A DNA stretch of 64,000 nt from Burkholderiaceae bacterium 26 (GTDB taxonomy: Bacteria; Pseudomonadota; Gammaproteobacteria; Burkholderiales; Burkholderiaceae): positions 124,001-188,000 of the forward strand of contig JYOB01000003.1 in the NCBI GenBank assembly GCA_000955795.1. Reading direction: 5' to 3'. Numbering within the stretch: the stretch's first letter is position 1; each line of letters begins with the position of its first letter. Made by a program: the position numbers and the translations under genes. Below are positions 1 to 64,000 of the stretch, piece after piece. Below the pieces are notes generated by a model that worked only from the letters and a program-made list of their open reading frames with translations, did not search any database and had not been told where the DNA came from.

Positions 1-313
1 CCTTCGGCTTGATGCCCAGCAGCAGGTCGCGCACGGCGCCGCCGACGATGAAGGCGCTATAGCCGGCTTCCTGCAGCGTGGATGTGACCTTGACCGCGTT
101 GCGCGAGAGCAGCTTCGGATCGATACCGTGCTCGTCCACGCTCCACACACGCGCCTGACGCGGCACGCCACCGGCGGACTTGGTGCGCGCCTTGGCCGTT
201 TTGGGTGCCTTGGGTGTACGGACTTTCCTGGCGGCGGGCGCTCCCGGTTCAGCCGGAGCGTGGGGCTCTGCGGAGGTCTTGCCCAGCAGGCGATTGATGA
301 GTTTCTTGATCAC
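1..313 (-). CDS. pcnB: Poly(A) polymerase PcnB, N-terminal part (runs off the left edge)
   Basis: Polynucleotide adenylyltransferase adds 3' poly(A) tails to RNA and so promotes RNA decay. Only about 104 residues are in the window. The visible part has a basic Ala/Pro/Lys-rich N-terminal extension, then a segment reading GIDPKLLSRNAVKV and, near the edge, FIVGGAVRDLLLG, the nucleotidyltransferase helix-turn that precedes the catalytic aspartates (which lie outside the window). The start is taken as GTG at 313, because the in-frame codon 12 bases upstream is the TAA of the preceding HAD gene. The two genes are therefore closely spaced and probably co-transcribed. Identity is well supported by the GGAVRDLLLG signature; a CCA-adding enzyme is less likely given the basic extension. 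Confidence 0.85.
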   Translation of the reverse strand, partial: MIKKLINRLLGKTSAEPHAPAEPGAPAARKVRTPKAPKTAKARTKSAGGVPRQARVWSVDEHGIDPKLLSRNAVKVTSTLQEAGYSAFIVGGAVRDLLLGIKPK

Positions 314-325
314 GCCGCGCCTTGC

Positions 326-1000
326 TTAGAAGAGATCCATGATGCGCCAGTTGCGCGCGGCTGCCAGATTGCGCAGCGTATCGTCCGGGTTGGTCGCGAC
401 GGGGTCGGTCACTTCCTCCAGCAGCGGCACGTCGTTGGCCGAATCGCTGTAGAAGGTGCTGTGCTCGAAATCGCTCCAGCCGCGGCCCATGTTGGCCAGC
501 CACTCGTGCACGCGCGCGACCTTGCCCTCGCGAAAGCTCGGTGTGCCGGCCACGTCGCCGGTGAAGGCGCTGTCCGGCTTGCCGTCGGCGGTGGCCGGTT
601 CGGTGGCGATGAGGTGGTCGATGCCAAAGGCCTCGGCAATCGGGCGGGTCACGAAGCTGTTGGTGGCGGTGACCACGCAACACAGGTCGCCAGCGTCCAG
701 GTGCTTGTAGACCAACGCTTGCGCCTGCGGTGTGATCTTCGGACGGATCACGTCGTGCATGAACTCGGCGTGCCACTGGGCGAGCGTGTCGCGCGGGTGG
801 GCAGCCAGCGGTGCCAGGGCAAAGCGCAGAAACGCATGGATATCCAGCGTGCCGGCTTTGTAGTCGGCATAGAACTGATCGTTCTTGCGCTGGTATTCGG
901 CTTCATCCACCACGCCGCGGCGGATGAGGAAACGTCCCCACTCGTGATCGCTGTCGGTGGGGAGGAGGGTGTGATCGAGGTCGAAGAGGGCCAGATTCAT
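326..1000 (-). CDS. HAD-IB family phosphatase (SerB-like)
   Basis: A 224-residue cytosolic hydrolase of the haloacid dehalogenase superfamily, subclass IB. Motif I is FDLDHTLL at residues 6-13, with the nucleophile Asp and the acid/base Asp two residues on. Motif II is the Thr in VVTATNSF near residue 112. The conserved Lys is in FREGKVARV near 158, and motif IV is YSDSANDVPLL near 185. Proteins of this length and motif set are annotated as phosphoserine-phosphatase-like or phosphatidylglycerophosphatase-like; the substrate cannot be read from the sequence. It lies between hda and pcnB on the same strand and probably shares their transcript. Confidence 0.85.
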   Translation of the reverse strand: MNLALFDLDHTLLPTDSDHEWGRFLIRRGVVDEAEYQRKNDQFYADYKAGTLDIHAFLRFALAPLAAHPRDTLAQWHAEFMHDVIRPKITPQAQALVYKHLDAGDLCCVVTATNSFVTRPIAEAFGIDHLIATEPATADGKPDSAFTGDVAGTPSFREGKVARVHEWLANMGRGWSDFEHSTFYSDSANDVPLLEEVTDPVATNPDDTLRNLAAARNWRIMDLF

Positions 1001-1052
1001 GGGGCGCGATTTTACCCGAACGTTACATCACCGGCCGCGCGAGCCCCGGGAT

Positions 1053-1754
1053 TCACTTCATCAGCGCGAGCATGTCGCGCACGAGCGGCAGTGTGACGGC
1101 GCGCTTGCGGGCCAGCGAATAGGTGTCGAGAGCGTCCAGCAGCGCCATCAGGCTCGGCATGTCGCGGTAGGAGTGCGTCACGAGCCACTGCGGCACATCA
1201 GCCGAAAGCTGCATGCCGCGTTCGCGGGCGGCTTGGCGCAGGGCTTCCACTTTGTCGGCGTCGGACAGTGGGCGCAGCCAGTAGACCAAGCCCCAGCCCA
1301 GGCGGGTGCGCAGGTCTTCACGCAGCGGCATCGCCATCGGCGCGGCGGCCCCGGAGATGGCGATGGCGGCATGCGGATGCGCGCGCACTTCATTGACGAG
1401 GTTGAACACGGCGATTTGCGCCCACTCATCCAGCCGCTCGGCGTCGTCGATGGTCCAGACGGTGATCGTCGGGTCGAATTCGAAGGCTTCGGGCGGGGCG
1501 TCGGGTTCCAGCGTGCGGACTTCGTAGCCGCCAGCCTCGGTCTGGGCGCAGATGGCTTGCAGCAGGTGGCTGCGGCCGCTGCCTTCTTCGCCCCAGAGGT
1601 AGACCAGGCGGTCTGTGGCGGTACCGTCCACCACCTGCGGAATCAGGGCGCGCAGGCGCAGCACCGCCTCTTCGTTGCCGGTGGCGACGAAGTTGTCGAA
1701 GGTCGGGGCGGGTGTCGCACCGAGTTCGAGCGGGAGCTGTTCGGGTGTGGCCAT
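1053..1754 (-). CDS. hda: DnaA regulatory inactivator Hda
   Basis: A 233-residue DnaA-paralogue AAA+ protein that, with the DNA-loaded sliding clamp, stimulates hydrolysis of DnaA-bound ATP and so limits re-initiation of replication. The N-terminus carries a clamp-binding-type motif, QLPLEL at residues 6-11. The P-loop is GEEGSGRSHLL at about residues 55-65, and the Walker B-like segment is TVWTIDDAERLD near 115. The C-terminal DNA-binding domain of DnaA is absent, as expected for Hda. It sits downstream of the AI-2E permease gene with a 48-base gap. The Hda role is from family knowledge; the gene could also be called a DnaA-like DnaA/Hda protein. Confidence 0.85.
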   Translation of the reverse strand: MATPEQLPLELGATPAPTFDNFVATGNEEAVLRLRALIPQVVDGTATDRLVYLWGEEGSGRSHLLQAICAQTEAGGYEVRTLEPDAPPEAFEFDPTITVWTIDDAERLDEWAQIAVFNLVNEVRAHPHAAIAISGAAAPMAMPLREDLRTRLGWGLVYWLRPLSDADKVEALRQAARERGMQLSADVPQWLVTHSYRDMPSLMALLDALDTYSLARKRAVTLPLVRDMLALMK

Positions 1755-1802
1755 GAAACGTGAAGTGGAGTCGCCGTACTTTTCAGTTGCCTTCAGTGGC
1801 TT

Positions 1803-2873
1803 TCAGTCCTGGTAGAGCCGGCTGCCCAAGTAAAGCTGCCGAATTTGCCGCAAACCGACCAGCAGCACAGCACTCATCGGTAGGGCGAGGAGGATACCGA
1901 AAAAACCGAACAATTGGCCAAAAGCCAGCAAGGCGAGGATGACCGCCAGCGGGTGCAGGCCGATGCGTTCGCCCACCAGACGCGGCGTCAGATAAAAGCT
2001 TTCCAGGAACTGGCCGATGCCGTACACCACGGCCACCGCCAGCAAGCCGTAGAGGTTGCCGAACTGCAACAGTGCGGCAAGGACGGCCAGCGTGAGCCCC
2101 ACGCCAAAACCAATGTACGGAATGAACACTGCCAGCCCCGTGAAGATGCCCACCGGCAGCGCCACGTCAAAGCCGGCCAGCGCCAGCCCCGCCGAGTAGT
2201 ACACCGCCAGCACCAGCATCACGATGACCTGACCGCGCAGGTATTGAGAAAGCAGGCCATCGGTTTCGGCGGCCAGTTCGCGCGTTTTTGGCAGCCAGCG
2301 GCGCGGGACGGCACTTTCGACGCGGCGCATCAACATGTTCCAGTCCATCAGCAGGTAGAACATGACGATCGGCACCAGGAAAAAAATGCCCAGCACCTGG
2401 ATGGCCGCCGACCCCGACACGCGCAGATAGGTCAGCACCCGGGCGACCACGTCGTCTGGGCTGGCGGCGAGCTGTTCCGTAAGCAGAGCGCGCAGGCCCG
2501 GAAAATCAAAGCTGACATGCAGACCCATTTCGTCCAGCTTGGGCGACAGAAACGCGTTGAGCTTGGCAAGCATCCCAGGCAATTGCTCGCGGATGGCCGG
2601 AATCTCACGCTGCAGCACTGCCAGGATCAGCAACATCAGCGCCACGCCCACCACCGAGAGCACCAGAATCATCAAAAACACGCCCAGCACGCGCGGTACG
2701 CGATGGCGCTGCAGCCATTCCACGCCTGGGTGCAGGATGTACGACAGGATGAACGCGAAGACGAAGGGCGTCAGCGTGGGCGCCAGTGCCTTGAGCAGGG
2801 CCAGGAAGACAAGCGCCACGGCGATCCAGGCGAGCGTGCGCTTGGTTTCCTGCGACAGCACGGGGGCGTTCAT
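1803..2873 (-). CDS. AI-2E family transporter (PerM-like membrane protein)
   Basis: A 356-residue polytopic inner-membrane protein of the UPF0118/AI-2E exporter family. Hydrophobic segments begin at residues 12-60 and 70-90, with a cluster of helices from about 155 to 345. The central region between residues 90 and 150 is amphipathic, as is usual for the family. Family members export autoinducer-2 or act in Na+/H+ transport in some bacteria, but the substrate here is not known. It is divergent from purM, with the start codons 164 bases apart, and precedes hda on the same strand, an order often seen in betaproteobacteria. Confidence 0.8.
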   Translation of the reverse strand: MNAPVLSQETKRTLAWIAVALVFLALLKALAPTLTPFVFAFILSYILHPGVEWLQRHRVPRVLGVFLMILVLSVVGVALMLLILAVLQREIPAIREQLPGMLAKLNAFLSPKLDEMGLHVSFDFPGLRALLTEQLAASPDDVVARVLTYLRVSGSAAIQVLGIFFLVPIVMFYLLMDWNMLMRRVESAVPRRWLPKTRELAAETDGLLSQYLRGQVIVMLVLAVYYSAGLALAGFDVALPVGIFTGLAVFIPYIGFGVGLTLAVLAALLQFGNLYGLLAVAVVYGIGQFLESFYLTPRLVGERIGLHPLAVILALLAFGQLFGFFGILLALPMSAVLLVGLRQIRQLYLGSRLYQD

Positions 2874-2940
2874 GAGGGGCGGCGGTTCCGATAGCGGGGT
2901 GGATGAGTCGGAAAAGCGGCCATCGGGGTGGCCGCATCCG

Positions 2941-2958
2941 GTAAAATCGCGATTTTAC
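2941..2958. promoter_or_regulatory. 18-bp perfect palindrome with overlapping TAAAAT boxes between divergent genes
   Basis: An 18-base perfect palindrome, GTAAAATCGCGATTTTAC, lies in the 164-base space between the AI-2E permease start (2873, minus) and purM (3038, plus). It places the -10-like hexamer TAAAAT on both strands. I infer overlapping divergent promoters; no clear -35 consensus is visible on either strand. It is followed at 2960-2973 by a second inverted repeat, GGACC..GGTCC, and then a T run that could act as a leader hairpin for purM. Confidence 0.4.
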
Positions 2959-3037
2959 TGGACCGGCGGGTCCGGTTTTTGTGACTTCCCGCCGCCGTCT
3001 CGCTTTCTTTCCCGGTTTTTTCAATTCAGACGACTGT

Positions 3038-4093
3038 ATGAGCGCTTCCGAAACCCCATCCGCATCGACCGGCCTGTCTTACCGCGACGCGGGCGTCGAC
3101 ATCGAGGCGGGTGACGCCCTTGTCGACCGCATCAAGCCGTTTGCCAAGCGCACCATGCGCGAAGGCGTGCTGGGCGGCATCGGCGGCTTCGGCGCGCTGT
3201 TCGAGCTGTCCAAGAAGTATCAGGAGCCGGTTCTGGTGTCCGGCACCGACGGCGTGGGCACCAAGCTCAAGCTGGCCTTTGCGCTGAACCGCCACGACAC
3301 GGTTGGCCAGGATCTGGTCGCCATGAGCGTGAACGACATCCTGGTCCAGGGCGCCGAGCCGCTGTTCTTCCTGGATTACTTCGCCTGCGGCAAGCTGGAT
3401 GTCGACACCGCTGCCACCGTGGTCAAGGGCATCGCCCAGGGCTGTGAGCTGGCCGGCTGCGCGCTGATCGGCGGCGAAACCGCTGAAATGCCGAGCATGT
3501 ACCCGGACGGCGAATACGACCTGGCCGGTTTTGCCGTCGGCGCCGTCGAAAAGCGCAAGATCATCGACGGCACGACCATTGCCGAGGGCGACGTGGTGCT
3601 GGGCCTGGCCTCGTCGGGTGCGCATTCGAACGGCTACTCGCTGGTGCGCAAGATCATCGAGGTGTCGCGCCCGGACCTGAACGCCGATTTCCACGGCCAG
3701 CGCCTGCAGGACGCCATCATGGCGCCGACGCGCATCTACGTGAAGCCGCTGCTGTCGCTGATCGAGAAGCTGACCGTCAAGGGCATGGCGCACATCACCG
3801 GCGGTGGTTTGACCGAAAACGTGCCGCGCGTGCTGCAAGACAACCTGACCGCCGTGCTGCACAAGGACGCCTGGACGCTGCCGCCGCTGTTCCAGTGGCT
3901 GCAGAAGGCTGGCAACGTGGCCGATGACGAAATGCACCGCGTGTTCAACTGCGGCATCGGCATGGTGGTGATCGTGTCGGCGGCTGATGCACCGGCCGCC
4001 ATCGCGCACCTGAAGGACGCGGGCGAGACGGTCTACCAGATTGGCGAAATCCGCGCACGCCAAGCCGGCGAAGCGCAGACGATCGTGGTCTGA
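3038..4093 (+). CDS. purM: Phosphoribosylformylglycinamidine cyclo-ligase PurM
   Basis: AIR synthetase, 351 residues, catalyses the ATP-dependent ring closure of FGAM to aminoimidazole ribotide, the fifth step of purine synthesis. The N-terminus reads [16 protein letters not shown], followed by [13 protein letters not shown], the ATP-binding/dimer strand typical of PurM. Further signatures are [20 protein letters not shown] and IGGETAEMP, and in the C-terminal half [16 protein letters not shown] chose ATG 3038 (start MSASETP); an upstream in-frame ATG at 2981 would add 19 non-conserved residues. A strong bidirectional terminator follows. Confidence 0.95.
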
Positions 4094-4110
4094 CGCGAAG
4101 TTCGCGCCAA

Positions 4111-4144
4111 AAAAAACCGCCGAATACCTCGGCGGTTTTTTTTT
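4111..4144. terminator. Bidirectional rho-independent terminator, purM / lipoprotein
   Basis: The stem ACCGCCGA (4116-4123) pairs with TCGGCGGT (4129-4136) around a 5-base loop. It is flanked by an A run on the left and a T run of about nine on the right, so it can terminate purM on the plus strand and the convergent lipoprotein gene on the minus strand. Confidence 0.9.
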
Positions 4145-4159
4145 GCGCGTCTGGTGCGC

Positions 4160-4603
4160 TTATTTGAGCGGGACGTATTCGCCGCTGGCGGGGTCGTCCT
4201 TCTGGAGCGCGCCGGTGTTCTTGTCGATGAGCAGCGTGACCACGCGCGGTGCGGTGTTCGGGTCGCCGCCGCACGCGGGGGTGTGGTTTTCCAGCACTTC
4301 GACGCTGTTGTGCGTGTCATCGGCGCGGTCCACCAGGAACGACAGGCACTCCTGCGGCAAGGTGGTCAGCTTGTACTTTTCGATGGCGGCGCGGGCCAGA
4401 TCGACGGCCTTGGCCTGTTCTGCTTCACTGACGGCGGGCGCGCTGCTGGCGGCTGGCGCATTGGCCGCGTTGGATGCGCCAGGGGCGGAGGCGGCAGGTG
4501 CGGAAGCCGGAGCGGGCGCGGCAGGCTTGTGCGCGTCGTCGGAGCGGCCACAGCCCGCCAGCGCGAGAGCGGTGAGCACGGCAAGCAGCAGGGGTTTGAT
4601 CAT
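4160..4603 (-). CDS. Small putative lipoprotein of unknown function
   Basis: A 147-residue protein with a lipoprotein signal: MIKPLLLAVLTALALAGC, with lipobox LAGC and Cys at residue 18. An Ala/Pro/Ser-rich linker (about residues 24-60) is followed by a compact C-terminal domain with one Cys pair (C in LPQECLSF and C in TPACGGDP) that may form a disulfide in the periplasm. The start at 4603 is set by the signal peptide; a longer reading from 4801 has no signal sequence. I do not recognise a named family. It lies between the convergent purM and the Ada-like gene, probably anchored in the outer membrane. Confidence 0.7.
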   Translation of the reverse strand: MIKPLLLAVLTALALAGCGRSDDAHKPAAPAPASAPAASAPGASNAANAPAASSAPAVSEAEQAKAVDLARAAIEKYKLTTLPQECLSFLVDRADDTHNSVEVLENHTPACGGDPNTAPRVVTLLIDKNTGALQKDDPASGEYVPLK

Positions 4604-4641
4604 GATGTGCGGAGCGTGTCGGCGATGTTCAGCCCACGACT

Positions 4642-4905
4642 TTACCCGGAACTGACCGATCGTTTCCATGCCGCATACGCCTGGGGCATGCACACTGCGC
4701 AGGGCCGGTAGCCAGCGGCACGCGCGTCGGCTTCGTTGAGGAAGAACACGCGGTGGCGCACATAACCGCCGCGCTCGATGGCCCGGCGTGCTGCTGCGCA
4801 ATCGAGCCGGCCATAGATGCGCGCGCGCCGATGCCCGCCCAGCGTGCCGGGCACAGCGCTCTCACAGGGCTGGCCGCTGGCGCCGATGAGGGTCCACGTT
4901 CTCAC
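4642..4905 (-). CDS. Standalone Ada-type metal-binding domain protein
   Basis: An 87-residue protein resembling the N-terminal zinc domain of Ada alone. It has ARIYGRLDC (Cys36), then YVRHRVFFLNEADARAAGYRPCAVC with the second cysteine pair at 69 and 72; another Cys sits at 14. In Ada this fold holds Zn2+ with four cysteines and repairs methylphosphotriesters, but standalone versions are uncharacterised. Translation starts at GTG 4905, only six bases after the ada stop codon, so it is almost certainly co-transcribed with ada. The neighbouring Ada has a damaged zinc site, which makes this pairing notable. No methyltransferase domain or AraC helix-turn-helix is present. Confidence 0.75.
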   Translation of the reverse strand: MRTWTLIGASGQPCESAVPGTLGGHRRARIYGRLDCAAARRAIERGGYVRHRVFFLNEADARAAGYRPCAVCMPQAYAAWKRSVSSG

Positions 4906-4911
4906 GTGGTT

Positions 4912-5997
4912 TCATGCGGCGGATTGCGCCTCGCGTTCCAGTAGCGCCAGCTTGCGTTCCACGCCCCAGCGATAGCCCGAGGTGTTGCCGTCCCGGCGGA
5001 TCACGCGGTGGCACGGGATCGCCACCGCGATGTGATTGGCCGCACAGGCCTGCGCCACCGCGCGTACCGCCTTGGGTGCGCCGATGCGCGCGGCAATCTC
5101 GGCGTAGCTTGTGGTGCTGCCCGGCGGCACTTCACGCAGCGCTTGCCACACGCGCTCCTGGAACGCGGTGCCGCGCACATCCAACGGCAGCTCCAGCCCG
5201 ATGGATGGCGCCTCGATCAGCCCCACCACCCGAGCCACGAGGTCCTCAAAGCCCGCATCACCACCGATGAGTTCGGCCTTCCGGAACGTGTCTTGCAGAT
5301 CGCGCACAAGGGCGTCGGGATCGTCGCCCATCAGGATCGCGCAGATGCCGCGATCGCTCTGCGCCACCAGGATCGAACCAAGTGAGCATTCGCCCACCGC
5401 GAAGCGGATCGTCGTCTGGGCGCCACCGGCGCGGTAGCGGCTGGCCGTCATGCCGAGCACGTTGTCGGACGCCTCGTAGAAGCGGCTGCTGGCGTTGAAC
5501 CCAGCGTCGTAGATGGCCTCGGTGACGGTGCTGCCGCGCCCGAGTTGCGCGCGCAGCTTGCGGGCGCGATGCGCATCGGCGTAACCCTTGGGTGTGAGGC
5601 CCGTGACGCTCTTGAACAGGCGATGGAAGTGATACGGGCTCAGCCCCGCGTCTTGTGCGAGTGCGTCGAGCGTGGGCGGCGTGTCAGCTGCCTCGATGCG
5701 GCGGCAGGCTTGCGCGACGAGCGCGGTTTGCTGCGCGCGCGCGGTGGTCTGATCCGGGGCAGCGCGGCGGCTCGGACGGTAACCGGCGGCTTCCGCGTCG
5801 GCAGGCGTGTCGAAGAATTCGACGTTTTCCGGGCGCGGCAGGCGCGACGGGCTGCTCGGCTGGCAATACACGCCGGTGGTCTTCACCGCATAGACGAATT
5901 GCCCGTCGGCAGAGGCATCGCGCGCCAGCACGCGAGCCCAGCGCGGGTCGTGTGCAACGAGGGGGGTGTCCGATACGGTGCGGGCGGAGGTTTGCAT
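4912..5997 (-). CDS. ada: Ada: methylated-DNA methyltransferase and transcriptional regulator
   Basis: A 361-residue adaptive-response protein. Residues about 14-80 are the Ada zinc domain, 85-190 an AraC-type helix-turn-helix (LSPYHFHRLFKSVTGLTPKGY), and 195-355 an O6-alkylguanine-DNA alkyltransferase with the active-site PCHRV near residue 330. The zinc domain is degenerate: the segment TTGVYCQPSSPSR keeps the first cysteine (Cys45, equivalent to the methyl-accepting Cys38 of E. coli Ada) but has Ser for the second, and AAGYRPSRRAA has Ser and Arg where the last Cys pair is expected. The O6-methylguanine activity looks intact, whereas zinc binding and phosphotriester sensing are doubtful. 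A standalone Ada zinc-domain gene follows six bases downstream. Confidence 0.9.
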   Translation of the reverse strand: MQTSARTVSDTPLVAHDPRWARVLARDASADGQFVYAVKTTGVYCQPSSPSRLPRPENVEFFDTPADAEAAGYRPSRRAAPDQTTARAQQTALVAQACRRIEAADTPPTLDALAQDAGLSPYHFHRLFKSVTGLTPKGYADAHRARKLRAQLGRGSTVTEAIYDAGFNASSRFYEASDNVLGMTASRYRAGGAQTTIRFAVGECSLGSILVAQSDRGICAILMGDDPDALVRDLQDTFRKAELIGGDAGFEDLVARVVGLIEAPSIGLELPLDVRGTAFQERVWQALREVPPGSTTSYAEIAARIGAPKAVRAVAQACAANHIAVAIPCHRVIRRDGNTSGYRWGVERKLALLEREAQSAA

Positions 5998-6092
5998 GGC
6001 GTCATCCAGTGGACTGCGATGACTGTACTGTAGGTACGTCCGTCTGGCCGGGCACTCCGCGTCTTGCGGTCAAATTCGATGCCTCGTTCGCA

Positions 6093-6992
6093 TCACTTGC
6101 CGCGGGATGCTTTTTGCTGATCGGCGCGGGCTGCGGCCAGGTTGGCGGCGATCTGTTTGGCGCCGGCAGATTCGGGCGGCAGCAGCCGGTACAGGTGCTC
6201 CCACTGGGCGATTGCATCGTTCACGTCACCACGTTCGACGGCAGCGGAAGCGGCCAGGGCCAGCGCTTTGGGCTCGTCTGGGTCGGCCTTCAGGGCGAGG
6301 CGCACCTGCTCCGTGGGCGCACCAGCGAGGGCGCCGCCCTGGGCGGTGGCGAGTGCGTCGGCGTAATCGGCGCGCAGGCTGGCGACTTCGGGGGCAAGGG
6401 CCACCGCCTTTGCATAGGCGGCGACGGCGTCGGCGGGGCGCTCCATCGTGCTGTAGGACCGCGCGAGCAATGCCCAGCCGGGTGCGTCGTCAGGCGTGTC
6501 GCGCAGCCGTTGCGCGAGGCTGTTGACCATCGATTCGATCTGCGCGTCTCCACCGGTGTGATCGCTGCGGGCGGCGGTCATCATGTCGCCGGGCATCCAC
6601 AGCGAAGCGGGCTTGCCCAGGTGCTGGTAGAGCAGCACGGCGGACGCGGGCAACGCAGCCAGTAGCACCGCGGCGAGCAGAACGGCGCGGCGGTCGGGGC
6701 GCGCCTGCGAGGTGCTGGCGGTGTCGGCCGTATCGTCCAGCAACCGCCGGCCAAGCTCTGCGCGTGCGTGCGCGTGGCCCGCGGCATCGATAGCGCCGTT
6801 GCGCAGGTCGGCATCCAGTTCGCGCAGTTGGTCTTGGTACCAGCGGACCATCTGGCTGCGCGCCGTCGGGCGTTGGATGCGCGTATCGCCTGCATCGCTG
6901 CGCGCGCGCCGCAGCAACGGCGTCAGCAGAACCGCCATGGTGACGGCTGTGAGGGCGGCCGCCAGCAGCCAGAACAAGGTCATCACGGTCAT
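6093..6992 (-). CDS. ccmI: Cytochrome c biogenesis protein CcmI
   Basis: A 299-residue inner-membrane chaperone that delivers apocytochrome c to the haem ligation complex. Two transmembrane helices lie near residues 4-25 and 103-123, with a cytoplasmic leucine-rich segment between them (MVRWYQDQLRELDADLRNG) and a periplasmic TPR domain from about residue 150 (WALLARSYSTMERPADAVAAY) to 290. It is the last gene of the ccm block and starts inside the ccmH stop (ATGA overlap at 6989-6992), which implies translational coupling. Confidence 0.9.
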   Translation of the reverse strand: MTVMTLFWLLAAALTAVTMAVLLTPLLRRARSDAGDTRIQRPTARSQMVRWYQDQLRELDADLRNGAIDAAGHAHARAELGRRLLDDTADTASTSQARPDRRAVLLAAVLLAALPASAVLLYQHLGKPASLWMPGDMMTAARSDHTGGDAQIESMVNSLAQRLRDTPDDAPGWALLARSYSTMERPADAVAAYAKAVALAPEVASLRADYADALATAQGGALAGAPTEQVRLALKADPDEPKALALAASAAVERGDVNDAIAQWEHLYRLLPPESAGAKQIAANLAAARADQQKASRGK

Positions 6993-7459
6993 GGGCGGGG
7001 GTCTTCAGGTGGCGACGCTGCAAGCAGGGCAGCGAGGCGCGCTTGCGCGTCAGCGTCCATCTCGGCAGGGGCCGGTTTCTGCTGTTTGCGGGACGACACG
7101 ATGCCGAATACCACCGCCATCAGCAACAGCGCCGGGCCGAACCACAGCAGATAGGTCAGCGGCTTGACGGGCGGCTGGTACAGGACGAAATCGCCATAGC
7201 GCTGGACGAGGTAGTCCTTTACGGCGGCCTCGGTGGCGCCGGCACGGAGTTGTTCTCGAATCTGGCGGCGCAGGTCGACGGCCAGGTCGGCGTTGGAATC
7301 GGCGAGGGTCTGGTTCTGGCACACGAGGCAGCGCAGTTGCTCCGACAGCGCGTGGACGCGAGTGTCGAGATCGACGTCCGACGCTGCGGCACAGGCGGAC
7401 ATCTGCAACGTGAACGCCGCGGCGCCTGCCAGAACGAGCGCGGCCAGGCGCCTATGCAT
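6989..7459 (-). CDS. ccmH: Cytochrome c maturation protein CcmH (CcmL type)
   Basis: A thiol-oxidoreductase subunit of the haem lyase that reduces the CxxCH motif of apocytochromes. It has a signal sequence, then the family signature LRCLVCQNQTLADSNADLA with the redox pair CLVC, and a C-terminal transmembrane helix near residues 103-125 (LLWFGPALLLMAVVFG). The length of about 156 residues fits the short form, with the TPR part carried separately by CcmI. ATG 7459 is preferred; a GTG two codons earlier (7465) is possible. Both overlap the end of ccmG, so the genes are translationally linked. Confidence 0.9.
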   Translation of the reverse strand: MHRRLAALVLAGAAAFTLQMSACAAASDVDLDTRVHALSEQLRCLVCQNQTLADSNADLAVDLRRQIREQLRAGATEAAVKDYLVQRYGDFVLYQPPVKPLTYLLWFGPALLLMAVVFGIVSSRKQQKPAPAEMDADAQARLAALLAASPPEDPRP

Positions 7460-7994
7460 GACCACCTTCCTGCTCCAGTTGCTGTAGAAGCGGCACGATC
7501 TTGCTTTCCATCGACTCGGCCGTCACGGGGCCGACCTGCCGATAGCGGATCACGCCGGCACGATCGATGATGAAGGTCTCCGGCACGCCGTAGACGCCGT
7601 AGTCGATGCCGACTTTGCCGTCTGCGTCGATGAGCGACGCGACATATGGATCGCCCATTTGTTTGAGCCACGCGCGTGCGGCGTCGGCGTCGTCCTTGTA
7701 GTTCAGCCCGTAGATCGGCACGGGGGATTGCTTGGCGAACGCGTTCAGCACGGCGTGCTCTGCGCGGCAGGCGGTGCACCACGACGCCCAGACGTTGAGC
7801 ATCCACACCTTGCCGCGCAGGTCTTGCGGCGTGAGCGGGCCGGCAGTCGATTCCAGTGCCGTCAGCCTGAACGCCGGGGCGGGCTTGCCGACCAGCGGCG
7901 AGGGCAGTTCACGCGGGTCACGCGAGAGCCCCGCAGCCAGCGCAATCACCAGAACGAAGAACGCTGCCAGTGGCAGCACGTAGCGCAGCTTCAC
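7452..7994 (-). CDS. ccmG: Thiol:disulfide interchange protein CcmG/DsbE
   Basis: A 180-residue membrane-anchored thioredoxin-like protein that keeps apocytochrome c cysteines reduced in the periplasm. The N-terminal anchor is about residues 5-22. The redox motif is WASWCTACRAEH, a CxxC of sequence CTAC, and the cis-Pro region is GVYGVPETFII. The start is the GTG at 7994, because ccmF ends in the overlapping GTGA and the sequence before it lacks any family similarity. It is followed directly by ccmH with a short overlap. Confidence 0.9.
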   Translation of the reverse strand: MKLRYVLPLAAFFVLVIALAAGLSRDPRELPSPLVGKPAPAFRLTALESTAGPLTPQDLRGKVWMLNVWASWCTACRAEHAVLNAFAKQSPVPIYGLNYKDDADAARAWLKQMGDPYVASLIDADGKVGIDYGVYGVPETFIIDRAGVIRYRQVGPVTAESMESKIVPLLQQLEQEGGHA

Positions 7995-10009
7995 CGTGGC
8001 TCCTCGGTCGCCGGCATTGCCAGTGACGGGCTGGCCAGTGCAGTCTCGGGCGTGGTGCGCGATGCCGTGGTGCGGCGGCGCAGCCGGTAGCGGCGGTCGC
8101 ACACGGCCAGCAGGCCGCCCAGCACCATCAGCCCACAGCCGCCCCAGATCCAACTGACGAAGGGCTTGATGTAGATGCGCATGGCCCAGTTGTCTTGTCC
8201 GAGCGATTCGCCCAGCGCGACATAGAGGTCGCGTGTGATGCCTGTGTCGATGGCGACTTCGGTCGTGGGGGCTTCCTGGCTGCGGTACAGGCGCCGCTCG
8301 GGCAGCAGCGTGGCCACGGGTTTGCCGTTACGGCTGACTTCGACGTGGCCGCGCAAGACGTCGTAATTGGGGCCCTGCGCCGGCGCAACGTTGGTGAGGT
8401 GGAACATGTAGCCACCCACCTCAACCGTGCCGCCCACGCGCACCGGCAGCTCGCGTAGCGTCTCTTGGCTGAGCACCAGCGTGACGCCCGCGATGAACAC
8501 CCCCACCCCCGCGTGCGCCACCAGCATGCCGAAGTAGCTTGGCGGCAGCTGCCGCAGCGTCGTCAATCGATTGCCGGGCTGCCGAAGTTTTTCGGCCAGA
8601 CTGGCTAGCGCACTCGCAAGACACCATGCGGCCAGCGTGAGCCCCAGGCCCGCAAGCGCGGACGTTCCATAAAACACCGCCAGCCCAAGCCCCACGGCAA
8701 CACTCGCCACCGCCGCCCAGCGCAGCCGCACGGCCATCGACGGCAGTGCACCGTGACGCCAGCGCGCCAATGGCGCCGCACCCATCAGCAGCACCGCAGG
8801 CGACATCAGCGGGACAAAGACTTGCTCGAAATACGCCGGCCCGACCGAGATCTTGCCCAGCCGCAGTACATCCAGCACCAGCGGATACAGCGTGCCAAGC
8901 AGCACCGTGGCGGCAGCCACCGCGAGGAGCACGTTGTTGGCCAGCAGGAACGATTCACGCGCGAACAGAGAGAACGTCGCACCTTCAGAGGTGCCGCTGG
9001 ACAAGCGCTTTGCGCGCCACGCAAACAGAGCCAGCGCACCGCCCGTCACGATGCCCAGCAAGGCCAGGATGAACAGACCGCGCTTTGGGTCCACCGCAAA
9101 AGCATGCACTGACGTCAGCACGCCCGAACGGACGAGGAACGTGCCGAGCAGGCTCAACGAGAACGTGAAGATGGCCAGCAGTGCCGTCCATGCTCGGAAC
9201 ACGCCGCGCTTTTCTGTCACCGCCAACGAATGGATCAGCGCCGTGCCTGCCAGCCACGGCATGAACGACGCGTTTTCGACCGGGTCCCAAAACCACCAGC
9301 CGCCCCAGCCGAGTTCGTAGTACGCCCACGCGCTGCCGAGCATGATGCCGGTCGTCAGGCATGCCCAGGCGGCGGTTGTCCACGGCCGAGACCAGCGTGC
9401 CCAAGTGGCATCGAGCCGACCCGAAAGGAGCGCGGCCATCGCAAACGAAAACGCCACTGCAAAGCCCACGTAACCCATGTACAGCATTGGCGGATGCGAC
9501 ACCATGCCCGGGTCTTGCAGCAGTGGGTTGAGGTCGCGCCCTTCCATGGCCGGCGGCAACAGGCGCAGGAACGGGTTGGAGACCAACAGCAGGAAAAGCA
9601 GCAGCCCCGTGCTGATGGCGCCCATCACGCCGAGTACGCGCGCCACCACGGGTAACGGCAGTTGACGGCTGAACAACGACACGGCCAGCGACCACAGCGC
9701 CAGCATCGTTGTCCACAGCAACATCGATCCCTCGTGCCCGCCCCACACGGCAGCCACGCGATAAGGCAGCGGCAGCGCGCTGTTCGAATTGGCGGCCACA
9801 TAGAGCACGCTGAAATCGTTGCTGACAAACGCCCACGTCAGCGCTCCATATGCCAGCAGCACCAATGCACACTGCATGCGCGCCGCGGGACGCGCCACGG
9901 CCATCCAGCGCTCGTTGTCGCGCGCCGCGCCCACCAGCGGCAGCACCGATTGCATGACCGCAGTCAGCAACGCCAGGATCAACGCGAAGTGGCCAAGCTC
10001 GGCAATCAT
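7991..10009 (-). CDS. ccmF: Haem lyase subunit CcmF
   Basis: A 672-residue polytopic membrane protein that attaches haem from holo-CcmE to apocytochrome c. About 15 hydrophobic segments are visible. The tryptophan-rich WWD haem-handling signature reads [19 protein letters not shown] near residues 234-252, and an upstream conserved segment is [12 protein letters not shown] near 89-100. A large periplasmic domain lies near residues 535-625 before the last helix. The start overlaps the ccmE stop by four bases (ATGA), and its own stop overlaps the GTG of ccmG. The length is normal for the family. Confidence 0.95.
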
Positions 10010-10476
10010 CGCGACGCGCTCCGGGCAGATTCCCTCGCCATCTGTTCGTTGACTTGCGCGGCGCGGCGCACGGCATCCGCGGCTTCGGGCGGCATGTAGT
10101 TTTCGTCGTGTTTGGCGAGCACCTCGTTGGCGACGAAGACGCCGTCCTCGCCCAGCCGCCCGCGCGCGACGACGCCCTTGCCTTCGCGGAACAGGTCCGG
10201 CAGCAAGCCGTGGTAGACGACCGGCACGCCGCGCGCCGTGTCGGTGACGATAAAGCGGATGGTCATGCCGTCACGTTCGCGTTGGATCGACCCGCGTTCG
10301 ACCAGGCCACCCAGGCGAAAGATCTGTGCCACAGGCGCTTCCTTGGCGGCGATCTGGCTGGGGCTGAAGAAGAACACCAGATTGGAGCGGAATGCATTCA
10401 GCGTGAGGGCGGTAGCCGCACCCGCGCACACCAGCGCGGCGAGCAGGATGCCGAGGCGGCGTTGTCTACGTGTCAT
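10006..10476 (-). CDS. ccmE: Haem chaperone CcmE
   Basis: A 156-residue periplasmic haem chaperone anchored by one N-terminal helix (about residues 8-28). The haem-attaching histidine lies in [15 protein letters not shown] near residue 128, and the tyrosine of the HxxxY motif follows. The beta-barrel core is present ([21 protein letters not shown]). The reading frame starts in the overlapping stop of ccmD and ends in the overlapping start of ccmF. Confidence 0.95.
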
Positions 10477-10622
10477 TGGTTGCCGCCCTCAGGATGAGAG
10501 TGAAGGCGATTGGCGGCGCGCCAGCGGCGAGCGAGCAGCAGCAACTCGGCCGCGATGCAGATGGCGGCCACGGCAAACGCGCCCGCAATATAGTCGACGT
10601 GATTGACGGAGAACTGGCTCAT
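10473..10622 (-). CDS. ccmD: Haem exporter accessory protein CcmD
   Basis: A 49-residue single-pass membrane protein read directly from the sequence. It begins [20 protein letters not shown], continues with a hydrophobic helix to about residue 32, and ends with a basic tail ([11 protein letters not shown]). CcmD stabilises the CcmABC complex and releases holo-CcmE. The stop overlaps the ccmE ATG and its ATG overlaps the ccmC stop, both as ATGA. The size, topology and position between ccmC and ccmE make the call firm. Confidence 0.9.
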
Positions 10623-11404
10623 GCCGGCGTGCTCAGGTTGTGGTCATCGTCGGCGCGCTCGCGCATGATGCAACGCACGCGAATCAGCGCCACGCAGATG
10701 CTATACATCCAGCACGCGAGCGTCATCAGCAGCATGCCCAGCAACATCGTCATCGCCATCGACGGAGCCGCCGTCAGGCTGATGGACGCGCCCTGGTGCA
10801 GCGTGTTCCACCACTGCACCGAGAAATAGATCACGGGGATGTTGACCACGCCCACCACGGCAAGCACGGCACAGGCGCGTTCGGCGCGGCGCGGGTCTTC
10901 AATGGCGCTCTCCAGCGCGATGAAGCCAAGGTACAAAAACAGCAGCAGCAACTCGGACGTCAGACGCGCATCCCACACCCACCACGTGCCCCACGTTGGC
11001 TTGCCCCACAGCGCGCCTGTCCACAGCGCAATGGCAGTGAACAGCGCGCCGGTGGGTGCCAGCGCCGAGGCCATCATCGACGAAAGCCGTGTGCGCAGCA
11101 CCAGCGCCAGCGCGCAATAGCCGGCCATCACCAGGTAGATGAACATCGACATCCAGGCGGCCGGCACGTGCAGGAAGATGATCCGGTAGACCTCGCCCTG
11201 TTGCGCATCGGTTGGCGCCACAAGAAAACCGACGTAGAGGCCCGCGACGAGGAACAGGAGTGCAGCCACGCCAAACCACGGCGCCAGCTTGCGCGCGAGC
11301 GGATCAAACCGCACAGGCGACGCATACGCGAGCCAGTTCCAGCGTCGGAAAACAGGTTGGCGCGCAGCGATGGAGGTGCTGTGGAGTCCGGAGCGGTTCG
11401 TCAT
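10619..11404 (-). CDS. ccmC: Haem exporter permease CcmC
   Basis: A 261-residue integral membrane protein with six hydrophobic segments that loads haem onto CcmE. The WWD signature reads WGKPTWGTWWVWDARLTSE near residues 143-161. The start ATG at 11404 gives MTNRSGLHSTS; an earlier in-frame Met has no family similarity. It follows ccmB with only four bases between stop and start, and its stop overlaps the ccmD ATG. Confidence 0.92.
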   Translation of the reverse strand: MTNRSGLHSTSIAARQPVFRRWNWLAYASPVRFDPLARKLAPWFGVAALLFLVAGLYVGFLVAPTDAQQGEVYRIIFLHVPAAWMSMFIYLVMAGYCALALVLRTRLSSMMASALAPTGALFTAIALWTGALWGKPTWGTWWVWDARLTSELLLLFLYLGFIALESAIEDPRRAERACAVLAVVGVVNIPVIYFSVQWWNTLHQGASISLTAAPSMAMTMLLGMLLMTLACWMYSICVALIRVRCIMRERADDDHNLSTPA

Positions 11405-11408
11405 CGGG

Positions 11409-12077
11409 TCATTCCACGGCAATGCGCAGCCCAGCGGCGGCAGCCAGCGGGCAGACAAACAGCGACAGCGCCAGGCAAGCGCCCAGCAGCGAGAAATGCG
11501 GCATGACATCAAGCCCCGCATCGGCCGCCGAACCCGCGCCCGCGCCAAACACAAGCACGGGCACACACAACGGCAGGACGAGGATGCACAGCAGCGCTGC
11601 CCCATTGCGCACGCCCAATGTGAGCGCTGCACCGACGGCGCCGATCAGCGCAATGGCAGGCGTACCGATCAGCAGCGTTGCTGTCAGCAGCAGCGTTGCA
11701 TGCAGCGGCAGGCTGTACTGCTGCGCCAGGATGGGCGTCAGCAGCAGCAACGGCAAGCCGCTCGCGAGCCAGTGTGCGGCAATCTTCGTCAGCACGATCA
11801 GGGCAAGTGGGTGTGGCGACAACAGCAATTGATCGAGGCTGCCATCAGCGTGTTCCTGCGCAAACAACCGAGAGAGCGAGAGCATCGACGCCAGCAGCGC
11901 CGCGACCCACAGGATGCCCGGCGCCAGCATGCGCAACTGCTGCGGGTCGGGGCCGATGGCCAGCGGGAAGAGGCTCGCCGCAATGACGTAGAACACCACG
12001 CCACCGACGAGGTTACCGCGCCGCCGCCATGACAGCGCCAGATCGTGCCGCAGGATGGCCATCAGCATCGGCTTCAT
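11409..12077 (-). CDS. ccmB: Haem exporter permease CcmB
   Basis: A 222-residue membrane subunit of the CcmAB ABC transporter with six predicted helices (for example AGILWVAALLASMLSLSRLF, followed by the cytoplasmic coupling segment EHADGSLDQLLLSPHPL). CcmAB uses ATP to release holo-CcmE from CcmC. The start at ATG 12077 gives MKPMLMAILRHDLALSWRR, and it overlaps the ccmA stop by four bases. Confidence 0.92.
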   Translation of the reverse strand: MKPMLMAILRHDLALSWRRRGNLVGGVVFYVIAASLFPLAIGPDPQQLRMLAPGILWVAALLASMLSLSRLFAQEHADGSLDQLLLSPHPLALIVLTKIAAHWLASGLPLLLLTPILAQQYSLPLHATLLLTATLLIGTPAIALIGAVGAALTLGVRNGAALLCILVLPLCVPVLVFGAGAGSAADAGLDVMPHFSLLGACLALSLFVCPLAAAAGLRIAVE

Positions 12078-12706
12078 GCGTTGCTCCCAAGCCGAAGCAC
12101 GCGATCTGCCCCGTGCGGACGCGACAGCAACTGGTGGGTGGCCATGATCGCCATGCCGCCTGCGCGCAGGTGCGCATCGAGCTGTGCGGTGAAGAGCTCC
12201 GCTGCGCGGTCGTCGAGCGAGGCGATCGGCTCGTCGAGCAGCCACAGCTCGCGCCGTGCGAGCAGCAAGCGCGCCAGTGCCACCCGCCGACGCTGGCCTT
12301 GCGAGAGCTTGCGCACGGGCGTGGCGGCCAGCTTGCCGAGTTCGAGCGCTTCCAGCGCGAGCCCGATGCCAAACGGCTCGGCTGCCGAATCGCGCAATCC
12401 GGCCAGTTGCATGGCCAGACGCAGGCTCTCCGTCACAGTGAGATCTGGGTCGATGCCGTTGGTGTGGCCAACGTAGCAAAGCGCATTGAGGAAGGCAGGG
12501 TCGCCGCTGCGCACCGTCGCGCCGTGCCACGTGAGCGAGCCGCTTGCCGGTGCCAGCAGGCCACAGAGTACGCGCAGCAACGTAGTCTTGCCGCTGCCGT
12601 TCGCCCCCGTTACCTGCACCAGCTCGCCCGCCGACACCGAGAGGTCCAGCTCGCGGAAGATCCGACGGCCGGCGCGCGAAAACGTCAATTGGCTGGCAAC
12701 AAGCAC
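12074..12706 (-). CDS. ccmA: Haem exporter ATPase CcmA
   Basis: A 210-residue ABC ATPase. Walker A is GANGSGKTTLL near residues 34-44, the signature is LSQGQRRRVALARLLL near 130-145, and Walker B is ELWLLDEPIASLD near 148-160. The start is GTG at 12706. It is the first gene of the nine-gene ccm series and lies 54 bases after the napC stop, with a small hairpin in the gap. Confidence 0.92.
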   Translation of the reverse strand: MLVASQLTFSRAGRRIFRELDLSVSAGELVQVTGANGSGKTTLLRVLCGLLAPASGSLTWHGATVRSGDPAFLNALCYVGHTNGIDPDLTVTESLRLAMQLAGLRDSAAEPFGIGLALEALELGKLAATPVRKLSQGQRRRVALARLLLARRELWLLDEPIASLDDRAAELFTAQLDAHLRAGGMAIMATHQLLSRPHGADRVLRLGSNA

Positions 12707-12744
12707 GGCAGTGGGGGCTGAGTCAAACGGGGTCTAGCGCCGGC

Positions 12745-12760
12745 AGCACGTTCACGTGCT
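12745..12760 (-). promoter_or_regulatory. Small hairpin between napC and ccmA
   Basis: AGCACGT (12745-12751) and ACGTGCT (12754-12760) form an inverted repeat immediately after the napC stop codon. No T tract follows on the minus strand, so it is not a standard intrinsic terminator. It could be a processing or partial-termination site that sets nap against ccm expression; this is inference. Confidence 0.35.
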
Positions 12761-13348
12761 TTACTCGGTCTTCATCTTCGACATGTCGGGCAAATGGTGC
12801 GCAATACCCTTGTGGCAGTCGATACAGGTTTTCTCTTTGCTGCCCAGATACTGAGAGTGCATGGCCGACGCGCGTGGGCTTTGCCGTGTGAAGTCCATCG
12901 ATTCGTAGTTGTGGCAGTTGCGGCATTCCAAGGAATCGTTGGCCTTGAGCCGATCCCATTCGTGCTGGGCCAGTTCGAGCCGGTGTGCCTCGAATTTCTC
13001 GCGCGTGTCGATGGTGCCGAAGATCTTGCCCCACACTTCCTTGGACGCCTGCATCTTCCGTGCAATCTTGTTCGTCCAGGCGTGCGGAACGTGACAGTTC
13101 GAGCAGATCGCTCGCACGCCGCTGCGGTTGGTGTAGTGGATCGTGCTCTGTAGCTCTTGATACACGTTGTCGTGCATTTCGTGGCAACCCGTGCAGAACG
13201 CCTCGGTGTTGGTCACTTCCATCGCGGTATTGAACGCACCCCAGAACACCACGCCGGCAACAAAGCCGCCCAACGTCAGAAAGCCCAGGCTGAAATACGC
13301 GCTGGGCCGGTTGATGGTGCGCCAGTAACGCTTGATCAGGTTGAACAT
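12761..13348 (-). CDS. napC: Tetrahaem cytochrome c NapC
   Basis: A 195-residue membrane-anchored quinol dehydrogenase of the NapC/NirT family that passes electrons from the quinol pool to NapAB. An uncleaved N-terminal helix spans about residues 18-40. Four CxxCH haem motifs follow: CTGCH, CSNCH, CRNCH and CIDCH, the expected number. It is the last nap gene and is followed on the same strand by ccmA. Confidence 0.95.
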
Positions 13349-13360
13349 GGCTGCACCGCC

Positions 13361-13864
13361 TCAGTTCTTGCCCACGCTCTTGCCATCAGGCTTGCGTTTG
13401 AGCAGTTCATCGACATCGACAAACGTATTGGTGATAAGCGGCTTGGCGTCGGCCTGCGGCACGTGGCATTGCGTGCAGAAGAAGCGGCGCGGCGAAACGT
13501 CGGCCAGTTGATGGCCATCGCGGTCAACGTAGTGCGTGGGGCTGATCGCGATCGCACGCATCTCTTCGGCCTTCGTACGGGCATGGCAAGACAGACAACC
13601 GTTATTGTCCTTGGTGATCTGATACATGTAGGTGCCGTCGATCTTGTGCGGAATCGTCGGCGGCTGCCCGGTGTAGTTGCGCTCGCGGCGCACGTCTTTA
13701 TTCTCGGTGGGATACAGGATCGGCGGTGTCGATTCGGCGGCGATCGGCGTCGAGCCGCGCATGGCGTCGACCACGCCTTGAGCTTGCGCGGGCAAGTTGG
13801 CAAGGGTCGCCAGCAACAGCGCGCAGATGGCGGCTGGCAGTCCCAAGAGTCGGCTGAGCTTCAT
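13361..13864 (-). CDS. napB: Dihaem cytochrome c NapB
   Basis: The small subunit of periplasmic nitrate reductase, 167 residues including a cleavable signal peptide (to about residue 28, LPAQAQ). It has two haem-binding motifs, CLSCH and CTQCH, and the family segment YTGQPPTIPHKIDG before the first haem. It lies 12 bases upstream of napC and 40 bases after napA. Confidence 0.95.
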   Translation of the reverse strand: MKLSRLLGLPAAICALLLATLANLPAQAQGVVDAMRGSTPIAAESTPPILYPTENKDVRRERNYTGQPPTIPHKIDGTYMYQITKDNNGCLSCHARTKAEEMRAIAISPTHYVDRDGHQLADVSPRRFFCTQCHVPQADAKPLITNTFVDVDELLKRKPDGKSVGKN

Positions 13865-13904
13865 GACGTTTTCCTGTTGCGCGTGTGTCGTCTGCGTGTG
13901 CTCG

Positions 13905-16421
13905 TCAGACCTTCACGATCTTGACGGCGCATTTCTTGAAATCCGTCTGCAGCGAGATCGGGCAGGTTGCATCCAGTGTGACCTTGTTGATGAGTTGGCT
14001 CGCATCGAACCAGGGCACGAACACCAGGCCCTTCGGCGGCTGATTGCGGCCGCGCGTTTCAATGCGGGTGCGCATCTTGCCGCGTCGCGAGATCACCTCG
14101 ACCTCGACACCACGTCGCAGCCCCAGTGCCTTCGCATCTTCTGGATGCATGAAGCAGACCGCGTTGGGGAACGCGCGATACAGCTCGGGCACCCGACGCG
14201 TCATCGAACCCGAGTGCCAGTGTTCCAGCACGCGGCCCGTGGATAACCAGAATGGGTATTCCTTGTCCGGCACTTCCGGTGGCGCCTCATAGGGCAGGGC
14301 GAAGATCACCGCCTTGCCGTCCGGGTTGCCATAGAACTGGTAGCCGGTGCCGGCCTTGACGTACGGATCGCTGCCTTCCTTGTAGCGCCAGCGCGTCTCT
14401 TTGCCATTGACCACCGGCCAGCGCAATCCGCGCGCCTTGTGATAGTCGTCGAACGGTGCCAGGTCATGGCCATGGCCGCGCCCGAAGCTCGCGTACTCCT
14501 CGAACAGGCCCTTCTGGAGGTAGAAGCCGAACGCCTTGGCTTCGGCATTGTTGTATTCCGGGTCGACGTCTTTGAGCGGGAACTTGTCGACGTTGCCGTT
14601 GCGGTAGAGCACGTCGTAGAGCGTCTTGCCGCGCAGCTCGGGCTTCTTGGCGATGAGTTCTGCTGGCCAGACTTCTTCCACCTTGAAGCGCTTGGAAAAC
14701 TCTACCAACTGCCACAGGTCGGAACGCGCCTCACCCGGCGCATCAACGAGCTGATGCCAGAACTGCGTGCGGCGTTCGGCGTTGCCGTAGGCGCCTTCCT
14801 TCTCAACCCACATCGCGCTGGGAAGGATCAGGTCGGCAGCCAGCGCGGTGACGGTCGGGTACACGTCCGAAACAACGATGAAGTTCTCCGGATTGCGGTA
14901 GCCCGGGTAGCCTTCCTGGTTGATGTTGGCGCCGGCCTGGATGTTGTTGTTGACCTGCACCCAGTAGGCGTTGAGCTTGCCGTCCTTCAGCATGCGGTTT
15001 TGCAGCACGGCGTGATAGCCCGGCTTTTCCGGGATCGTGCCTGCCGGCAGCTTCCAGATGTGTTCGGCTTCTTCACGGTGCTTCGGGTTGGTCACCACCA
15101 TGTCGGCCGGCAAGCGGTGTGAGAACGTGCCCACCTCGCGCGCGGTGCCGCAGGCCGAAGGCTGGCCCGTCAACGAGAACGGGCTGTTGCCCGGCGTGGC
15201 GATCTTCCCCGTCAGCAGGTGCAGGTTGTAGATCATGTTGTTCGCCCAGGTGCCACGGGTGTGCTGGTTGAAACCCATGGTCCAGAACGACACGACCTTG
15301 ATCTTCGGATCGGCGTACAGCTCAGCAAGCTTCTGGAGCTGCTGCTTGAATTCCTTCTCCTTGCTCTTGTCCGGGTTCGCCAGCTTGGTGGTGTAGTCCA
15401 GGTCGTAAGTCGAGACGAACTTCGCAAACTCGTCGAACGAGATCGGCTTGGAGTCGCCCACCTTGTCTGCGTTCTTGGCAGCCTTCTGCAGCGGATTGTC
15501 GGGCCGCAGGCCGTAGCCGATGTCGGTCACGCCTTGCTTGAAGACGGTGTGCTTGTTGACGAAGTCCGTGTTGACCTTCTTGTTGGTGATGATGTAGTTC
15601 GCGATGTAGTTGAGCATCGCGAGATCGGCCTGCGGTGTGAAGACGATGGGAATGTCGGCCAGATCGAACGAGCGATGCGTGAACGTCGAGAGCACCGCGA
15701 CCTTCGTCTTGGGCGCCGACAGGCGTCGGTCTGTCACACGCGACCATAGGATCGGGTGCATCTCTGCCATGTTCGAGCCCCACAGCACGAACGCGTCGGC
15801 GACTTCGAAGTCGTCGTAGCAGCCCATCGGCTCGTCCATGCCGAACGTGCGCATGAAACCCGCCACGGCCGAGGCCATGCAATGGCGCGCGTTGGGGTCG
15901 AGGTTGTTCGTGCGGAAGCCCGCCTTCATCAGCTTGACGGCGGCGTAGCCCTCAAAGATCGTCCACTGGCCCGAGCCGAACATGCCGACAGCGGTCGGCC
16001 CCTTTTCCTTGATGACGCGCTTGAACTGCATGGCCATCTCGTCGAACGCGCGGTCCCAGCTGACAGGCGTGAAATCGCCGTTCTTGTCGTACTTGCCATT
16101 CTTCATGCGCAGCAGCGGCTGTGTCAGCCGGTCCTTGCCGTACATGATCTTCGAAAGGAAGTAACCCTTCACGCAGTTCAGCCCCCGATTGACCTCGGCC
16201 TTCGGGTCGCCCTGCGTGGCCACCACGCGGTTGTCCTTGACGGCGACTTCAACGCCGCAGCCCGTGCCGCAGAATCGGCAAGGCGCCTTCGACCACTTGA
16301 GCTGCGTCAGCTCTTTGTCGGTGACGAGGTTGGCGGCGCCAGCAGGTAGCGTGACGCCAGCTACCGAAGCGGTGGCAGCGGCAGCGGTCTGCTTAATGAA
16401 CGCGCGGCGAGAGACTTTCAT
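13905..16421 (-). CDS. napA: Periplasmic nitrate reductase catalytic subunit NapA
   Basis: An 838-residue molybdo-bis-MGD enzyme that reduces nitrate to nitrite in the periplasm. A Tat signal (SRRAFIK at residues 4-10) is followed by the [4Fe-4S] ligands C48, C51, C55 and C83 in [12 protein letters not shown] and LNCVKGYFL. The Mo-ligating cysteine is at 181 in [15 protein letters not shown]. The C-terminal segment [14 protein letters not shown] is typical. The start at ATG 16421 gives MKVSRRAF; a Met five codons earlier (16436) also exists. The 5' end overlaps napD by 29 bases, an unusually long overlap. Confidence 0.95.
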
Positions 16422-16737
16422 CGTCCAATTCCTCATTCATGGCGGCGGCCATTTCGTTGTGCTGATAGATCAGGGCGGTGTTCAGCACACCGTCGATCTG
16501 TTGAATGAATGTCAGGTGGGCTGCGATGGCGCGCGAGCTGGGCGCCTCAAGCGTGACCACGAGCTTGCCGTTATCGCTGGCTGCATGGATTTCGCTGCCG
16601 GCGATGGCTTCGATGGACTTGCTTACGGATGCAATATGGGTTGGCCGCGTCTGGACCAGGACGCCCGCGATATGCCACTCGTCGTCTTCGAGCGGCGCGG
16701 GCCGAACGGGGATATCTATTTTTCTTGTGTTTCGCAT
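16393..16737 (-). CDS. napD: NapA maturation chaperone NapD
   Basis: A 114-residue cytoplasmic chaperone that binds the Tat signal of NapA and delays export until cofactor insertion. The ferredoxin-like core contains [21 protein letters not shown] and [17 protein letters not shown]. The C-terminal tail runs past the napA start, giving a 29-base overlap. The length is somewhat above the roughly 90 residues usual for NapD because of N-terminal and C-terminal extensions. Confidence 0.88.
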
Positions 16738-16826
16738 GACGCTGTTTTGGCGATGAACGCCTTTTTTTTAATCAGTGCTGCGCGAACATACAACCCGGCT
16801 CGCCCTCGCCCCCCCCGGGCGGTATA

Positions 16827-16991
16827 TCAATGCGTTGGCGGACCGCTCAGCAATTGGGTTGCCCAGACGATAAAGCCATATCCGGCCACGATAATGACAG
16901 ACAGAACCGGCACCATGACGACCGTCAGAAACAGGAAGCTCCGCAGCTCTTCGGATTTACGTTGCGCGTCGACGTTTTGGGGCTGTTCCAC
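16827..16991 (-). CDS. napE: Small membrane protein NapE
   Basis: A 54-residue protein read from the sequence, starting at GTG 16991: a polar N-terminus (VEQPQNVDAQRKSEELRSF) followed by one transmembrane helix (about residues 19-46) and the ending LLSGPPTH. The segment KSEELRSFLFLTVVMVPVL is the recognisable NapE core. NapE is a non-essential component of nap operons with an unclear role. It is the first nap gene here, 90 bases upstream of napD. There is no upstream in-frame ATG, so a GTG start is needed. Confidence 0.8.
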   Translation of the reverse strand: MEQPQNVDAQRKSEELRSFLFLTVVMVPVLSVIIVAGYGFIVWATQLLSGPPTH

Positions 16992-17090
16992 GATGACTCG
17001 ACCAATAAAGGCGGCGCAATTGGCGCGCGAACGTTTTCCAGTAAAGCGAACGTCGCACGGGAATTCAAGGTTTTCGCATGATCCCGGCGT

Positions 17091-17138
17091 GACATATGTC
17101 GCGCAAGCGATATGTCGTTGGGGCGTGATCTAGCGCAA
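17091..17138 (-). promoter_or_regulatory. Candidate control region of the nap-ccm block
   Basis: Upstream of napE there are two related sites, GACATATGTC (17091-17100, a perfect 10-base palindrome) and CGATATGTCG (17108-17117). Farther up is GTGATCTAGCGCAA (17125-17138), which matches the FNR/Anr consensus TTGAT-N4-ATCAA at 7 of 10 defined positions. I infer anaerobic or nitrate control, but neither site is certain. Confidence 0.3.
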
Positions 17139-17150
17139 GATTCGCCGAAT

Positions 17151-17801
17151 TCACGCGCCTGAAACATTGACGGGCACTCGCCATAAATACCAGGCCGCGA
17201 TGGTTCGATATGGGCTCCATGCGAGGCCGAGCTTTTCCATCTGGTTGCGCGTGGGTGTGGACTCGAGGCGCTTCAGGCGGCGATAACCGTCGCGTACGCC
17301 GAAATCATCCGCAGGCAGGATGTCGGAGCGCTCCAGCGTGTAGATCAGCAGCATTTCGACCGTCCATCGGCCAACCCCGCGCAGGGTCACCAGCCGATCG
17401 ATGAGCGCTTCGTCTGACATGGTCTGCGCGTGTTCGCGCGTGGGCACGACGCCGTCGAGGGCGGCTTGTGCAATGCCGCGAATGGTCGCCAGTTTGGTCG
17501 CAGAGAAACCGCAGGCGCGCAGCGCTGCCTCGTCTGTGGCGAGCACATGCTGCGGTGCGGGAAAAGCGGCGGCCGGATACAGCGCGAGGAAACGACCGAG
17601 GATGGCGTCACCGGCCTTGGCGTGCAACTGCTGATAGGCGATGGCGCGGATCAGCGCTTCATAAGGTTCGCGCGCAGGCTTGGCGGTGTGGCGGCAGGGG
17701 CCGATGGCAGCAATGTGGCGGGCCCAGTCTTCGTCCTGCGTGGCCAGGAAGGTTGCGGCTTGCCGGTAGGCGCTTTCGGACAGGTCTGCGGCGATGGTCA
17801 T
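17151..17801 (-). CDS. alkA: DNA-3-methyladenine glycosylase II (AlkA type)
   Basis: A 216-residue HhH-GPD base-excision glycosylase that removes alkylated purines. The helix-hairpin-helix reads LVTLRGVGRWTVEMLLIYTL, and the catalytic Asp follows in LPADDFGVRDGYRRL. The N-terminal domain contains EALIRAIAYQQLHAKAGDAI, typical of this family. It is shorter than E. coli AlkA (282) and lacks its extra N-terminal domain, as is common. It is the last gene of an apparent oxygenase-alkB-alkA transcript (15 bases after alkB). Confidence 0.85.
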   Translation of the reverse strand: MTIAADLSESAYRQAATFLATQDEDWARHIAAIGPCRHTAKPAREPYEALIRAIAYQQLHAKAGDAILGRFLALYPAAAFPAPQHVLATDEAALRACGFSATKLATIRGIAQAALDGVVPTREHAQTMSDEALIDRLVTLRGVGRWTVEMLLIYTLERSDILPADDFGVRDGYRRLKRLESTPTRNQMEKLGLAWSPYRTIAAWYLWRVPVNVSGA

Positions 17802-17816
17802 GCGCTGGTTTGCCGG

Positions 17817-18473
17817 TCAGCCGGCCTTGCGGAACGTGAGGTTGATGCGCTGGCTGCCCAGCAGCGTATGCGGATGGTCTTTGAGTGGCGCAACGCCGTG
17901 ATAGCGCAGGCGATCCGGGCCACCCCAGACGACGACATCGCCGTGAAAAAGGGGAATGCGCTGCGCCTTGTCTGCGCGGCGATGTCCGCCAAACAGGAAG
18001 ACCGCCGGCATGCCAAGCGACACGGAGACGATGGGCGCGCCGTAATCCTGTTCGTCCTTGTCCTGATGCAGCGACATGCGGGCGCCAGGCACATAGCGGT
18101 TGATGAGGCAGGCGTCTGGCGTGAAGGCGGGGAAGCCCGCTTCAGCGGCGGCGTTACGCGCCAGGCGCAGGAACACCTCGGGCAGTGGCGGCCACGCGGC
18201 TCCCGTGAGCGGGTCGAGCGTGGAATAGCGGTAGCCGCGGCGGTCTGAGGTCCAGCCCAGCGTGCCGCTGTTGGTGAGCGCGACCGACATCTCGAAGCCG
18301 CCCGGCGTGACCATGTGACGGAACGCTGCCTGCTGTGCGATGGTGTGCACCGCAGCGAGCAGGGCCGGCGCATCCGCCAGCGCAAAGCCACGGAACACAA
18401 AGGCCGCCTCGCCGAGCGCGATGCGCGCGTCGTCAGCGGGTGCGTGGTCGGCAAACAGATCGCCGGTCGTCAT
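17817..18473 (-). CDS. alkB: Alkylated-DNA dioxygenase AlkB
   Basis: A 218-residue Fe(II)/2-oxoglutarate dioxygenase that oxidatively removes methyl groups from 1-methyladenine and 3-methylcytosine. The iron motif HxD is in SLHQDKDEQDYGAP, the distal His is in LRYHGVAPL, and the 2OG-binding Arg follows in RINLTFRKAG at the C-terminus. GDVVVWGGPDRL is the family signature before the distal His. The ATG at 18473 (MTTGDLFADH) is preferred to an upstream Met. It lies between a second 2OG oxygenase and alkA. Confidence 0.92.
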   Translation of the reverse strand: MTTGDLFADHAPADDARIALGEAAFVFRGFALADAPALLAAVHTIAQQAAFRHMVTPGGFEMSVALTNSGTLGWTSDRRGYRYSTLDPLTGAAWPPLPEVFLRLARNAAAEAGFPAFTPDACLINRYVPGARMSLHQDKDEQDYGAPIVSVSLGMPAVFLFGGHRRADKAQRIPLFHGDVVVWGGPDRLRYHGVAPLKDHPHTLLGSQRINLTFRKAG

Positions 18474-18483
18474 GGTGAGCTGG

Positions 18484-19224
18484 CTATAGCGCGTCGTGGA
18501 AGATGATGCCAACAGTATGCCGCTGGCCCGAACGCAGGCGGCTCACGCCGTGGCGCATGTTCACGCGGTACGTGCCGCGCGTGCCTTGTACGGGGCGATG
18601 GTGCACCGCAAAGATCACGCCATCGCCTTTGCGCAGTGGCACGACCTCGGGCCGCGACTGCATCCGTGGGCGCTGCTCCGTCATGACGAACTCGCCGCCG
18701 GTGAAATCCACGCCGGGTTCGGACAGCAGAATGGCTATCTGCAGCGGGAAGACGTGCTCGCCATAGAGGTCTTGATGCAGGCAGTTGTAGTCGCCGGGGC
18801 CGTATCGCAGGATCAGCGGCGTGGGGCGCAACTGGCCGGCTTCGTGACAGCGGCGCAGGAAATCTGCGTGCTTGGCTGGATAACGCACGTCGATGTCCAT
18901 GGCTTGGTTCCAGCGGTTGGCGATGGTCGCCAGCGGCGGGTAGAGCGACGTGCGCAACTGCGCGACCAGGTCCGGCAGCGGATACGCGAAGTACTGGTAT
19001 TCACCGCGCCCGAAGCCATGACGCTCCATCACCACGCGCGAGCGGTACAGGCGATCCTGCGGATACAGCGCTGCCAGGGCGTCGCACGCGTCATGCGTGA
19101 GCAGGCTGGGCAACACGGCGCTGCCGACCTCATTGAGGGCGTCCTCAACGGCATGCCAGTCGATGTCATCAAGATTGGGACGGTGCTCCGCGTTGACATG
19201 CGCGGCGGCAGTGGAAGGCGGCAT
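18484..19224 (-). CDS. 2OG-Fe(II) oxygenase, uncharacterised, next to alkB
   Basis: A 246-residue protein of the prolyl-4-hydroxylase-like 2OG-Fe(II) superfamily. The iron HxD is in YNCLHQDLYGEHVFPLQ, the distal His is in FAVHHRPVQG, and the 2OG-contacting Arg is in TYRVNMRHGVSRLRSGQRHT. The N-terminal third is an all-alpha module (VEDALNEVGSAVLPSLLT). The reaction is unknown. Adjacency to alkB and alkA (10 bases before alkB) suggests a link with alkylation damage, but it could equally hydroxylate protein or free amino acids. There is no signal peptide, so it acts in the cytosol. Confidence 0.75.
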   Translation of the reverse strand: MPPSTAAAHVNAEHRPNLDDIDWHAVEDALNEVGSAVLPSLLTHDACDALAALYPQDRLYRSRVVMERHGFGRGEYQYFAYPLPDLVAQLRTSLYPPLATIANRWNQAMDIDVRYPAKHADFLRRCHEAGQLRPTPLILRYGPGDYNCLHQDLYGEHVFPLQIAILLSEPGVDFTGGEFVMTEQRPRMQSRPEVVPLRKGDGVIFAVHHRPVQGTRGTYRVNMRHGVSRLRSGQRHTVGIIFHDAL

Positions 19225-19304
19225 ATGCGCTCCGTTCGGAGATTGAATATGCCAAGCCTACGCTCACGGAAGTGCGCGTGGCACTCCGGAGCTTGCGGTC
19301 AAAT

Positions 19305-19829
19305 TCAGGCTTGTGCGGCCAGGCTGGCGGGCATGGTGGTGGCGGCCAGCTTGGTCAACGCGTCGCCGGTGGCGCGGCAGATGCGCCACTCTGGCAGCAC
19401 ATCGGCGCCCATGGCTTCGTAGAAGGCGATGGACGGCGCGTTCCAGTCGAGCACGCTCCACTCGAAGCGGCCGCAGTCCCGCTCCTGGGCCAGACGCGCG
19501 AGGTGGATCAGGAGTGCCTTGCCGATGCCCAGGCCGCGGTATTCGGGCTCCACGAACAGGTCTTCCAGGTACAAGCCCGGCTTGCACAGGAAAGTCGAGA
19601 AGTTGTGGAAGAACAGCGCAAAGCCCACGGCCCGGCCGTCGACTTCGGCCAGCACCGCTTCGCAATACGGGCGTGGTCCGAACAGCATCGTCGCCAGCGC
19701 TTCGGGCGTGGTCTGCACGAGGTGCGTGAGCTTTTCGTACTCGGCCAGCGCAGAGATCAGGCGAACGAGCGAGGCGCAGTCGTCGGGTGTGGCAGGGCGC
19801 AGAGTGAAGCTGGTCGCTGTGGTTGTCAT
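19305..19829 (-). CDS. GNAT family N-acetyltransferase
   Basis: A 174-residue acetyl-CoA-dependent acetyltransferase resembling the diamine acetyltransferase-like branch. Motif A reads [19 protein letters not shown], and the preceding strand is [10 protein letters not shown]. The C-terminal [20 protein letters not shown] is the usual GNAT motif B. The substrate is not known. It begins in the stop of miaA (ATGA overlap), so it belongs to the mutL-miaA transcript. Confidence 0.8.
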
Positions 19830-20803
19830 TGTGGTTGCGATTCCAGTGAGGTTTGGACCAGGCGCGCGACCTGGTCGACGTAATCGGGCGCGAGGCAATC
19901 GACCACGTGCCGCTCGGGCGTGCTGCGCAGCCACGTGATCTGGCGCTTGCAGAGCTGGCGCGTGGCTGCGATGCCTTGCTCGCGTAGCGTCGCCATGTTG
20001 ATTTCGCCTTCGAGGTAAGCCCACGCTTGGCGATACCCGACGCAGCGGATGGACGGCAGCGTGGGCGAAAGATCGCCGCGGCGGCGCAAGCGCTCTACTT
20101 CGTCGAGCAGGCCGCCGGCGAGCATCGCATCAAAGCGCTCCGCAATCCGCGCATGCAGCACGAGGCGGTCGGAGGGCTCAAGCGCGATCGTCAGATACGG
20201 CGCCGCCGCATCGTGCTGCTGGAACGCATTCGCGCCGACCTCGCGTGCGAGTAGGGCAGACATCGGCTGACCGGTCAGCCGATACAGTTCGAGCGCACGT
20301 TGGATGCGCTGCGAATCGGTCGCGTGCAATCGCGCAGCCGTCACCGGATCGACCAGTGCGAGCTTCGCGTGCAGTGCCGGCCAGCCATCGCGCGCCGCTT
20401 CGGCATCGATTTCCGCGCGGATGGCAGGATCGGCGCCGGGCAAATCGGAGAGGCCTTGCGTGAGCGCCTTGTAGTACAGCATCGTGCCGCCGACGATCAG
20501 CGGCAGCCGGCCGCGTGCGCGGATGGCGTCGATCAGCGCGCTCGCATCATTGGCAAACTGCGCGGCGGAATACGCATCGAGCGGATCAATGATGTCGATC
20601 AGGTGATGCGGCGCGATGGCCTGTTCTTCGGCGCTCGGCTTGGCCGTGCCGATGTCCATGCCGCGATACACCAGCGCGGAATCCATGCTGATGATCTCGA
20701 CCGGCCAGCGTTCGGCCAGCTTCAATGCGGCGGCGGTCTTGCCGGATGCCGTGGGCCCGAGCAGGCAAATCGCGCGCGGTACGCTTGCAGCAGATGCAGT
20801 CAT
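19826..20803 (-). CDS. miaA: tRNA dimethylallyltransferase MiaA
   Basis: A 325-residue enzyme that transfers a dimethylallyl group to A37 of tRNAs reading UNN codons. The P-loop is [16 protein letters not shown] near the N-terminus. It is followed by [20 protein letters not shown], the tRNA-binding segment [15 protein letters not shown], and the C-terminal KRQITWLRS. It lies three bases after mutL. Confidence 0.95.
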
Positions 20804-20806
20804 CGG

Positions 20807-22714
20807 TTACTGGCCGCGCAGGAACAGGCGATCCAGGTCCGCCACGGTCAACTGAATCCACGTCGGGCGGCCGTGGTTGCACTGGTCGGCGCGCTCGGTG
20901 GCTTCCATCTGGCGCAGCAGCGCGTTCATCTCGTCCAGGTTCAAGCGGCGGTTGGCGCGCACTGCAGAGTGGCACGCCAGCGTGGCGAGCAGCTCGTTCT
21001 GACGTTCGGCCAGCACGCGCGAGCCGCCGTAGGCGTGAAGATCGCGCAGCACGTCGCGTGCGAGTGCCTGGGCATCGGCCTTCTGCAGCAGCGTTGGCAC
21101 CGATCGCACGGCCAGCGTGGTGGGCGACACGGCGGAGATATCGAAGCCGAGCAACGTGAGCGTGTCGCGAAATTCCTCCGCGGTGCCGATCTCCACCGGG
21201 CTTGCGGCAAACGTGACCGGAATCAGCAGCGGCTGCACTTCGACGCGCTTGGTTTCGAGCGCGGCCTTGAGCTGTTCGTAGAGGATGCGCTCGTGCGCGG
21301 CATGCATGTCGACGAGCACCATGCCGCGCGTGTTCTGCGCCAGCACGTAGATGCCATGCAACTGGGCCACGGCAAAGCCGAGCGGATGATCGTCGTCGTC
21401 ATCGGCCAGTGGCGCTGCAGCCGGTTCTGCAACGGCGGCGGGCGCTTGGACAGTCGCGGTGCCGCCGTCGAATAACGTTGCGGCGCTCGGCACATCGGTC
21501 ATCCACGCGGGGCGGCTCGCCGGCATGGGCGCGCTATCGCCGCGCATCATCGACAGGTATTCCGCACGCGGCTGCGCAATGCCGAGCGACGTCTGCCGCG
21601 CGGCCATCTGGTTGATCCAGCGCGTGGTGTTGTCAGCAGGCGAGGGCGCCGTCGTGACCCCAGCAATCTCGGGCGCATCGGCGATGTCGGTGCGCAGACT
21701 GTCGCCCTGTTCGCCGGCGTGGCGGGACAGCGCGCGTTGCACCGCGTGATAGACAAACTGGTGTACCGCGCGGCTGTCGCGGAAGCGCACCTCGATCTTG
21801 GACGGATGCACGTTCACGTCCACCGCTTCGGGCGGCAACTCCAGGCACAGCACGTAGGCGGGGAAACGGTCGCCGTGCAGCACGTCTTCATAGGCGCTGC
21901 GCACAGCGTGCGTGAGCAGGCGGTCGCGCACGAAGCGGCCGTTGACGTAGAAGAACTGATGATCAGCCCGGCCGCGCGAGGCGGTTGGCAGGCCGGCAAA
22001 GCCAAACAAACGCAGTTCGCCGGCAGATTCTTCGAAGGGCAATCGCGCACGGGCGAATTCGGTACCGAGTACGGCGGCGGTGCGCGAGTCTGCCTGCGTG
22101 GCGTTCCAATGCTCCAGCGGTTTCCCGTTGTGATGCACGGAGATGGCCACGTCGGGCCGCGCTAGCGCGGTGCGGCGGATGACCTCCATGCAGTGGCCCA
22201 GCTCGGTCTGCTCGGTCTTGAGGAATTTGCGGCGCGCCGGCGTGTTGAAGTACAGGTGCTGCACATCAACCGTGGTGCCGACGCCGCCCGAAGCCGGCTG
22301 CGCCCGCCCGGTTTGCGCAATGATTTGCGTGGCGTGAGCGTCGTTGGTTGTGCGCGACGTGAGCGTCAGTTCCGCCACCGAGGCAATCGAGGCCAGCGCC
22401 TCGCCTCGAAACCCCAGCGTCGCCACCGATTCCAGCTCTTCCAGCGAGCCGATCTTGCTGGTCGCATGCCGCATCAGCGCGACGGGCAATTCGCCCGCCG
22501 GAATGCCACCGCCGTTGTCGGTGATGGCAATGCGCCGCACGCCGCCTTCCTCCAGCTTGATCTGGAGCTGCGTGGCGCCGGCATCCAGCGCGTTTTCCAG
22601 CAGCTCCTTGACCACGGATGCCGGCCGTTCGACCACCTCGCCGGCCGCGATCTGGCTGATCAGCTGGTCGGGAAGCGGGCGGATGGGGCGGCGGGAAGTC
22701 GAGGCGGAAGTCAT
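20807..22714 (-). CDS. mutL: DNA mismatch repair protein MutL
   Basis: A 635-residue GHKL ATPase that couples MutS mismatch recognition to downstream repair. The N-terminal ATPase motifs are ELLENALDAGA, DNGGGIP and GFRGEALASIASV (about residues 35-110). The proline/alanine-rich linker runs from about 365 to 430, and the C-terminal dimerisation domain holds IYVLAQNTRGMVLVDMHAAHERI. There is no DQHA(X)2E(X)4E endonuclease motif; instead DMHAAHERI, as in Dam-type or related MutL proteins. The ATG at 22714 is preferred. Confidence 0.95.
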   Translation of the reverse strand: MTSASTSRRPIRPLPDQLISQIAAGEVVERPASVVKELLENALDAGATQLQIKLEEGGVRRIAITDNGGGIPAGELPVALMRHATSKIGSLEELESVATLGFRGEALASIASVAELTLTSRTTNDAHATQIIAQTGRAQPASGGVGTTVDVQHLYFNTPARRKFLKTEQTELGHCMEVIRRTALARPDVAISVHHNGKPLEHWNATQADSRTAAVLGTEFARARLPFEESAGELRLFGFAGLPTASRGRADHQFFYVNGRFVRDRLLTHAVRSAYEDVLHGDRFPAYVLCLELPPEAVDVNVHPSKIEVRFRDSRAVHQFVYHAVQRALSRHAGEQGDSLRTDIADAPEIAGVTTAPSPADNTTRWINQMAARQTSLGIAQPRAEYLSMMRGDSAPMPASRPAWMTDVPSAATLFDGGTATVQAPAAVAEPAAAPLADDDDDHPLGFAVAQLHGIYVLAQNTRGMVLVDMHAAHERILYEQLKAALETKRVEVQPLLIPVTFAASPVEIGTAEEFRDTLTLLGFDISAVSPTTLAVRSVPTLLQKADAQALARDVLRDLHAYGGSRVLAERQNELLATLACHSAVRANRRLNLDEMNALLRQMEATERADQCNHGRPTWIQLTVADLDRLFLRGQ

Positions 22715-22840
22715 CGCGGCATTATAAATGTCACGCCCTGTGCGGCGCACCGACGCAAGCCCGGCAAGCGCAAGGGGAAAATTAATTGACATCCGGTATC
22801 ATTCCCCGCTGCTCAATCGGGGGTTGGTTTGGATATCGTG

Positions 22841-23488
22841 ATGCAACTGGTCGACATCGTTCTGCATGTCGACAAATCGTTGGGACTGCTCATTCAGCAG
22901 TACGGCGCGTGGGTCTACGTGCTGCTGTTCGCCATCGTCTTTGCCGAGACCGGCTTGGTGGTGCTGCCCTTCCTGCCGGGCGACACGCTGCTCTTCATTG
23001 CTGGCGCCATGTGCGCCACGGGCCAGATGGACGCGTGGCTGCTCATCGTGCTGCTGGTGACTGCCGCGGTAACGGGCAATACCGTCAACTACTTCGTCGG
23101 TTCGTGGATCGGGCCCAAGGTATTCGACGGTCACATCCGCTTCCTTGATCACCAAGCGCTGCTTAGGACACACGCCTTCTACGAGCGCCATGGCGGCAAA
23201 ATGCTGGTGATGGCACGCTTCATTCCGGTGGTGCGTACGTTCGCGCCGTTCGTGGCGGGCGTGTCGAAGATGACGTTCGCCAAATTCCAGCTGTTCAATA
23301 TGATCGGCGCCGTGCTGTGGGTCGGCTTGTTGGTGCTGACCGGCGACCTGTTCGGTAACGTGCCGATCATCCGCGAGCACCTGAACACGATCGTGCTTAT
23401 CGGCCTGGGCGCTGCAATCGTGCCGCTGGCGCTGGGCGGGCTATGGAAGCTTCTCAGGCGCCGTCGGGGCGCTGTGGCCCCGAAGTAG
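22841..23488 (+). CDS. DedA family membrane protein
   Basis: A 215-residue integral membrane protein of the DedA/VTT family, which in other bacteria flips undecaprenyl phosphate or lipids and affects membrane energetics. It contains VFAETGLVVLPFLPGDTLLF, the re-entrant-loop signature, then HGGKMLVMARFIPVVRTFAPFVAG. ATG 22841 is used; GTG 22838 or TTG 22829 are alternatives. It is convergent with the sirB1-like gene, three bases away, with no clear terminator between them. Confidence 0.85.
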   Translation: MQLVDIVLHVDKSLGLLIQQYGAWVYVLLFAIVFAETGLVVLPFLPGDTLLFIAGAMCATGQMDAWLLIVLLVTAAVTGNTVNYFVGSWIGPKVFDGHIRFLDHQALLRTHAFYERHGGKMLVMARFIPVVRTFAPFVAGVSKMTFAKFQLFNMIGAVLWVGLLVLTGDLFGNVPIIREHLNTIVLIGLGAAIVPLALGGLWKLLRRRRGAVAPK

Positions 23489-23491
23489 ACG

Positions 23492-24337
23492 TCAATTCAA
23501 GTTCTTGCTCATGGCGCGCAGCGTTGGCATGCGCTCCTTGAGCTTGGCCGTGTCGGCTGCATCTGGCCGCGCGTCCACGTAGGCTTCCAGGTCTTCCAGC
23601 GCGGGTCGGAAGCATTCCAGGTTGGCGTAGGCCAACCCACGGTCGCGCACCTCCTCGATCGAATCGGGCAGCAGAATCACCAAGCGCTGCTGCACCGCCA
23701 GCAGGCGTTGCCAGCGCGATTCCTGCAGATAGATCGCCTTCAGATTGCGCAGCATGCGCGCGATGATCTCGCGGTGCGTGGCCACCTGCAGGAACACCCC
23801 GAGCGGCACCGTGTTCGGGTCTTCGATGCCTTCCTTCTCCAGGTACGGGTCGAGCATGTCCTGCAACTCTTCCTTCGACAACGTCTGGCCCGTCAGAGGA
23901 TCGAGCACGACCTCGCCTGCAGGAATGCTCATGCGCACCAGGAAGTGGTTCGGAAAAGACACGCCCTTGAGGGGCAGGCCAATCTGCTGGCCGATCTCCA
24001 TCAGCAGCACCGCCAACGAGATCGGAATGCCGCGCCGGCTTTGCAGTACGGTATTCAGATAGGAGTTCTCGGGATCGTAGTAATCGTTTGCATTGGGCCC
24101 GAAGCCCAGCTCGCGATAGAAAAACTGATTGAGCAGGCGCAGGCGCTGGATGGCAGGCGTGCCGTCGGCGATGCGGTTCTTGATCCGCGCGACGAGCACG
24201 TCGATAGCGGCCAACTCTGCCTGCAGGTCCAGATCCGGATACGCGTCCTGCGCAATTGACAGGGCGGTTTCTGTGAGTGGGATGCTGTCGTCGTCCGCGA
24301 CCAGGGCCGAAAAATAATCGAGGACTTTAGTGGTCAT
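23492..24337 (-). CDS. SirB1-family protein (transglutaminase-like plus TPR)
   Basis: A 281-residue cytosolic protein with the SirB1/YchA-type N-terminal transglutaminase-like domain (YDPENSYLNTVLQSRRGIP, then FPNHFLVR) and a C-terminal TPR-like tail (LLAVQQRLVILLPDSIEEVRDRG). The catalytic Cys of true transglutaminases is not evident, so enzymatic activity is doubtful. ATG 24337 overlaps the murJ stop by one base. Its function is unknown. Confidence 0.75.
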   Translation of the reverse strand: MTTKVLDYFSALVADDDSIPLTETALSIAQDAYPDLDLQAELAAIDVLVARIKNRIADGTPAIQRLRLLNQFFYRELGFGPNANDYYDPENSYLNTVLQSRRGIPISLAVLLMEIGQQIGLPLKGVSFPNHFLVRMSIPAGEVVLDPLTGQTLSKEELQDMLDPYLEKEGIEDPNTVPLGVFLQVATHREIIARMLRNLKAIYLQESRWQRLLAVQQRLVILLPDSIEEVRDRGLAYANLECFRPALEDLEAYVDARPDAADTAKLKERMPTLRAMSKNLN

Positions 24338-25929
24338 CAGATGGCCTTTTTTCGGAACGTGGAAAACTTCAATCCGCTGAGCCACAGTGTACCGAAATAG
24401 ACCACCGCGCACAGGACCAGGCTTGCCCCCAGCAGCGCGATGCGCACGAGCGGCTTGGCGCCCAATCCCACCCAATCAAAATTGTGCGCAAGCCACAGCA
24501 GCACGCCCGCCAGCAGCAGTACGGCCGACATCACCTGCGCGATGAACAGACCCCAGCCCGGTAGCGGGTGGTAATAGCCGCGACGACGCAGGCCGAAGAA
24601 CAGCAGCGCCGCATTGATCGTCGCGCCAAAGCTGATCGACAGTGCCAGCCCCGCATGGCCGAAAATCGGCACGAAGATATAGTTGGACAGCTGCGTCGCC
24701 ACGAGCACCACCAGCGCGATCTTCACCGGCGTGCGGATGTCCTGCCGCGCATAGAAGCCCGGCGCCAGGATCTTGATGACGATCAGCCCGACCAGCCCCA
24801 CGCCGTACGACGTCAGCGCCTGGCGTGTCATCTCGACGTCCATGCCGGTGAATTTGCCGTAGTGAAACAGCGTGGCCGTGAGTGGCGCGCCAAACACGAA
24901 CAGCCCCACGGCCGACGGCACTGCGAGCAGCACCGTCAGCCGCAGGCCCCAGTCGAGCAGCGACGAGTACTCTTCACGGTTGTTGTCGGCGCTTGCCTTC
25001 GACAGGCTTGGCAGTAGGATCGTCCCGAGCGCCACGCCCAGCAGTGCGGTCGGGAATTCCATCAGCCGGTCTGCGTAGTTCAGCCACGACACGCTGCCCG
25101 TTGGCAGGCGCGATGCAATGTTGGTGTTGATGATCAGGCTGATCTGCGCGACCGACACCGACAGCGTGGCCGGCAGCATCTGCTTAAGCACGCGTCGCAC
25201 GCCCGGGTGGTGCCACGCTTGTCGCACATTGAATGACACGCGCGGCAGCATGCCTACGCGGCGCAATGATGGAAACTGAATGGCCAACTGCAGGATGCCG
25301 CCCACCACCACCGCATAGGCCTGCGCGTAGATGGGCGTTTCAAGATATGGCGCCACAAACACCGCGGCCACGATGAACGACAGGTTCAGCAACACCGGCG
25401 TGAAAGCGGGCACCGCAAATTGCCGCCACGTATTCAGAATGCCCGACGCCAGCGCCACCAACGACACGAGCCCGATGTACGGAAACATCACGCGCGTCAT
25501 GAAGATCGCCGAGATATAGGCTTGGTTCTCGTGCGCCTTGAAGCCCGTCGCGACAGCGGTGACGATCAACGGGGCACCGATCACGCCCAGCGCCGAGATG
25601 ACCACCAGGAACCACGTCATCACCGTGGCCACCGAATCGACCAATGCGCGTGTTTCGGTTTCCCCTTGGCGATTCTTGAATTCGCCCAGGATCGGCACGA
25701 ACGCTTGGGAGAACGCGCCCTCCGCCGAAAGCCGGCGTAGCAGGTTCGGGATGCGGAAGGCGACGTTGAAGGCATCGGTGTACACCGATGCACCAAAGGC
25801 ACGGGCGATCAGCGTCTCGCGAATGAGCCCCGTGATGCGCGAGAGCATCGTCAGGCCGCTGATCGTGGCGAGTGTTTTGAGGAGATTCAAGATGAAGGCT
25901 TGGTTGGGCGCCGTCTGGGAGGCAAACAC
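24337..25929 (-). CDS. murJ: Lipid II flippase MurJ
   Basis: A 530-residue MOP-superfamily membrane protein with about 14 hydrophobic segments that moves lipid II across the inner membrane. The N-terminus contains LATISGLTMLSRITGLIRET and FRIPNLLRRLSAEGAFSQAF, both MurJ signatures. The GTG at 25929 opens the frame, but a TTG at 25890, giving the start LNLLKTLATIS typical of MurJ, may be the true start. The upstream control region lies between here and rpsT. Confidence 0.92.
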   Translation of the reverse strand: MFASQTAPNQAFILNLLKTLATISGLTMLSRITGLIRETLIARAFGASVYTDAFNVAFRIPNLLRRLSAEGAFSQAFVPILGEFKNRQGETETRALVDSVATVMTWFLVVISALGVIGAPLIVTAVATGFKAHENQAYISAIFMTRVMFPYIGLVSLVALASGILNTWRQFAVPAFTPVLLNLSFIVAAVFVAPYLETPIYAQAYAVVVGGILQLAIQFPSLRRVGMLPRVSFNVRQAWHHPGVRRVLKQMLPATLSVSVAQISLIINTNIASRLPTGSVSWLNYADRLMEFPTALLGVALGTILLPSLSKASADNNREEYSSLLDWGLRLTVLLAVPSAVGLFVFGAPLTATLFHYGKFTGMDVEMTRQALTSYGVGLVGLIVIKILAPGFYARQDIRTPVKIALVVLVATQLSNYIFVPIFGHAGLALSISFGATINAALLFFGLRRRGYYHPLPGWGLFIAQVMSAVLLLAGVLLWLAHNFDWVGLGAKPLVRIALLGASLVLCAVVYFGTLWLSGLKFSTFRKKAI

Positions 25930-26012
25930 GGCGATGGCGGTCTGACCGATGGCGCCATGCGGGGTTCGCGCCCGGCGTGACTGACGTGACCGGAGGGCAC
26001 AATTGCGGCCGT

Positions 26013-26018
26013 ATTATA
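26013..26018 (-). promoter_or_regulatory. Candidate -10 box for murJ
   Basis: TATAAT on the minus strand at 26018-26013, about 84 bases upstream of the murJ frame. The expected -35 position has no good consensus. Confidence 0.35.
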
Positions 26019-26095
26019 GGGACCGGCTCGTCATGCGCCCAAAAGTGCCGCAAAAGCCGCAAACTGCCGTCATCCGGGCGATTTCACAACAGGGT

Positions 26096-26125
26096 TTGCG
26101 TTGGGCGCGGAAGTCTGCGTATAAT
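26096..26125 (+). promoter_or_regulatory. Promoter of rpsT
   Basis: TTGCGT (26096-26101), an 18-base spacer and a perfect TATAAT (26120-26125), about 80 bases upstream of the S20 start. It is a strong sigma-70-type arrangement, as expected for a ribosomal protein gene. Confidence 0.65.
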
Positions 26126-26205
26126 TGCCGTCTTTCACCAATTTGCGCGCTTCGGCCTTCCGTGTCTCCCGGGGCGCTTGCTACCGTTTCTTCAGGGATT
26201 TTTCC

Positions 26206-26472
26206 ATGGCAAACACCGCACAAGCACGCAAGCGCGCACGCCAAGCCGTCGTTCAGAACGCTCACAACTCGGCTCTGCGCTCGCGTCTGCGTACCGCAAT
26301 CAAGGGCGTCCGCAAGGCTGTGGCCGCTGGCGACAAGACTGCAGCCGCTGCTGCATTCAAGACCGCCCAAAGCACGATCGACAGCATCGCTGACAAGAAG
26401 ATCGTCCACAAGAACAAGGCTGCACGCGCCAAGTCGCGTCTGTCCGCTGCCATCAAGGCAATGGCTGCCTAA
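26206..26472 (+). CDS. rpsT: 30S ribosomal protein S20
   Basis: An 88-residue basic protein, [18 protein letters not shown] at the N-terminus, forming the long helical bundle of S20 that binds 16S rRNA. The start is fixed at 26206 by the conserved [10 protein letters not shown]. The gene is monocistronic between its own promoter and a strong terminator. It is divergent from murJ, an arrangement common in proteobacteria. Confidence 0.97.
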
Positions 26473-26531
26473 GTTCGGGTGATGCCGGCCTAGCCGGCAT
26501 GGCGCGACACGCAACGTCGCGCTCCGACGAT

Positions 26532-26559
26532 AAAAAGCCCGTCTTTGGACGGGCTTTTT
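26532..26559. terminator. Terminator after rpsT, bidirectional
   Basis: AAAAAGCCCGTC and GACGGGCTTTTT form a perfect 12-base stem around a 4-base loop. It serves rpsT and the convergent DUF3579 gene. A separate palindrome, ATGCCGGCCTAGCCGGCAT, lies just upstream at 26482-26500. Confidence 0.9.
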
Positions 26560-26616
26560 GCATTCTGTGTGCCTTGCAACGTGCGAGGCGCTGCGTGGAG
26601 CGGCGCTCTTGGGGGA

Positions 26617-26940
26617 TTAGCCTTTCGCGGGAGCGCCGCCTTCGGGCAGGATGCAGGCTTCCACGAGCTGCAGATTGTTGTCGTGCGCGAAGTTCAGCAC
26701 GAAATCCAGGGCCTTGGGTTCGATGTCACGCAGGCGCTCGTCGACGAACACGCTGCGGATGCCGCCCGACATGACCGGGCGCACATAGGGGGAGTAGGTG
26801 AAGCGGGGGTCTCCGGAATCACCGGCGGGTCGGAACTGCGCCATCACACCGCACAGCCGATCGGCCCAGTCGCTCGGGCGGAAGGTTTTTCCGTCGCGGG
26901 TGACGCCCTGGATAAAGAATTGGCGGGGGTTGGCTGCCAT
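26617..26940 (-). CDS. DUF3579 domain-containing protein
   Basis: A 107-residue small soluble protein matching the DUF3579 family, which is restricted mainly to betaproteobacteria. It contains RQFFIQGVTRDGKTFRPSDW and YSPYVRPVMSGGIRSVFVDERL, then a C-terminal FAHDNNLQLVEACILP. Its function is unknown. It is divergent from argF, a recurring arrangement in this group. ATG 26940 (MAANPRQ) is chosen; a longer reading from 27054 adds 38 residues without clear conservation. Confidence 0.75.
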   Translation of the reverse strand: MAANPRQFFIQGVTRDGKTFRPSDWADRLCGVMAQFRPAGDSGDPRFTYSPYVRPVMSGGIRSVFVDERLRDIEPKALDFVLNFAHDNNLQLVEACILPEGGAPAKG

Positions 26941-27308
26941 GGACTGCGTGGGGCTGTGGAGATTTGCAAACGACTTCGACCGTGCGGGTGCCGCAACGTT
27001 CGAGCGGGGTGCACTTGTGGTGCGGATGATGCGCCTGCCTGGTTGCCGATTCATGAACCGGACGGGCCGGCTCGTTGTGCCGGTTTGCGGACGGTTGGGG
27101 CATCCGAGGCAGCCAGTATTATATCTTATATAAGACTTTCATCGGCCTTTCACCAGGGCCTTTATGGTAGCCGCCCGCGCAGGCACGAAACTCGCCAAAT
27201 GGGTGGCGATCCCGTATGATGGACTGAATCTTCAACAGGCAAGGCGGCTAGGGCGACGTGTCACGGGATGTTCCCGGTGCGTCATCTGCAGGCCGCCTTC
27301 GTTGTTTT
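26941..27308. promoter_or_regulatory. Divergent control region DUF3579 / argF with leader hairpin
   Basis: A 368-base space without a convincing gene. An AT-rich stretch at 27117-27135 holds a minus-strand TATAAT (27123-27118) and the palindrome CTTATATAAG (27125-27134). Farther down, TATGAT at 27215-27220 could be the argF -10. Just before argF, AAGGCGGC (27241-27248) pairs with GCCGCCTT (27292-27299). Nested inside are GACG (27255-27258) with CGTC (27280-27283) and CGGG (27264-27267) with CCCG (27273-27276). The stem ends 9 bases before the argF ATG, and no purine-rich ribosome site is visible. Confidence 0.45.
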
Positions 27309-28235
27309 ATGAACCCACCAAGCTCGATCAAGCACTACCTGCAGTTCAAGGACTTTTCGCTGGAAGAGTACGAATACCTGCTGGACCGTTCCGCGATCCT
27401 CAAGGCCAAGTTCAAGAACTACGAGACGTGGCACCCGCTGCACGACCGCACGCTGGCCATGATCTTCGAGAAGAATTCCACGCGTACGCGCCTGTCGTTC
27501 GAAGCTGGCATTCACCAGCTTGGCGGCCACGCGGTCTTCCTGAACACGCGCGATTCCCAACTGGGGCGCGGTGAGCCGATCGAAGACGCCGCGCAGGTCA
27601 TCTCGCGCATGACCGACATCATCATGATCCGCACCTTCGGGCAGGAGATCATCGAACGGTTTGCCGCGCATTCGCGCGTGCCTGTCATCAATGGGCTGAC
27701 CAACGAATACCACCCGTGCCAGGTGCTGGCCGACATCTTCACCTTCATCGAGCAGCGGGGCCCCATCAAGGGCAAGACCGTCACGTGGGTGGGCGATGCC
27801 AACAACATGGCGTACACGTGGATCCAGGCGGCTGAGATTCTGGGCTTCCGCTTCCATTTTTCTGCACCGAAGGGCTATCAGCTTGATCCGGCCATGGTGG
27901 CCGATTCCGCTTTGCCGTTTGTGCACGTGTTCGAAAGCCCGCTCGAAGCCTGCGATGGCGCGCATCTGGTGACCACCGACGTGTGGACCAGCATGGGCTA
28001 CGAAGCCGAGAACGAAGCGCGCAAGAAAGCCTTTGGCGACTGGATGGTCACCGAGGCGATGATGCAGCGCGCGCAACCCGATGCGCTGTTCATGCACTGC
28101 CTGCCCGCGCACCGCGGCGAGGAAGTCGAGGCGGCCGTCATCGACGGCAAGCAAAGCGTCGTGTGGGACGAGGCCGAGAACCGCCTGCACGTGCAGAAGG
28201 CGCTGATGGAATACCTGCTCTGCGGGCGTTACTGA
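27309..28235 (+). CDS. argF: Ornithine carbamoyltransferase ArgF
   Basis: A 308-residue enzyme that makes citrulline from ornithine and carbamoyl phosphate. The carbamoyl-phosphate loop is FEKNSTRTRLSFE near residue 55, HPCQVLADI follows near 135, and the ornithine-binding HCLPAHRGEEV is near 264. The start ATG 27309 gives MNPPSSIKHYLQFKDFS. A hairpin-prone leader precedes it. It is convergent with argG across a strong terminator, so two arginine-pathway genes face each other. Confidence 0.96.
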   Translation: MNPPSSIKHYLQFKDFSLEEYEYLLDRSAILKAKFKNYETWHPLHDRTLAMIFEKNSTRTRLSFEAGIHQLGGHAVFLNTRDSQLGRGEPIEDAAQVISRMTDIIMIRTFGQEIIERFAAHSRVPVINGLTNEYHPCQVLADIFTFIEQRGPIKGKTVTWVGDANNMAYTWIQAAEILGFRFHFSAPKGYQLDPAMVADSALPFVHVFESPLEACDGAHLVTTDVWTSMGYEAENEARKKAFGDWMVTEAMMQRAQPDALFMHCLPAHRGEEVEAAVIDGKQSVVWDEAENRLHVQKALMEYLLCGRY

Positions 28236-28255
28236 GCCCGAGTCTGACGCCATAG

Positions 28256-28291
28256 AAAAAGGCCGCTCCGATTGACGTCGGAGCGGCCTTT
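28256..28291. terminator. Bidirectional terminator between argF and argG
   Basis: AAAGGCCGCTCCGA and TCGGAGCGGCCTTT form a perfect 14-base stem around a 6-base loop, with an A run on the left and a short pyrimidine run on the right. Confidence 0.88.
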
Positions 28292-28311
28292 CGCTTTGGG
28301 GCGACCGGCAG

Positions 28312-29691
<1,380 letters not shown>

Positions 29692-30009
29692 TTAAGCATA
29701 GTGGCAGATGTAGTGGTAGGCCTCGGTCACCCGAATGTCGAACTTCGAGTTGGCCGGAACCTGGAAGCTTTCGCCGGCGCCGGACGTCTTCCACTCATCG
29801 GTGCCGTCGAGCTTGTATTCGCACGAACCACCCACGCACTCCATGATCTCGGCAGCGGCCGTCCCGAAGGTCAGCGTGGCCGGCAGCACCACCCCCACGG
29901 ACTTCTTGGTGCCGTCGGGCAGGGTAAAGCTGTGGCTGACGCACTTTCCGTCAAAGTACACATTGGCCTTGGTGGTCAGGCGGACGCCGTCAAAGGTTTC
30001 GGTGGTCAT
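29692..30009 (-). CDS. ppnP: Pyrimidine/purine nucleoside phosphorylase PpnP
   Basis: A 105-residue cupin-fold protein (formerly DUF1255/YaiE) that phosphorolyses several nucleosides in E. coli. The core reads SHSFTLPDGTKKSVGVVLP and FGTAAAEIMECVGGSCEYKL, and the end is VTEAYHYICHY. The length equals the family norm. It probably shares a transcript with argG. Confidence 0.88.
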   Translation of the reverse strand: MTTETFDGVRLTTKANVYFDGKCVSHSFTLPDGTKKSVGVVLPATLTFGTAAAEIMECVGGSCEYKLDGTDEWKTSGAGESFQVPANSKFDIRVTEAYHYICHYA

Positions 30010-30158
30010 GAAATGGAACGCGAAAAGGGAAGTCGTAGGGTCAAACCAGCCATTTTAGGCCATTGGGTCGACCGCGGGTACGTCAGGCGAGGGTTGCCTG
30101 AGGTCAGGCCTCGCGGGATGTGGCGCAAGGTGCTCAAGAAGCACGTCCGCCGGGTCGT

Positions 30159-31187
30159 TCACACCACCACGGGTTCGGGTTCGATGCGCACGCCAAAGCG
30201 CGCTTGAACCGCGTCCTGGATCTCACGCGCCAGCGTCATCAACTGGACCGCGCTACCGCCGCCACGGTGCACCAGCACCAGCGCCTGCTTTTCATACACG
30301 CCCACCGCGCCGCTCTGCCGGCCCTTGAAGCCGCATTGATCGATTAACCAGCCGGCGGCGAGCTTGTAAGTGCCGTCCGGCTGCGCATACCCGACCAGAT
30401 TCGGGAAGCGCGCAACCAGCGCATCGCGCGTGGCGGCATCGACGATGGGGTTCTTGAAGAAGCTGCCCGCGTTGCCGATCTCCGCCGGGTCGGGCAGCTT
30501 GCGGCGGCGGATGGTGACCACCGCATCGAAGATGTCCTGCGCCGTCGGGCTCGCGATGTTTTGCGCGGCCAGCTCGCGTGCGAGTTCGGCGTAGTGCATG
30601 TCGGGCTGCCAGTCGACTGGCAGGGCGAAGGTGACCTCGGTGATGATGTAGCGATCGGCACCGGCGCGTTTGAAGACGCTGTCGCGGTAGCCAAAGGCGC
30701 AATCGGCGGCGGTAAGGGTGACGAACTCGCCGGCGTGGCGGTCGTATGCGCGCAGGGAGTGGAAGCGGTCCTTGATCTCGACGCCGTATGCGCCGATGTT
30801 CTGGATGGGCGCCGCGCCCACCGTACCGGGAATCAGCGCGAGGTTTTCCAGCCCAGGCAAGCCATGAGAGACGGTGTGAGCCACCAGGCCGTGCCACGAT
30901 TCGCCGCCGCCTGCGGTGACGGTGTGGACTTCGCGGCCATCGACCGTGCTTCGGCCGGCGGCGATGCCCGGAATCTCCATCAGCAGCACGAGGCCTTCGA
31001 AATTGCGCGTGAGCACGACGTTGCTGCCGCCACCCAGCACCAGCACAGGCAGGCCCTGCACGCGCGGGTCGGCCAGCGCCGCGGGAATGTCTTCCGGCGT
31101 GCGCACGTGCGCGGCGTAGCGGGCGGTGGCCTCAAAACGGAACGTGTTGTGCTGGCCTAGGGGATAATGCGTGTCGAGCAACGCCAT
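30159..31187 (-). CDS. murB: UDP-N-acetylenolpyruvoylglucosamine reductase MurB
   Basis: A 342-residue FAD enzyme for the second committed step of peptidoglycan precursor synthesis. The FAD-binding segment reads [19 protein letters not shown], followed by [20 protein letters not shown]. The catalytic Ser region is [11 protein letters not shown] near residue 244, as in type I MurB. The start ATG 31187 gives [16 protein letters not shown]. It is divergent from yajQ. Confidence 0.94.
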
Positions 31188-31293
31188 AGCGCCAAATCTG
31201 CTGGGAAAGCCGAGATTATAGAAGCCATGGCGCACGCGGCACCTGCAAAGAAGCGCCGCAGCAACCCGAATTCAAGTCTGCAAGGAGAACACG

Positions 31294-31779
31294 ATGCCGT
31301 CGTTTGACGTGGTATGCGAAGCCAACATGGTGGAAGTGAAGAACGCCGTGGAACAGGCCAACAAAGAGATTTCGACGCGATTCGACTTCAAGGGCTCGGA
31401 CTCCCGGGTCGAGCACAAGGAGCAGGAACTGACCTTGTTTGCCGATGACGATTTCAAGATCGGCCAGGTGAACGATGTGCTGATGAACAAGCTCGCCAAG
31501 CGCAACGTCGACGTGCGCTTCCTTGATTATCAAGACAAGCAGAAGATCGGCGGCGACAAGATGAAGCAGGTCGTCAAGATCAAGAAGGGCGTCTCTGGCG
31601 ATCTGGCCAAGAAGATCGTCAAGACGATCAAGGACAGCAAGATCAAGGTGCAGGCAAGCATTCAGGGCGATGCGGTGCGTGTGACCGGCGCCAAGCGGGA
31701 TGACCTGCAAAGCGTGATCGCCATGCTGCGCAAGGAAGTGAGCGACACGCCGCTGGATTTCAATAACTTCCGCGACTGA
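31294..31779 (+). CDS. YajQ-family nucleotide-binding protein
   Basis: A 161-residue protein of the YajQ/UPF0234 family; some members bind cyclic di-GMP and affect virulence gene expression. The N-terminus is [21 protein letters not shown] and the C-terminus ends in LDFNNFRD, both typical. A good AGGAG lies 8 bases before the ATG. It is monocistronic, ended by a hairpin terminator. Nucleotide binding is from family knowledge only. Confidence 0.9.
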
Positions 31780-31800
31780 GCCCGTCGCACTTCCAAGCAA

Positions 31801-31828
31801 AACGCCCCGCACGAGCGGGGCGTTTGCA
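31801..31828. terminator. Terminator after yajQ
   Basis: AACGCCCCGC and GCGGGGCGTT form a 10-base stem around ACGA, with A-rich sequence to the left and a short T-rich stretch to the right. It serves yajQ and the convergent acylase gene. Confidence 0.85.
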
Positions 31829-31845
31829 TTTGCGGTAGCAAAACT

Positions 31846-34233
31846 TCACTGCGACAGCTTGGTCACCTTCAGTGCCGGATCAGCGGCGATGGCGGCTTCC
31901 GAGAACGGCAGCCGGTTCCAGCGCTTCGCAGAGAACTCGCGCATCTGGTCGAACGCATGCGGCGATGCCGGATCGCTGGATTCACCGTAGGTCAGAAGCG
32001 CATCGGCCACGGGGCCCTGATCGTCAAACGTGACGGTCTGGATGTAGCTCGTGCCGAAATACACTTGCAAGCCTTTCGGGCCGATCGGCGTGCTTTGCAG
32101 CTTGTTCAGCACGCCTTCGTATTCCTCGCCACCGTGCAGGGCGATGTCGCCACCCGGCGCGTGGGCCGCCTGAACCGTGCCCAGCGGTGCATCCAGCGCA
32201 AAGCCGGCCGTGCGGACGGCGCCCACGGCATCTTTCAACGCTTTGAACACGGCTGTGCGCACGGTTGCATCGCCCATGCGCAGGTTGCGCGGTGTGTGGA
32301 TCGGATCAGCCGGGTTGAAGTCGACCGCGTAGACATGCGGGACGTCCTTGGCGCGCATCCAGAACTCGCGGAACAGGTGTGCAGCGCGAGCGTCGACGTT
32401 GTCCGTGAGGTTCCATTGCGCAAGGGCAGCGCAGCCGTCGCGCACATCGGCATCGAGGTTGGCCGTGGCTTTGCAGGCGGCCAGCAGATCGTCGCGCACG
32501 AGGTGGCCGGCGAGGTTGGCGTCGCGGAAGATCATCGCCTGCAGGTTCGGCAGGTTGACCTTGTTGCCGGGCAGTCCGTCGGTGCCGGCGAGGCGGCGCT
32601 CGATTTCGATGAGGCCGATGCGGGTGCGCAGGCGTTGCGGCACGTCGGTCGAGCCCATCACCGGCGAGAAACCCGTCAGTTTCTGCGCCGGGTTGGCCAA
32701 CCACGAGCTGTCGTTGCTGTTGGCGACGTAGTCATCGCGCTCGAGCACCGGCATGCGTGCGGGCGCCACCAGGCCCGGCACCGGCGATGCCGGATCGACT
32801 TGCCAGTTGCACGCGCTGCGTGAGCCGTCGAGCAGCACCAATCCCACGCCCTTGAAGAGCTTGTCGGCCAGCGGAGACGGCGCGCAACGCTTGAGCGCCT
32901 CAGCCGACACATCCGGCGTGGTCGACACGTCGGCAAACAGCGCACGGCCGTTGCGGTCGGTGGCAATCGTGTTCACCCAGGGAATGCCGAGGTTGCTGAT
33001 GGCCTGCCGGATGCCGGCCACGTCCTTGGCCTGTGCGATATGCAGCCACGTATCGATTGAGCGCGTGTTGTTGCGATTGGCGTCGCGCAGCGTGTAGGCC
33101 CTCTGCGAGGTCCACGGCATGCCGCCGGCGGGCATCGACAGCACGGGGCCATACACCGTGTTGTAGAAGGTGTGCGTGCGACGCTCGATGCGGCCGTCCG
33201 GCAGCTTCACGTCAAAGGCCACGGTGCGCGTGGTCATCTTGTGCGGCTTGCCGTCGATCAGGTAGGTGGTCGGATCGCCCTCGGCAAGCTTCAGTTCGAA
33301 CAGCGTGAAGCGGCGGCCGGTGGAAACGGTGTGCGTCCATGCCACGTCTTTGTTGAAGCCGATGCTGACGACGGGGAACGCGGCAATCGACGCGCCCATT
33401 ACATCCAGCTTCCCGGGCACGGTCAGGTGGACTTGGTAGAAGCGGTTGGTGGTCGTCCACGGAAAGTGCGGGTTGCCGAGCAGCACGCCGCGGCCGTTGT
33501 CCGTGGCGGCCTTGCCGAACGCCCAGCCGTTGGAGCCGATCGGCATGTCGCGCAGTTGCAGGTCGCGGTCGAGTGCGGCGGTGTCGACGGCATGCGGTGG
33601 AATGACGGCGGAGGCAGGCGCGCCGCCCGGCGGCTGCGCAGCGACGATGCTCGCCAGCATGGCGCCTGCGCTGGCCTGGATGGCCTTTTCTTCGCCCATC
33701 AGCATCATGTCGGCCATCGTGAGGGGACGCACCCATTCGGCATTGCGGCAGGCCGCAGGGCGGCTGGCGGCCGGCGTGTCTTTCAGATAGCGGTTGTAGC
33801 CCGCGATGTAACCGCGCAGCAGCTCGCGCGCTTCAGGCGACATTTGCGCATAGCCAGCTCGCAGGCCAGCTTCATCAAACGCGCTCTTGAAGAAGGCATC
33901 TGCTTGCGTATTGGGCACCGGCTTGAACGACACCACGACGGTGCCGTCCGGCCCGAATGTCTTCGAGCGCTCGCCGTTGACGGTGACGACCTGATCGGCG
34001 AGCAGGCACACGTTGTCCTGCGCATAGGCATAGGCCATGCCGAAGCCGAGGCTGGCGTAATCGTTGGCGCGGACGTGCGGAATGCCGAAGCGGGTGCGGC
34101 TGATTTCGGCCGAAAGGCCGGTGTCCGAAGGCGTGGCCCAGCCGCTGTCTGTGCTGGCGCAGCCGGCCAGTGCCGCAAGCGCGGCTATGGCAAGCGTGCC
34201 GCGCAGTGCGAATCCCTGCATGAATTGCTGCAT
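31846..34233 (-). CDS. Penicillin/AHL acylase family lipoprotein
   Basis: A 795-residue Ntn-hydrolase precursor. A lipoprotein signal (LAALAGCAS, Cys near residue 25) is followed by the alpha chain. The autoproteolytic site is GSNGWAFG, where Ser234 would become the N-terminal nucleophile of the beta chain. HTVSTGRRFTLFEL and YVANSNDSSWLANP are family segments in the beta chain. Ralstonia homologues (Aac, AiiD) hydrolyse long-chain N-acylhomoserine lactones, so quorum quenching is likely but the substrate is inferred. The start at 34233 is supported by TCAGGAGACA upstream. It is divergent from a GlxA-type regulator 160 bases away. Confidence 0.85.
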   Translation of the reverse strand: MQQFMQGFALRGTLAIAALAALAGCASTDSGWATPSDTGLSAEISRTRFGIPHVRANDYASLGFGMAYAYAQDNVCLLADQVVTVNGERSKTFGPDGTVVVSFKPVPNTQADAFFKSAFDEAGLRAGYAQMSPEARELLRGYIAGYNRYLKDTPAASRPAACRNAEWVRPLTMADMMLMGEEKAIQASAGAMLASIVAAQPPGGAPASAVIPPHAVDTAALDRDLQLRDMPIGSNGWAFGKAATDNGRGVLLGNPHFPWTTTNRFYQVHLTVPGKLDVMGASIAAFPVVSIGFNKDVAWTHTVSTGRRFTLFELKLAEGDPTTYLIDGKPHKMTTRTVAFDVKLPDGRIERRTHTFYNTVYGPVLSMPAGGMPWTSQRAYTLRDANRNNTRSIDTWLHIAQAKDVAGIRQAISNLGIPWVNTIATDRNGRALFADVSTTPDVSAEALKRCAPSPLADKLFKGVGLVLLDGSRSACNWQVDPASPVPGLVAPARMPVLERDDYVANSNDSSWLANPAQKLTGFSPVMGSTDVPQRLRTRIGLIEIERRLAGTDGLPGNKVNLPNLQAMIFRDANLAGHLVRDDLLAACKATANLDADVRDGCAALAQWNLTDNVDARAAHLFREFWMRAKDVPHVYAVDFNPADPIHTPRNLRMGDATVRTAVFKALKDAVGAVRTAGFALDAPLGTVQAAHAPGGDIALHGGEEYEGVLNKLQSTPIGPKGLQVYFGTSYIQTVTFDDQGPVADALLTYGESSDPASPHAFDQMREFSAKRWNRLPFSEAAIAADPALKVTKLSQ

Positions 34234-34393
34234 CGTGCGTTGTCTCCTGATGTCGGTGTTGTTATGGGCGGTTGCGTCTGTGCGCAGCCACCGTCGCATC
34301 GTCAATCGGGCGAATCCGATTCGAAAGAGGTATTCCCGCCAGAATTAGGGCCAATATCGCCACGTGGATTGCCGCACATGCCTATACTCGGGC

Positions 34394-35410
34394 ATGCCAA
34401 CAATCGACCTGCTGACCTTTCCCGACGCCGCTTTCTCCACGCTGGCGACCGCTGCCGACACGCTCGGCGTGGCCAATGCGCTGGCTTCCATGCAAGCCGG
34501 CAAGCGGGCCAATGCCGCCAAGACGCCGGTGTTCGGCTGGCGCCTCATCGCGCGGGACCCTGCGCGGTGGCAGGCTGCGGCAGAAACGCTCGCGTGCCCT
34601 TGTGGCGCACTACCGGAAGAGAACACGCACCTCGGTGATGCGTTGATCGTTCCTCCGCTGCATTTCGATCACATCGGCACGCTGGAGCAGCGTCTGGCGT
34701 TGCTGGAAGTGGAGCGCGCCACGATCCGCCGTTACCTGGATGCAGGACGGCTGGTGGCGTCATCCTTCACAGGTGTGGCGATGCTGGCCGACGTGCTGCC
34801 CGCCGGCCAACGGTTGACAGTGACATGGCTCATCGCAGGTTGGGTGCAGGGCTACTTTCCGCATCTGAAAGCCGCGCCGGCGCAGGCTATCGTCAGCAGC
34901 GGCAACGTCATCACCGCCCGGGCGATGGAGCATGGCGTGGCGCTCATGCACCGCGTGGTCGCCCGGCTGGCTGATGCGCGGCTCGCGCGCACGCTGGGCA
35001 ATACGGTGCTCGACCACCCCTCCCGCGGCGAGGCGATCGGCATCTGGCTGCGCAGCAAACCGGCCATTCGCGACAGCGTCGTGCTGCGCGCGCGGCGTTA
35101 TCTGCAGCAGCATCTGCACGAACCGTTTGATCTTGGAAGACTTGCTGCCGTCGCCTCCACCAGCGAGCGGACGCTGCTGCGGCATTTCACGAAAACGGTG
35201 GGGATGTCGCCGTTGCAATTGCTGCACCGGCTGCGCGTGGAGCGCGCGTGCCACTTGCTGGAAGTCAGCACGCTGAGCCTGACGACGATTGCCGAGCAGT
35301 GCGGCTATCAGGACATGTCCGCCTTCCGGCGGTTGATCCGGCGGCACACGGGCCGGCCGCCGGGGGAACATCGGCGCGCGCATTCGGTGCGCGCCGAGCT
35401 GCGCAATTAG
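34394..35410 (+). CDS. GlxA-family transcriptional regulator (DJ-1/PfpI plus AraC HTH)
   Basis: A 338-residue regulator. Residues 1-200 form a DJ-1/PfpI-type sensing domain ([38 protein letters not shown]). Residues about 225-325 are an AraC helix-turn-helix pair ([20 protein letters not shown] and [20 protein letters not shown]). It is divergent from the acylase lipoprotein gene and may control it; no operator is obvious. The stop overlaps the convergent plsY stop by three bases. The effector is unknown. Confidence 0.82.
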
Positions 35411-36030
35411 GCGGCTTTTTTCTTCTCGCCGATACGGCTTTCCTTGCCGGCCAGCAGCTTGGCGATATTGGCGCGGTGGCGTGCGATGAGCAGCACCGCC
35501 ATCAGCGCAACCGCCCCGGCAATCCAGTCGAAGCCGTTCATCAGCACGTAGAAGAACGGCGCGAACACCGCCGACACCAGCGCCGCCAGCGACGAGTAGC
35601 GGAAGAACACGGCGATGATGAGCCACGTAGCCAGCGTTGCCAGCCCGAGCCACACGTTCAGCGCCAGCAGGATGCCCGCGGCCGTGGCGACGCCCTTGCC
35701 GCCCGCAAAGCGATGGAACACCGGATACAGGTGACCTAGGAACACGGCGATCACCACCAGCGCGATGCCGGTCTCATCTACGCCAAAGCGCGGCGCCAGG
35801 AATAGCGCCAGCCACACCGCCAGCCAGCCCTTGGCCGCATCGCCGAGCAGCGTGATGATGGCTGCCTTCTTGTTGCCCGATCGCAGCACGTTGGTGGCGC
35901 CGGGGTTGCCCGAGCCGTAGGTGCGTGGGTCTGCCAGACCCATGGCGCGACTCACCACCACGGCAAACGAAATCGAGCCGATCAGGTAGGCGGCCACGGC
36001 AAAAATGACGGTTGCGACGACTGGTGACAT
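35407..36030 (-). CDS. plsY: Glycerol-3-phosphate acyltransferase PlsY
   Basis: A 207-residue membrane enzyme that acylates glycerol-3-phosphate from acyl phosphate, the first step of phospholipid synthesis. Family motifs are [35 protein letters not shown] and the glycine-rich [14 protein letters not shown]. It has five hydrophobic segments. The 3' end overlaps that of the glxA-type gene. Confidence 0.93.
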
Positions 36031-36100
36031 ATGGAATGTGAGAAATCAGGCTGCGGGATTGTAGCGTGGCCGCAAGCGTGCCCCAGCGGCGGCGTTCGTT

Positions 36101-36592
36101 TCAATCGGGGTTTGCACAATTGACGGGCTGCGCGTTCAGCACCGACGTCAGCACGCTGGGCGCCAGGCTCACCAGAAAGCCGCGCCGCCCGCCGTTGATG
36201 TAGATGCGCTCCAGCCCCAGCACGCTCGCCTCCACGTACACCGGCATCGCCTTACGCACGCCAAACGGCGATGTGCCGCCGACGAGGTAGCCGCTATGCC
36301 GTTGCGCCACCTCGGGCTTGCATGGCTGCACGCTCTTGCGGCCGGTCTGCCGCGCGAGGTTCTTGGTCGAGACCGAGCAATCGCCGTGCATCAGCACGAT
36401 CAGCGGCTTGGCGTTCTCGTCTTCCATGACGAGCGTCTTGACGACGGCGTGTTCGTCCACGCCAAGTTGGCGGGATGACTCGGTTGTGCCGCCCTTGTCG
36501 ACATAGTCGTAGGTGTGTTCGGTAAAGGCGACGCCATGTGCCTTGAGGAACTGCGTGGCGGGCGTCTCGGAAACGTGCTTGGACTTGCTCAT
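36101..36592 (-). CDS. ybaK: YbaK/EbsC-type Cys-tRNA(Pro) deacylase
   Basis: A 163-residue aminoacyl-tRNA editing protein that hydrolyses Cys-tRNA(Pro). The motif with the catalytic Lys is VDEHAVVKTLVMED near residue 50, and the glycine-rich end is GGTSPFGVRKAMPVYVE. The start is ATG 36592. It follows xerD on the same strand (22-base gap). Confidence 0.88.
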   Translation of the reverse strand: MSKSKHVSETPATQFLKAHGVAFTEHTYDYVDKGGTTESSRQLGVDEHAVVKTLVMEDENAKPLIVLMHGDCSVSTKNLARQTGRKSVQPCKPEVAQRHSGYLVGGTSPFGVRKAMPVYVEASVLGLERIYINGGRRGFLVSLAPSVLTSVLNAQPVNCANPD

Positions 36593-36614
36593 ACGGGGCA
36601 GGGAAGAACGATCG

Positions 36615-37550
36615 CTATCCGCGCGGATGGTGCTGTGCGTGCAGCGTGCGCAGCCGCTCGCGCGCGACGTGGGTGTAGATTTGCGTGGTGGAAATATCTG
36701 CGTGGCCGAGCAGCATCTGCACCACGCGCAAGTCTGCGCCGTGGTTGAGCAGGTGCGTGGCAAACGCGTGCCGCAACGTGTGCGGCGACAGCGGCGCGTG
36801 GATATCGGCGAGCAGCGCGTAGCGCTTGATGAGATACCAGAAGGCCTGGCGCGTCATGCCTTCGCCGCGCGCGGTGACGAACAGCGCGTCCGCCGTGCGC
36901 TCGCCGAGCAGCGCCGTGCGGCCATCGCGTAAATAACGCCGCAGCCAGTCGCCGGCTTCGGCGCCAAACGGCACCAAGCGGTCCTTGCCGCCTTTGCCGC
37001 CAACCACGCGCACCACACCTTCGTTCAGGCCGACTTCCACCGTTTTCAGCGCGACGATTTCCGACACGCGCAGCCCGCTCGCATACATCAGCTCGATCAT
37101 CGCGCGGTCGCGCAGGCCGAGTGGCGTGTCGACATCCGGCGCGTTGATGAGCGCTTCGACTTGCGTTTCGGACAGCGTCTTCGGAAAGCGCGGCGGCTGC
37201 TTGGCGGTCGGTAGCAGGCGCGACGGATCGGTGCTCACAACGTGCTCGCGCAGCGCCCACTGGAAGAAGCGCTTGAACACGGTGCGGCGTCGGTTGGCAG
37301 ACGATGCTCGGCTCTCGGCATGGCGTGCGGCAAAGTAATCAGCCAGGTCACCGTCTTCGGTTTCGGCGATGGACTTGCTGCGCTCGGCGAGCCAGTGCGC
37401 GTAGAGCGTCAGGTCGCGCCGGTACGCATCGAGCGTATTGCGAGCGAGGCCATCTTCCAGCCACAGCGCGTCGCAAAAGCGCTGGATGGCATCTGCGCTT
37501 TGCGGCGGCAAGGCCGGGGCTTCGGCGTCTTTCAGTGCAGCCTTTCTCAT
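36615..37550 (-). CDS. xerD: Site-specific tyrosine recombinase XerD
   Basis: A 311-residue recombinase that resolves chromosome dimers at dif with XerC. The N-terminal SAM-like domain (IQRFCDALWLEDGLARNTL) is followed by the catalytic domain. The Arg is in YASGLRVSEIVAL, the Lys is in GKGGKDRLVPF, HTLRHAFATHLL holds the His and Arg, and GHADISTTQIYTHV carries the His and the nucleophilic Tyr. The start ATG overlaps the ogt stop by four bases. Confidence 0.93.
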   Translation of the reverse strand: MRKAALKDAEAPALPPQSADAIQRFCDALWLEDGLARNTLDAYRRDLTLYAHWLAERSKSIAETEDGDLADYFAARHAESRASSANRRRTVFKRFFQWALREHVVSTDPSRLLPTAKQPPRFPKTLSETQVEALINAPDVDTPLGLRDRAMIELMYASGLRVSEIVALKTVEVGLNEGVVRVVGGKGGKDRLVPFGAEAGDWLRRYLRDGRTALLGERTADALFVTARGEGMTRQAFWYLIKRYALLADIHAPLSPHTLRHAFATHLLNHGADLRVVQMLLGHADISTTQIYTHVARERLRTLHAQHHPRG

Positions 37551-38023
37551 ATCAGCATCACGCCTTCGTGGCGCAGCAGCCAGTGCTTGATGTTCAGCAG
37601 GTAGCCATCCGTGTGGTGCGAAAACCCGCCGATGCCCGACGCGCTCACCACGCGGTGGCAAGGGATGAGGATCGGGAACCAGTTATCGCCGCATGCCTGG
37701 CCCACCGCGCGCGGCACGCTGCCGATCTGTTGCGCGATGGTGCCGTAGGTGATGACGCTGCCGCACGGGATGGCGCTGATGGCTCGCCACACTCGGTGCT
37801 GGAAATCGGTGCCGGCGGGCGCGAGCGGGATATCGAAACTTGCGCGTGGGTCGCTGTAGTACGCGTCGAGCTGGCGGGCCAGACTGGCGATCAACGCATC
37901 TGATGAATCGACGGTGGGCGTGCTTTCGGGCAGGTAAGCGAGTTCACGCAGGGCGCCGTCGGCCACGCGCACGCCCAGCTTGCCAAAGGGCGCTTCCAGA
38001 ACGGCGTCGAAAGGGGATGGCAT
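37547..38023 (-). CDS. ogt: Methylated-DNA--protein-cysteine methyltransferase Ogt
   Basis: A 158-residue suicide repair protein for O6-methylguanine. The active-site motif is ILIPCHRVVS. The helix-turn-helix before it contains CGSVITYGTIAQQIGSVPRAVGQA, and the winged end is DGYLLNIKHWLLRHEG. It is a second alkyltransferase in addition to the ada domain 32 kb away. It is coupled to xerD by an ATGA overlap. Confidence 0.92.
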   Translation of the reverse strand: MPSPFDAVLEAPFGKLGVRVADGALRELAYLPESTPTVDSSDALIASLARQLDAYYSDPRASFDIPLAPAGTDFQHRVWRAISAIPCGSVITYGTIAQQIGSVPRAVGQACGDNWFPILIPCHRVVSASGIGGFSHHTDGYLLNIKHWLLRHEGVMLI

Positions 38024-38085
38024 GACAGGGGCCGGCGCTGAAAAACAATCCTGCGAATCTAGCACAGGCCCCCAGGCGGGCAGCG

Positions 38086-39063
38086 TTACTGATCCAGCTT
38101 GATGTTCTGCTGCTTGACCAACGTGCGCATCTTGTCGAATTCGCGTTTGATCTCGGCCATGTATTGCTGCGGTGTATTGCCGACGGGCTCGGCGCCGGCA
38201 CCCCTGAATCGATCGACTAGGCCCGGGTCTTTCAGTGCCTTGACCGAAGCTTCGTTGAGCTTGCGGATGATGTCGTCCGGCGTGCCGGCCGGTGCGACGA
38301 GTCCGTACCACGCCGGGTCATTTGCGTCCTTCAGGCCGACTTCAGCAAAGGTGGGCACGTCGGGCAAGCTATCGATGCGCTTGTTCCACGCCACCACGAT
38401 CGGCCGCAGCTTGCCGCCCTTGATGAACTGCATGGACGAGGGCAGGTTGTCGACCATGATCGGCACCTGGTTGGCCAGCACGTCGTTCAGCGCAGGCCCG
38501 GCGCCGCGATATGGCACATGGATCATCTGCGTTTTGGTCAGCACCTTGAACTCTTCGCCCAGCATGTGGCCGATGCCGCAGGTGCCTGACGTTGCGAATG
38601 AATATTTGCCGGGGTTCGCCGTCAGCGCTGCGACAAATTCCTTGTAGTTCTTGGCCGGAAAGGTCGGATTGACCGCAATCACGTTGGCCACGGTGGCCAG
38701 GTTGGTGATCGGCTTGAAATCCTTGAGCGGGTCGTACGAAAGCTTCGGGTTGCACGCCGGGTTGACGGCATGCGTGGAGACCGTAGCGATGCCGATCGTG
38801 TAGCCATCCGGCGCAGCCTTGGCGATGGCATCGGCGCCGATCGAACCGCCGCCGCCGCCCTTGTTTTCCACCACCACGGCCTGGCCCAGCACCTTGGAAA
38901 GCTGATCGGCCACGCCGCGACCGACGATGTCCGTCGTGCCGCCCGGCGGAAACGGAATGATCAGCTTGAGCGGCTTGGCGGGGTAGTTGTCGGCCAGCGC
39001 CGGCCCGCATAACAGCGTTCCAGCGGCTGCGATCAGGCTGGCGATCAGTCGTCCCTTGGTCAT
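38086..39063 (-). CDS. Tripartite tricarboxylate transporter substrate-binding protein (Bug family)
   Basis: A 325-residue periplasmic solute-binding protein. The signal peptide is about residues 1-24 (MTKGRLIASLIAAAGTLLCG). The family signature LIIPFPPGGTTDIVGRGVAD follows near residue 35, and ENKGGGGGSIGADAIAKAAPDGYT near 68. Such proteins are greatly amplified in betaproteobacteria and often lack adjacent permease genes, as here. The substrate is not known. ATG 39063 lies six bases after AAGGAGG, a strong ribosome site. Confidence 0.88.
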   Translation of the reverse strand: MTKGRLIASLIAAAGTLLCGPALADNYPAKPLKLIIPFPPGGTTDIVGRGVADQLSKVLGQAVVVENKGGGGGSIGADAIAKAAPDGYTIGIATVSTHAVNPACNPKLSYDPLKDFKPITNLATVANVIAVNPTFPAKNYKEFVAALTANPGKYSFATSGTCGIGHMLGEEFKVLTKTQMIHVPYRGAGPALNDVLANQVPIMVDNLPSSMQFIKGGKLRPIVVAWNKRIDSLPDVPTFAEVGLKDANDPAWYGLVAPAGTPDDIIRKLNEASVKALKDPGLVDRFRGAGAEPVGNTPQQYMAEIKREFDKMRTLVKQQNIKLDQ

Positions 39064-39186
39064 CGTCATCCTCCTTGTGGCTTGGTGTGCGTTCTGCGTT
39101 CTTGTGGGGAAACTGCTGAATAGCACAACGGCAAACGCCAACCACACGGCAACCGGGGAAACCCTGAAAAGCCAATCGTCAGATTG

Positions 39187-39771
39187 TCAGGTTCCGAGCA
39201 GCCCGCTTTTCAGATCGCGGTCGACCGGGCTGTTGCCGATGAAGATGCTGAGCACAGCCTGGTAGAAGTCTTCGCCGGGGATGGCTTTGGTGCGCGCCAC
39301 GCCATTGATGCTGATGGTGGTGCCGGCATCGGGCGCGTAGTCGAAGTTGATGGTGTCGCCACGCTTGGTGGAGCCGATCTGGCGCATCGCGTCTTCCAAC
39401 TGCGTCAGACGGTCGGCCAGCCTCTGCATTTGAATTTCTGTTTGGTTGCGGTGGATGCCGTCGTTCAGCGCGCGGATGAACGTATCGGCGCCCACATCAC
39501 GCAGCGGGTGGATCTGCAGCCGCTTCGGCCCCTTCATGCCGAGGATGACCGCCGCGTTCTTTGCACGCTCGGGCAGGTACAAGCCTGCGACATAGCCCTT
39601 GATGACAAACACTGAACGCAGGCCCGTGCCATTGAGCAGCAGTTCGCGGCCGGCCACACGTGCGGCGTCGTCGAACGGCACACCCTCGACGTTCACCGTT
39701 GCCCATGCCGGGCTCGCGCACGCGACGCAGAGCATCGCGCCCATGACGCCGCCGCGCCACGCGCGTGCCAT
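39187..39771 (-). CDS. Chalcone isomerase-like periplasmic protein
   Basis: A protein of about 194 residues with a signal peptide (MGAMLCVACASPAWA) and a domain like the bacterial chalcone isomerase family: VEGVPFDDAARVAGRELLLNGTG, followed by VAGLYLPERA and IHPLRDVGADTFIRAL. Bacterial members are probably not flavonoid enzymes; a fatty-acid-binding role is suggested for related proteins. Upstream in-frame starts at 39837 and 39894 would lengthen it without a better signal. It has no operon partners. Confidence 0.75.
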   Translation of the reverse strand: MARAWRGGVMGAMLCVACASPAWATVNVEGVPFDDAARVAGRELLLNGTGLRSVFVIKGYVAGLYLPERAKNAAVILGMKGPKRLQIHPLRDVGADTFIRALNDGIHRNQTEIQMQRLADRLTQLEDAMRQIGSTKRGDTINFDYAPDAGTTISINGVARTKAIPGEDFYQAVLSIFIGNSPVDRDLKSGLLGT

Positions 39772-40095
39772 CCTGGATGAACGGGCACGCGCAGCAACCT
39801 GCAATGCGCAACGGAGATGAACAAGAGCGGAAAACATCGAAATGGGCGGTTTGAGATTAAGCCGCCATTTTCCCGATATTTTATTTGCAAACAATTAGTG
39901 TCTGCCCTGATGCGCAAGCGTTTGCGTACTAGGCGGTATAAGGCCCCGCTGGCGTGAGCGTTAAGCAGGTATTCGCGGTTTTGTGCTACACGCACTTTGT
40001 TGGATTTTTAAACCAATCGGCGTGGCAACTTGGAAAGGCAGATTAAAGGCGCATCACAGTCCTGATGCGTTGGCGTGCCTAACCCGAGCGAGCGC
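39772..40095. other. Region without a recognised gene
   Basis: About 320 bases between the chalcone isomerase-like gene and the end of queG. It holds the upstream part of the former and A/T-richer sequence around 39860-39900 and 40000-40030, but I see no ORF, strong hairpin or repeat worth naming. Confidence 0.5.
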
Positions 40096-41253
40096 TCACG
40101 TCGTCTGTGCCAGCGCCCAGGCCACGTGTTCCCGCACGAGTTCCGAGGCGTCATCGGCGCGTGCTTTCAAGGCGGTAATCAGTTGCGCGCGCGTGGTATC
40201 CGGCAGCGGGGCGCGCAGTGCGTTACCGATCGCCACGGCAATGTTGCGCAGCCAGCGCTCGTGCCCGATGCGGCGGATCGGACTGCCTTCCAGTCGCTGG
40301 TTGAATTCGGCGTCGGTCCAGTTGAACAGATCAGCCAGCGTGGCCGCGTCCAAGCCGTTGCGCACGTCAAAGTCAAGCAGGTTGGCCGGCACTGCAAACT
40401 TATTCCACGGGCAGATGAGCTGGCAGTCGTCGCAGCCATAGACGCGGTTGCCCATCGCCGGGCGCAGCTCGACCGGGATGCTGCCCTTGTGCTCGATGGT
40501 CAGGTACGAGATGCAACGGCGTGCGTCCACCGTGTATGGCGCGACGATAGCCTGCGTAGGGCACACGTCGATGCAGCGCGTGCAGTTGCCGCAGTGGGGC
40601 TCCACGGGCGGATCAACGGGAAACGGCAGGTCGACGAGGATTTCGCCGAGAAAGAACATCGAGCCCGCATCGCGGTCCAGCAACAGCGTGTGTTTGCCGC
40701 GCCAGCCCAGGCCGCCGTTGGTCGCCAGTGCGACTTCCAGCACCGGCGCCGAATCGGTGAACACGCGAAAGCCGTACGGCCCCACGGCACCGGCAATCTT
40801 CTCTGCCAGCTTCTGCAGCCGCTGGCGCAGCACCTTGTGATAGTCGCGGCCACGCGCGTAGAGCGAGATCGTGGCGTCTTCGGGGCGGCGTAGACGATCC
40901 CACTCGATGGTGCGCCAGTCGCTGCCGGCCATTCGCGGATCGGCCAGATGTGGCAGATACGGCATCCGCGCGACGATGGCGCGTACCGTTCCGGCAACAA
41001 GTTCGGCCGGGCGTGCGCGGAGCATGCCATGGTTCGCCATATAATCCATGTCACCGTGAAACCCCTGCGCAAGCCACGTCTGGAGCCCTTCTTCAGCGTG
41101 CGACAGGTCGACATCGGCGATGCGGATTGCATCGAAACCGAGTTCGGCACCCCAGGAGCGGATCTGCGCCACAAGCGCGTGCATGCCGGCCTCATCGGCT
41201 GGCAAGCGTGCATCCAGGTTCGTTTCGGGTGATGACGTGGGGGTGGCGGACAT
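40096..41253 (-). CDS. queG: Epoxyqueuosine reductase QueG
   Basis: A 385-residue cobalamin/iron-sulfur enzyme completing queuosine synthesis on tRNA. Two ferredoxin-type clusters are visible: CGNCTRCIDVCP and CDDCQLICPWN. Upstream is the cobalamin-binding domain (GFRVFTDSAPVLEVALATNG). The C-terminal tail (residues 310-385) is HEAT-like. The ATG at 41253 shares the sequence CATG with the divergent tsaE start, so the two translation starts touch. Confidence 0.93.
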   Translation of the reverse strand: MSATPTSSPETNLDARLPADEAGMHALVAQIRSWGAELGFDAIRIADVDLSHAEEGLQTWLAQGFHGDMDYMANHGMLRARPAELVAGTVRAIVARMPYLPHLADPRMAGSDWRTIEWDRLRRPEDATISLYARGRDYHKVLRQRLQKLAEKIAGAVGPYGFRVFTDSAPVLEVALATNGGLGWRGKHTLLLDRDAGSMFFLGEILVDLPFPVDPPVEPHCGNCTRCIDVCPTQAIVAPYTVDARRCISYLTIEHKGSIPVELRPAMGNRVYGCDDCQLICPWNKFAVPANLLDFDVRNGLDAATLADLFNWTDAEFNQRLEGSPIRRIGHERWLRNIAVAIGNALRAPLPDTTRAQLITALKARADDASELVREHVAWALAQTT

Positions 41254-41848
41254 GCCTAAATTGTACGCAATGCCCACCGTGCTCTCTGCTGACGCGCCTT
41301 CTGGTCTGACCCCTCCGCTCACCGAGCGCACGCTTTCGCTTGTCGATGAAGCGGCCACGTCGGCCTTTGGCGCGGCGCTGGCGCAGGCCGTGCTGGCACT
41401 CGGTCCGCGGCCCGTGCAAGTGCAACTCTCGGGCGATCTGGGCGCGGGCAAGACGACGCTCTCGCGCGCCATTCTGCGCGGCCTCGGACATACCGGGCGC
41501 GTGCGCAGCCCCACCTATACGCTGGTCGAGCCGTACGACGTTGCCGGAACTACGGGCACGCAAAAGGTCTATCACTTCGACCTGTACCGCTTTGCCGATC
41601 CCGAAGAATGGACTGATGCCGGGTTCCGCGATTGCTTTGCCGAACCCGCGCTGTGCCTGGTCGAATGGCCCGAGAAGGCCCAGGCGCTGCTCGGCACGCC
41701 CGATCTGCACATCGCTTTATCGGTCGACGTTGTGCACGAAACCTACGATGACGGCGTTGAGCATGCACCGCGCCTTGCACGTCTGAGCGCACGCACGCAG
41801 ACCGGCCTTCAACTTTTACAGTCGTTGCAACACCTGTTCCCATGCTGA
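41252..41848 (+). CDS. tsaE: tRNA threonylcarbamoyladenosine biosynthesis ATPase TsaE
   Basis: A 198-residue P-loop protein needed with TsaB and TsaD for t6A37 modification of tRNA. The P-loop is GDLGAGKTTLSRAIL near residue 60, followed by RVRSPTYTLVEPY and VYHFDLYRF. The ATG at 41252 directly abuts the queG start, and an internal ATG at 41270 is a plausible alternative. The 3' end overlaps amiC by seven bases. Confidence 0.9.
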   Translation: MPKLYAMPTVLSADAPSGLTPPLTERTLSLVDEAATSAFGAALAQAVLALGPRPVQVQLSGDLGAGKTTLSRAILRGLGHTGRVRSPTYTLVEPYDVAGTTGTQKVYHFDLYRFADPEEWTDAGFRDCFAEPALCLVEWPEKAQALLGTPDLHIALSVDVVHETYDDGVEHAPRLARLSARTQTGLQLLQSLQHLFPC

Positions 41849-43365
41849 TCAAGCATCTGCCGACCGACCAACCGGATGATCCCAACCTGCCGAGCCAGGC
41901 CCGCCGCCAATGGCTCACGCGCATGGCGAAGGCCGGCGCAGGCACGGTCATCCTGAGCCTGGTGGGCCCGCAGATTGCGCGTGGCGCCAACATCGTCGCC
42001 GTGCGCGTGTGGCCCGCCCAGGATTACACGCGCGTGACCATCGAGTCCGACGTCGCGCTCAAGGCTACGCATCAGCTCATCAAGGATCCGGATCGCCTGA
42101 TGGTCGACATCGACGGGCTGGACCTGAACCCGACGTTGCGCGAGCTGGTTGCCAAGATCGCGCCGAACGATCCGTACATCCGCCAGGTGCGCGTAGGCCA
42201 GAACCGGCCGAGCGTCGTGCGCCTGGTGTTTGACCTGAAGGAAAGCGTCAACCCGCAGGTGTTCACGCTGCTGCCGATTGCAGGCTATCGGAACCGGCTG
42301 GTGTTCGATCTGTACCCGACCAACCCGCCTGACCCGCTGATGCAGCTCGTGCAGGCAACCGAGGGCAAGCAGGAACGTTTTGCTGCGTCAGGCGGCACGC
42401 CGATGCCGTCGCCGTCGGATGACGATGACCCCATCGCCGCACTGGCACGCCGCAGCAGCGGCGGCAGCCCGACCAAGCCGCCGATCGAAGAGCCGCACCT
42501 CCCAGCGCTTGCCAACCGCACGCCGCCGCGCAAAGTGCCGCCGGCGACTTCTACGAATCCTCCGTCGACGCTCGCCAACGCGCCGAACACGCCGCCACTG
42601 GAGATCATTCCCGAGCAACCCGTGTCGCGCGCGCCGTCGAACGGCCCGCGCATGCGCCGCCTGCTTACGGTCGCCATCGACCCCGGCCATGGTGGCGAAG
42701 ACCCAGGCGCCACGGGCGGTGCCGGCACGCACGAGAAAGACGTGGTGCTGTCGATCGCTCGCATGCTCAAAGCCAAGATCGACGCCCAGCCCAACATGCG
42801 CGCCATGATGACGCGCGATTCCGACTACTTCGTCCCGCTGGGCGTGCGCGTGCAGAAGGCGCGCCGCGTGCAGGCGGATCTGTTCGTCTCCATCCATGCC
42901 GATGCGTTTCTCTCGCCGGAAGCGCGCGGGGCATCGGTGTTCGTGCTGTCCGATCGAGGTGCATCGAGCGCGCAGGCCAAGTGGCTCGCCAACAAGGAAA
43001 ACGCTGCCGACATGATCGGCGGGGCGAATCTCGGCTCGAAAGACGCGCAGGTCACGCGCGTGCTGCTGGACTTGTCGACCACCGCGCAGATCACCGACAG
43101 CATGAAGGTCGGCAAGGCGGTGCTGGATCAGATCGGCGGCATCAACCGGCTGCACAAGGGGCAGGTCGAGCAGGCGGGATTTGCCGTGCTCAAGGCGCCG
43201 GATATTCCGTCGATCCTGGTCGAGACGGCGTTCATCTCCAACCCGGAAGAAGAAGCCAAGCTCAACGATCTGGGCCACCAGAACCAGCTTGCCGACGCCA
43301 TCCTGCGCGGCATTCGCGCCTACTTTGCCAAGAACCCGCCGTTATCGCGCAACCCGGGCGTCTGA
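41842..43365 (+). CDS. amiC: N-acetylmuramoyl-L-alanine amidase AmiC
   Basis: A 507-residue septal peptidoglycan amidase. A twin-arginine-like N-terminus (ARRQWLTRMAKAGAG) suggests Tat export. Residues about 50-175 form the AMIN domain (VRVWPAQDYTRVTIESD, PYIRQVRVGQNRPSVVRLVF). A proline-rich linker spans about 190-265. The catalytic amidase_3 domain starts with VAIDPGHGGEDPGA, continues with DLFVSIHADAF and ends with ILVETAFISNPEEE, which holds the zinc and catalytic glutamate residues. It overlaps tsaE. Confidence 0.94.
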   Translation: MLIKHLPTDQPDDPNLPSQARRQWLTRMAKAGAGTVILSLVGPQIARGANIVAVRVWPAQDYTRVTIESDVALKATHQLIKDPDRLMVDIDGLDLNPTLRELVAKIAPNDPYIRQVRVGQNRPSVVRLVFDLKESVNPQVFTLLPIAGYRNRLVFDLYPTNPPDPLMQLVQATEGKQERFAASGGTPMPSPSDDDDPIAALARRSSGGSPTKPPIEEPHLPALANRTPPRKVPPATSTNPPSTLANAPNTPPLEIIPEQPVSRAPSNGPRMRRLLTVAIDPGHGGEDPGATGGAGTHEKDVVLSIARMLKAKIDAQPNMRAMMTRDSDYFVPLGVRVQKARRVQADLFVSIHADAFLSPEARGASVFVLSDRGASSAQAKWLANKENAADMIGGANLGSKDAQVTRVLLDLSTTAQITDSMKVGKAVLDQIGGINRLHKGQVEQAGFAVLKAPDIPSILVETAFISNPEEEAKLNDLGHQNQLADAILRGIRAYFAKNPPLSRNPGV

Positions 43366-43368
43366 CGC

Positions 43369-43914
43369 ATGACGACGCTCGTGCTGCGCGAAGGCGGTGC
43401 GTCTGACGCCAGCACCATCGCCGACATCCACACGCGAAGCTGGCAGAGCGCGTATCGCGGGCTCGGCATCCTGTCCGATGCGTATCTCGACGACGTGGCC
43501 AACGCTGAGATGCGGGCCAAGTGGCATGAACGCATGACTGCACCCGTGGCTGGGCAATGCGTGTGGTGTGCTGAGCTGGACGGCGAAACCATCGGTTTTC
43601 TCTGCACCCTGCGTGACGATGACACGCCCTGGGGTGCGCTCGTCGACAACCTGCATCTGCTGCCGGCGTCACGCGGCCATGGTGTCGGCAAGCGCCTGAT
43701 GGGCGAAGCGGCGCGCTGGACCGCGGCCCAGGGCATCACACAGTTGCATCTGCTGGTGTACGAGGCGAACACCGCCGCGATCGGCTTTTACGAAGCGCTG
43801 GGCGGTGTGCCGGTCAGCCGGGATTGGCTGGAGACGGCCGATGGCGGGCACGCTTGGGTGCGCACCTACCATTGGCCGGAAGAGGAACTCGCGAGCTTGA
43901 CGAGCTTGCGCTGA
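43369..43914 (+). CDS. GNAT family N-acetyltransferase
   Basis: A 181-residue acetyltransferase (LREGGASDASTIADIHTRSW at the start). The acetyl-CoA loop is LLPASRGHGVGKRLMGEAAR, and the end motif is NTAAIGFYEALGGVPVSRDW. The substrate is unknown. It starts three bases after amiC and ends one base before the convergent transporter gene. Confidence 0.78.
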   Translation: MTTLVLREGGASDASTIADIHTRSWQSAYRGLGILSDAYLDDVANAEMRAKWHERMTAPVAGQCVWCAELDGETIGFLCTLRDDDTPWGALVDNLHLLPASRGHGVGKRLMGEAARWTAAQGITQLHLLVYEANTAAIGFYEALGGVPVSRDWLETADGGHAWVRTYHWPEEELASLTSLR

Positions 43915-44946
43915 TCAAGCCGGGCGGCTGGCTGGGGCGCCTGCGCCGGCCTCCGCATGGGCAACGCGATCCGCATACCTGCGCGCCAGCGTCGAGCACA
44001 CGATCAACTGCAACTGGTGATAGATCATCAGCGGCAGTACGATCAGACCCAGCGCGGGGTTGCCGGCAAACAGGATCTTCGCCATCGGCACGCCGTTCGC
44101 CAGGCTCTTCTTCGAGCCGCAGAACACGGCGGTGATCTCGTCGGCCAGGTTGAAGCCTGCGCGCCGCGACAGCCATGTCGTCGCACCGAGCACAACGAAC
44201 AGCAGCGCGCCGCTCATGACGGCCACCGCCACGATGGTCTCCCACGGATACTTCGACCACACACCAGCGTGCGTCGAATCTGCAAACGAGTTGAACACGA
44301 TCAGCAGGATGACCGCGCGGTCGACCTTGTTGATGATCGGCTTGTGTTTGTTGATGAAGCCGCCGAGCACCGGGCGCAGCAACTGGCCCAGCACGAACGG
44401 CAGTAAGAGTTGTTCGGCCACGCCCAGCAGCGCCTTGCCGACTGAGAGGTCCGCGCCCGAGGCCTGGATCACGAAGCTCATCAGCAGCGGCGTGGCAATC
44501 ATGCCGATCAACCCTGAAATGGTCGCGTTGAAGATGGCGGCCGGCACGTTGCCCTTGGCCATTGCCGTCATCGCCACCGACGACGAAACCGTGGATGGCA
44601 GCGCGCACAGATAGAACACGCCCAGCAGCAGCTCAGCCGGAATGAACGGCTTGCACGCAAACAGGATGACCGCGCCGATCAGCGGAAACAGGATGAATGT
44701 GCAGCTTTGCACGAACAGATGCAGGCGCCAGTTGCGGGCGCCTTCCACGATTTTCTCGCGCGAGAGCGCCGCGCCGTGCAGGAAGAACACCAGCGACACG
44801 CCGACGATGGTGACAATGTCGAGCCGCAGCGGACCGTCGCTCGCGCCAAGCGCCGGGAAGAACAGGGCGAGCGCGACCATCACCAGCATGGCGCGAATGA
44901 ACCCATCGATATGGGACAACAACGGAGACAGAAGCGGAATCTTCAT
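43915..44946 (-). CDS. Bile acid:sodium symporter family (YfeH-like) transporter
   Basis: A 343-residue membrane protein with about ten helices of the SBF-like/YfeH group. It has GVSLVFFLHGAALSREKIVEG, a conserved cytosolic loop, and FCGSKKSLANGVPMAKILF near the C-terminus. The substrate is not known; related proteins may transport organic anions. It is divergent from a LysR regulator, with the start codons about 120 bases apart. Confidence 0.82.
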   Translation of the reverse strand: MKIPLLSPLLSHIDGFIRAMLVMVALALFFPALGASDGPLRLDIVTIVGVSLVFFLHGAALSREKIVEGARNWRLHLFVQSCTFILFPLIGAVILFACKPFIPAELLLGVFYLCALPSTVSSSVAMTAMAKGNVPAAIFNATISGLIGMIATPLLMSFVIQASGADLSVGKALLGVAEQLLLPFVLGQLLRPVLGGFINKHKPIINKVDRAVILLIVFNSFADSTHAGVWSKYPWETIVAVAVMSGALLFVVLGATTWLSRRAGFNLADEITAVFCGSKKSLANGVPMAKILFAGNPALGLIVLPLMIYHQLQLIVCSTLARRYADRVAHAEAGAGAPASRPA

Positions 44947-45065
44947 GTGCGTGCGCAGTTACCGTTACGTGACGGCGCGGGTTGGATGGCGGGATAGGCG
45001 CTATTGCACAACATCCCCATCTAGAATACAAATGCATTGATCGAATCAATTCATACGTCGTCAGC

Positions 45066-45962
45066 ATGAATGTGACCCTGCGCCAATTGCGTGTCTTTCT
45101 CGCCGTGGCACGTGCGCACAGCTTCAGCCGCGCGGGCGACACCATCGGCCTGACACAGCCGGCCGTGAGCCGCTCGATTTCCGAGCTGGAAGGCGAACTG
45201 GGCTTGAAGCTGCTCGACCGCACCACCCGCGAAGTCGTGCTGACGGAAGTGGGGCGCTCGCTGGCGACGGCGCTTGACCGCCTCGTCGCTGATCTGGACG
45301 ACACGTTGCAACAGGCGCGTCAGGTGGGCGAGCAGCGGCGGGGGCGCGTGGTGGTGGCGTCCAGCCCAACGGTGTCGACCCGATTGATGCCGGTGTACGT
45401 GGCAGAGTGCGCAGTGCGCTATCCGGATATCCGCATGATCGTGCGTGACTCCGTGCAGGTCGACACGCTGCAATTGATCCGCACGGGCGGGGCAGATTTC
45501 GGTGTGGTGGTGGAGCCGCTCGATACCGAAGGCCTATGGACCGAGCCGCTGCTGATCGATCCGTTCTGCCTCGTCTGTCGCAAGGATCACCCATTCGCGC
45601 AACGCAGCAGCGTGCGCTGGAAAGATCTGCATCGCACGGCGGTCGTCCTGCTCGACCATGCTTCGGGCAGCCGCCCGCTCATCGATCGCATTTTCCTGCG
45701 CCACGGCGTTCACCCTGACGTTGCGCAGGAGATGGGCCACAGCAGTGCCGTGTTTGGCATGGTGGAAGCGGGTATCGGCGCGGGCGTGGTGCCATCGCTG
45801 TCATTGCCGCTGCCGTCGTCGTCGCCATTGGTGGCGGTGCCGCTGTCGCCAAAGGAAACGCGCGCCATCGTGCTGGCGCGCCGGCATGACCGTTCGCTCT
45901 CGCCGGCGGCCGAGGCGGCGTGGCAGATGATTCGCCGGATGGCGCTGCCAGCCACCTCGTGA
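45066..45962 (+). CDS. LysR family transcriptional regulator
   Basis: A 298-residue regulator. The N-terminal winged helix reads TLRQLRVFLAVARAHSFSRAG then TQPAVSRSISELEGELGLKLLDR, followed by a periplasmic-binding-like effector domain. Because it is divergent from the YfeH-like transporter, it probably controls it; the intergenic space holds the AATACAAATGCATTGAT region. ATG 45066 is used. The effector is unknown. Confidence 0.85.
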   Translation: MNVTLRQLRVFLAVARAHSFSRAGDTIGLTQPAVSRSISELEGELGLKLLDRTTREVVLTEVGRSLATALDRLVADLDDTLQQARQVGEQRRGRVVVASSPTVSTRLMPVYVAECAVRYPDIRMIVRDSVQVDTLQLIRTGGADFGVVVEPLDTEGLWTEPLLIDPFCLVCRKDHPFAQRSSVRWKDLHRTAVVLLDHASGSRPLIDRIFLRHGVHPDVAQEMGHSSAVFGMVEAGIGAGVVPSLSLPLPSSSPLVAVPLSPKETRAIVLARRHDRSLSPAAEAAWQMIRRMALPATS

Positions 45963-45976
45963 CCTGACCGCCGCGC

Positions 45977-46735
45977 TTATTTCGGCTGCATGCGGATGGC
46001 GCCATCCAGGCGGATGGTTTCGCCATTGAGCATCGGGTTCTCGACGATCGCGCGCGCGAGCTGCGCATACTCCGCCGGCTTACCGAGGCGCGGCGGGAAC
46101 GGCACCATCTTGCCCAGCGCGTCCTGCACTTCGGCCGGCATGCCGAGCAGCATCGGCGTCTCGAAAATGCCCGGTGCAATCGTCATCACGCGGATGCCGT
46201 CGCGCGAGAGGTCACGTGCAATCGCCAGCGTCATCGCCACCACGCCGCCCTTGGACGCCGCGTAGGCCGCCTGGCCAATCTGCCCGTCAAACGCCGCCAC
46301 CGATGCCGTGTTGATGATCACGCCGCGCTCGCCGCCGACGTTGGGCGTGTTACCGGCCATGGCCGTCGCGGCCAGGCGGATCATGTTGAACGTGCCGATC
46401 AGATTGATGTTGATGACACGTGCGAACTGATCCAGCGGATGCGGCCCCGTCTTGCCCACCGTGCGCGACGCCGTGGCAATACCTGCGCAGTTCACCAGCC
46501 CGCGCAGCGTGCCCAGCGATGTGGTGGCCTCCACAACGGCTTGCCCGTCCGCTTCGGATGTGACGTCGCAGCGCACGAAGCGGCCGCCCAGTTCCTGCGC
46601 CAGCGCGGTGCCGGCGGCCTCATTCAGGTCTGCAATCACCACCTTGCCACCGGCTTCCGCCAACGTGCGGGCCGTGCCTGCGCCCAGTCCCGACGCGCCG
46701 CCGGTGACGATGAATACCTGATCGCGAATCTCCAT
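45977..46735 (-). CDS. SDR family 3-hydroxyacyl-CoA dehydrogenase
   Basis: A 252-residue NAD-dependent short-chain dehydrogenase. The Rossmann motif is [20 protein letters not shown] and the catalytic Tyr-Lys is in [15 protein letters not shown]. It resembles 3-hydroxyacyl-CoA/3-hydroxy-2-methylbutyryl-CoA dehydrogenases (HSD10 type) by its sequence [12 protein letters not shown] and the RMQPK end. It is separated from adk by a terminator, so it is independently transcribed. Confidence 0.82.
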
Positions 46736-46820
46736 GCCGTGTCTCCTCGTTTGTGGATTGCGAGTTACTTGACGTTTACGTCAACGTCATATGGTAGCGC
46801 GAAGCGGCCGGCGATCGCGC

Positions 46821-46857
46821 AAAAAAAACGGCGCCTCGATCATGAGGCGCCGTTTTT
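46821..46857 (-). terminator. Terminator of adk
   Basis: AACGGCGCCTC and GAGGCGCCGTT form an 11-base stem around GATCAT, with an A run to the left that reads as T's on the minus strand. It separates adk from the SDR gene. Confidence 0.85.
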
Positions 46858-46881
46858 CCTGGCGGATATTTGCGGGTGCGC

Positions 46882-47896
<1,015 letters not shown>

Positions 47897-48703
47897 TCAG
47901 GGGCCGTCCTGGGTCAGCAGTTCAGCCCAGGCAGCGCGCACTCGGGCGAGGTCTTCGGGGGTGTCGACACCGGCGGCGGGGGCGTCATTCGTGGTCAGCA
48001 CGGCAATGCGCTCACCGTGCCACATGGCGCGTAGCTGCTCCAACTGCTCGGTTTGCTCGAGGGGGGCAGCGGCCAATTGGGGGAAGCGGCGCAGGAATCC
48101 GGCGCGGTACGCGTAGATGCCGATATGGCGCAGCACGGGCATGGCCGGCAGCGGGCGCTCAGCAACGGACCGCGCCATGACCGCGGGCGTCCAGGTGTCG
48201 CGCGCCCAGGGCAACGGTGCACGCGAGAACAGCAGTGCGCGCTCGGCAGCGTCCAGCACGACCTTGACGACGTTCGGGTTGAAGACGTCGGCCGGGTCGT
48301 GGATGGGGTGGGCAGCGGTGGCGATGGCGCAGTCTGGGTGGTCGCGCAGGTGCGCAGCTACGTTGTCGATCAGCGTCGGTGCGATCAGCGGTTCGTCGCC
48401 TTGCACGTTGACGACGATGACGTCGTCGGGAAGGCCGAGCACGGTGGCCACTTCGGCCAGACGGTCGGTGCCGGAGGCGTGGTCAGCGCGCGTGAGCACG
48501 GCTTCCACGTGATGCTGCATGCAGGCGTCGGCAACCGACGCTGCATCGGTGGCGACCACCACACGCGCGGCCGACGACTGATGCGCGCGTTCAGCCACGC
48601 GCACCACCATCGGCTTGCCGTCGATGTCGGCCAGCGGTTTGTTGGGCAGCCGCGTGGACGCCAGCCGCGCGGGAATGACAGCAATGAACGGCGCGTGCGA
48701 CAT
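47897..48703 (-). CDS. kdsB: 3-deoxy-manno-octulosonate cytidylyltransferase KdsB
   Basis: A 268-residue enzyme that makes CMP-Kdo for lipid A core assembly. The N-terminal segment reads [21 protein letters not shown], followed by [15 protein letters not shown] and [16 protein letters not shown]. The start is ATG 48703. It is preceded by a trm112-like gene and lpxK, all LPS- or translation-linked, and is in the envelope operon. Confidence 0.95.
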
Positions 48704-48719
48704 GGCGGCGACCTTCGCG

Positions 48720-48908
48720 TCAGGCCGGATCGACCGGCGTGCCTTCCACGGTCTGGCGCGCTTCATCGGCCAGCATGACGGGGATGCCGTCGCGGATGGG
48801 GTAGGCCAGCTTGTCGACGTGGCAGATCAGTTCGTTGTTGGCGCGGTCGTGTTGCAGCGTGCCCTTGCACAACGGGCAGACGAGAATTTCCAGCAGGCGA
48901 TTGTCCAT
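48720..48908 (-). CDS. Trm112 family protein
   Basis: A 62-residue small zinc-ribbon-like protein. It contains [22 protein letters not shown] with cysteines at 11, 14 and 30 and then [12 protein letters not shown], the Trm112 core. It is commonly found between lpxK and kdsB (YcaR). Its role in bacteria is not clear; the eukaryotic homologue is a methyltransferase partner. ATG 48908 is used. Confidence 0.85.
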
Positions 48909-48977
48909 GGCGGTAGAGGCTCCGTGGCGGCCGCCCAAACGGTGGGGCGGCGCGCCGGTACTGCGGATGGGGTGGCG

Positions 48978-50027
48978 TTATTGTGCGCTTGCCTTGAGCG
49001 TTGCGCGATCGGCCAGGGCGCGTACGCGCTGGCAGACCTGTTCGACCAGCGCGGGGTCGACCACCGGTGTGGTCGGCACCACCCAGATGCGCGGGTCGTC
49101 GAGATGGCCGCATTTTACGGCATCCTTTTCGGTGATCAGGATGACCTCGGCGTGGCTGTCGGTGAAGGGGCTATCGGCGAAATCGTAGTGATCGGGCAAC
49201 GGCAGCGTGCTCGGCTTGAGGCCGGCGGCGCGCAGCGATGCGAAGAATCGCTCGGGGTTGCCGATGCCGGCCGCGGCCAGCAATTGTGCGCCTTCGATGC
49301 GCGCGAACTGCGCGAGCGGGCGGCGCAGCGCCGGGTCGGCCAGGTTGTACGCGTCCTGCAGCTCGAGGTGCATGCCGAAGACGTTCGGGCGGTCGGGCGT
49401 GGCGCGGTAGTTCGGGTCGTTGATGAGCGTGGCGTCACGGCGGCGCGTCATCGGCTCGCGCAGCGGGCCGGCGGGCAGCAGGAAGCCGTTGCCTCCCATG
49501 CGCGTGTCGAACACGATGATTTCGATATCGCGGCGCAGGCGATAGTGCTGCAGGCCGTCGTCGCAGACGATCACGTTGCAGCCCGGGTGCGAGGCCAGCA
49601 GCGTCTGCGCGCACAGCACGCGATCAGGGAAGACCCACACCGGCAGATCGGTGGCGCGCGCGATGAGCAGCGGTTCATCGCCGACGTCTTCTGCGCGGGA
49701 GTGTTCGCGCACAGGGCGCGGATGCTTCAGTTGTGCACCGTAGCCGCGCGAGACGATGCCTGGCCGCAGGCCGGCTTCAGCCAGCGCCGACGCCAGCGCA
49801 ATCACGGCGGGCGTCTTGCCGGCCCCGCCCACCGTCACGTTGCCGATCACCACCACCGGCATCGGCAGCCGCACCGAGCGCAGCACGCCGGTGCGGAACA
49901 GCAGCCGGCGCAGGGCGCTCACCCCACCAAACAGCCACGACAGCGGCCACATCGCCCGCGCAAACCAGCCGCGTTGCTGCCATTGGCGGGTGACGAAGCT
50001 GGCAAGGCGGTGCTGGGCGACGGGCAT
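48978..50027 (-). CDS. lpxK: Tetraacyldisaccharide 4'-kinase LpxK
   Basis: A 349-residue membrane-bound kinase that phosphorylates the lipid A precursor. The P-loop is [20 protein letters not shown], preceded by a membrane-associating helix ([21 protein letters not shown]). The family motif [19 protein letters not shown] is followed by [10 protein letters not shown]. It lies between exbD and trm112 on the minus strand. Confidence 0.95.
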
Positions 50028-50057
50028 GCGGCGTGATGGTGGTTTAGAGACAGTCTC

Positions 50058-50486
50058 TTAGCGGGCGTTGCCGGTTTGCGTGGCGAAGGTCAGGTGCGAG
50101 AGACCGGCCACACGTGCAGCTTCCATGACATTGACCACCGCCTGGTGGGCGGCCTGCGCATCGGCGTTGACGATGACGATGGGCTCCGGGCCACCGGCCT
50201 TGCCTGCGGCATTGCGCAGCGCGTCGGCCAGGCTGGTGACATCGCGGGTGTCGAGCACTTGCTTGTCGACAGAGTAGACGCCGTTGGCAGTGACGGACAC
50301 AACGATCTGGCCCGGGCGCTCGGTGGCTTTTTCAGCCTCGGCGGTGGGCAGGTTGACCTTGAGTTCGGTGTAGCGGGAATACGTGGTCGTGATCATCAGG
50401 AAGATGAGGATCACGAGCAGCACGTCGATCAGCGGGATCAGGTTGATCTCCGGCTCTTCGCGGGCACGGCGCGGGCGGAAGCGCAT
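50058..50486 (-). CDS. exbD: Biopolymer transport protein ExbD/TolR
   Basis: A 142-residue inner-membrane protein with one N-terminal helix (INLIPLIDVLLVILIFLMITT), which includes the functional Asp of ExbD/TolR proteins, and a periplasmic domain (LPTAEAEKATERPGQIVVSV). With ExbB it energises TonB-like uptake or outer-membrane processes using the proton gradient. It lies 28 bases after exbB and begins the lipid A block. Confidence 0.93.
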   Translation of the reverse strand: MRFRPRRAREEPEINLIPLIDVLLVILIFLMITTTYSRYTELKVNLPTAEAEKATERPGQIVVSVTANGVYSVDKQVLDTRDVTSLADALRNAAGKAGGPEPIVIVNADAQAAHQAVVNVMEAARVAGLSHLTFATQTGNAR

Positions 50487-50514
50487 GGCTGTTTCCAGTA
50501 GGGCGTTGCCCGGA

Positions 50515-51135
50515 TCAACCGCGCCGCGGCGGCAGGATCGCGTCGAGGTACGTGGTGGAGAGATGCTCCAGCTCGACCACGTAGTTATCGACCACGCCAC
50601 GGAAGTAGCGCCAGAAGATCAGCGTCGGGATGGCCACCACCAGGCCCAGCGCGGTGTTGTACAGCGCGACCGAGATGCCGTGCGCCAGCGCCTGCGGGTT
50701 TGTGCCCGCGGCGGTCTGGCTGCCGAAGATCTCGATCATGCCGACCACCGTGCCGAACAGGCCCATCAGCGGCGCCACCGAAGCGATCGTGCCGAGCGCG
50801 TTCAGATAGCGCTCCAGGCGGTGGGCAACATTCTGGCCGGCTTCTTCCACCACTTCCTTGGCGGCATCGCGCGTGGTGTTCGGATGCAGTACCACGTGGC
50901 GCAGCGCAGCGGCCAGCAGCCGGCCCAGCGGCGAGCCCTGTTCGAGCGTGTTCACCACTTCTGGCGTAGCACGGCGCTGATGCGCGACGGCCAGCGCCTC
51001 GTCATACACCTTGGGCGGAATGATCTTCTTGCGTTGCAGGGCGACGAAGCGTTCGATGATGAGCGCGAGTGCGAGCACCGAGGCGATCAATAGCGGCCAG
51101 ATTGGCCAGCCGGCGGCTTGAATGATGGAAAACAC
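50515..51135 (-). CDS. exbB: MotA/TolQ/ExbB proton channel family protein
   Basis: A 206-residue proton-channel protein with three transmembrane segments. The family signature is PLMGLFGTVVGMIEIFGS. The GTG at 51135 gives VFSIIQAAGWPIWPLLIAS; ATG alternatives downstream are internal. It is first of the exbB-exbD-lpxK-trm112-kdsB run. There is no tonB in the operon. Upstream lies the repeat-bearing space to xseA. Confidence 0.9.
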   Translation of the reverse strand: MFSIIQAAGWPIWPLLIASVLALALIIERFVALQRKKIIPPKVYDEALAVAHQRRATPEVVNTLEQGSPLGRLLAAALRHVVLHPNTTRDAAKEVVEEAGQNVAHRLERYLNALGTIASVAPLMGLFGTVVGMIEIFGSQTAAGTNPQALAHGISVALYNTALGLVVAIPTLIFWRYFRGVVDNYVVELEHLSTTYLDAILPPRRG

Positions 51136-51340
51136 TGGACAACCCGTTTTGTCGTTGTAGAAGGAGTGTGATTCTGTTCTGGTTTGCTGCTTATGCCGTC
51201 CGCGTCCCCGAACGCTGTCCGTTGCGGCAAAAACAGGCAGCACTCTAGCGCGTCGGACCTGCCACGGCAACACGATGGCGCAGCATCGCGACAGCCGCAG
51301 GCGATGGTCAACGCGCTGTCACGAAAGATGCTGACCGCAC

Positions 51341-51512
51341 AATCCACAGCCGCGCGGGACAGTCTTGTGGACGGGTTGTGGACATTGCCCGAACAAGCAA
51401 ACTAAGTGCTTGATCTGAAAGGGAGTTCGGTGCCGTGCTTAAAAAGTATGCAAACGGCATTTCGGTGGTCAATCCATGAACAAGCGCTGTGGGGCCCGGT
51501 AAAACGGCGAGT
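51341..51512. repeat. 172-bp repeat, copy 1
   Basis: Begins AATCCACAGC. The conserved core is GGGACAGTC followed by TGTGGAC at 51366, GGG, and TTGTGGACATTGCCCGAACA with a second box at 51377. It ends its conserved part with CTAAGTGCTTGATC and GTGCTTAAAAAG. CAAGCA and TGCTTG flank a 7-base loop, a possible stem. Conservation runs over about the first 105 bases; the rest is divergent. Confidence 0.9.
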
Positions 51513-51684
51513 AATCCCCACCGCTGCGGGACAGTTGTGTGGATGGGTTGTGGACATTGCCTCAACAAGCACGCTAAGTGTTTGATCCCAAAGGAAGTCC
51601 AATGGACTGCTTAAAAAAGAGGCAGCCAGGGTTTTGGCGTGGATCTGGAGAAGAATGAGGGCGGGCCTCGAAAAAGCGCAAGGA
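51513..51684. repeat. 172-bp repeat, copy 2
   Basis: Begins AATCCCCACC. Boxes TGTGGATGG (51538) and TGTGGACAT (51549) are spaced 11 bases apart, exactly as in copy 1. CAAGCAC and GTGTTTG could pair with one G.U, which is consistent with an RNA made from the plus strand. The tail reads CTGCTTAAAAAAG. Confidence 0.9.
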
Positions 51685-51859
51685 AATCCACACAGGCACG
51701 GGACAGTCCTGTGGACGGGTTGTGGACATTGCCCGGACAAGCACCTTAAGTGACTGATTCAAAAGAATGTTCGGTGGTGCGCCTAAAAATTGTGCAGTGG
51801 GCATTCGCACGAAAAAATGGGGATCCCGGCCGCGATCGTGTGAGAATCGACGGCCGATT
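51685..51859. repeat. 172-bp repeat, copy 3
   Basis: Begins AATCCACACAGG. Boxes TGTGGACGG (51710) and TGTGGACAT (51721) repeat the 11-base spacing. TCCACACAGG and CCTGTGGA form an inverted repeat with one bulge. The later stem is weaker: GTGACTG has two mismatches with CAAGCAC. It starts exactly 172 bases after copy 2. Confidence 0.9.
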
Positions 51860-51962
51860 TATCCACTGCCCAGGCGTCACATCACGGTTTTCCAGCGCCG
51901 CTGTGGATAACTTTGTGAACATCCTTGGGGCGCCTGCGCTAAATGCTTGACGCAGAACGAAA
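51860..51962. repeat. Diverged fourth copy with DnaA-box-like 9-mers
   Basis: Contains TATCCACT, then after a longer spacer CTGTGGATAACTTTGTGAAC and ACATCC, then GCTAAATGCTTGACG, all colinear with copies 1-3. TGTGGATAA at 51902-51910 is a perfect match to the E. coli DnaA box in reverse orientation; TTATCCACT at 51859-51867 matches at 8 of 9. The first-box spacing to copy 3 is 192 bases rather than 172. Confidence 0.65.
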
Positions 51963-52173
51963 TTACTTGCGCTGCTGAAATTTTGACATAGGTGGATTTT
52001 TCATAAGAATCAACAGGTTGCGTCAAAATGCAGAGAGCGCGTCACCCGACCGCTGTCAAGCTTGACAAGCAAGTTATGCTGTGGACAGGTAGCCCACCCA
52101 GCGTCGGTTGCCTCCCCTATTCAAGGTAGAAGTCGCCTCGAAGCCTCTTCGTTTTGCGCTCCTCGCACCACTT

Positions 52174-53619
52174 ATGACCCCGCCGCCGTCTTCCCGCCGC
52201 CCATTCTGGATGGATGCCACCGCACCCACCCCCGCATCCACACCTGAGATGTCGGCCGCACCAGCCGCTGCGTCTGCACCGAGTCGGGGCTCGCAGGACG
52301 TGCTCACCGTCAGCGACGTCAACCGCCGCATTGCGGGGCTGCTTGAACGCAACTTTCCGCTGGGTTGGGTGCGCGGCGAGATTTCGAACTTCACGCGTGC
52401 GGCCAGCGGACATTGGTATTTCTCGCTCAAGGATGCGGGCGCGCAGATTCGCTGCGTGATGTTCAAGGGCCGTAACCAATACGCCGATTTCACCCCGCGC
52501 GAAGGCGAGGCCGTCGAGGTGCGTGCGCTGGTCACGCTGTACGAGGCGCGCGGCGAATTGCAATTGAGCGTCGAAGCCATCCGCCGGGCGGGCCTGGGAA
52601 ATCTGTACGAAGCCTTCCTGCGGCTGAAAGCCGCGCTCGAGGCGCAAGGCCTGTTCGAAGCCGACCGCAAACGGCCCCTGCCGCGGCATCCGCGTGCGAT
52701 TGGCGTGGTGACGTCGCTGCAGGCGGCGGCCTTGCGCGACGTGCTGACCACGCTGCGCCGGCGCGCTCCGCATGTGCCGGTGGTGGTCTATCCCGTCCCG
52801 GTGCAGGGCGCCGGTGCGTCGGAGCGGATCGCGGCCATGCTGGAACGGGTCAATGCCCGGGCAGAGGTCGACGTCATCATTCTGTGCCGGGGCGGGGGCA
52901 GTATTGAAGACCTGTGGGCCTTCAACGAAGAACCGGTGGCGCGTGCGGTGGCCGCGTCGGACATTCCCATTGTGGCGGGCGTCGGGCATGAGACGGATGT
53001 GACCATCGTCGACTTTGTGGCCGACGTGCGGGCGCCCACGCCGACTGCGGCCGCCGAACTCGTCAGCCCCGACCGTGCCCGCATGCTGCGCGATGTGGGG
53101 CGCGACTGGGATGCGCTCTCCGCACAGTTCCGCCGCCAGCTCGATCGCCGCGCGCAGACCGTCGATTGGCTCGCGCGCCGCCTGCGCAGCCCGCAAGCGC
53201 AGATGCGCGAACGCCGCACGCAGCTCGCCCATCTGGAAGGTCGCCTGCGCTTTGCCCTGACCGGCCGCGTGCAGCGCGCGGAACACCTGCAGCGTTTGCT
53301 GACGATGCGCCTGGCCGCCGCCCGCCCCGACGCCACGCGAGAGCGCACGCGCCTGCAGCAAGCCGAAGCGACGCTGGCACGTGTCATGCGAGACAGGCTG
53401 GCTCGCGCGCAGGAGCGTCTGGCACGTCAGCACAGCGGGCTGGAACTGCTAGCGCCGCAGCGCACGCTGGAACGTGGTTATGCGGTGCTGCTCGATGCCA
53501 AGGGCCAAGCCATCCGCGATCCGAATGCCTTGCATGCCCGGGCACGTATCGAGGCCCGGCTGGCGCAAGGCACGGCTGACATCGAAATTGCCCAGGTGCA
53601 AACCAAGCTCGAACTGTGA
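52174..53619 (+). CDS. xseA: Exodeoxyribonuclease VII large subunit XseA
   Basis: A 481-residue large subunit of a single-strand-specific nuclease. The N-terminal OB domain ([41 protein letters not shown]) is followed by the catalytic domain with [21 protein letters not shown] and [22 protein letters not shown]. The C-terminal long coiled-coil region (residues about 310-420) precedes [18 protein letters not shown] 52174 is used; upstream 52108 would add 22 residues. xseB is not in the window. Confidence 0.94.
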
Positions 53620-53697
53620 CTGGCGCATGACCTTATCGCGGCAATGATCGCGATTCCGCACGCGTTTAGCGGGTATTCCCACTATTTGGCATGCAGT

Positions 53698-53726
53698 TTG
53701 CGCCGGTTTTGCAACTCTCCTACAAT
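53698..53726 (+). promoter_or_regulatory. Promoter of sodB
   Basis: TTGCGC (53698-53703), a 17-base spacer and TACAAT (53721-53726), about 40 bases upstream of the sodB start codon. Confidence 0.5.
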
Positions 53727-53766
53727 CGTCGCTCCCAACCTGTACAACCCACAGAAGGCAAGAACA

Positions 53767-54345
53767 ATGGAACACACGCTCCCCCCGCTGCCGTACGCCC
53801 AAGACGCTCTGGCGCCGCACATCTCCAAGGAAACGCTGGAGTTCCACTACGGCAAGCACCACCAGACCTACGTCACGAACCTGAATAACCTGATCAAGGG
53901 CACCGAGTTCGAGAACCTGAGCCTCGAAGACATCGTCAAGAAGTCCTCGGGCGGCGTGTTCAACAACGCCGCACAGGTGTGGAACCACACGTTCTACTGG
54001 AACGGCCTGAAGCCGCAAGGCGGCGGCGCTCCGACCGGCGCGCTGGCTGACGCCATCAATGCCAAGTGGGGCAGCTTCGACAAGTTCAAGGAAGAGTTCA
54101 CGAAGACGGCTATTGGCACCTTCGGTTCGGGCTGGGCCTGGCTGGTGAAGAAGGCTGACGGCTCGCTGGATCTGGTGTCGACCTCGAACGCCGCCACGCC
54201 GCTGACGACCGACGCGAAGCCGCTGCTGACCTGCGACGTGTGGGAACACGCCTACTACATCGACTACCGCAACGCCCGTCCGAAGTACGTCGAGGCGTTC
54301 TGGAACCTGGTCAACTGGGACTTCGTTGCCAAGAACTTCGCCTAA
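53767..54345 (+). CDS. sodB: Iron superoxide dismutase SodB
   Basis: A 192-residue cytosolic superoxide dismutase. Metal ligands are the His in [12 protein letters not shown], the His in [11 protein letters not shown], and the Asp and His in [14 protein letters not shown]. The Gln in [12 protein letters not shown] is the FeSOD-type residue before the second ligand. The start ATG 53767 is preceded by AGAACA, not a strong ribosome site. A terminator follows. Confidence 0.95.
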
Positions 54346-54368
54346 AGCGAATCGCTCCGGCGACCCAA

Positions 54369-54401
54369 GAAAAAACCTCCGCACCAGCGGAGGTTTTTTT
54401 T
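54369..54401. terminator. Bidirectional terminator sodB / M50 protease gene
   Basis: AACCTCCGC and GCGGAGGTT form a stem around ACCA, with A's on the left and T's on the right. The T run overlaps the stop codon of the convergent M50 gene. Confidence 0.9.
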
Positions 54402-55119
54402 ATGCGCGCACGCTGCCGAGCATGTCGTGCAACTCGTGGCTCATCATCGCCAGAAAGACGACCAGGCCGATGTAATACACCGTGTAGGTCAGGCGCGACT
54501 CGTTCGAGATGCTGTAATACGCGCGGTTTTCCGGCGCATGTGGGTCGTAGCGCCAAGCCTTCATCAACTGCGGCACGGCCAGCACCGTAATCAGGATCAG
54601 GATCGGACTCGGCCGCCAGATGAACAGCGCCACCAGCACCGGCACACCCAGAAACCAGATGCGCGGCGACAGCACCGCCGTGATGCGTCCGCCGTCAAAC
54701 GGCGAGAGCGGGATCAGGTTGAACAGGTTGAGGAAGCAGCCGGCGTAGGCCAGCGCCAGCAGCAACTGGCTGTCGGTGTAGCGCGCAAGCCCGTAGCAGA
54801 GCATCGCGCCCACGGTGCCCGCCACGGGGCCTGCGAGGCCGATATGGGCTTCGGTTTCAACATCCATCGGCTGCTCTTTCAGGTCGATCCACGCGCCCAC
54901 GAACGGGATGAAGGTGGGCGCCCCCACGGTCAGCCCGCGTTGGCGTGCCGCCATGAAGTGGCCCATCTCGTGGATGAACAGCAGCACCACGAAGCCCACC
55001 GCATAGCGCCAGCCGAACACGAAGGCATATGCGGCCACCGACAGCAGCATCGTGCCGCCGGTGGTCAGCAACTTGCCGAACTTCAGCCCCGAAAACAGCA
55101 GGATGAGCAGCTTGGCCAC
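54400..55119 (-). CDS. Site-2 protease family zinc metallopeptidase (M50)
   Basis: A 239-residue polytopic membrane protease. The zinc motif is HEMGH at residues 50-54, and the distal Asp is in NLIPLSPFDGGR near residue 150. It has several hydrophobic segments; the LAGPVAGTVGAMLCYG segment is typical of the family. Members cleave transmembrane anti-sigma factors or lipoproteins. It follows a DUF2167 gene on the same strand by only three bases, so it is probably made together with it. The substrate is not known. Confidence 0.82.
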   Translation of the reverse strand: MAKLLILLFSGLKFGKLLTTGGTMLLSVAAYAFVFGWRYAVGFVVLLFIHEMGHFMAARQRGLTVGAPTFIPFVGAWIDLKEQPMDVETEAHIGLAGPVAGTVGAMLCYGLARYTDSQLLLALAYAGCFLNLFNLIPLSPFDGGRITAVLSPRIWFLGVPVLVALFIWRPSPILILITVLAVPQLMKAWRYDPHAPENRAYYSISNESRLTYTVYYIGLVVFLAMMSHELHDMLGSVRA

Positions 55120-55122
55120 GGC

Positions 55123-56052
55123 TTATGCGCTCGGCTTGCGCTTGAAGAACTTGGCCATGGCCGCGCCAAAGCCCGCCACCGCCAGGATCGCCACCTTCGC
55201 AAACTTGACCAGGAACGCGGCCATCACGGCAAACAAGCCCAGCTTCTTGGCGGCGATGCCACCCACCAGCGCGGCCAGTCCGTACTCGGCCACTTTGTCG
55301 GTCTTCGAGTTGAAATCGGTGTAGCGCTTGCCATCTTTGAAATCGAGATCGGCGAGCAGCTTTTGCACGGCGGGTTTGTCGGCGTCGACGTGGTTGCGGC
55401 CGGTGATCAGGTTCAGGCTGATATAGCCGTCGCGGCCCAGTGCGTACGTGTTGTAGTTGACCGCGCCCGGATCGTCGGCCGGCTGGCCTTTGGAGCGCGC
55501 AGCCATCGACCAGATGAGGCGGTGTGTGGCGGCGTCATAGTGCGGACGCTCGACCCAGCCCTGGATTTCCAGTGCGGGGATGCCGCGCTTCTCGCGCTCT
55601 TCGTTGGCGGCGGCGGTGCCTTCCTTGAGCGATTTGTACAGATCGTCGACGTTCCAGTCGCGGGCGTCGTCATCCTTGATGTAGCCCGAGGCTTCGTACT
55701 TGGCGACGACCATCCATTCGTCATCGTCGCTGGTGGGCATGACCAGGCCGAGCATGTCGGGGTTGTTGCTGTTGCCCATGGCGTGCATGAGCTGCCCGGC
55801 AGCCGGCTGCGGAATGAAGACCTCGTCCTTGCCGATCTTGAGCGTGGCCTGGTCACGCAGTTCGATCGACGTGGGGCCGACCTTCGCAGCGGCCTTGGCG
55901 GCGGCCCAGGCTTGCTTCATTTCCTGTTGCGGATCGCTGGCCTGTTGCGCGTGGGCTGCGGTAGCACCCATCGCTCCCATCGCACCCAGCACCGCCGCGC
56001 AGGCGAGCGCGCCCGCCCAGACGCGCAACGCGCCCTGAAACCCCTTTCCCAT
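55123..56052 (-). CDS. DUF2167 domain-containing membrane protein
   Basis: A 309-residue protein with a signal peptide (to about residue 36, ATAAHAQ) and a large periplasmic domain (LKIGKDEVFIPQPAAGQLMHAM, then EWMVVAKYEASGYIKDDDARDW). The C-terminus has hydrophobic helices (LGLFAVMAAFLVKFAKVAILAV) and a basic tail. The family is unnamed. It is close to an M50 membrane protease, which could process it. The function is unknown. Confidence 0.75.
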   Translation of the reverse strand: MGKGFQGALRVWAGALACAAVLGAMGAMGATAAHAQQASDPQQEMKQAWAAAKAAAKVGPTSIELRDQATLKIGKDEVFIPQPAAGQLMHAMGNSNNPDMLGLVMPTSDDDEWMVVAKYEASGYIKDDDARDWNVDDLYKSLKEGTAAANEEREKRGIPALEIQGWVERPHYDAATHRLIWSMAARSKGQPADDPGAVNYNTYALGRDGYISLNLITGRNHVDADKPAVQKLLADLDFKDGKRYTDFNSKTDKVAEYGLAALVGGIAAKKLGLFAVMAAFLVKFAKVAILAVAGFGAAMAKFFKRKPSA

Positions 56053-56197
56053 GTGCTTCTCCCGAAGATTTTCTTGTGTGTTGATTGGCTCGATTCTTCT
56101 GATGCTTTGGCCGCCGCCAGGCGGTCTGCAAGCTGGGCCGAAGCATAGCGGGAGCGGGGAGTTGAGCTGTTAATGGGCGTTAATGAAGCCGTGTGGA

Positions 56198-56740
56198 TTA
56201 CGGTTGAAGGCCCATCTGCCGCAGCAGCGTCTGGTTGTCTTCCAGGTGCCAGTTTTCTGCGATCTTGCCGTCGGCAATCCGATACAGGTCGAAGGCCTGG
56301 AAGTCGATCGGCTGGTTCTGCCCGTGCGTGCGGCCGAACTCCCCGGTGAAGTGTCCGCGAAAGCGCAGGTGAACCGAGACGCGGTCGTCGGCAACGACCA
56401 TGTCTTCAATCTCCACGCGCATGTCGGGCACCGCCGTGCGGAACGCCTTGGATGCATCGAGCGGGCCTTGCGTGCCCTGCACGCGGCCAGCGGGCAATGT
56501 GCGGTCGACAAACGCGGGCGACAGGGCTTGCGTGGCATAGCGCGCTTCACCGGTATGCCAGAAGGTGGCGTAGCGACGTGCGGCCAGCACGGCGGCTGCA
56601 GCCTGCGGCGTGTCGGGCGCGGCGACGTGGTCCGCGCGGATGAGATCAGCATCGGAGGTTGACGCAATGGCTGCGGGTGCCATTGCGAGGGCGGGCAGCG
56701 TCAGCACGGCGGCGGCGAGCAGGGCGGGGCGGATAAGCAT
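56198..56740 (-). CDS. SnoaL-like periplasmic protein
   Basis: A 180-residue NTF2-fold protein of the SnoaL/ester cyclase type. A signal peptide (about residues 1-26, ALAMAPAAIAS) leads to a domain with SKAFRTAVPDMRVEIEDMVVAD and HFTGEFGRTHGQNQPIDFQAFDLYRI. SnoaL-like proteins catalyse aldol closure in polyketide paths, but most family members have no known role. ATG 56740 is used. There are no operon partners. Confidence 0.75.
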   Translation of the reverse strand: MLIRPALLAAAVLTLPALAMAPAAIASTSDADLIRADHVAAPDTPQAAAAVLAARRYATFWHTGEARYATQALSPAFVDRTLPAGRVQGTQGPLDASKAFRTAVPDMRVEIEDMVVADDRVSVHLRFRGHFTGEFGRTHGQNQPIDFQAFDLYRIADGKIAENWHLEDNQTLLRQMGLQP

Positions 56741-56812
56741 GGTGGACTCCGTTGGTGGTGAAGCGCTGCACTGTAGATTTCCAATCGCAGACGATAAAGG
56801 GCTTGTGAGTCG

Positions 56813-56831
56813 ATCTGGTTTCAATCCAGAT
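56813..56831. promoter_or_regulatory. Inverted repeat upstream of an unknown gene
   Basis: ATCTGG and CCAGAT, a perfect 6-base inverted repeat around TTTCAAT, in the 251-base divergent space between the SnoaL-like and unknown genes. It is a candidate operator; no family can be named. Confidence 0.3.
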
Positions 56832-56991
56832 TTGATGATCGATCGCCATGCTGGTCGCCCGCACGAACGCAATGCTGCGCACGTGATAGTCGGTATCGCA
56901 CGCCCGGCGGCGCTCAAATGGTCCGCGCCGCGCCGGGTTTTTCTAGACTGGCCCTTCATCGAACAGACGCATAAAAACAAGGGAGGGGGCG

Positions 56992-57519
56992 GTGGATCTG
57001 AGCCACATCCTGTCGCGCACCGAGCGCGGCACGCAGGAGCTGCAAGCGCGCAGTGGGCACGTCACGCATCGGCAGCGGGCAATCCTGCTGCTCGTCAACG
57101 GCGAACGCTGCGCGGCGGACATCCTGGCGCAATTGAGCGGCGCCGGCCCCGACATTGAGGACCGCGCCGAAGACCTCGCGCGCCTGATTGCCGACGGCTA
57201 TGTCGCAAGCCGCGCGCCAAAGGTGGCGCCCAAGCTCAAGACGTCGCCCCAGCCGGCGCCTGCCACGCCATTTGCACCGCGCCATGTGCGGCAGGCTTCG
57301 ATTGCCGACTGGCGCCTTAGCCAGGCCGGCGCGTTCTCGGCTTTGCAGCGCTATCTGGCCGAAGGTCCGGAAGCGCCCGTGGACTTTCTCAACGGCCTCG
57401 CCGCCCCGCTGTACGCCGCGCTGACGACGTGTCGCAGCGAGGCATCCGCCCACGGCGTCGTCGCGTTTCTGGAAGCGCGCCTGGACGAGGAAGCCTGGAA
57501 TGTGACCGACGCGTCCTAG
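56992..57519 (+). CDS. Hypothetical protein, not recognised
   Basis: A 175-residue soluble protein I do not recognise. It starts at GTG 56992 after GGGAGGGGGC. The N-terminal part, RTERGTQELQARSGHVTHRQRA, then ILLLVNGERCAADILAQLSG, looks like an alpha-helical, winged-helix-like module. A proline-rich linker (about residues 80-95) leads to a helical C-terminal half (LSQAGAFSALQRYLAEGP and LNGLAAPLYAALTTCRSE). No membrane segment or signal peptide is seen. It precedes an IclR regulator by 109 bases; the relation is unknown. Confidence 0.6.
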   Translation: MDLSHILSRTERGTQELQARSGHVTHRQRAILLLVNGERCAADILAQLSGAGPDIEDRAEDLARLIADGYVASRAPKVAPKLKTSPQPAPATPFAPRHVRQASIADWRLSQAGAFSALQRYLAEGPEAPVDFLNGLAAPLYAALTTCRSEASAHGVVAFLEARLDEEAWNVTDAS

Positions 57520-57543
57520 GTGTAAATACTGAAATCGCGATGT

Positions 57544-57562
57544 ATTCCCGTTGAATGGGAAT
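57544..57562. promoter_or_regulatory. Candidate IclR-type operator
   Basis: ATTCCC (57544-57549) and GGGAAT (57557-57562) are arms of an inverted repeat around GTTGAAT, about 70 bases upstream of the IclR start. A position before the regulator's own gene suggests autoregulation; the assignment is inference. Confidence 0.4.
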
Positions 57563-57628
57563 GTTGCGTTGATGTATTGAGAAAATCGTCGCATTCTCCG
57601 TCGCAACATCACTCGACGGAGTTTCGCG

Positions 57629-58399
57629 ATGACCGAGCCGGGCCTGGCACCTTCACCAGCACAATCCGCTGCCGCTACCAGCGGTTCGGACCGCGTGCTG
57701 ATGGTGCTCGCCACCATCGCGCGCCACGGCCGCCCGGTTGCCGCGCGCGAGCTGGTTGAACTGACCGGCCTGCCGCAGAGCACGCTGTACCGTCAGGTCG
57801 CGATGCTCAAGCGTTGGGGCTTCGTGCTCGAATCGGCGGGCACCTATGCTCCTGGCCCGATCAGCCTGCAGCTCGCGCTGGGTTTCGACCACGCTTCGCA
57901 CCTCGTGCAGGAAGCGCGCATCGGCATGGCCAAACTTGTGGCCGAGTCGGGTGAATCGGTCGGGCTGGTCGTGGCCGTCAAGGATCAGGCCGTCTGCCTG
58001 GAGATGGTCGAGAGCCAGCAGTCGCTGCGCTGCTCATTCGAGAAGGGGCGCGGCGTGCCGCTGCTGGCCGGCGCCTCTGCCAAGTCATTGCTCGCGTTCA
58101 TGCCGCCTGCTGCCGCGCGCACCATCCTCGCCGACTTGCTGGCCATCGATGCCGACACCCAGGCGCAACTGCAAGCTGAACTCACTGACATTCGCGCCGC
58201 GGGCTATGCGCTATCCGAAGGCGAGGTCGACCCCGGAGTCTGGGGCGTGAGCGTGCCGGTGTTCCGTCTGCCTGGCCACGCGCTCGGCTCCATTACGTTG
58301 ATGGCGCCTGCAACACGCGTGCGCGGCAAGGAGCAACGCCTGATCGACATGACCGTTGCGGCGGCTGCGTCCATTTCTGCGCGGCTGCAGGACATTTGA
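57629..58399 (+). CDS. IclR family transcriptional regulator
   Basis: A 256-residue regulator. The winged helix reads VLATIARHGRPVAARELVELT, then GLPQSTLYRQVAMLKRWGFV. The effector domain includes VLESAGTYAPG and the C-terminal GSITLMAPATRVRG. It heads the cluster of an ABC transporter, hutG and hutD on the same strand, so it probably controls them in place of the usual HutC. The effector is unknown. Confidence 0.88.
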   Translation: MTEPGLAPSPAQSAAATSGSDRVLMVLATIARHGRPVAARELVELTGLPQSTLYRQVAMLKRWGFVLESAGTYAPGPISLQLALGFDHASHLVQEARIGMAKLVAESGESVGLVVAVKDQAVCLEMVESQQSLRCSFEKGRGVPLLAGASAKSLLAFMPPAAARTILADLLAIDADTQAQLQAELTDIRAAGYALSEGEVDPGVWGVSVPVFRLPGHALGSITLMAPATRVRGKEQRLIDMTVAAAASISARLQDI

Positions 58400-58458
58400 G
58401 TTTTCGATTTTTCCGATTCTTTTTCTCACCCCACATGCATCACACAAGGAGACCACTC

Positions 58459-59223
58459 ATGGGGAATCGTCGTCACTTCATGCATTCGATGATGGCTTGT
58501 GCCGTGGCGTTGTCCGCTGCGGCGTCCTTCGCAACCGCCGCGCACGCTGCTGGCGAGCCGCTGCGCGTGGCCACCGACGCCACGTTCGCGCCGATGGAGT
58601 TTGTCGAAAACGGCAAGCGCACCGGCTTTGATGTGGACCTGATCGAAGCGCTGGCCCGCACCATGGGCCGTCCGGTCGAGTGGACTGACATCGACTTCAA
58701 GGGCCTCGTGCCGGGTCTCATCTCGCGCCGCTTCGACGTGGCCATCTCCGGCATCTACATCACGGAAGAGCGCAAGAAGGTGGTGGACTTCACGGTGCCG
58801 TACTACCACGGCGGTCTGGTCGCGCTGGTCAAGCAAGGCAACACGGCCATCAAGACGCCGGCTGACCTGAATGGCAAGAAGGTGAGCGTGCAGGTGGGCA
58901 CCAAGTCGGTCAACTACCTGCGCGAAAACTACCCGAAGGTCGAGCGCGTGGAGGTCGAGAAGAACAACGAGATGTTCAACCTCGTTGAGATCGGCCGCGC
59001 CGATGCCGCTGTCACAGGCCGCCCCGCTGCCGCGTACTACGTGAAGGCGCGCCCGGGTCTGCGCCTGGTTGAGCCGGCGCTTACCACCGAGGAATACGGC
59101 ATCGCCGTGCGCCGCGACCAGCCCGAGCTGACCAAGGCGTTGAACGCCGCGTTGGAGAAGATCAAGGCCGACGGCACGTACGACCAGATCGTCAAGAAGT
59201 GGTTTGGCGCCACTGCCAAGTAA
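58459..59223 (+). CDS. Amino-acid ABC transporter substrate-binding protein
   Basis: A 254-residue periplasmic binding protein of family 3. The signal peptide covers about residues 1-30 (MGNRRHFMHSMMACAVALSA through AAHA). The binding domain starts with LRVATDATFAPMEFVENGKR and includes TGFDVDLIEALARTMGRPVEW and GRADAAVTGRPAAAYYV. A good AAGGAGA lies about 9 bases before ATG 58459. With hutG/hutD downstream, histidine or a histidine-pathway intermediate is a plausible ligand, but this is not proven. Confidence 0.88.
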   Translation: MGNRRHFMHSMMACAVALSAAASFATAAHAAGEPLRVATDATFAPMEFVENGKRTGFDVDLIEALARTMGRPVEWTDIDFKGLVPGLISRRFDVAISGIYITEERKKVVDFTVPYYHGGLVALVKQGNTAIKTPADLNGKKVSVQVGTKSVNYLRENYPKVERVEVEKNNEMFNLVEIGRADAAVTGRPAAAYYVKARPGLRLVEPALTTEEYGIAVRRDQPELTKALNAALEKIKADGTYDQIVKKWFGATAK

Positions 59224-59241
59224 CGACAGACGGACACGCTG

Positions 59242-59910
59242 ATGGAACTGGATTTTTCTCCCGTCTGGGCCGGCTGGCACGACATCCTGCGCGGTACGCT
59301 CGTCACCGTTGAGGTGACGGCCGCGGCGCTGGTGCTCGGCTGCGTGCTGGGCCTGCTGATCGGCATCGGGCGGTTGAACCCGCGCCGCCGATTCATCTAC
59401 GGCATCTGCACGGTGTACGTGACGTTCATCCGTGGCACGCCGCTGCTGGTGCAGCTCTTCCTGTTGTTCTTCGGGCTGCCGCAATTCGATATCCTGCTGC
59501 CGGCTTTTGTGTGTGGCGTGCTGGGGTTGGGCGTGTATTCGGGCGCCTATGTGTCGGAAATCGTGCGCGGTGCAATCCAGTCGGTGGATCGCGGGCAGAT
59601 GGAGGCGGCACGCTCGATCGGCATGTCGTCGGCGCAGTCGATGCGCGCCATCATCCTGCCGCAGGCCGTGGTGCGGATGATCCCGCCGCTGGGCAACGAG
59701 TTCATCGCGCTGATCAAGAACTCGGCGCTGGTGTCGCTGCTCACGATCCACGATCTGATGCACGAGGGGCAGAAGATCATCAGCGTGTCGTACCGCTCGC
59801 TGGAGGTGTATCTGGCGATTGCGCTGGTGTATCTGGTGCTGACCAGCGCCGCCAGCTATCTGCTGCATCGGCTTGAACGCAACATCCGTGCGGGAGGCAT
59901 GGTGCAATGA
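59242..59910 (+). CDS. Amino-acid ABC transporter permease
   Basis: A 222-residue HisM/GlnP-type permease with five hydrophobic segments. The EAA loop for ATPase contact reads [22 protein letters not shown], and the N-terminal part includes [20 protein letters not shown], the family signature. Only one permease gene is present. It starts 18 bases after the binding-protein stop and overlaps the ATPase gene by four bases. Confidence 0.9.
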
Positions 59911-60710
59911 GCATGACAAATGCGGCTCACCCGCAAACTCTCAAATCCACGCTGGATGTGCCCATGATCCAGATCCGCGGGCTGACCAAATCGTATGGCG
60001 ATCACACCGTGCTCAAGGGCATCGACTTTGAAGTCGACGCGTCGCAAGTGGTCGTCGTCATCGGCCCCAGCGGCTCGGGCAAGAGCACGTTCCTGCGTTG
60101 CTGCAATGGGCTGGAGACGGCCGAAGGCGGCACCATCGACATCTGCGGCAAGCGCCTGATCGACAACGGCAAGTTGCTACCCGAGGGCGAGTTGAACCAA
60201 CTGCGGCAGCAGGTCGGGATGGTGTTCCAGTCGTTCAACCTGTTCCCGCATCTTTCAGTGCTGCACAACGTCACGGTAGGGCCGCGCATGCTGAGTGGCA
60301 AGTCGAAGCAGGAGGCGGAAGCCGAAGCGCGCGAACTGCTGCAGAAAGTGGGCCTGGCGCACAAGGCCGACGCGATGCCTGCCAGCCTGTCGGGCGGACA
60401 GAAGCAGCGCGTGGCCATTGCGCGTGCGCTGGCGATGCGGCCCAAGGTGATGCTGTTCGACGAGCCGACGTCTGCGCTCGACCCCGAACTCGTTGGCGAA
60501 GTGCTGCAGGTGATGAAGGTGCTCGCCAAGGAAGGCATGACGATGCTTGTGGTCACGCACGAGATGGGTTTCGCACGTGAAGTGGCCGACGTGGTGGTGG
60601 TGATGGACGGCGGCGGCATCGTCGAAGCCGGGCCGCCGTCAGTCATCTTTGGCGAGCCCAAGGAAGCGCGCACGCGTTCATTCCTGCAAGCGGTGCTGAC
60701 ACGCGCATGA
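59907..60710 (+). CDS. Amino-acid ABC transporter ATP-binding protein
   Basis: A 267-residue polar-amino-acid ATPase. Walker A is [14 protein letters not shown], the signature is [17 protein letters not shown], and Walker B is [13 protein letters not shown]. The start overlaps the permease stop (ATGA), and its stop overlaps the hutG start, so translation is coupled across four genes. An alternative start at [14 protein letters not shown] (59965) would remove about 19 residues. Confidence 0.92.
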
Positions 60711-61666
60711 CGATGACCAAAGCTGCAACGTTCGATGCTTCCATCTGGCAGGGGCGTAACGACACGGGCGAACGCGGTGACGTGACGCGCCTGTTCCAGG
60801 TCGTGCAGTCCGCCTATGCGGTGACGTTGTCTGGCGTGCCTGCGCTGGTCGGGTTTGCGTGCGATGCGGGCGTGGTGCGCAACCACGGCCGCGCCGGTGC
60901 TGCACAGGGCCCGCGCGAAATTCGCCGTGCGCTAGCCAACGTGCCCGCGCATGGCCTGTCGGTGCTAGCGGACGCGGGCGATGTCACGTGTGACGATGGC
61001 GACCTGGAAGGCGCGCAAGCCGAACTCGGCGACATCGTGTGCGAACTGCTCGATGCTGGCGCGCGGCCGGTCGTGCTCGGCGGCGGCCACGAGGTTGCCT
61101 TCGGCACTTATCAGGGCCTGCGCCAGCATTGGCAGAAACAAGGCTGGAGGGGGCGTCTCGCGGTCGTCAACTTCGATGCGCATTTCGACCTGCGCACGAG
61201 CCGCCCTGGCAACTCCGGCACGCCGTTCGACCAGATCGCCGAAGACTGCGCCGCACACAGCATCGACCTGACGTATTGCTGCCTGGGTGTGAGCCGCCTG
61301 TCGAACACGCCCGCGCTGTTTGACCGCGCCGATGCGCTGCACGCGCATTACGTGGAAGACACCGATGTGCAGGAGCGCCACCTCGATGCGCGCGTGGCCG
61401 ATCTCGATGCATGGCTGGCAGATGCCGATCACGTCTACCTGACCATCGACATGGATGTGCTGGCCGCTGCCGTGGCGCCCGGCGTGTCCGCGCCCGCGGC
61501 GTACGGCATCACGCTGCCGGTGCTCGAGGCCCTCGTGCAGCACGTCTGCGCGACGGGCAAGGTGCGTGTAGCGGACATCGCCGAGACCAACCCCGAATAC
61601 GACCAGGACCGCCGCACCGTGCGCGTAGCGGCGCGTCTGGCGTATCACTTGTTGCGCCGCTCATGA
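60707..61666 (+). CDS. hutG: Formimidoylglutamase HutG
   Basis: A 319-residue arginase-fold manganese enzyme that hydrolyses N-formimino-L-glutamate to glutamate and formamide. Manganese motifs are [18 protein letters not shown] and TIDMDVL, then [15 protein letters not shown] at the C-terminus. hutH, hutU and hutI are not present, so it works with genes elsewhere or on imported substrate. It starts in the ATPase stop and ends in the hutD start. Confidence 0.92.
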
Positions 61667-62241
61667 AGCTGATTCCTGCAGATGCAATGCGCCGCATGCC
61701 GTGGAAGAACGGCGGCGGTGTCACGACCGAAATCGCCATCGAGCCCGCTGGCGCTACGCTCGACAATTTCGACTGGCGCGTGAGCACTGCGCAGGTGGAT
61801 GCGGCAGGGGCGTTCTCGCGCTTTGCCGGTATTGACCGATCGCTTGCAGTGATTGCGGGCGGCCGGCTGACGATGCATCGCGCCGACGCCGAAGCCGTGA
61901 TGCTGGCGCCCGGCGAAGCCCCCGCGCGCTTTCCCGGCGAAGCGGATGTGCATGCCACGCTTGACGCGCCGCTGTCGGATTTCAACGTGATGACGCGGCG
62001 CGACGCCTGGGCACATCACGCCGAGGCGATTGCCCTGGCAGCCGGCGAGCGCCGCTCGCTGCCGCGCTTGCATGGGGGCATGCAATGGCTGGTGTATTGC
62101 GTGCACGGCGTGCTGTCGATCGGCGCCGACGATGTACCGCAGGGCGCGGCTGCATGGCTCGATGCAGAGGGCGATCCAGACACGGTTGTCGCGCGTGTCG
62201 GTTCGGTCGGTTATCTGGTGGCCTTGTGGCCGGTCGGCTGA
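61663..62241 (+). CDS. hutD: HutD family protein
   Basis: A 192-residue cupin-like protein of histidine-utilisation loci with a governor-like role proposed in Pseudomonas. The signature [19 protein letters not shown] is near residue 10. It contains [21 protein letters not shown] and LVALWPVG at the end. ATG 61663 overlaps the hutG stop by four bases. The biochemical role is not established. A terminator follows. Confidence 0.88.
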
Positions 62242-62267
62242 CGTTGCGCCAGATCAAACGCACCAAA

Positions 62268-62293
62268 AGAAAAGGGACCCCGTAGGGTCCCTT
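62268..62293. terminator. Terminator hutD / hupB
   Basis: AAGGGACCC (62272-62280) and GGGTCCCTT (62285-62293) form a 9-base stem around CGTA, with an A-rich left flank that reads as T's for the minus-strand hupB. It ends both convergent genes. Confidence 0.85.
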
Positions 62294-62339
62294 GCAAGTC
62301 TCCCGGTCCGGCACGCATGCCGGGCTCGGCAGCAGACTC

Positions 62340-62624
62340 TTACTTCTTCTTGTTCACGGCGTCCTTGAAGCCCTTGCCAGCCGTGAACTTCACGGTCTTG
62401 GTTGCCGGGATCTTGATGGCTTCGCCGGTGCGCGGGTTGCGGCCCGTGCGTGCTGCGCGCTTGCCCGACGAGAACGAACCGAAGCCAACCAGCGTGATGG
62501 TGCCGCCCTTGGCGACGGTCTTCTTGATGTTTTCCAGCGCGGAGTTCAGCGCGCGCTCGGCGGCGGCGTTGCTCAGTTCAGCGTCTTTCGCAATGGCGGC
62601 TACGAGTTCGGATTTGGTCGTCAT
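62340..62624 (-). CDS. hupB: DNA-binding protein HU
   Basis: A 94-residue nucleoid protein. The N-terminus reads [21 protein letters not shown], and the DNA-binding arm is [20 protein letters not shown] followed by GEAIKIPA and the end [14 protein letters not shown] 62624 is used, with GGGGAACTGAC upstream. It is convergent with hutD across a terminator. Confidence 0.95.
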
Positions 62625-62935
62625 GTCAGTTCCCCACTTCAGGTTTGTTGGACAGCGTTGTACTGCGACCCGTTTTATATCACCGTTGCGAAGGGTTGCA
62701 CATCCCCTAACTGCAAGGGTTTGCGGGCCGTTGCTTGCACCCGACACTTGCCCCGCCTGGGTTTGCGGGCGGGTATCCGGGAAACACCTGATATCGACGG
62801 GGTTTGTTTGCATTTCCGCAAGCGTCCCTCATGCCGAAAACGCACCGAAAGCGCGCAGGCGACGCTGCCGAAAACCGGTTCGGCAGACGCCGTACACTGT
62901 GTTTCCGGGCCCGTGCAAACTTCATGGAGAACATC

Positions 62936-63688
62936 ATGTCGAGTTCGCAAATTCTTGTCGGACAAGGCTTCGCGGCCGGCGGCGAAGCGCCGGAGCACCC
63001 GCGCGGACCGGCCGTTCTGGTGGCCGGCGCCAACGGGCTGGTGGGCCGCGCGGTGGTGCGTCGTCTGGTTGCGCAGCCCTGGGCGGGCAGCGTGACGGCG
63101 CTCGTACGGCGGCGCGCGGCCTTGACAGCCGGGCCGGCGACGCCCGGTCGATTGTGCGAATGCGTGGTCGATTTCGAGCGCCTAGATGCGCCCGAAACCC
63201 AGTCAGCGTTTGCTGCCGATATCGTCATCTGCGCGCTTGGTACGACGATCCGGCAGGCTGGCTCGCAGGCGGCATTCCGGCGCGTTGATGTCGAGTATCC
63301 GGTTGAATTGGCGCGGCGCGCGTTTGCTGCGGGTGCGCACCATTTTTTGCTGGTGAGTGCGTTGGGCGCCGATGCGCGCTCGCGCGTTTTCTACAACCGC
63401 TGCAAGGGCGAAGTGGAGGCGGAAATCCTGTCGATCGGCTTTCCGTCCGTGACGGTGGTTCGGCCTTCACTGCTGCTCGGCGCACGCACAGAATTTCGGC
63501 TCGGTGAACGTATTGCGCAAGGCCTGTCGTGCGCAATCGGATGGATGGTGCCCAAGACATGGCGACCGGTGTCGGTGGAGTCGGTGGCGGCAGCGCTTGT
63601 CATGACGGCGCGGGTGGATGCGCCGGGTGTGCGTGTGCTGGAAAACGCAGCGTTGCTGGGCGCAAAAGACGAACGGCCGGTGGGTTGA
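62936..63688 (+). CDS. NAD(P)-binding oxidoreductase (HTATIP2-like)
   Basis: A 250-residue Rossmann-fold protein of the NAD-dependent epimerase/atypical SDR group. The dinucleotide-binding motif is VLVAGANGLVGRAVVRRLV near residue 27. ADIVICALGTTIRQAGSQAAF and FLLVSALGADARSRVFYNRC follow, the latter holding the Tyr-x(n)-Lys-like catalytic pair (FYNRCKGE). It resembles HTATIP2/FMP52-type oxidoreductases. ATG 62936 lies 8 bases after GGAG. A terminator lies over the 3' end. Confidence 0.78.
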   Translation: MSSSQILVGQGFAAGGEAPEHPRGPAVLVAGANGLVGRAVVRRLVAQPWAGSVTALVRRRAALTAGPATPGRLCECVVDFERLDAPETQSAFAADIVICALGTTIRQAGSQAAFRRVDVEYPVELARRAFAAGAHHFLLVSALGADARSRVFYNRCKGEVEAEILSIGFPSVTVVRPSLLLGARTEFRLGERIAQGLSCAIGWMVPKTWRPVSVESVAAALVMTARVDAPGVRVLENAALLGAKDERPVG

Positions 63689-63704
63689 TCCACCGGCCGT
63701 TTTT
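63672..63704. terminator. Terminator overlapping the oxidoreductase stop
   Basis: AACGGCCGGTGG (63672-63683) and CCACCGGCCGTT (63690-63701) form a perfect 12-base stem around a 6-base loop, followed by TTT. The left arm lies within the last codons of the oxidoreductase gene, so it ends transcription at the stop codon. Confidence 0.85.
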
Positions 63705-63738
63705 CGCTCGTGCTTCGCGGAGGAGCTATTTCAAGCGA

Positions 63739-64000
63739 TTACTTTTCGATCGGCTTGCCTGTGCGATCGTGCATCAGCGACAGCGCCAACACGCTGATGA
63801 TCGCCGCGGCCATCACGTAGTACGACGGTGCCAGCTTGCTGCCGGAACTGGCAATCAACCACGTCACGATCAGCGGGGCAAAACCACCAAAGATCGTGAC
63901 CGCCAGGTTGTACGAAATCGACAGGCCGGTAGAGCGCACCGCCGTCGGAAACTGCTCGGCCAGCACGGCAGGCGCCGGGCCTGTGAACGCCGCCAGCAAC
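63739..64000 (-). CDS. MFS transporter, C-terminal part (runs off the right edge)
   Basis: The last 86 or so residues of a major facilitator transporter. It contains AEQFPTAVRSTGLSISYNLAVTIFGG and FAPLIVTWLIASSGSKLAPSYYV, segments typical of the metabolite:H+ symporter (ProP/KgtP-like) group, and ends with helix AAAIISVLALSLMHDRTG. The substrate is unknown. The gene continues beyond the window. Confidence 0.8.
   Translation of the reverse strand, partial: LLAAFTGPAPAVLAEQFPTAVRSTGLSISYNLAVTIFGGFAPLIVTWLIASSGSKLAPSYYVMAAAIISVLALSLMHDRTGKPIEK

What the first reader, a model, noticed from the sequence alone, without database searches (positions are those of the whole stretch)
51341..51962. Three colinear 172-bp repeats plus a diverged fourth copy between exbB and xseA
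Directly seen: copies start at 51341, 51513 and 51685, spaced exactly 172 bases each, without indels over their conserved part of about 105 bases. A fourth copy at 51860 keeps the same order of motifs with a longer spacer. Conserved blocks are GGGACAGTC, TGTGGAC-GGG-TTGTGGACATTG, CAAGCA, (C/T)TAA(G/A)TG and CTTAAAAA. Because 172 is not a multiple of three, the protein-level match of the overlapping ORFs shifts frame at each copy, so selection acts on DNA or RNA. I do not recognise the element.
Basis: seen in the sequence. Interest (0 to 1): 0.8.

Follow-up and report, generated by a model that had tools for sequence, protein, structure and literature searches.

The report
Tandem DARS-like DnaA control array
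The repeats look like neither a gene nor an RNA but like copies of a DNA switch that probably resets DnaA, the protein that starts chromosome copying; the switch sits in front of xseA in most of the related bacteria examined, and here it has been multiplied into a strictly spaced row.

Summary
In detail: three units 172 bp apart plus a related fourth. All 16 genus genomes searched match the block, two partially. Periods stay at 171-173 bp in 15 loci although spacers are 60% identical against 91% in the cores. Overlapping ORFs are not conserved, no Rfam family matches, no pair covaries.

Unit 4 is the older part. It has the E. coli DARS1/DARS2 core geometry: DnaA box I forward, II reverse at +14, III reverse at +26. 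The core (up to 3 of 16 mismatches) lies upstream of xseA in 34 of 35 betaproteobacterial loci and 0 of 44 others. An IHF site (up to 1 mismatch) lies 91-96 bp after box III in 39 of 51 such cores; shuffles 0.75%. The own genome has a second copy between hemE and priA.

Units 1-3 are amplified DnaA-IHF modules. Best reading: a DARS2-type DnaA-reactivating locus with a tandem array, a new variant of a known kind. Binding and nucleotide exchange are inferred, not shown. A datA-like reading of the array remains open.

The parts
51340..51451 (+). Unit 1: box I CAATCCACA 51340-51348 (forward); weak box II' position 51354-51362 (GCGGGACAG); reverse boxes TGTGGACGG 51366-51374 and TGTGGACAT 51377-51385; reverse IHF-like site 51403-51415 (1 mismatch); Fis-consensus match 51437-51451
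   Evidence: Box, IHF and Fis consensi from PMC4585315 (passages). The Fis match is weak evidence: 106 hits, both strands counted, in the window.
51512..51623 (+). Unit 2, 172 bp on: box I position reads TAATCCCCA in this genome; reverse boxes 51538-51546 and 51549-51557; IHF-like 51575-51587 (1 mismatch); Fis-like at 51609-51623 (1 mismatch, by eye)
51684..51795 (+). Unit 3, 172 bp on: box I AAATCCACA 51684-51692; reverse boxes 51710-51718 and 51721-51729; IHF-like 51747-51759 (1 mismatch); Fis consensus 51781-51795
51859..51867 (+). Fourth forward DnaA box TTATCCACT, 175 bp after the start of box I of unit 3; the word GATTTATCCAC is found at this place, to within 1 bp, in 15 of 15 genus loci that reach it
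51888..51922 (+). DARS-type core (unit 4): degenerate box I TTTTCCAGC 51888-51896, box II TGTGGATAA 51902-51910 (reverse, +14), box III TGTGAACAT 51914-51922 (reverse, +12)
   Evidence: same spacing as the E. coli DARS2 core and the bioD-uvrB core
52008..52020 (+). Perfect IHF consensus AATCAACAGGTTG, 94 bp after the start of box III
   Evidence: one of two perfect IHF-consensus hits in the window
52080..52088 (-). Distal DnaA-like box TGTGGACAG, 178 bp after the start of box II, in front of xseA
   Evidence: a TGTGGA 173-190 bp after box II in 37 of 51 cores, shuffles 24 of 5100
52053..52069 (.). Conserved palindrome CTGTCAAGCTTGACAAG, role unknown
   Evidence: 52053-52092 is 93.7% identical across 14 genus loci
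50515..51273 (-). exbB/tolQ-like gene on the left (ORF; the true start is probably nearer 51140)
   Evidence: TolQ model 86.8 bits, below its cut-off of 221
52174..53619 (+). xseA, exodeoxyribonuclease VII large subunit (start codon inferred)
   Evidence: TIGR00237, 477.9 bits, cut-off 180
1065..1739 (-). hda, DnaA regulatory inactivator: the partner that makes ADP-DnaA in E. coli, in the same window
   Evidence: TIGR03420, 249.5 bits, cut-off 194.8

Best explanation
The locus is a cis-acting DnaA-control element of the DARS2 type (DnaA-reactivating sequence). Unit 4 is its conserved core: three DnaA boxes with box I facing boxes II and III, an IHF site 94 bp on and a distal DnaA box. Units 1-3 are tandem copies of a related DnaA-IHF module held at a fixed 172-bp phase. 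Proposed working: ADP-DnaA, made with Hda after initiation, assembles head-to-head on the core; IHF (perhaps with Fis) bends the DNA and brings boxes together; ADP leaves; apo-DnaA is released, binds ATP and can fire oriC again. The extra units would raise the local capacity or sharpen the timing. Shown here: anatomy, spacing, conservation, lack of a coding or RNA signal, a second copy between hemE and priA, presence of dnaA, hda, ihfA and a Fis homologue. Inferred: DnaA and IHF binding, nucleotide exchange, role of the array.
For: Core geometry equals that of E. coli DARS2 (boxes at 2135 forward, 2149 and 2161 reverse in L145; a DARS2 deletion primer quoted in PMC4585315, compared by eye, reads the sequence just beside it) and of the bioD-uvrB site (159, 173, 185). 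Literature, passages only: box I opposes II and III, same spacing in DARS1 and DARS2 (PMC5742627); head-to-head ADP-DnaA (PMC8682772). IHF (up to 1 mismatch) at +91 to +96 in 39 of 51, shuffles 76 of 10,200. Distal box in 37 of 51, shuffles 24 of 5100. Genome-wide the core is found in 24 of 26 genomes (up to 1 mismatch) and, exact, in 76 of 120 and 44 of 75; the backwards control pattern gives none in any of these. Second copy between hemE and priA in the own genome, IHF at +94 without mismatch. Of 30 loci handed out, the module points towards xseA in 16 of 16 and away from priA in 9 of 9, so its direction does not follow the gene behind it. Tandem units recur elsewhere: Undibacterium has five cores in a row, genome G017 three units, G031 three cores. 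Hda, Fis homologue and IHF-alpha genes present.
Against: No binding or activity data. Box I of the window's own core is degenerate (TTTTCCAGC, 2 of 9 off consensus by eye). Boxes in units 1-3 are two or more mismatches from the consensus and their spacing differs from DARS (box I to the first clear reverse box 26, then 11). The IHF distance (+94) differs from E. coli DARS2 (+67 and +83). Fis sites are not convincing. 12 of 51 cores lack the IHF site and 14 of 51 the distal box. Position on the chromosome is not constant: 28-29% of the chromosome from dnaA in four genus genomes with a one-contig chromosome, but 8%, 27% and 36% in three genomes of other families. None of 19 class loci with an exact core had UvrB or MutH, the E. 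coli neighbours, beside it. The array's order of boxes around IHF also fits datA.
Confidence: 0.62

Rival explanations
1. [quoted passage not shown]
For: The E. coli region at 4.39 Mb where datA lies has a forward box (1244), reverse box (1292), reverse IHF (1309), forward box (1406), reverse box (1418) (L147). The array repeats the same order and orientation: forward box, reverse boxes, reverse IHF, next forward box; period 172 against 162 bp. Spacing is held at 171-173 bp over diverged spacers, and datA is reported to depend on box-IHF spacing (PMC4585315 passages).
Against: Undibacterium units carry the full DARS core and their period varies (139 to 192 bp). E. coli datA lies near oriC (PMC5742627), this locus 28-29% of the chromosome away from dnaA. 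The array sits beside a DARS-type anchor. Which of the E. coli boxes are the numbered datA boxes was not checked; further boxes lie at 1177, 1499 and 1789.
Confidence: 0.2
2. A passive DnaA sink: a box cluster that titrates DnaA without changing its nucleotide.
For: 10 of 32 TCCACA/TGTGGA words of the window lie in 781 bp; box clusters elsewhere act on initiation (B. subtilis and Streptomyces, named in PMC5742627).
Against: Titration needs no fixed geometry, yet I-II-III spacing, IHF at +93/94 and the distal box are held across families; the boxes in units 1-3 are not consensus boxes.
Confidence: 0.1
3. A DnaA- and IHF-controlled promoter region for xseA or exbB.
For: Box just before xseA in 37 of 51; a promoter-like TTGACA-16-AAGAAT at 51983-52010 towards xseA and one on the other strand at 51472-51445 (2 found, 0.3 expected from shuffles); some outgroups read TATAA next to the IHF site.
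Against: The same core-IHF module points away from priA in 9 of 9 priA loci handed out and lies near yifB or other genes in some genomes, so it does not follow one gene or direction. Units 1-3 end about 380 bp or more before the xseA start.
Confidence: 0.06
4. A small-RNA array or another transcribed structured element.
Against: No Rfam match, 0 of 10 pairs with a compensatory change in 26 units, the one terminator-like site found lies outside the units and shuffles give more, conserved words are protein-binding consensi.
Confidence: 0.02

Closest known systems
E. coli DARS2 (rppH-mutH intergenic)
   Same: Three-box core with box I facing II and III, start spacings +14 and +12; IHF sites downstream of the core; intergenic, beside a DNA-repair gene; further DnaA boxes.
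   Different: IHF at +67/+83 (two one-mismatch sites 3 bp apart, as PMC4245941 describes IBS1-2) against +94; Fis part not demonstrated; at xseA instead of mutH; E. coli DARS2 has one core, here three more modules stand in tandem; box I of the own core degenerate.
E. coli DARS1 (assigned here to the bioD-uvrB core)
   Same: Same three-box spacing.
   Different: DARS1 is 101 bp, a core and about 50 bp (PMC5742627 passages); here an IHF site at fixed distance and an array.
E. coli datA
   Same: Order and orientation of boxes around a reverse IHF site resembles the array; 172 bp between forward boxes against 162.
   Different: DARS-type core present; far from oriC; three tandem copies.
DnaA-box cluster upstream of dnaA in the same genome (presumed oriC)
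   Same: DnaA boxes in both orientations.
   Different: Box spacing there is 20 and 11 rather than 14 and 12; dnaA is about 1 Mb from this locus in four genus genomes with a one-contig chromosome.

Membership tests
DARS (DnaA-reactivating sequence) | Core of three DnaA boxes, I opposite to II and III, start spacing +14/+12 | tested here: met
   Unit 4: boxes II and III and the place of box I exact; box I itself (TTTTCCAGC) 2 of 9 off consensus. 34 of 35 betaproteobacterial xseA loci within 3 of 16 mismatches
DARS (DnaA-reactivating sequence) | Stimulates ADP release from DnaA | not testable with these tools
   Needs purified DnaA
DARS2 | IHF sites at a set distance downstream of the core | tested here: met
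   Perfect consensus at +94; 39 of 51 loci at +91 to +96 with up to 1 mismatch; the distance differs from E. coli
DARS2 | Fis sites FBS2-3 | tested here: inconclusive
   Fis-consensus matches in units 1 and 3, but 106 hits in the window; Fis homologue present, 38% over 77 aa
DARS2 | Conserved place between oriC and terminus | tested here: inconclusive
   28-29% of the chromosome from dnaA in 4 genus genomes with a one-contig chromosome; 8%, 27% and 36% in three other genomes
datA | DnaA boxes 2 and 3 flanking an IHF site | tested here: inconclusive
   The array has the order and orientation; distances differ by about one helical turn
[quoted passage not shown]
   Needs purified proteins
oriC | Next to dnaA | tested here: not met
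   dnaA about 1 Mb away
oriC | DNA unwinding element | not tested
   Not sought
Rfam RNA families | Match at gathering score, covarying structure | tested here: not met

The most novel reading that the evidence does not exclude
A compound DnaA clock locus: a DARS2-type core that recharges DnaA, fused to a tandem, phase-locked array of datA-like box-IHF-box modules that discharge it or tune it, so that one site sets the ATP/ADP state of DnaA in both directions. Copy number of the array (two or three units in this genus, five or more cores in Undibacterium) would be an evolvable setting of initiation timing.
Probability: 0.2. Interest if true: 0.87.

Novelty: new variant of a known kind. Interest (0 to 1): 0.7.

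Why it matters
DnaA reactivation by DARS has been worked out in E. coli; PMC4245941 and PMC8682772 (passages) describe the DARS2 core as conserved in gamma-proteobacteria related to E. coli, while two reviews say more loosely that similar sequences occur in beta- or gamma-proteobacteria or in many proteobacteria (PMC5742627, PMC10380432). Here a sequence-only rule (three boxes at 0/+14/+26, IHF at +93/94 from box III, distal box about 177 bp after box II) points to candidate sites at xseA and between hemE and priA in Betaproteobacteria, and at priA in some other families of the same class. It makes the question of how initiation is reset outside E. coli directly testable, and the tandem array offers a natural dosage series of such a switch.

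Tried and rejected
RNA element: rejected. Coding repeats: rejected, ORFs open in only 4 to 8 of 14 aligned genomes. Chromosomal origin: rejected, dnaA far away. The first alignment mixed strands and was redone. IHF reading of the TAAGTGCTTGAT block: kept for the tandem units (14 of 64 cores listed, 0-1 mismatch, all at +25/26; shuffles 33 of 3200) but most anchors lack it; in them the IHF site is the one at +93/94. Fis sites: left inconclusive. XseA relatives from genome contigs held no Ralstonia or Cupriavidus among the 80 kept of 585. Betaproteobacterial or not was assigned from record titles and my knowledge of the genera. In one search, of those 80 loci, L104 was dropped (88 bp upstream only); L048 and L050, titled Gammaproteobacteria MAGs, were put with the betaproteobacterial set after their upstream sequences had been seen; without them it is 32 of 33. 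L141 was mis-anchored (counted there as a miss) and left out; one search finds an exact core there. Six of 57 loci had no core within 3 mismatches (L058, L124, L125, L136, L140, L142). Results against: no good core at xseA in G021, G022, G023, G027, G032 (best 4 to 7 mismatches); no XseA match in G018, G020, G030; 8 of 26 genomes have no core within 1 mismatch at xseA; 44 of 120 order genomes and 31 of 75 class genomes have no exact core; of 23 cores at other places 14 have IHF at +92 to +94, the megaplasmid site counted twice; 13 of 19 class loci have none of the eight test proteins beside them.

Literature: papers seen as passages only: PMC4585315, PMC5742627, PMC4245941, PMC8682772, PMC10380432, PMC6090056; others as search listings. 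The founding DARS paper (PubMed 19401329) is not held and supplements could not be opened, so earlier mention of these loci there cannot be excluded. No paper on DARS at xseA was seen in the listings for DnaA-reactivating sequence+DARS2+IHF, Ralstonia/DnaA box/datA/DARS (any two), xseA+DARS, DARS2+Burkholderia, DARS+DnaA+beta-proteobacteria, DnaA box+xseA, DARS1+DARS2+conserved+species, DnaA+DARS+ADP dissociation+head-to-head, DnaA+IHF+Ralstonia+replication initiation; no search named priA or hemE.

Full report
The observation. Three gap-free copies start at 51341, 51513 and 51685, 172 bp apart, 75-79% identical over 121 nt. BLASTN with the 656-bp block gives one match in each of 16 genus genomes searched (own included): 14 nearly full length, two partial (G013 lacks a unit, G007 ends at a contig edge); and none in 25 genomes of other genera and families. 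In the 15 genus loci that span it, unit periods are 171-173 bp; one locus has two units. Conservation is sharply partitioned over 14 loci: unit cores 91% and unit 4 93% identical, spacers between units 60%, close to xseA third codon positions (67%, only 11 sites). Spacer sequence drifts while its length hardly does.

Not protein, not RNA. The five overlapping ORFs are open and in frame in 4, 7, 4, 7 and 8 of 14 aligned genomes. No Rfam family reaches its gathering score anywhere in the window. RNAalifold on 26 units predicts 10 pairs, none with a compensatory change.

What the words are. With consensi quoted in PMC4585315 (passages: DnaA TTWTNCACA, IHF WATCAANNNNTTR, Fis GNNYANNNNNTRNNC), the blocks resolve into binding-site-like words. 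Each of units 1-3 has a forward box (AATCCACA; changed in unit 2 of this genome), two reverse boxes 26 and 37 bp after its start, a reverse IHF-like site 26 bp after the last box (one mismatch) and an A-tract that in units 1 and 3 matches the Fis consensus. The GGGACAG block falls where a DARS core has box II (+14). I read it as a weak box; genome G017 has GGGATAG there in one unit. Unit 4 has TTATCCACT, then TTTTCCAGC, TGTGGATAA and TGTGAACAT at 0, +14, +26, a perfect IHF site 94 bp after box III and a distal TGTGGACAG.

The comparison with E. coli. In MG1655 DNA the rppH-mutH intergenic region reads TTATTCACC forward, then reverse boxes at +14 and +26. A primer for deleting DARS2 boxes I-III, quoted in PMC4585315, reads the sequence immediately beside it (compared by eye), so this is the DARS2 core. 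Two one-mismatch IHF sites 3 bp apart follow at +67 and +83, as PMC4245941 describes IBS1-2. bioD-uvrB has the same three-box spacing; its name DARS1 is assigned here from the geometry and from the uvrB location given in PMC6090056 (passage). That box I opposes II and III, and that the two cores share their spacing, is stated in PMC5742627.

Class-wide conservation at xseA. Among 26 genomes, 18 have a core within 1 mismatch less than 500 bp upstream of xseA and 8 do not (6 and 10 for the genus). IHF sites (at most 1 mismatch) lie at +91 to +96 from box III in 39 of 51 cores, peaking at 93-94, while all other offsets from +20 to +139 together give 10 hits; shuffles 76 of 10,200. A TGTGGA lies 173-190 bp after box II in 37 of 51; shuffles 24 of 5100.

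Elsewhere in the genomes. The core, exact, occurs in 76 of 120 evenly drawn order genomes and 44 of 75 class genomes; the pattern read backwards in none of them. Of 30 order loci handed out, 16 are beside xseA and a 17th ends at exbB, 9 are beside priA (8 with hemE), 1 beside yifB, 3 beside none of the five test proteins; 22 of 30 have an IHF site (up to 1 mismatch) at +90 to +95. Of 19 class loci, 6 are beside priA, none beside XseA, UvrB or MutH, and 13 have IHF at +93 to +95. The own genome has a core with 1 mismatch between hemE and priA with a perfect IHF site at +94. In one search the module points towards xseA in 16 of 16 loci and away from priA in 9 of 9, which speaks against a plain promoter element.

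The array. Tandem copies recur: G017 three units and the anchor, G019 one, G031 three cores, Undibacterium five cores found by the genome-wide search with spacings 179, 192, 170 and 139, and a weaker one (3 mismatches) upstream. Those units, and units 1 and 3 here, carry the IHF site in reverse at +25/26: 14 of 64 cores listed have it at 0-1 mismatch, against 33 of 3200 shuffles. The Undibacterium core nearest xseA is an exception: 2 mismatches there, and a perfect site at +92.

Partners. dnaA, hda in this very window, ihfA and a Fis homologue are present, so a cycle of inactivation and reactivation is plausible.

How it most likely works. Hda turns ATP-DnaA into ADP-DnaA after initiation (established for E. 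coli). ADP-DnaA assembles on the I-II-III core, box I facing II and III, as described for DARS; IHF bound 94 bp on bends the DNA so that the distal box or the array can join; ADP is released. The array would multiply assembly sites in a fixed phase. Binding and exchange are inferred. The main rival is that the array is datA-like: forward box, reverse box, reverse IHF, forward box, with a period of 172 against 162 bp in the E. coli datA region.

Membership. The core and IHF features of DARS2 are met by sequence, Fis is open, activity untested. I therefore call the anchor DARS2-like and the tandem array a new variant. The place is 28-29% of the chromosome from dnaA in four genus genomes with a one-contig chromosome but 8 to 36% in three others.

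Novelty. Reviews say DARS-like sequences occur in many proteobacteria (PMC10380432) and one names beta- or gamma-proteobacteria (PMC5742627), whereas the primary texts speak of gamma-proteobacteria. I saw no text placing DARS at xseA or describing tandem DARS modules, within the searches named under Tried and rejected; none of them asked for priA or hemE, and supplements and the 2009 paper were out of reach.

Noticed in passing
window 1065-1739 (-): hda, the DnaA inactivator, lies in the same 64-kb window as the array, about 50 kb away.
   Followed up: partly
L192:2501-2527 (G000:C6, between hemE and priA): Second DARS-like core of the own genome (1 mismatch) with a perfect IHF site at +94; the corresponding core lies 8-9% of the chromosome from dnaA in four genus genomes with a one-contig chromosome.
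   Followed up: yes
L193:3562-3588 and L210:2993-3019: An exact core (TGCACAGAACATGTGGATAAGTCTGTG), identical in 5 of 5 genus genomes, sits on another contig than dnaA, beside a GGDEF/EAL gene, with no IHF site from +15 to +129.
   Followed up: partly
window 52053-52069: Conserved palindrome CTGTCAAGCTTGACAAG between the IHF site and the distal box; no explanation found.
   Followed up: no
L015 (genome G013): One unit fewer than in the other spanning loci while the rest of the block is kept; not tested whether by loss.
   Followed up: no
L204, L206: In two genomes of the family the core with IHF at +93/94 (1 mismatch) lies downstream of yifB/comM, a third kind of place.
   Followed up: partly
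window 62346-62618 (-): HU/IHF-beta-like gene, below the curated cut-offs of all four matching models.
   Followed up: no
L208:2344-3248: Three cores in a row near priA in genome G033, only the first with an IHF site at +93.
   Followed up: no
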